This document shows, in pieces, positions 1-11,422 of a stretch of DNA of 11,422 bases. The notes beneath the pieces were generated by a model. It saw nothing but the letters and a program-made list of their open reading frames with translations, did not search any database and was not told the origin of the DNA. Every line of letters starts with the position of its first letter. The first letter of the stretch is position 1. A program made the translations under genes and the position numbers. The DNA comes from Ruminococcaceae bacterium UBA5396 (lineage in GTDB: Bacteria > Bacillota > Clostridia > Oscillospirales > Acutalibacteraceae): assembly GCA_002410715.1 (NCBI GenBank), contig DHOG01000046.1:1-11422 (forward strand), read 5' to 3'.

Positions 1-314
1 CCTTCACCGGTTTTCATTTCGGCGATTCGGCCTTGATGCAGGATAATGCCGCCCAGAATCTGAACGGGGAAGTGAGGGGTTCCCAGCACCCGGTCGGTGG
101 CCTCGCGGCAAACGGCGAACGCGTCGGGAAGGATGTCGTCAAGGGTTTCACCCATCTTCAGCCGATCCTTGAGCTTTCCGGTTTGGCCTTTCAGTTCATC
201 CTCGCTCATTGCGTGATACTTTTCGAACAGAGCAAGCACCTTGTCACAGATGGGCTGGATGCGCTTTATTTCCCTTTTGCTGTAGTCACCGAACATCATT
301 TTTATAAGTCCCAT
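1..314 (-). CDS. secA: Protein translocase subunit SecA, N-terminal part (gene continues beyond the window)
   Basis: SecA is the ATPase motor that drives preproteins through the SecYEG channel at the cytoplasmic membrane. About 104 codons are visible, reading leftward from an ATG at 314. The protein begins MGLIKMMFGDYSKREIK, and later shows the family block HFPVQILGGIILHQGRIAEM followed by KTGEG, which is the start of the Walker A loop (MKTGEGKT in SecA). The rest of the motor is outside the window. A GGGAGG ribosome binding site lies just upstream of the ATG, and a good promoter lies at 393-421. The gene upstream is transcribed in the same direction and has no clear terminator, so some read-through into secA is possible. 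The plus-strand open frame across this region is a shadow. Identification is firm; which SecA paralogue it is cannot be decided. Confidence 0.95.
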   Translation of the reverse strand, partial: MGLIKMMFGDYSKREIKRIQPICDKVLALFEKYHAMSEDELKGQTGKLKDRLKMGETLDDILPDAFAVCREATDRVLGTPHFPVQILGGIILHQGRIAEMKTGE

Positions 315-392
315 AGAAAGAACCTCCCGTAATCTGAATAAAACGGCAAAGGCCGTGAAAATTTACTGAAAAGCGTTATTACAATACTATTT

Positions 393-421
393 AATATAAC
401 ACAATTGAAGGTTTGATACAA
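393..421 (-). promoter_or_regulatory. Sigma-A-like promoter for secA
   Basis: On the minus strand, TTGTAT (416-421) and TATATT (393-398) are separated by exactly 17 bp in an AT-rich stretch. Transcription would start near 386, giving a leader of about 70 nt before the secA start codon. The leader contains a small ACGGC/GCCGT stem (343-356) followed by a short T-rich stretch. Confidence 0.6.
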
Positions 422-522
422 CTAATTATCTGTAAATACGATGAGACGTATGAATTTGCGGGCAACCAATGGTGGTCTGAAATTCAATTAACTATATACA
501 CATTAAGCCCTCAATAGAATAA

Positions 523-1962
523 TCAATTCTTGGTTTGCCGAATATCATCCTCCGTTTTTGCCTTATGTATCGTCAAACCCCGCTTTTGAAGGATGGGCAG
601 GAGGTTCTTTTCGATATCGGAGTATTCCATTAATTCTAATTGATCCATAATCGTTCCGTCTTTCATAAGAAAAACATAAAACGGATAATCCACCCAATCA
701 CCAAGAGCGTTATAACTACCTTCAATGCGCCAAACCGATTCTATTTGGTCATAGGAATAACTGTCGCCTTTGAGTGAAAAGAACGCCGAATTATCCACAA
801 ATTCATAGGTGTAGAATGCAATATCGGTGTGAGCAAGCAGAGGAGTGAAAATCAGACTGCCAATCAGGATGATGTAAGCAAACCCCTTCATAAATTTCGA
901 TTCGGATTGAGTGTTCATAATCGCATCATAATCAAGCATCTTTTGCAGTTTTTTCCGGTAAATAAACTTGTAAATCCGCCTACGGATAAAATAAGACAGA
1001 GCTATTGCCGTGATTATTGCCGGCAGGAAAACATACAGGGCATTGTAAAGGGCAAGCCCGGTTGAATATTCCGCATTTCCTGAGCTGATAAACAGAAAAA
1101 GATAATAAAGCCCCAAAAAAATAAGCGTAAGCGGCAGGGCAAGCAAAAACCATGCCGCAAAAAAAGCAGGGAGTTCGGAAGCACCTGTTTGAATCTTTAA
1201 ACCATCCCTCAGCGTGTTGAGATCCGGTGCTACGGCATCGTACTTTCCCCCCTCCGGCAGGCTTTTCATAAATGCGAGAAGTCTGTCTTCATAGGCAAGC
1301 CGGGTTTTATATTTTTCGCACCTTTGAATCGATTTCACGTAATTCCCGTCAAGAAATTCAGCATAGCATTTTGATGCCAACCGCAGTTTCACCCATTCGT
1401 AATAACGGTTGAGGCTCGTTGCAAAAACGTAGTCTGCGGTGTCCTGATCAAGATCATTGTCCGGCTTGAACATATTTTTGTCAAACACGGTTTCAATATC
1501 GGTTTTAAGGACGTTGTAGGCAAGCTGGGACTGCTCTTCATTCTGAGCGATCTCGGTGATTCTTGGAATAAAAAGCCTTAAATCCTCGGCTAAAGCCTCA
1601 AAGCAGCGGTTCATTTTTTTCGGGGTTTCGATAAAGGGGAAGAAATAGCATTTAAAATTGTTTTGGTCGATCAGAAACATCAAGTCATACAATGAAAAAC
1701 AGAGATGCTCTTCATTTTTTTCCAGCCAGATGCGGCAGTCCAGAATGCTTTTGGGTCCCACTGAACCAAAGCTGCTGATTGAATAAACAAAATCCAGAAT
1801 AAAACTGTTGAAATACACCCTCGCCGTAATTTCTTTCAGTCTGTCTTTGCCCTTATATAACGGAAAAAATTCAGAGGTGATGGCACCCTGTGAAGCTGCA
1901 AAATCCCGGGATTTTGAACAGAAAGTTGAGATAATCGAATTACCGCTGTCAAATCGATTCAA
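523..1962 (-). CDS. Membrane protein of unknown function (479 aa)
   Basis: I do not recognise this family. The start is a TTG at 1962, preceded by GGAG at a spacing of about 10 nt; no better start is visible. The first 260 residues are soluble, mixed charged/aromatic and without a signal peptide. Three hydrophobic segments follow at about residues 264-293, 303-325 and 357-378, with a basic, arginine/lysine-rich loop at 326-342 that should lie in the cytoplasm. The C-terminal 100 residues are soluble again. Their alternating aromatic/hydrophobic pattern around residues 393-435 (FFSLKGDSYSYDQIESVWRI) recalls small bacterial PH-like beta domains, but this is a weak resemblance. The gene stands alone between secA and the ACT gene; no intrinsic terminator is visible after the TGA. 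The coding region is certain, the function unknown. Confidence 0.85.
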   Translation of the reverse strand: MNRFDSGNSIISTFCSKSRDFAASQGAITSEFFPLYKGKDRLKEITARVYFNSFILDFVYSISSFGSVGPKSILDCRIWLEKNEEHLCFSLYDLMFLIDQNNFKCYFFPFIETPKKMNRCFEALAEDLRLFIPRITEIAQNEEQSQLAYNVLKTDIETVFDKNMFKPDNDLDQDTADYVFATSLNRYYEWVKLRLASKCYAEFLDGNYVKSIQRCEKYKTRLAYEDRLLAFMKSLPEGGKYDAVAPDLNTLRDGLKIQTGASELPAFFAAWFLLALPLTLIFLGLYYLFLFISSGNAEYSTGLALYNALYVFLPAIITAIALSYFIRRRIYKFIYRKKLQKMLDYDAIMNTQSESKFMKGFAYIILIGSLIFTPLLAHTDIAFYTYEFVDNSAFFSLKGDSYSYDQIESVWRIEGSYNALGDWVDYPFYVFLMKDGTIMDQLELMEYSDIEKNLLPILQKRGLTIHKAKTEDDIRQTKN

Positions 1963-2023
1963 AATAAATCCACTCCATCATAATACAAAGTGCAAGTCAA
2001 TGTGCAAAAATTGGATTTATTCC

Positions 2024-2032
2024 ATTATATCA
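2024..2032 (-). promoter_or_regulatory. Extended -10 promoter for the 479-aa membrane protein
   Basis: On the minus strand the sequence TGATATAAT is a perfect TATAAT with the TGn extension that can replace a good -35 element; the -35 position (TACCGG) is indeed poor. Transcription would start near 2017, leaving a leader of about 55 nt that includes the ribosome binding site. A second candidate (TTGCAC/TATTAT at 1980-2007) would start inside the ribosome binding site and is less likely. Confidence 0.45.
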
Positions 2033-2108
2033 TAAGATTGTAAAATCCGGTATGGTTGGGAAACAAATAATTAATCCATCAACAATGGCATCTCACCGAA
2101 TTTCCCAC

Positions 2109-2137
2109 TTGCCGTTACAGCCCCGGCGTGGTACAAT
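2109..2137 (+). promoter_or_regulatory. Sigma-A-like promoter for the ACT-domain gene
   Basis: TTGCCG (2109-2114) and TACAAT (2132-2137) are 17 bp apart. Transcription would start near 2144, about 50 nt ahead of the ATG at 2194. No riboswitch or attenuator structure is seen in that leader. Confidence 0.6.
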
Positions 2138-2193
2138 GGAATTAGTAAATGATGGGTATCATTTTATGCAAATAAACAAAGGGAGGCATTTGT

Positions 2194-2625
2194 ATGCTTA
2201 TTAAACAGCTTTCCATTTTTGTTGAGAATAAGGCGGGTCGGCTTGCCGAGATTACAGCTATTCTAGCCAAGGCGGGTATCGATATCCGTGCTTTGTCGAT
2301 CGCAGACACCACCAATTTCGGGATTCTGCGGCTGATTGTAGACAAACCGGATGAGGCAGAGAAGGTGCTCAAGGATGCCGGTCTTACCGTATCACTGACC
2401 AATGTGATTGGGGTAGGGATCCCCGATAAGCCGGGAGGGTTTTCGTCCGCAATGAAATGTCTTGCCGATGCCGGTATGGGCGTTGAGTATATGTATGCCT
2501 TTATTTCACGGGATCAGGGGCGTGCCTGTATGATTCTTCGTGTGGGTGATAATGAACGTGCGATTCAGGCACTGCAGCAGGATGGCGTGGAGATTCTCAC
2601 CAGCGACCGGATCTATAAAATGTGA
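2194..2625 (+). CDS. Tandem ACT-domain protein
   Basis: This 143-residue protein consists of two ACT domains and nothing else. ACT domains are small folds that bind amino acids or similar ligands and usually regulate metabolic enzymes. The first spans about residues 2-68 and shows the typical opening LSIFVENKAGRLAEITAIL, with the glycine-rich turn that follows strand 1. The second spans about 71-140 and contains VGVGIPDKPGGFSSAMKCL. No catalytic domain is attached, so it probably works as a free-standing sensor or as a partner of another enzyme. Relatives are often found beside phenylacetate-CoA ligase or indolepyruvate:ferredoxin oxidoreductase genes in anaerobes, but neither is present here. 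The ATG is preceded by GGGAGG at 7 nt spacing. It has its own promoter and terminator, hence is a single-gene transcript. The ligand cannot be inferred. Confidence 0.92.
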   Translation: MLIKQLSIFVENKAGRLAEITAILAKAGIDIRALSIADTTNFGILRLIVDKPDEAEKVLKDAGLTVSLTNVIGVGIPDKPGGFSSAMKCLADAGMGVEYMYAFISRDQGRACMILRVGDNERAIQALQQDGVEILTSDRIYKM

Positions 2626-2635
2626 TCTGTATATG

Positions 2636-2673
2636 AAAATCACCGATTCAGATCAACTGATTCGGTGATTTTT
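2636..2673 (+). terminator. Intrinsic terminator of the ACT-domain gene
   Basis: Arms AAAATCACCGATTCAG (2636-2651) and CTGATTCGGTGATTTT pair over 16 bp with one mismatch around a five-base loop (ATCAA). The right arm ends in a run of five T. It lies 10 bp after the stop codon. Its A-rich left end means it may also act, less efficiently, on the convergent minus-strand transcript. Confidence 0.8.
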
Positions 2674-2675
2674 GT

Positions 2676-2714
2676 CTTAACTACCCCTCGGCTGAAAGCC
2701 GAGGGGTAGTTAAG
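2676..2714. repeat. Perfect 17-bp hairpin between convergent genes
   Basis: CTTAACTACCCCTCGGC (2676-2692) is exactly repeated in inverted orientation at 2698-2714, around a five-base loop TGAAA. It ends 4 bp from the stop codon of the PrsW-type gene. No T-run follows on either strand, so it is not a standard intrinsic terminator by itself, although it could stop transcription together with the neighbouring terminator. The TACCCCTCGGC arm resembles the hairpin at 11248-11270. It may be a dispersed palindromic (REP-like or IS200/IS605-end-like) element; no transposase is nearby. Confidence 0.7.
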
Positions 2715-2718
2715 ATTA

Positions 2719-4230
2719 TTACAATTGACTTGCCTCATTCCTTTTGCTTATTTCCTCAACCTGCCGAAGGCCGCTGTTGACCAGTTTTATCAGGAAAAAC
2801 CATATTGCAACCGTCAAAAGAATTTGCACCGGAAAAAGGTTCTGCAATCCCGTCGGAACCGGTATGGGCATATCCCATATGGCATGCAGGATGACTGGAA
2901 TAATAAACAGCTGTAGGAATTTTCCGGAAAAAACATGCTTTGAAGAGAGCGGCTGATCTTTTTTAACCATCATAATTGCCGCGCCGGAAACAGCCGCCCA
3001 AGCGACATGACCACCGATTGCGAGAACGCCGCGCAGGAATAGAATATCGGTAATCTGATTATAATATTGGCTCATATTCAAGGCGTAGCCTGCTGTTTCA
3101 AATACGGCAAAGCCTGCGCCCACCGCCGCACCAATCAGAAGGCCATTTAAAATATATTTTGTATTGGTCTTTCTGATAAAAAACAGCAGAGCCGCAAATT
3201 TTCCGATTTCCTCCACAATCCCGACAAGGATTGCACCCCAATAATCCAGCTTTCCGATTTCGACGATCTGGCCGAGAAAAAACGTAAGCAGGAGAGAAAA
3301 TGCTCCGCCGATGAAGAATACTTTGATTACTTCAAAAAAGCTGACATTGCGCGGCACATTGATTTCCAAGAAGAATACCACGACTGAAAACGGAACCGCA
3401 AGCGCACCCATAAAAATCATGCCGGGGATGACATTGGCGGAGTTTTGCCAGCCGAATGCAAGACAGCAGGTCCACAGGATGCCGAACGATGCCATCAGCA
3501 TCAGGAACACACGGGAGAACAGCCAAGGCTTGGGCCATCCGCTTGACAGCTCGGATTCGGGTGGCGTCGTCAGTGATGTGCCGCTTATAAAAATTTGGTC
3601 TGCTTCTTCGGAACTATGCTTTTTGAAAACATCTGAAAAAAGCTGTGAAAATGATATGTTCAGTTTTCCGCTGTCCCCTGTAATTGTGTTAATGGTGTTT
3701 TTGATTGCCTTCATGCCGCTGGAGAAAACGTCGTTTTCCGTATTCTGATGCCATGCACCACTGTAATAGATATCCATCATCATGGTTTTATTAATGGGTG
3801 TCCAGGGAATATCTGCAGGGTTTGCCTGTGACACCATTTTGACCGGAGTATCAAAGTTAAGAATTCGGTTGTGAACCAGCTGCGATAAGGAAGCGGCGGA
3901 AACCGGCCCATAAACAAGCTGATTGACGAGATAATACCACTGGGAGTTTAGCATCTCCGGTGTAACCGGCCTCTCCGTTTGGGGATTACCGTTATTCCAT
4001 GCGGGTTGATGATAGGCTGCCGACGGGGGAGTTTGAGGGGCGGGGGGAGCCTGGTAGGACGGCACAGGCGGAACTTGTGTGTTACTTTCTGGCGGCGGAG
4101 TGACCACAGATCCGGATGCAGCATCCTGCTGCCGGGGTGGCTGCTGCGGAAAAGCATACCCGCAATTTCCGCAAAACCGTGCATTGTCCGCGTTCTCAAA
4201 ACCGCATTTTGTACAGAACATTTGAATCAT
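2719..4230 (-). CDS. Zinc-ribbon / GYF_2 / PrsW-family intramembrane protease
   Basis: Three modules are visible in this 503-residue protein. A zinc ribbon (C6xxC9...C20xxC23) is followed by a proline/glutamine-rich linker (about 28-90), then a GYF_2-type (DUF4339) domain at about 97-150 with WYYLVNQLVYGPVSAASL. After a further linker come about eight membrane segments from residue 241 onward. The PrsW signatures are present: E340 E341 xx K344, F374xxxE378, H408 and H449xxxD453, the predicted metal-binding and catalytic residues. In Bacillus subtilis PrsW makes the first cut in the anti-sigma factor RsiW; the target here is unknown and no sigma/anti-sigma pair is adjacent. The ATG at 4230 has a close ribosome binding site; the second ATG at 4221 (protein starting MFCTKCG) has better spacing and could be the true start. 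It has its own promoter. Confidence 0.9.
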   Translation of the reverse strand: MIQMFCTKCGFENADNARFCGNCGYAFPQQPPRQQDAASGSVVTPPPESNTQVPPVPSYQAPPAPQTPPSAAYHQPAWNNGNPQTERPVTPEMLNSQWYYLVNQLVYGPVSAASLSQLVHNRILNFDTPVKMVSQANPADIPWTPINKTMMMDIYYSGAWHQNTENDVFSSGMKAIKNTINTITGDSGKLNISFSQLFSDVFKKHSSEEADQIFISGTSLTTPPESELSSGWPKPWLFSRVFLMLMASFGILWTCCLAFGWQNSANVIPGMIFMGALAVPFSVVVFFLEINVPRNVSFFEVIKVFFIGGAFSLLLTFFLGQIVEIGKLDYWGAILVGIVEEIGKFAALLFFIRKTNTKYILNGLLIGAAVGAGFAVFETAGYALNMSQYYNQITDILFLRGVLAIGGHVAWAAVSGAAIMMVKKDQPLSSKHVFSGKFLQLFIIPVILHAIWDMPIPVPTGLQNLFPVQILLTVAIWFFLIKLVNSGLRQVEEISKRNEASQL

Positions 4231-4317
4231 CTCTTTCCGGGTAAAATATTCGCTGAGTTACGAGATCTAATACCAGCATTTTTTTATATGCATGGCTTAC
4301 GCTTTGTTTATATCATG

Positions 4318-4346
4318 ATTTTACTATTACGCGACGGGTTTGTCAA
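4318..4346 (-). promoter_or_regulatory. Strong sigma-A-like promoter for the PrsW-type gene
   Basis: On the minus strand, consensus TTGACA (4341-4346) and TAAAAT (4318-4323) are 17 bp apart. Transcription would start near 4311, giving a leader of about 80 nt. Apart from a weak GCAT/ATGC pairing the leader shows no structure that I recognise. Confidence 0.7.
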
Positions 4347-4390
4347 AGAAATCAGTAAAATTATAAAGCGTTGACCGTTATGATGCGTAC

Positions 4391-4428
4391 AAAAAAAGGA
4401 TGGGCGTATGCGTCCGCCCGTCCTTTTT
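4391..4428 (-). terminator. Intrinsic terminator of the short-chain dehydrogenase gene
   Basis: On the minus strand the arms AAAAAGGACGGGCG and CGCCCATCCTTTTT pair over 14 bp with one G-T wobble around an eight-base loop, and a run of seven T follows. It begins 6 bp after the TAA. The opposite strand also ends in five T, so it could work in both directions. Confidence 0.85.
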
Positions 4429-4434
4429 AGAGTA

Positions 4435-5331
4435 TTATGATTCGGTGATAACCCCGCCATTTACATGAAGCACCTGACCGGTAACATACGCCGAATCATT
4501 GGTGGCAAGATAAACATAGGTGGGGGCAATTTCAAAAGGCTGTGCGGCGCGTTCCAGAGGAACATCTTGACCAAATTTTGTCACATCCTGTTCCGAAAAG
4601 CTGGATGTAATCAGAGGCGTCCATACGGGGCCGGGTGCAACCGCATTTACTCTTATACCGCTTGTAGCAAGAGACAATGCAAGCGAGCGGGTAAAGGATA
4701 CCACCGCACCCTTTGTAGCGGAATAGTCGATTAGCGTCGGACTGCCTTTATATGCTGTCACCGAGGTGGTGTTAATAATGGACGAGCCTTCTTTTAGATG
4801 AGGAAGAGCCGCCTTGGTCATATAAAAATAGCTAATAATATTGGTAGAAAAGGTGTTGCAAAGCTGCTCCGCTGTAATGTCCTTAATGCTGTTTTGCGGA
4901 TACTGCACTGCGATGTTGTTGACAAGCACATCGACACCGCCGAGCTCATTAACGGCTGCATCAACCACCTGCTGTGCGGAAGGCTCATTTTTCAGATCAC
5001 ACTGGACGGTGATACACCGCCTCCCGAATTTCTGAACCATGGTGACGGTCTCATTGGCGTCGGTCTGTTCACTGTAGTAAGGCACCACGATATCGGCCCC
5101 CTCTTTTGCGAACGCGACTGCCACAGCCTGACCGATCCCGCTGTCACCACCGGTGATGATTGCGACCAGCCCTTTCATTTTGTCCGAGCCTTTATATGTG
5201 GGATCATCGACAATGGGTTTCGGATTCATTTCCTGCTGTGTTCCGGGCTGCATATTCTGTTGCTGACGAGGAAAGCTGTCCGGCAGGCTTGCCGGTTGCT
5301 GTCCCGAATAAGTGTTTGTTGTATCTGCCAT
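4435..5331 (-). CDS. Short-chain dehydrogenase/reductase, general-stress type
   Basis: This is an NAD(P)-dependent oxidoreductase of the classical SDR superfamily, 298 residues. The nucleotide-binding loop TGGDSGIG is at 60-67, NNIA at 138-141, and the catalytic set is N164, S190, Y203 and K207 (YSATK). The C-terminal motif VTGQVLHVNGG is intact. The roughly 50-residue glutamine/proline-rich N-terminal extension ending in NPKPIVDDPTYKGSDKMKG is typical of the subgroup containing B. subtilis YdaD/YhxC/YhxD and E. coli YghA, several of which are stress-induced; the natural substrate is generally unknown. The ATG at 5331 has AAAGGTGG upstream at 9 nt. It is monocistronic, with a terminator after the stop. 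I see no clear promoter in the 86 bp upstream, only AT-rich sequence and a short ATTGG/CCAAT inverted repeat (5396-5411). Family certain, substrate unknown. Confidence 0.93.
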   Translation of the reverse strand: MADTTNTYSGQQPASLPDSFPRQQQNMQPGTQQEMNPKPIVDDPTYKGSDKMKGLVAIITGGDSGIGQAVAVAFAKEGADIVVPYYSEQTDANETVTMVQKFGRRCITVQCDLKNEPSAQQVVDAAVNELGGVDVLVNNIAVQYPQNSIKDITAEQLCNTFSTNIISYFYMTKAALPHLKEGSSIINTTSVTAYKGSPTLIDYSATKGAVVSFTRSLALSLATSGIRVNAVAPGPVWTPLITSSFSEQDVTKFGQDVPLERAAQPFEIAPTYVYLATNDSAYVTGQVLHVNGGVITES

Positions 5332-5417
5332 AGATCATAACCACCTTTTAAATTTCTATAATTTTAGAACCAATGTTATTATTGCCGATACAACGATTGG
5401 TAATTCCCAATAATATA

Positions 5418-5463
5418 AAGTGGATGCTTTAAATGAATAGAAACTCACTTAAAGCATCCACTT
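5418..5463 (-). terminator. Long hairpin, probable terminator after the PHP-domain gene
   Basis: AAGTGGATGCTTTAA (5418-5432) is perfectly repeated inverted at 5449-5463, giving a 15-bp stem with a 16-base loop. Read on the minus strand the stem is followed by TATATTATT, a U-rich but interrupted tail. It lies about 80 bp beyond the stop of the last gene in the hydrogenase-sensor-like cluster and about 90 bp ahead of the SDR start. The large loop is unusual for a terminator, so a different role (operator or RNA stability element) is possible. Confidence 0.5.
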
Positions 5464-5543
5464 AAGGAAAATCCAGCTGTCTATTTGGATTAACGTTGGT
5501 TCATTCCCTTACCCGCTTCATAATGTCAGCATGTTAATATGAA

Positions 5544-6284
5544 TTATGGATTATACGTTCCCCACTGACATGGCGTTTTACCGCTAAGCGCGGCAATCAA
5601 ATCAGCTGGACGGTTGTTCTCCAGTTCAATCCATGGTCCAAAGTCCTGTATCAGAGAAAGGCAGTGCGCATCTGAATTACATAAAAGCGGCCACCCCTGT
5701 ATGACGGGATGTTCTTTTACAAGCCTGTCTGTATCACCGAAACGTGATATCTCAAACGCATGGAATCCTACATCAGGTATGGTTCCGAGTGAAGCCACAA
5801 CGCTGTAAGAATCCCGATCAATATGGGCGGGAAAGGTGGATCCCCCATATTTTTGAACCAGCTGCGGAACATCGTCAATGCTGATGGATGACGCCGTAGT
5901 CAGCAGGGTTGAAAAAGTGCCGGTAACTCTGTCATCCTCATCCATAATGATCTGCGTGCCGAAAATATCAGATTGATTTTTAACAGGCGGCAGCGTAGCT
6001 TCAACCAAGGCATCAAACTCCATGGCGGCTTCAAGCGTCGGAAACAAACAGATAACGTGACATTCCTCGGCGGTGCAAAGCTCCATACCCGCAATTACGA
6101 TCAATCCGTTATTTTTTGCTGCTTTCACAATAGCGGGACAGTTTTTGCTGCTATTATGATCGGTAAGGGCAATCATATCCAGTCCCGCCAGCAGTGCCAT
6201 ATTTACAATATTGTTGGGTGTCATATCATCATCGCCGCAGGGAGACAGGCAGGAATGAATATGTAGATCATAGTACACTTTCAT
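5544..6284 (-). CDS. PHP-domain metal-dependent phosphoesterase
   Basis: PHP-domain proteins are metal-dependent phosphatases or nucleases acting in the cytoplasm. In this 246-residue protein the expected ligands are present: H8 and H10 (DLHIHSCLSPCG), D18, H43 (ALTDHN), E68 (GMELCT), H76, H154 (PAHID), D205 and H207 (NSDAH). It is a full-length single PHP domain without additional modules, and has no membrane segment. The ATG at 6284 is preceded by AGGA at 9 nt. It is the last gene of the five-gene cluster, 27 bp after the second DRTGG gene. Similar PHP proteins accompany regulatory/hydrogenase clusters in clostridia and Thermotogae. A role as a phosphatase opposing the RsbW-like kinase, or as a hydrolase of a small phosphorylated signal, is inference only. 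Family assignment is secure; substrate unknown. Confidence 0.9.
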   Translation of the reverse strand: MKVYYDLHIHSCLSPCGDDDMTPNNIVNMALLAGLDMIALTDHNSSKNCPAIVKAAKNNGLIVIAGMELCTAEECHVICLFPTLEAAMEFDALVEATLPPVKNQSDIFGTQIIMDEDDRVTGTFSTLLTTASSISIDDVPQLVQKYGGSTFPAHIDRDSYSVVASLGTIPDVGFHAFEISRFGDTDRLVKEHPVIQGWPLLCNSDAHCLSLIQDFGPWIELENNRPADLIAALSGKTPCQWGTYNP

Positions 6285-6311
6285 TTGTATTCATCCTGCC
6301 TTTCCGAATAA

Positions 6312-6683
6312 TCAATATCGATGGGTGGAAAAACCGTCAACATTATATTTATAATTATGCAGTAATCGGTCGATTTTCACCGCAAGCTGAAAAGACGTTT
6401 CCGAGCTGCGGAGAATCGGAATGCCCTCGGTCACGGCTCGCTCCCTTGCATCTTTATCCAAAGCCGCATCCTCGGAAAGTATAATGCAGGCGGTATCTGA
6501 AAGAACAGCGACGGCTATCGCATTCAGATTGCCCATTACGGTAATCCATGCGTCTCCCTCACGCGCCCTGCCCATTACCCAGCTTAAAAGATCACCTGCG
6601 TAACCGCCGGTAACCTCCCGTGATCCGTCTCCTTCAACCAATATTTCCAGATTCAATCTCTTTACAAGCTCGGTTACAGTCAT
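6312..6683 (-). CDS. DRTGG-domain protein (second of two)
   Basis: This 123-residue protein is essentially one DRTGG domain, a small fold named after a motif and otherwise found in the N-terminal part of some phosphotransacetylases and in CBS-domain proteins. The motif region is GGYAGDLLSWVMG at residues 26-38, with an alternating beta/alpha pattern after it (AIAVAVLSDTACIILSE, then GIPILRSS). No catalytic residues are known for the fold; it is thought to bind a ligand or a partner protein. The ATG at 6683 has GGAAAGGA at about 8 nt. It lies 32 bp after the hydrogenase-like gene and 27 bp before the PHP gene, so co-transcription is very likely. The tail (about 108-123, ending HRY) is basic and aromatic. 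Confidence 0.88.
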   Translation of the reverse strand: MTVTELVKRLNLEILVEGDGSREVTGGYAGDLLSWVMGRAREGDAWITVMGNLNAIAVAVLSDTACIILSEDAALDKDARERAVTEGIPILRSSETSFQLAVKIDRLLHNYKYNVDGFSTHRY

Positions 6684-6715
6684 TTTAAATGTCCTTTCCG
6701 GGATTTAATGTCTTT

Positions 6716-8044
6716 TTACTTCTTCCGAGTCTCCCTGAATTCACTCCCCGTTTCCGTTTCGGGGACAGTGCCTTCAAGCTGGGATAACTGACTTGCGATA
6801 TCCTGTATCTGCCGTCTCATAAGAAAGATACAATCGGTTTCCCGTGCAAGCCCCCGAACAATATCCTCGGCAAGCGCACGACAGGTGGGTGCCCCGCAAG
6901 ATCCGCAATCCAGCTTGGGCAGACGCTGTGCAATTATATCAATTTCATTCATAATGCGCATGGCATCCTCAACATTTTCGGCAAGGGTCATGACAGGCGC
7001 ATATTCTAGCGGTTCGGTCCATAAAAGCTGTCCCAGCCCTCCCGCATCATCCAATCTGTTGCAGGAGACCGGCAGATACTTTCGGAGTCTATGTATACGT
7101 GCTCTGGCGACATAACCGTTCTCGGCCGAAAAAATCCCACCGACACAGCCACCTGCGCAAGCGTTCAACTCTATAAAATCCAACTCCTGTAGCTTTTCAT
7201 CCTCCAGCTCCTCCAGAACCTTAATCACATTTTCGATTCCGTCTGCCGAAAGGTGGTTTTCATTCAGCAGTCCTGCTGCTTCCCCGCCGATTGACGACCA
7301 GCTAACGCCGATAATGCCCGAATGTGCCATGGGCTCAATATTTTCAATTTTATTCATACAGCCAACCAGCTTGGGATAAATATCGCTGATTGCCAGTACA
7401 CCATCAACATTAGAACGCTCGATACCAATCGGAACCCTGACGTCTGTTACCTTGGCCGCACAGGGTGATAAAAAGAAGATGCCAATTGCGTTGGTCGGCA
7501 GACCGGTGGTTTTTATTGCCTGCTCCCGGGCAAGCATTGCCGCAATTTCCATGGGAGCGCGCAGCGAAAGCACATGCTGGCACAGATCGGGAAATCTGAC
7601 GCGAATCAGGCGCACCACTGCCGGACAGGCAGAGCTGATTACCGGTTTTTTTAGCCTGCCGTCAGCCAAAAGCTGCCGGGTGGCATCCGATACAACCTCA
7701 GCCGCACGAGAAACCTCAAACACATCGTCAAACCCCAGCGATTTTAGCCCGTTCAGCACATAATCAATATCATTCAGACGGTTAAACTGACCATACAATG
7801 CGGGAGCGGGGAGCGCAACCGTATATTGAAAGTCATCCAGCATATCCAAGCTGTCATGCTGCGCCTTTTTGGCATGGTGAGGGCACACGCGGATACATTC
7901 ACCGCAGTCGATACAGCGTTCAGATATAATTTGCGCTTTACCAGCGCGGACACGTATCGCTTGTGTGGGGCAGCGCTTTATGCAGTTGGTGCAGCCGACG
8001 CATAAATCCCTGTCCAGCGTAACCGAATGAAAAAAGCGATCCAC
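6716..8044 (-). CDS. HydS-like iron-sulphur protein: [FeFe]-hydrogenase domain of sensory type
   Basis: This 442-residue cytoplasmic protein has three parts. A 2[4Fe-4S] ferredoxin domain uses C15, C18, C21, C25 and C44, C47, C50, C54. An [FeFe]-hydrogenase large-subunit domain (about 75-340) keeps the H-cluster cysteines C140 (SSACP), C195 (LSPCAAK), C296 and C300 (NACAGGC), and the conserved lysine K198. A C-terminal four-cysteine FeS domain (PF04060-like) has C380, C383, C388 and C405. The position of the proton-relay cysteine of catalytic enzymes (first C of TSCCP; C299 in C. pasteurianus CpI) is A139, and the cluster-flanking methionines (CpI M353, M497) are S193 and N294. I therefore infer an H-cluster sensor rather than a hydrogen-producing enzyme. 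Known HydS proteins usually carry a PAS domain at the C-terminus; here only about 30 polar residues follow the FeS domain. Start is GTG at 8044 with GGGGGAG upstream. Confidence 0.88.
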   Translation of the reverse strand: MDRFFHSVTLDRDLCVGCTNCIKRCPTQAIRVRAGKAQIISERCIDCGECIRVCPHHAKKAQHDSLDMLDDFQYTVALPAPALYGQFNRLNDIDYVLNGLKSLGFDDVFEVSRAAEVVSDATRQLLADGRLKKPVISSACPAVVRLIRVRFPDLCQHVLSLRAPMEIAAMLAREQAIKTTGLPTNAIGIFFLSPCAAKVTDVRVPIGIERSNVDGVLAISDIYPKLVGCMNKIENIEPMAHSGIIGVSWSSIGGEAAGLLNENHLSADGIENVIKVLEELEDEKLQELDFIELNACAGGCVGGIFSAENGYVARARIHRLRKYLPVSCNRLDDAGGLGQLLWTEPLEYAPVMTLAENVEDAMRIMNEIDIIAQRLPKLDCGSCGAPTCRALAEDIVRGLARETDCIFLMRRQIQDIASQLSQLEGTVPETETGSEFRETRKK

Positions 8045-8074
8045 AAATCTCTCCCCCTGTTAAAAAATTCAGCC

Positions 8075-8494
8075 CTACTCGGGCTTAATCAATACCGCCA
8101 TGGTCAATGTGGTACCCTTTCCGACAACGGTATCAATCTTGAGTATGTCTGTATATTTTTTGATATTTGGCAAGCCCATTCCGGCGCCGAAGCCCAGCGA
8201 GCGGATATTATCCGGGGCGGTTGACCATCCCTCTTGCATTGCCTTGTCCAAATCGGGAATTCCCGGACCGTCATCTGTCAGAACGGCTGTAATGCGGTCG
8301 GGCATGATCTCAACATCAACAACCCCTCCCCCCGCATGAATTGCCATGTTTATTTCTGCCTCATAAATTGAAATCGTCATTCTCCGTACAACATCGGAAT
8401 CAAAACCCAGCCGCTTTAGCTTGCGTTTTACTTCACCCGAAGCTTCCCCGGCGCGGGTAAAATCATCGCCCGGCACCTTATAATGCAATTTCAT
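8075..8494 (-). CDS. RsbW/SpoIIAB-like GHKL ATPase (anti-sigma/serine kinase type)
   Basis: This 139-residue single domain belongs to the GHKL ATPases related to RsbW, SpoIIAB and RsbT. The N-box is YEAEINMAIHA, with E45 and N49 in the positions of the catalytic base and Mg ligand of RsbW. The G1 box is DDGPGI (74-79), and the G2 box GFGAGMGLPN (101-110) forms the ATP lid. All residues needed for ATP binding and phosphotransfer are present. RsbW-type proteins phosphorylate an anti-sigma antagonist or bind a sigma factor, but no STAS-domain antagonist or sigma factor gene is next to it. Here it lies 30 bp ahead of the HydS-like gene, the usual arrangement in hydrogenase-associated clusters. 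It probably transmits the signal from the iron-sulphur protein (inference). Start is ATG at 8494, with AAAGGA about 11-12 nt upstream. Confidence 0.88.
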   Translation of the reverse strand: MKLHYKVPGDDFTRAGEASGEVKRKLKRLGFDSDVVRRMTISIYEAEINMAIHAGGGVVDVEIMPDRITAVLTDDGPGIPDLDKAMQEGWSTAPDNIRSLGFGAGMGLPNIKKYTDILKIDTVVGKGTTLTMAVLIKPE

Positions 8495-8517
8495 TTAAGA
8501 TTCATGTCCTTTCGCCA

Positions 8518-8547
8518 GGATTTATGTCATGGAACGAGCATAAATCC
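8518..8547. repeat. 9-bp inverted repeat ahead of the RsbW-like gene
   Basis: GGATTTATG (8518-8526) and CATAAATCC (8539-8547) form a perfect 9-bp inverted repeat with a 12-base spacer. It sits in the 139-bp gap between the first DRTGG gene and the ATPase gene, about 10 bp upstream of the ATPase ribosome binding site. No T-run follows, so it is not a terminator. It could be an operator or an mRNA processing or stabilising structure. Confidence 0.45.
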
Positions 8548-8633
8548 AATTTTATAAAAGGGCGTATCCTTCATCACATGCCATTATCGGCAATGCCTAT
8601 ATATCACCGGTTGCCCGAAACTGCTTCCCGTGG

Positions 8634-8972
8634 TTATCCGCGAAGCCCCGCTTCATAAAGCATGCCACATGCCGGAAACATGCGAAGTGGCGTTTTCATC
8701 AAAACAATCCCCCGGTCACAGGCAAGATCGATGATTTCCTGACTCGGCTCTTTGCCGCGCACAAAAACAATACATACCATGTCCATCATGTCAGCAGTCC
8801 TGACCACCTGCGGATTTACAAGTCCGGTCAGCAATACAGACTGGTCTTTGACGAACGCCAATACATCGCTCATCATATCGCTGCCACAGGCATTGTGAAC
8901 CTCATTTTCTAGATGGTCTTGTCCTGAAATCACTTTGGCATTCAGAATATTTTGAACATCAGATATTGTCAT
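8634..8972 (-). CDS. DRTGG-domain protein (first gene of the cluster)
   Basis: This 112-residue protein starts MTISDVQNILNAKVISG and has the domain motif ACGSDMMSDVLAF at 28-40, followed by the LLTGLVNPQVVRTA and MVCIVFVRGK strands typical of DRTGG folds. The frame stays open upstream to 9083, but the start is set at the ATG at 8972 for two reasons: GGAG lies 5 nt before it, and the promoter elements of the operon (9055-9083) fall inside the longer reading. It is the first gene of the five-gene cluster; 139 bp separate it from the ATPase gene, the largest gap within the cluster. It is only distantly similar to the second DRTGG protein at 6312-6683, so the two are probably different subunits rather than a recent duplicate. 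No enzyme activity is expected; ligand binding or partner binding is the likely role. Confidence 0.87.
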   Translation of the reverse strand: MTISDVQNILNAKVISGQDHLENEVHNACGSDMMSDVLAFVKDQSVLLTGLVNPQVVRTADMMDMVCIVFVRGKEPSQEIIDLACDRGIVLMKTPLRMFPACGMLYEAGLRG

Positions 8973-9054
8973 AAAAGCTCCATCCCTTTCTGCCGTCGGG
9001 AATTTTGCCGTCAGGCATATCCCTCTCCCATAAGTTACGATCCTGCTATAGTAT

Positions 9055-9083
9055 AATATACACGCTTTACAGCACCGCTGCAA
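9055..9083 (-). promoter_or_regulatory. Sigma-A-like promoter of the hydrogenase-sensor-like cluster
   Basis: On the minus strand, TTGCAG (9078-9083) and TATATT (9055-9060) are 17 bp apart. Transcription would start near 9048, giving a leader of about 75 nt before the ATG at 8972. No Rex-type palindrome is seen. Directly upstream of the -35 lies a direct repeat that could bind an activator. Confidence 0.6.
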
Positions 9084-9085
9084 CC

Positions 9086-9113
9086 GTTTGGTTTAAATAT
9101 TCCGGTTTGGTTT
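9086..9113. repeat. Direct repeat GTTTGGTTT next to the cluster promoter
   Basis: GTTTGGTTT occurs at 9086-9094 and again at 9105-9113, a centre-to-centre distance of 19 bp, or nearly two helical turns. The first copy almost touches the -35 element of the minus-strand promoter. This placement fits a class-II activator site, and the repeats also lie upstream of the divergent symporter gene. No known regulator consensus is recognised. Confidence 0.45.
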
Positions 9114-9154
9114 GCTTCCTCCTGCTGTATCATAGGGTAATATTTATATTCATC

Positions 9155-9176
9155 TTCCCATAGGAATTAATGGGAA
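9155..9176. repeat. Inverted repeat in the symporter leader region
   Basis: TTCCCAT (9155-9161) and ATGGGAA (9170-9176) form a 7-bp inverted repeat with an 8-base spacer. A second small stem, GAAGAA/TTCTTC (9180-9195, loop AAAA), follows. Both lie between the divergent operons, 50-90 bp ahead of the symporter gene. They could be an operator or part of an mRNA leader; I do not recognise a riboswitch class. No convincing plus-strand -35/-10 pair with good spacing was found in 9100-9150, although TAATAT at 9138-9143 is a possible -10. Confidence 0.35.
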
Positions 9177-9242
9177 CAGGAAGAAAAAATTCTTCATTCC
9201 CGGTCAGCCTGCCGACCATAGTGGAGGCCGCCTTTTTTAAAT

Positions 9243-10688
9243 ATGGTTCATGTCCTCTACGGCATGAATCCCGGAAAGGACATTGGTTTTTATATGTGGA
9301 TTGATACGGGAATGGTGGCGCTGTATCTTGCCGTGCTGATTGGAATTGGACTGCGGGGACGGGTAAAGGATGTAAAAGGCTTTACTGCTGCCGGTGGTAA
9401 ATACGGAACGCTGACAATATTCGCGTCGCTGTCAGCCTCCTATATCGGCGGCGGTTACTCCTCAGGCAATGCTGCCGAGGCTTTTTCCGAAGGGATCGGC
9501 ATGACGATTGCGCTGTTCGGATTCAGCCTATCAACCATCCTGATTGGCAAATACCTTGTCCCCGGTGTACGAAGATTTGAGGGCGAGGCAACGGTTGGCG
9601 GGATAATCGGTGTTTGCTATGGGCGAGCTGCAAGGGTTTTGACAGGTATATTCTCATTTGTGTGCTGCGCGGGCGTTGTCGGGGCTCAGATGGGGGCGAT
9701 CGGGCTGGTGTTCAATGTACTGCTCGGCATTCCCCCAAGGCTGGGTATCCTTATCGGATGCGGGATTGTGCTGCTATATTCCACATCCGGCGGACTGCAG
9801 TCTGTCATCATGGCAGATCTGGTTCAATTTGCTATGCTGGCGGTGGGAATGCCGCTGCTACTTATCATGGCGTTGAACCGTACAGGAGGCACCGAAGCCA
9901 TGCTGCAGACATTGCCCTCCGGCTACTTAAATCCCTTCAACGGCACCACACCCTCCGGCTTTTTCTCGATGTTTATTACCATGATGTTGGGCGAAGCGCT
10001 TGCTCCGCCCTATACACAGCGCCTACTTATCGGACGCAACCCGAAGGGAACGGCGAGAGCCACTATTTTCAGCGGTCTGTTTTCTGTTCCGTTTTTTATT
10101 ATTACAGGCATGATCGGCATGGCGGCATATTCTCTCCATGTGACGGGTGACGCCAGAGCTGCAATGCCGGCTCTGGTGATGGAAATCCTCCCCACGGGCA
10201 TACGAGGACTGGTGATGGCATCCATGGTATCCATCATTTTGTCGGCCGCCGACGGATTTTTAAACGGTGCTTCGGTAGGACTTGTCTGTGATACAGTGCG
10301 GGTACTGCGCCCCGACATGTCGGGCAGGGCAGAGCTCTGGTGGCTTCGAGCGGTAAATCTTGCAACCGGTATGGCGGCAGTCGCCGTGGCTTTTGTTCTG
10401 CCGGATATTTTCAATATCCTGGTGCTGGCCTACTCGTTCTGGTCTCCGCTGATCCTGGTTCCGCTGGCAGCCGCCATGCTGGGGGTGAAATCCAACGGAC
10501 GCGCCTTCCGGTACGCTTTGCTGACAGGGCTTTTCTCTTGCCTTGTTTGGAATTATGTTCTGCACAAGCCCCTCAATATTGATGGCGCTGTTGTTGGTAT
10601 TTTATGCAACCTGCTTGTGTTCACCGCCTGTACGCGGAGCTATCAGAAATATCGGGTACAGCGGGTTATCATGTGCAGGCAAAAGTAA
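9243..10688 (+). CDS. Sodium:solute symporter (SSS family)
   Basis: This 481-residue integral membrane protein of the solute:sodium symporter family (PF00474) couples sodium entry to uptake of an organic solute. About 12-13 hydrophobic segments cover the chain. Family landmarks are the first core helix with ASLSASYIGGGYSSGNAAEA (61-80), the block LLYSTSGGLQSVIMADLVQF (177-196), and the helix ASMVSIILSAADGFLNGASV (327-346). In this helix the serine/threonine pair that coordinates sodium in many relatives reads LSAAD. The substrate cannot be predicted; pantothenate, proline, sugar and carboxylate transporters all share this fold. The start is uncertain: the ATG at 9243 has GGAGG 15 nt upstream, while the in-frame ATG at 9294 (protein beginning MWIDTGMVALYL) has AAGGA 13 nt upstream and gives a more usual N-terminus. 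It is followed after 17 bp by the amidase-like gene. Confidence 0.92.
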   Translation: MVHVLYGMNPGKDIGFYMWIDTGMVALYLAVLIGIGLRGRVKDVKGFTAAGGKYGTLTIFASLSASYIGGGYSSGNAAEAFSEGIGMTIALFGFSLSTILIGKYLVPGVRRFEGEATVGGIIGVCYGRAARVLTGIFSFVCCAGVVGAQMGAIGLVFNVLLGIPPRLGILIGCGIVLLYSTSGGLQSVIMADLVQFAMLAVGMPLLLIMALNRTGGTEAMLQTLPSGYLNPFNGTTPSGFFSMFITMMLGEALAPPYTQRLLIGRNPKGTARATIFSGLFSVPFFIITGMIGMAAYSLHVTGDARAAMPALVMEILPTGIRGLVMASMVSIILSAADGFLNGASVGLVCDTVRVLRPDMSGRAELWWLRAVNLATGMAAVAVAFVLPDIFNILVLAYSFWSPLILVPLAAAMLGVKSNGRAFRYALLTGLFSCLVWNYVLHKPLNIDGAVVGILCNLLVFTACTRSYQKYRVQRVIMCRQK

Positions 10689-10705
10689 GCAAAGGAGAGA
10701 ATTCC

Positions 10706-11191
10706 ATGCCCTATAACCGCGCGAAAGCCGTCGCCTACGCACACCGCTGGGCATTTGGCCGAAATCCTGCATACGGTGACTTTTCAAAAATGGGGGGCGA
10801 CTGCACCAACTTTATTTCCCAGTGTATTCATGCAGGCGGAGCCGCAATGAATTATACACCCAACACAGGCTGGTACTACAACAGCTTGAACAGCCGTGCG
10901 CCGGCGTGGACCGGTGTTGAGTTTCTATACCGTTTCTTGTTGAATAACCGCGGAAAAGGGCCGTATGCCACAAAAGCATCTGCGGGTGAAATGCATCCCG
11001 GTGATGTGGTTCAGCTTTCATTTGACGGAGGAAATCGCTTTGGTCACAGCCTGTTTGTCGTGAAAACAGGTGATCCGCCCAAAAATAGTAATATTCTGAT
11101 TGCCACCCATACATTTGACAGCGACAACCGTCGGCTTGACAGCTGGGAGGATGTCGTTTATCGCTACCTGCATATTATGGGAACACGTTAA
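10706..11191 (+). CDS. Amidase_6-type (NlpC/P60-like fold) putative amidase
   Basis: This 161-residue protein matches the Amidase_6 family (PF12671), a putative cysteine amidase group related to NlpC/P60 peptidases. It begins MPYNRAKAVAYAHRWAFGRN, the classical opening of the family. The presumed nucleophile is C33 in GGDCTNFISQC, and the presumed partner histidine is H114 in RFGHSLFVV; H135 (ATHTFDSD) may be the third residue. There is no signal peptide or membrane segment, so it probably acts in the cytoplasm or in the mother cell or spore rather than on the mature wall. The ATG at 10706 is chosen because AAAGGAGAG lies just before it; the open frame reaches back to 10604 inside the symporter gene. 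It is 17 bp downstream of the symporter and shares its terminator, so the two are likely co-transcribed. The substrate is unknown. Confidence 0.87.
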   Translation: MPYNRAKAVAYAHRWAFGRNPAYGDFSKMGGDCTNFISQCIHAGGAAMNYTPNTGWYYNSLNSRAPAWTGVEFLYRFLLNNRGKGPYATKASAGEMHPGDVVQLSFDGGNRFGHSLFVVKTGDPPKNSNILIATHTFDSDNRRLDSWEDVVYRYLHIMGTR

Positions 11192-11194
11192 CTC

Positions 11195-11226
11195 GAAGGA
11201 ATGCTGTCCTCAGCGTTCCTTCTTTA
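11195..11226 (+). terminator. Intrinsic terminator of the symporter-amidase pair
   Basis: GAAGGAATGCT (11195-11205) pairs with AGCGTTCCTTC (11212-11222) over 11 bp, including one wobble, around a six-base loop, followed by TTTATT. It begins 3 bp after the stop codon of the amidase-like gene. Confidence 0.8.
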
Positions 11227-11231
11227 TTGGT

Positions 11232-11284
11232 GCTTTAGCGTGAAATACTCCCCCGGCTATGCCGGGGGAGGGAGTAGCTTTAGC
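11232..11284. repeat. GC-rich hairpin flanked by an 8-bp direct repeat
   Basis: A perfect 10-bp stem, CTCCCCCGGC (11248-11257) and GCCGGGGGAG (11261-11270), has a three-base loop TAT. The outer TACT/AGTA can extend it after a four-base insertion on the right arm. The block is bracketed by identical GCTTTAGC at 11232-11239 and 11277-11284. The 9-mer GGCTATGCC at the stem-loop recurs, less one base, at 11283-11290. The arrangement resembles a small inserted palindromic element with a target-site duplication, though the direct repeat could also be part of the element. Confidence 0.55.
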
Positions 11285-11352
11285 TATGCCTTCTTTTCGC
11301 TCATGCCAGCGGTTGCAAAGACCGTCACTCCAACAAAAAATCCGCAAACATC

Positions 11353-11422
11353 TCCCTCAGTCGCCCACGGGCGACAGCTCCCTCAAAGAGGGAGCCGGAA
11401 TTTGCCTCCCTCTTTGAGGGAG
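11353..11422. repeat. Chain of CTCCCTC/GAGGGAG hairpins, dispersed-repeat type, cut by the window end
   Basis: Three hairpins follow each other: GTCGCCC/GGGCGAC (11360-11375), GCTCCCTC/GAGGGAGC with loop AAA (11377-11395), and CTCCCTC/GAGGGAG with loop TTT (11406-11422). CTCCCTC occurs a further time at 11353-11359. The second and third hairpins are inverted copies of each other, so together they could fold into one larger cruciform. From memory, such CTCCCTC-rich palindromes are common between genes in gut Clostridia and look like non-autonomous mobile or REP-like elements. The stretch 11285-11352 holds no feature that I recognise. Confidence 0.65.

What the first reader, a model, noticed from the sequence alone, without database searches (positions are those of the whole stretch)
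5544..9083. Five-gene hydrogenase-sensor-like module without a catalytic hydrogenase next to it
DRTGG - RsbW-like ATPase - HydS-like iron-sulphur protein - DRTGG - PHP phosphoesterase all lie on one strand with 27-139 bp gaps, one promoter ahead and a hairpin behind. From general knowledge, this gene set accompanies NuoE/NuoF-like and HydA genes in clostridia and Thermotogae. Here a short-chain dehydrogenase, with a hairpin in between, follows instead, and a divergent symporter lies on the other side. The module therefore looks self-contained: an H2/redox sensor (iron-sulphur protein), a kinase-like output (ATPase), two ligand-binding DRTGG subunits and a possible phosphatase (PHP). The biochemical function of the set has, as far as I know, not been worked out as a signalling system.
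Basis: partly seen in the sequence, partly recalled or inferred. Interest (0 to 1): 0.8.

Follow-up and report, generated by a model that had tools for sequence, protein, structure and literature searches.

The report
Hydrogen-sensor hydrogenase with conserved signalling partners
Many fermenting anaerobic bacteria carry a five-gene set in which a sensor-type hydrogenase travels with a kinase-like ATPase, two small DRTGG proteins and a PHP phosphoesterase, which gives concrete candidate partners for a hydrogen sensor whose signalling route is not yet known.

Summary
Corrections: the 'iron-sulphur protein' is a group D (M2e) [FeFe]-hydrogenase with all H-cluster ligands; the first DRTGG gene starts at 8972; no promoter was found. 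The order DRTGG-ATPase-HydS-DRTGG-PHP is complete in 75 of 81 class loci mapped and 69 of 80 named loci. Presence is nearly all-or-none: HydS, ATPase, DRTGG-A and PHP are all in 131 of 291 class genomes, none in 150. Natural fusions chain DRTGG-ATPase, ATPase-HydS and HydS-DRTGG. Usually the set adjoins bifurcating hydABC, in a few lineages rnf; in 18 of 75 complete class loci, this one included, neither was seen, while a trimeric-type HydA lies elsewhere (22 of 22 genomes tested). So 'no hydrogenase next to it' is true here but a minority state. Best reading: a partner-switching-like H2/redox sensor in which HydS controls a SpoIIAB-type kinase acting on an invariant DRTGG serine. Gene set, co-occurrence, fusions, motifs and folds are shown; kinase activity, substrate, PHP role and H2 signal are inferred. 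Passages read know HydS beside a kinase-like gene and hydABC, not this partner set.

The parts
8634..8972 (-).
   Evidence: PF07085 28.4 bits over cut-off 25.2; aligned with 38 relatives, D32 and S35 invariant
8868..8870 (-). codon of the invariant Ser35 of DRTGG-A (D-x-x-S motif), candidate phospho-acceptor
   Evidence: invariant in 39 sequences; the matching Ser36 of a fused homologue is residue 2 of predicted helix 35-40; phosphorylation is inferred
8075..8494 (-). SpoIIAB/RsbW-type ATPase (139 aa), kinase-like
6716..8044 (-). HydS, group D (M2e) [FeFe]-hydrogenase, 442 aa, GTG start
   Evidence: PF02906 104.7 bits, PF04060, Fer4; H-cluster Cys kept, C299 to Ala, M353 to Ser, group D proton-path residues kept (rules from passages)
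6312..6683 (-). DRTGG-B (123 aa)
   Evidence: PF07085 27.8 bits over 25.2; D31, S34, M37, W46, T48, N54, A83 invariant in 42 sequences
6582..6584 (-). codon of the invariant Ser34 of DRTGG-B (D-x-x-S motif)
   Evidence: invariant in 42 sequences; phosphorylation is inferred
5544..6284 (-). PHP-domain phosphoesterase (246 aa)
   Evidence: PF02811 39.6 bits over 26.4; H8, H10, D42, H43, E68, H76, H154, D205, H207 invariant in 25 sequences; that they bind metal is inferred from the family
5418..5463 (-). hairpin, likely end of the transcription unit (stem of 20 pairs, weak T tail)
   Evidence: pattern match only

Best explanation
The set is a partner-switching-like H2/redox sensing unit. HydS, a slow group D [FeFe]-hydrogenase, is the sensor: H2 at its H-cluster changes its state. 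It is bound to a SpoIIAB-type ATPase, whose kinase activity or partner choice it controls. The ATPase's partners are the two DRTGG proteins rather than a STAS protein; the serine of their D-x-x-S motif, at the start of a helix, is the likely phospho-acceptor. PHP probably reverses the modification or removes a nucleotide. The output acts on the cell's ferredoxin/NAD electron-flow complexes: HydABC in most lineages and Rnf in some, possibly through their shared NADH/FMN (Complex1_51K-SLBB) subunit. Here the unit stands apart from its target and would act in trans. Shown: gene set, co-occurrence, fusions, motif conservation, folds, neighbouring operons. Inferred: H2 as signal, kinase activity, the acceptor serine, the PHP role and direct action on the complexes.
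Against: No activity is shown. To my knowledge no DRTGG domain has been shown to be phosphorylated. Fusion and neighbourhood do not prove contact; pTM of the two fused models is 0.75 and 0.73, so domain placement is not settled. No PP2C, STAS or sigma factor was found among the 9 window proteins scanned. The set is not rigid: in 120 non-window loci PHP is missing from the fetched stretch in 13, DRTGG-A in 8, DRTGG-B in 7, ATPase in 2 (some at contig ends), and L157 and L171 have only ATPase and HydS. The families most like the PHP protein include nucleases and nucleotide phosphatases. PMC13104023 (passages) finds the C-terminal cluster of TamHydS not reduced under H2, so the signal path inside HydS is open. 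SiaC resembles anti-sigma antagonists, so it is no precedent for DRTGG as substrate. Related genomes are not independent, so the co-occurrence P is nominal.
Confidence: 0.5

Rival explanations
1. Anti-sigma switch: the ATPase binds a sigma factor encoded elsewhere; HydS and the DRTGG proteins govern its release, so the output is transcription of hyd, rnf and fermentation genes.
For: Closest solved relatives are anti-sigma F and RsbW; NCBIfam's best match is spIIAB; several relatives are named anti-sigma regulatory factor or RsbT.
Against: The spIIAB match is 45.6 bits against a cut-off of 135, so it is not that orthologue. No sigma factor or STAS protein among the 9 window proteins scanned; genes elsewhere were not searched. 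The likely target operons lie directly beside the unit in most loci, which suits direct control as well.
Confidence: 0.22
2. Assembly or repair accessory of the bifurcating hydrogenase: the set helps mature or stabilise HydABC.
For: Mostly upstream of, divergent from, or inside the hyd operon; GHKL ATPases can be chaperone-like (general knowledge).
Against: 108 of 240 class genomes with a HydA match have no HydS; the set also occurs beside rnf and alone. HydS itself keeps an H-cluster site, and a match to the maturase HydF is in this genome, partial.
Confidence: 0.1
3. Nucleotide-messenger circuit: PHP and the DRTGG proteins handle a small nucleotide, and HydS with the ATPase sets its level or its binding.
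For: PHP best matches include nucleoside bisphosphate phosphatase, RNase and TrlF families and, in the PDB, a 5'-3' exoribonuclease and a putative metal-dependent phosphoesterase; DRTGG also occurs in a CBS-DRTGG pyrophosphatase.
Against: No nucleotide synthetase in the set; in 7 loci PHP is missing while ATPase and at least one DRTGG gene are mapped and the contig does not end there (L044, L071, L092, L153, L166, L167, L185), though in two of those genomes PHP lies elsewhere (G021, G010).
Confidence: 0.13
4. Plain redox enzyme: HydS is a minor catalyst and the other genes are hitch-hikers of the operon.
For: TamHydS does turn over H2, slowly (PMC10407848, PMC8163306, passages).
Against: Near all-or-none presence, fusions, and the four partners staying together when HydS has left.
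Confidence: 0.05

Closest known systems
Group D (M2e) sensory [FeFe]-hydrogenase TamHydS of Thermoanaerobacter mathranii and its locus (PMC8163306, passages)
   Same: Group D residue signature. Two loci of unnamed genus g365 match 13/13 (L115) and 12/13 (L150) of the TamHydS residues named in the papers; named Thermoanaerobacter thermocopriae (L187) has the same module followed by hydABC. [quoted passage not shown]
   Different: The paper names the other flanking gene an AraC family regulator; in L150 and L187 HydS is flanked by the ATPase and a DRTGG protein (ORFs of 130 and 113 aa), so I suspect a misannotation (T. mathranii itself was not fetched). Here the module is away from hydABC.
SpoIIAB/RsbW partner-switching kinases (SpoIIAA-SpoIIAB-sigmaF; RsbV-RsbW-sigmaB)
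   Same: Fold and ATP-site motifs of the ATPase.
   Different: No STAS antagonist, sigma factor or PP2C in the set; DRTGG and PHP take their place; the input would be a hydrogenase.
SiaABC threonine-phosphorylation switch of Pseudomonas aeruginosa (PMC7647112, passages)
   Same: A kinase/partner switch whose target site lies at a helix N-terminus; a chain of the SiaB-SiaC complex matches the ATPase part of the model.
   Different: SiaC resembles anti-sigma antagonists, not DRTGG; phosphatase is PP2C; sensor unrelated.
Group C HydS-PAS (TmHydS) and the hfsABCD system
   Same: Putative H2-sensing [FeFe]-hydrogenases near catalytic ones (passages).
   Different: They carry a PAS domain, and hfs a serine-phosphatase-like HfsC; no PAS here.

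Membership tests
Group D (M2e) [FeFe]-hydrogenase | four H-cluster cysteines (C300, C355, C499, C503 of CpI) | tested here: met
   present in the window protein and in 121 of 121 aligned loci
Group D (M2e) [FeFe]-hydrogenase | C299 replaced, mostly by Ala, and M353 replaced by Ser/Thr | tested here: met
   window Ala139 and Ser193; in the set 98/121 Ala and 119/121 Ser or Thr; rule from PMC10407848 and PMC8163306 passages
Group D (M2e) [FeFe]-hydrogenase | group D proton path E252, D265, E289 (S249 moderately conserved) | tested here: met
   window E255, D268, E292; kept in 113, 110 and 121 of 121. S249 is Ile in the window, and the M497 position is Asn (Leu in TamHydS)
Group D (M2e) [FeFe]-hydrogenase | C-terminal Cx2Cx4Cx16C and no PAS domain | tested here: met
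   C380, C383, C388, C405; PF04060 and no PAS in the Pfam scan
Group D (M2e) [FeFe]-hydrogenase | clusters with group D in a tree with groups A, B, C | not tested
   no reference tree with all groups was built
Group D (M2e) [FeFe]-hydrogenase | low H2 activity with an H-cluster | not testable with these tools
   needs protein; a partial HydF match with two in-frame TAGs is in the genome
SpoIIAB/RsbW anti-sigma kinase family | GHKL/HATPase_c_2 fold with N, G1 and G2 boxes | tested here: met
SpoIIAB (equivalog) | NCBIfam spIIAB score at or above its cut-off | tested here: not met
   45.6 bits against 135
Classical partner-switching system | STAS-domain antagonist encoded with the kinase | tested here: not met
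   DRTGG instead; no STAS in the 9 window proteins scanned
Classical partner-switching system | PP2C phosphatase encoded with the kinase | tested here: not met
   PHP instead; no PP2C in the 9 window proteins scanned; a distant gene is not excluded
Classical partner-switching system | ATP-dependent Ser/Thr phosphorylation of the partner | not testable with these tools
   needs an assay
DRTGG domain | Pfam PF07085 over its cut-off; DRTGG fold | tested here: met
PHP phosphoesterase | PF02811 over its cut-off and conserved His/Asp/Glu | tested here: met
   39.6 bits against 26.4; nine such residues invariant in 25 sequences

The most novel reading that the evidence does not exclude
A new class of partner switch: a hydrogenase H-cluster drives a SpoIIAB-type kinase that phosphorylates DRTGG proteins (not STAS), and these act directly on the NADH-side subunit shared by the bifurcating hydrogenase and the Rnf complex, so that one H2 sensor sets ferredoxin/NADH flow without a sigma factor.
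Probability: 0.25. Interest if true: 0.88.

Novelty: new variant of a known kind. Interest (0 to 1): 0.68.

Why it matters
How group D (and C) sensory hydrogenases pass on an H2 signal is an open question; a 2026 paper says that identifying the interaction partners is critical (PMC13104023, passages). The near all-or-none gene set and the natural fusions name candidate partners and make the question directly testable, with fused proteins as ready-made complexes. If right, it would show how fermenting Clostridia, many of them from rumen and gut, adjust H2 output and Rnf to H2 pressure.

Tried and rejected
Assembly-factor reading: lowered, because 108 of 240 HydA-bearing class genomes lack HydS. 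Window flanks as a clue to the target: BLASTP of 7 window flank proteins against 1985 ORFs of 29 other module loci gave no hit at 1e-15, while HydS and PHP as controls gave 30 and 29 hits in the same database; so the standalone position is not syntenic with those loci. A first profile iteration merged HydS with HydA and was redone with single-sequence scores. A HydS tree rooted at its midpoint split the fusions oddly and was re-rooted on L113; it still needs 4 changes for ATPase-HydS fusions against 2 in the ATPase tree, and only a subsample (about every second database hit) was used, so the number of fusion origins is uncertain. AF2 models of two fused homologues give good folds but pTM of 0.73-0.75, not enough for a docking pose. 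The structural list for the ATPase-HydS model is filled by the hydrogenase domain. A Rex or other operator site was not looked for. Calusinska 2010 and Voloshyn 2024 were not held. Searches for the set in print: 0 papers; 1, about another protein; no passage that I saw describes it, but the library holds open-licence papers only and I read passages, not whole texts.
Full report
What is there. The minus strand holds DRTGG-A (8634-8972), a SpoIIAB/RsbW-type ATPase (8075-8494), HydS (6716-8044), DRTGG-B (6312-6683) and a PHP phosphoesterase (5544-6284), with gaps of 139, 30, 32 and 27 bp. A hairpin of 20 pairs lies behind PHP at 5418-5463; the promoter scan lists no minus-strand site between 8972 and 9243. 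The window is a whole contig (C184) of a 3.16 Mb, 210-contig, 73% complete genome. Close relatives of HydS include one named Oscillospiraceae MAG (P0010, 85% identity), so the host is probably a clostridium of that kind; this is an inference.

HydS is a group D hydrogenase. All four H-cluster cysteines are there, C299 of CpI is Ala and M353 is Ser, the C-terminal Cx2Cx4Cx16C is there, PAS is absent, and the group D proton-path residues E252, D265 and E289 are kept (rules from passages of PMC10407848, PMC11803613 and PMC8163306). Across 121 mapped loci the H-cluster ligands are in 121, E289 in 121, E252 in 113, D265 in 110. Against the signature, S249 is Ile and the M497 position Asn in the window. 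No tree with reference groups was built. The genome also has NuoE, HATPase, ferredoxin-like, NuoF and HydA genes in a row on contig C68, a partial HydF match and an RnfC. The Pfam search found two Fe_hyd_lg_C matches in this incomplete genome, HydA and HydS.

Is the set real? HydS matches at E 1e-60 or better occur in 138 of 291 class genomes and 158 of 398 phylum genomes (the samples share genomes, and only the best 4-5 candidates per genome were scored). I chose 80 of the 139 class places, for spread and contig length. With the window, 75 of 81 loci have all five genes in the same order and strand. I chose 40 more phylum loci, three of them because their long frames hinted at fusions; 30 of 40 are complete, fusions counted. 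They include Thermoanaerobacter thermocopriae, Thermoanaerobacterium butyriciformans, Herbivorax, Christensenella hongkongensis and a Syntrophorhabdales MAG. In the 120 class and phylum loci without the window, PHP is missing from the fetched stretch in 13, DRTGG-A in 8, DRTGG-B in 7, the ATPase in 2, some at contig ends. L157 and L171 show ATPase and HydS only.

The dependence works both ways. Profiles of the ATPase, DRTGG-A and PHP, searched in the same 291 genomes, hit 139, 137 and 135 at cut-offs of 1e-25, 1e-20 and 1e-40. All four (with HydS) are in 131 genomes, none in 150, a partial set in 10. The ATPase is directly upstream of HydS on the same strand in 132 of 139 places; five of the seven others are at contig edges. 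In the remaining two, G211 and G269, HydS lies elsewhere, yet DRTGG-A, ATPase, DRTGG-B and PHP are still side by side, with 266 and 65 bp where HydS would be, beside RnfC. G226 has ATPase, DRTGG-B and PHP beside NuoE, HATPase, Fd and NuoF genes but no HydS match. The hypergeometric P of 4e-77 ignores kinship and is nominal.

Natural fusions. L159 fuses DRTGG-A to the ATPase, L149 the ATPase to HydS, L147 and L148 HydS to DRTGG-B, with full domain matches. In the protein database all 120 listed hits to the L159 fusion are DRTGG+ATPase; of the 120 listed for L149, 40 are ATPase+HydS and 2 HydS+DRTGG (both lists are the top of longer ones). The 120 listed for the window's HydS are all unfused. 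Parsimony counts on FastTree trees of a subsample are 6 changes for DRTGG+ATPase, 2 (ATPase tree) or 4 (HydS tree) for ATPase+HydS and 2 for HydS+DRTGG. So four of the five genes are chained by fusion; no PHP fusion was seen in the 200 non-window loci scanned.

What it sits beside. Fifty-seven of the 75 complete class loci have at least two genes that match the NuoE, HATPase, Fd, NuoF or HydA profiles in the fetched stretch; two of these, L106 and L112, are rnf. The module lies upstream of the hyd operon, divergent from it, downstream of it, or inside it between NuoE and the second HATPase. In L112, L172 and L173, and in the HydS-less L267 and L268, the next oxidoreductase gene is RnfC (541-574 bits, cut-off 246), and in L112 all six rnfCDGEAB genes were named; L106 has the same gene sizes and L177 a like map only. 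Eighteen of the 75, the window included, stand alone in the fetched stretch; 13 of these have at least 3 kb on both sides of HydS. All 22 genomes tested (these 18 and G021, G010, G211, G269) have a trimeric-type HydA match elsewhere. In G021 and G010 the set is split and PHP lies on the HydA contig. HydA matches at 1e-140 are in 240 of 291 genomes; 132 of the 138 HydS genomes are among them, and 108 have HydA without HydS. NuoF of hydABC and RnfC share Complex1_51K, SLBB and Fer4, which makes that subunit a candidate common target; this is inference.

What was known. Passages of PMC3561251, PMC3608648 and PMC8163306 say that group D hydrogenases lie upstream of trimeric ones, with a kinase-like gene, and are called sensory partly by context. 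[quoted passage not shown] in my Thermoanaerobacter loci the neighbours are the ATPase and a DRTGG protein. PMC13104023 (passages) reports that the C-terminal cluster is not reduced under H2 and calls for the partners. No passage that I saw describes the DRTGG/PHP set, its fusions or its place at rnf (searches).

Verdict. A real, widespread, nearly all-or-none module around a group D sensory hydrogenase; the window's copy is a detached version. The signalling reading is plausible and now testable, but unproven.

Noticed in passing
L267:7381-9497 and L268:7144-9077: The four partner genes without HydS between ATPase and DRTGG-B, beside RnfC; HydS lies elsewhere in the same genomes (L111, L269).
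   Followed up: partly
L112:11192-16938, L172, L173: The whole module sits upstream of RnfC instead of hydABC (all six rnf genes named in L112); the second HATPase is present in two of the three.
   Followed up: partly
L003:4026-4595 (C68) and relatives: A second, roughly 180-190 aa HATPase_c protein belongs to the hyd operon and also accompanies rnf in some loci; its role is unknown.
   Followed up: no
L271 (G226): ATPase, DRTGG-B and PHP beside NuoE, HATPase, Fd and NuoF genes, with no HydS match in that genome at 1e-60.
   Followed up: partly
L042 and L050, between HydS and DRTGG-B: 4.1-4.4 kb inserted between HydS and DRTGG-B; contents not examined.
   Followed up: no
G000:C107:381-1097 (L139): The HydF match is partial (model positions 154-392), near a contig start, and holds two in-frame TAG codons; not examined further.
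   Followed up: no
window 2194-2625, 4435-5331, 9243-10688, 10604-11191: ACT_8 protein, SDR oxidoreductase, SSF symporter and Amidase_6 protein around the module; no sign of shared function, and no BLASTP hit at 1e-15 in 29 other module loci.
   Followed up: partly
PMC8163306 versus L150, L187: The AraC regulator reported beside TamHydS may be a misnamed DRTGG protein; T. mathranii itself was not fetched by name.
   Followed up: partly
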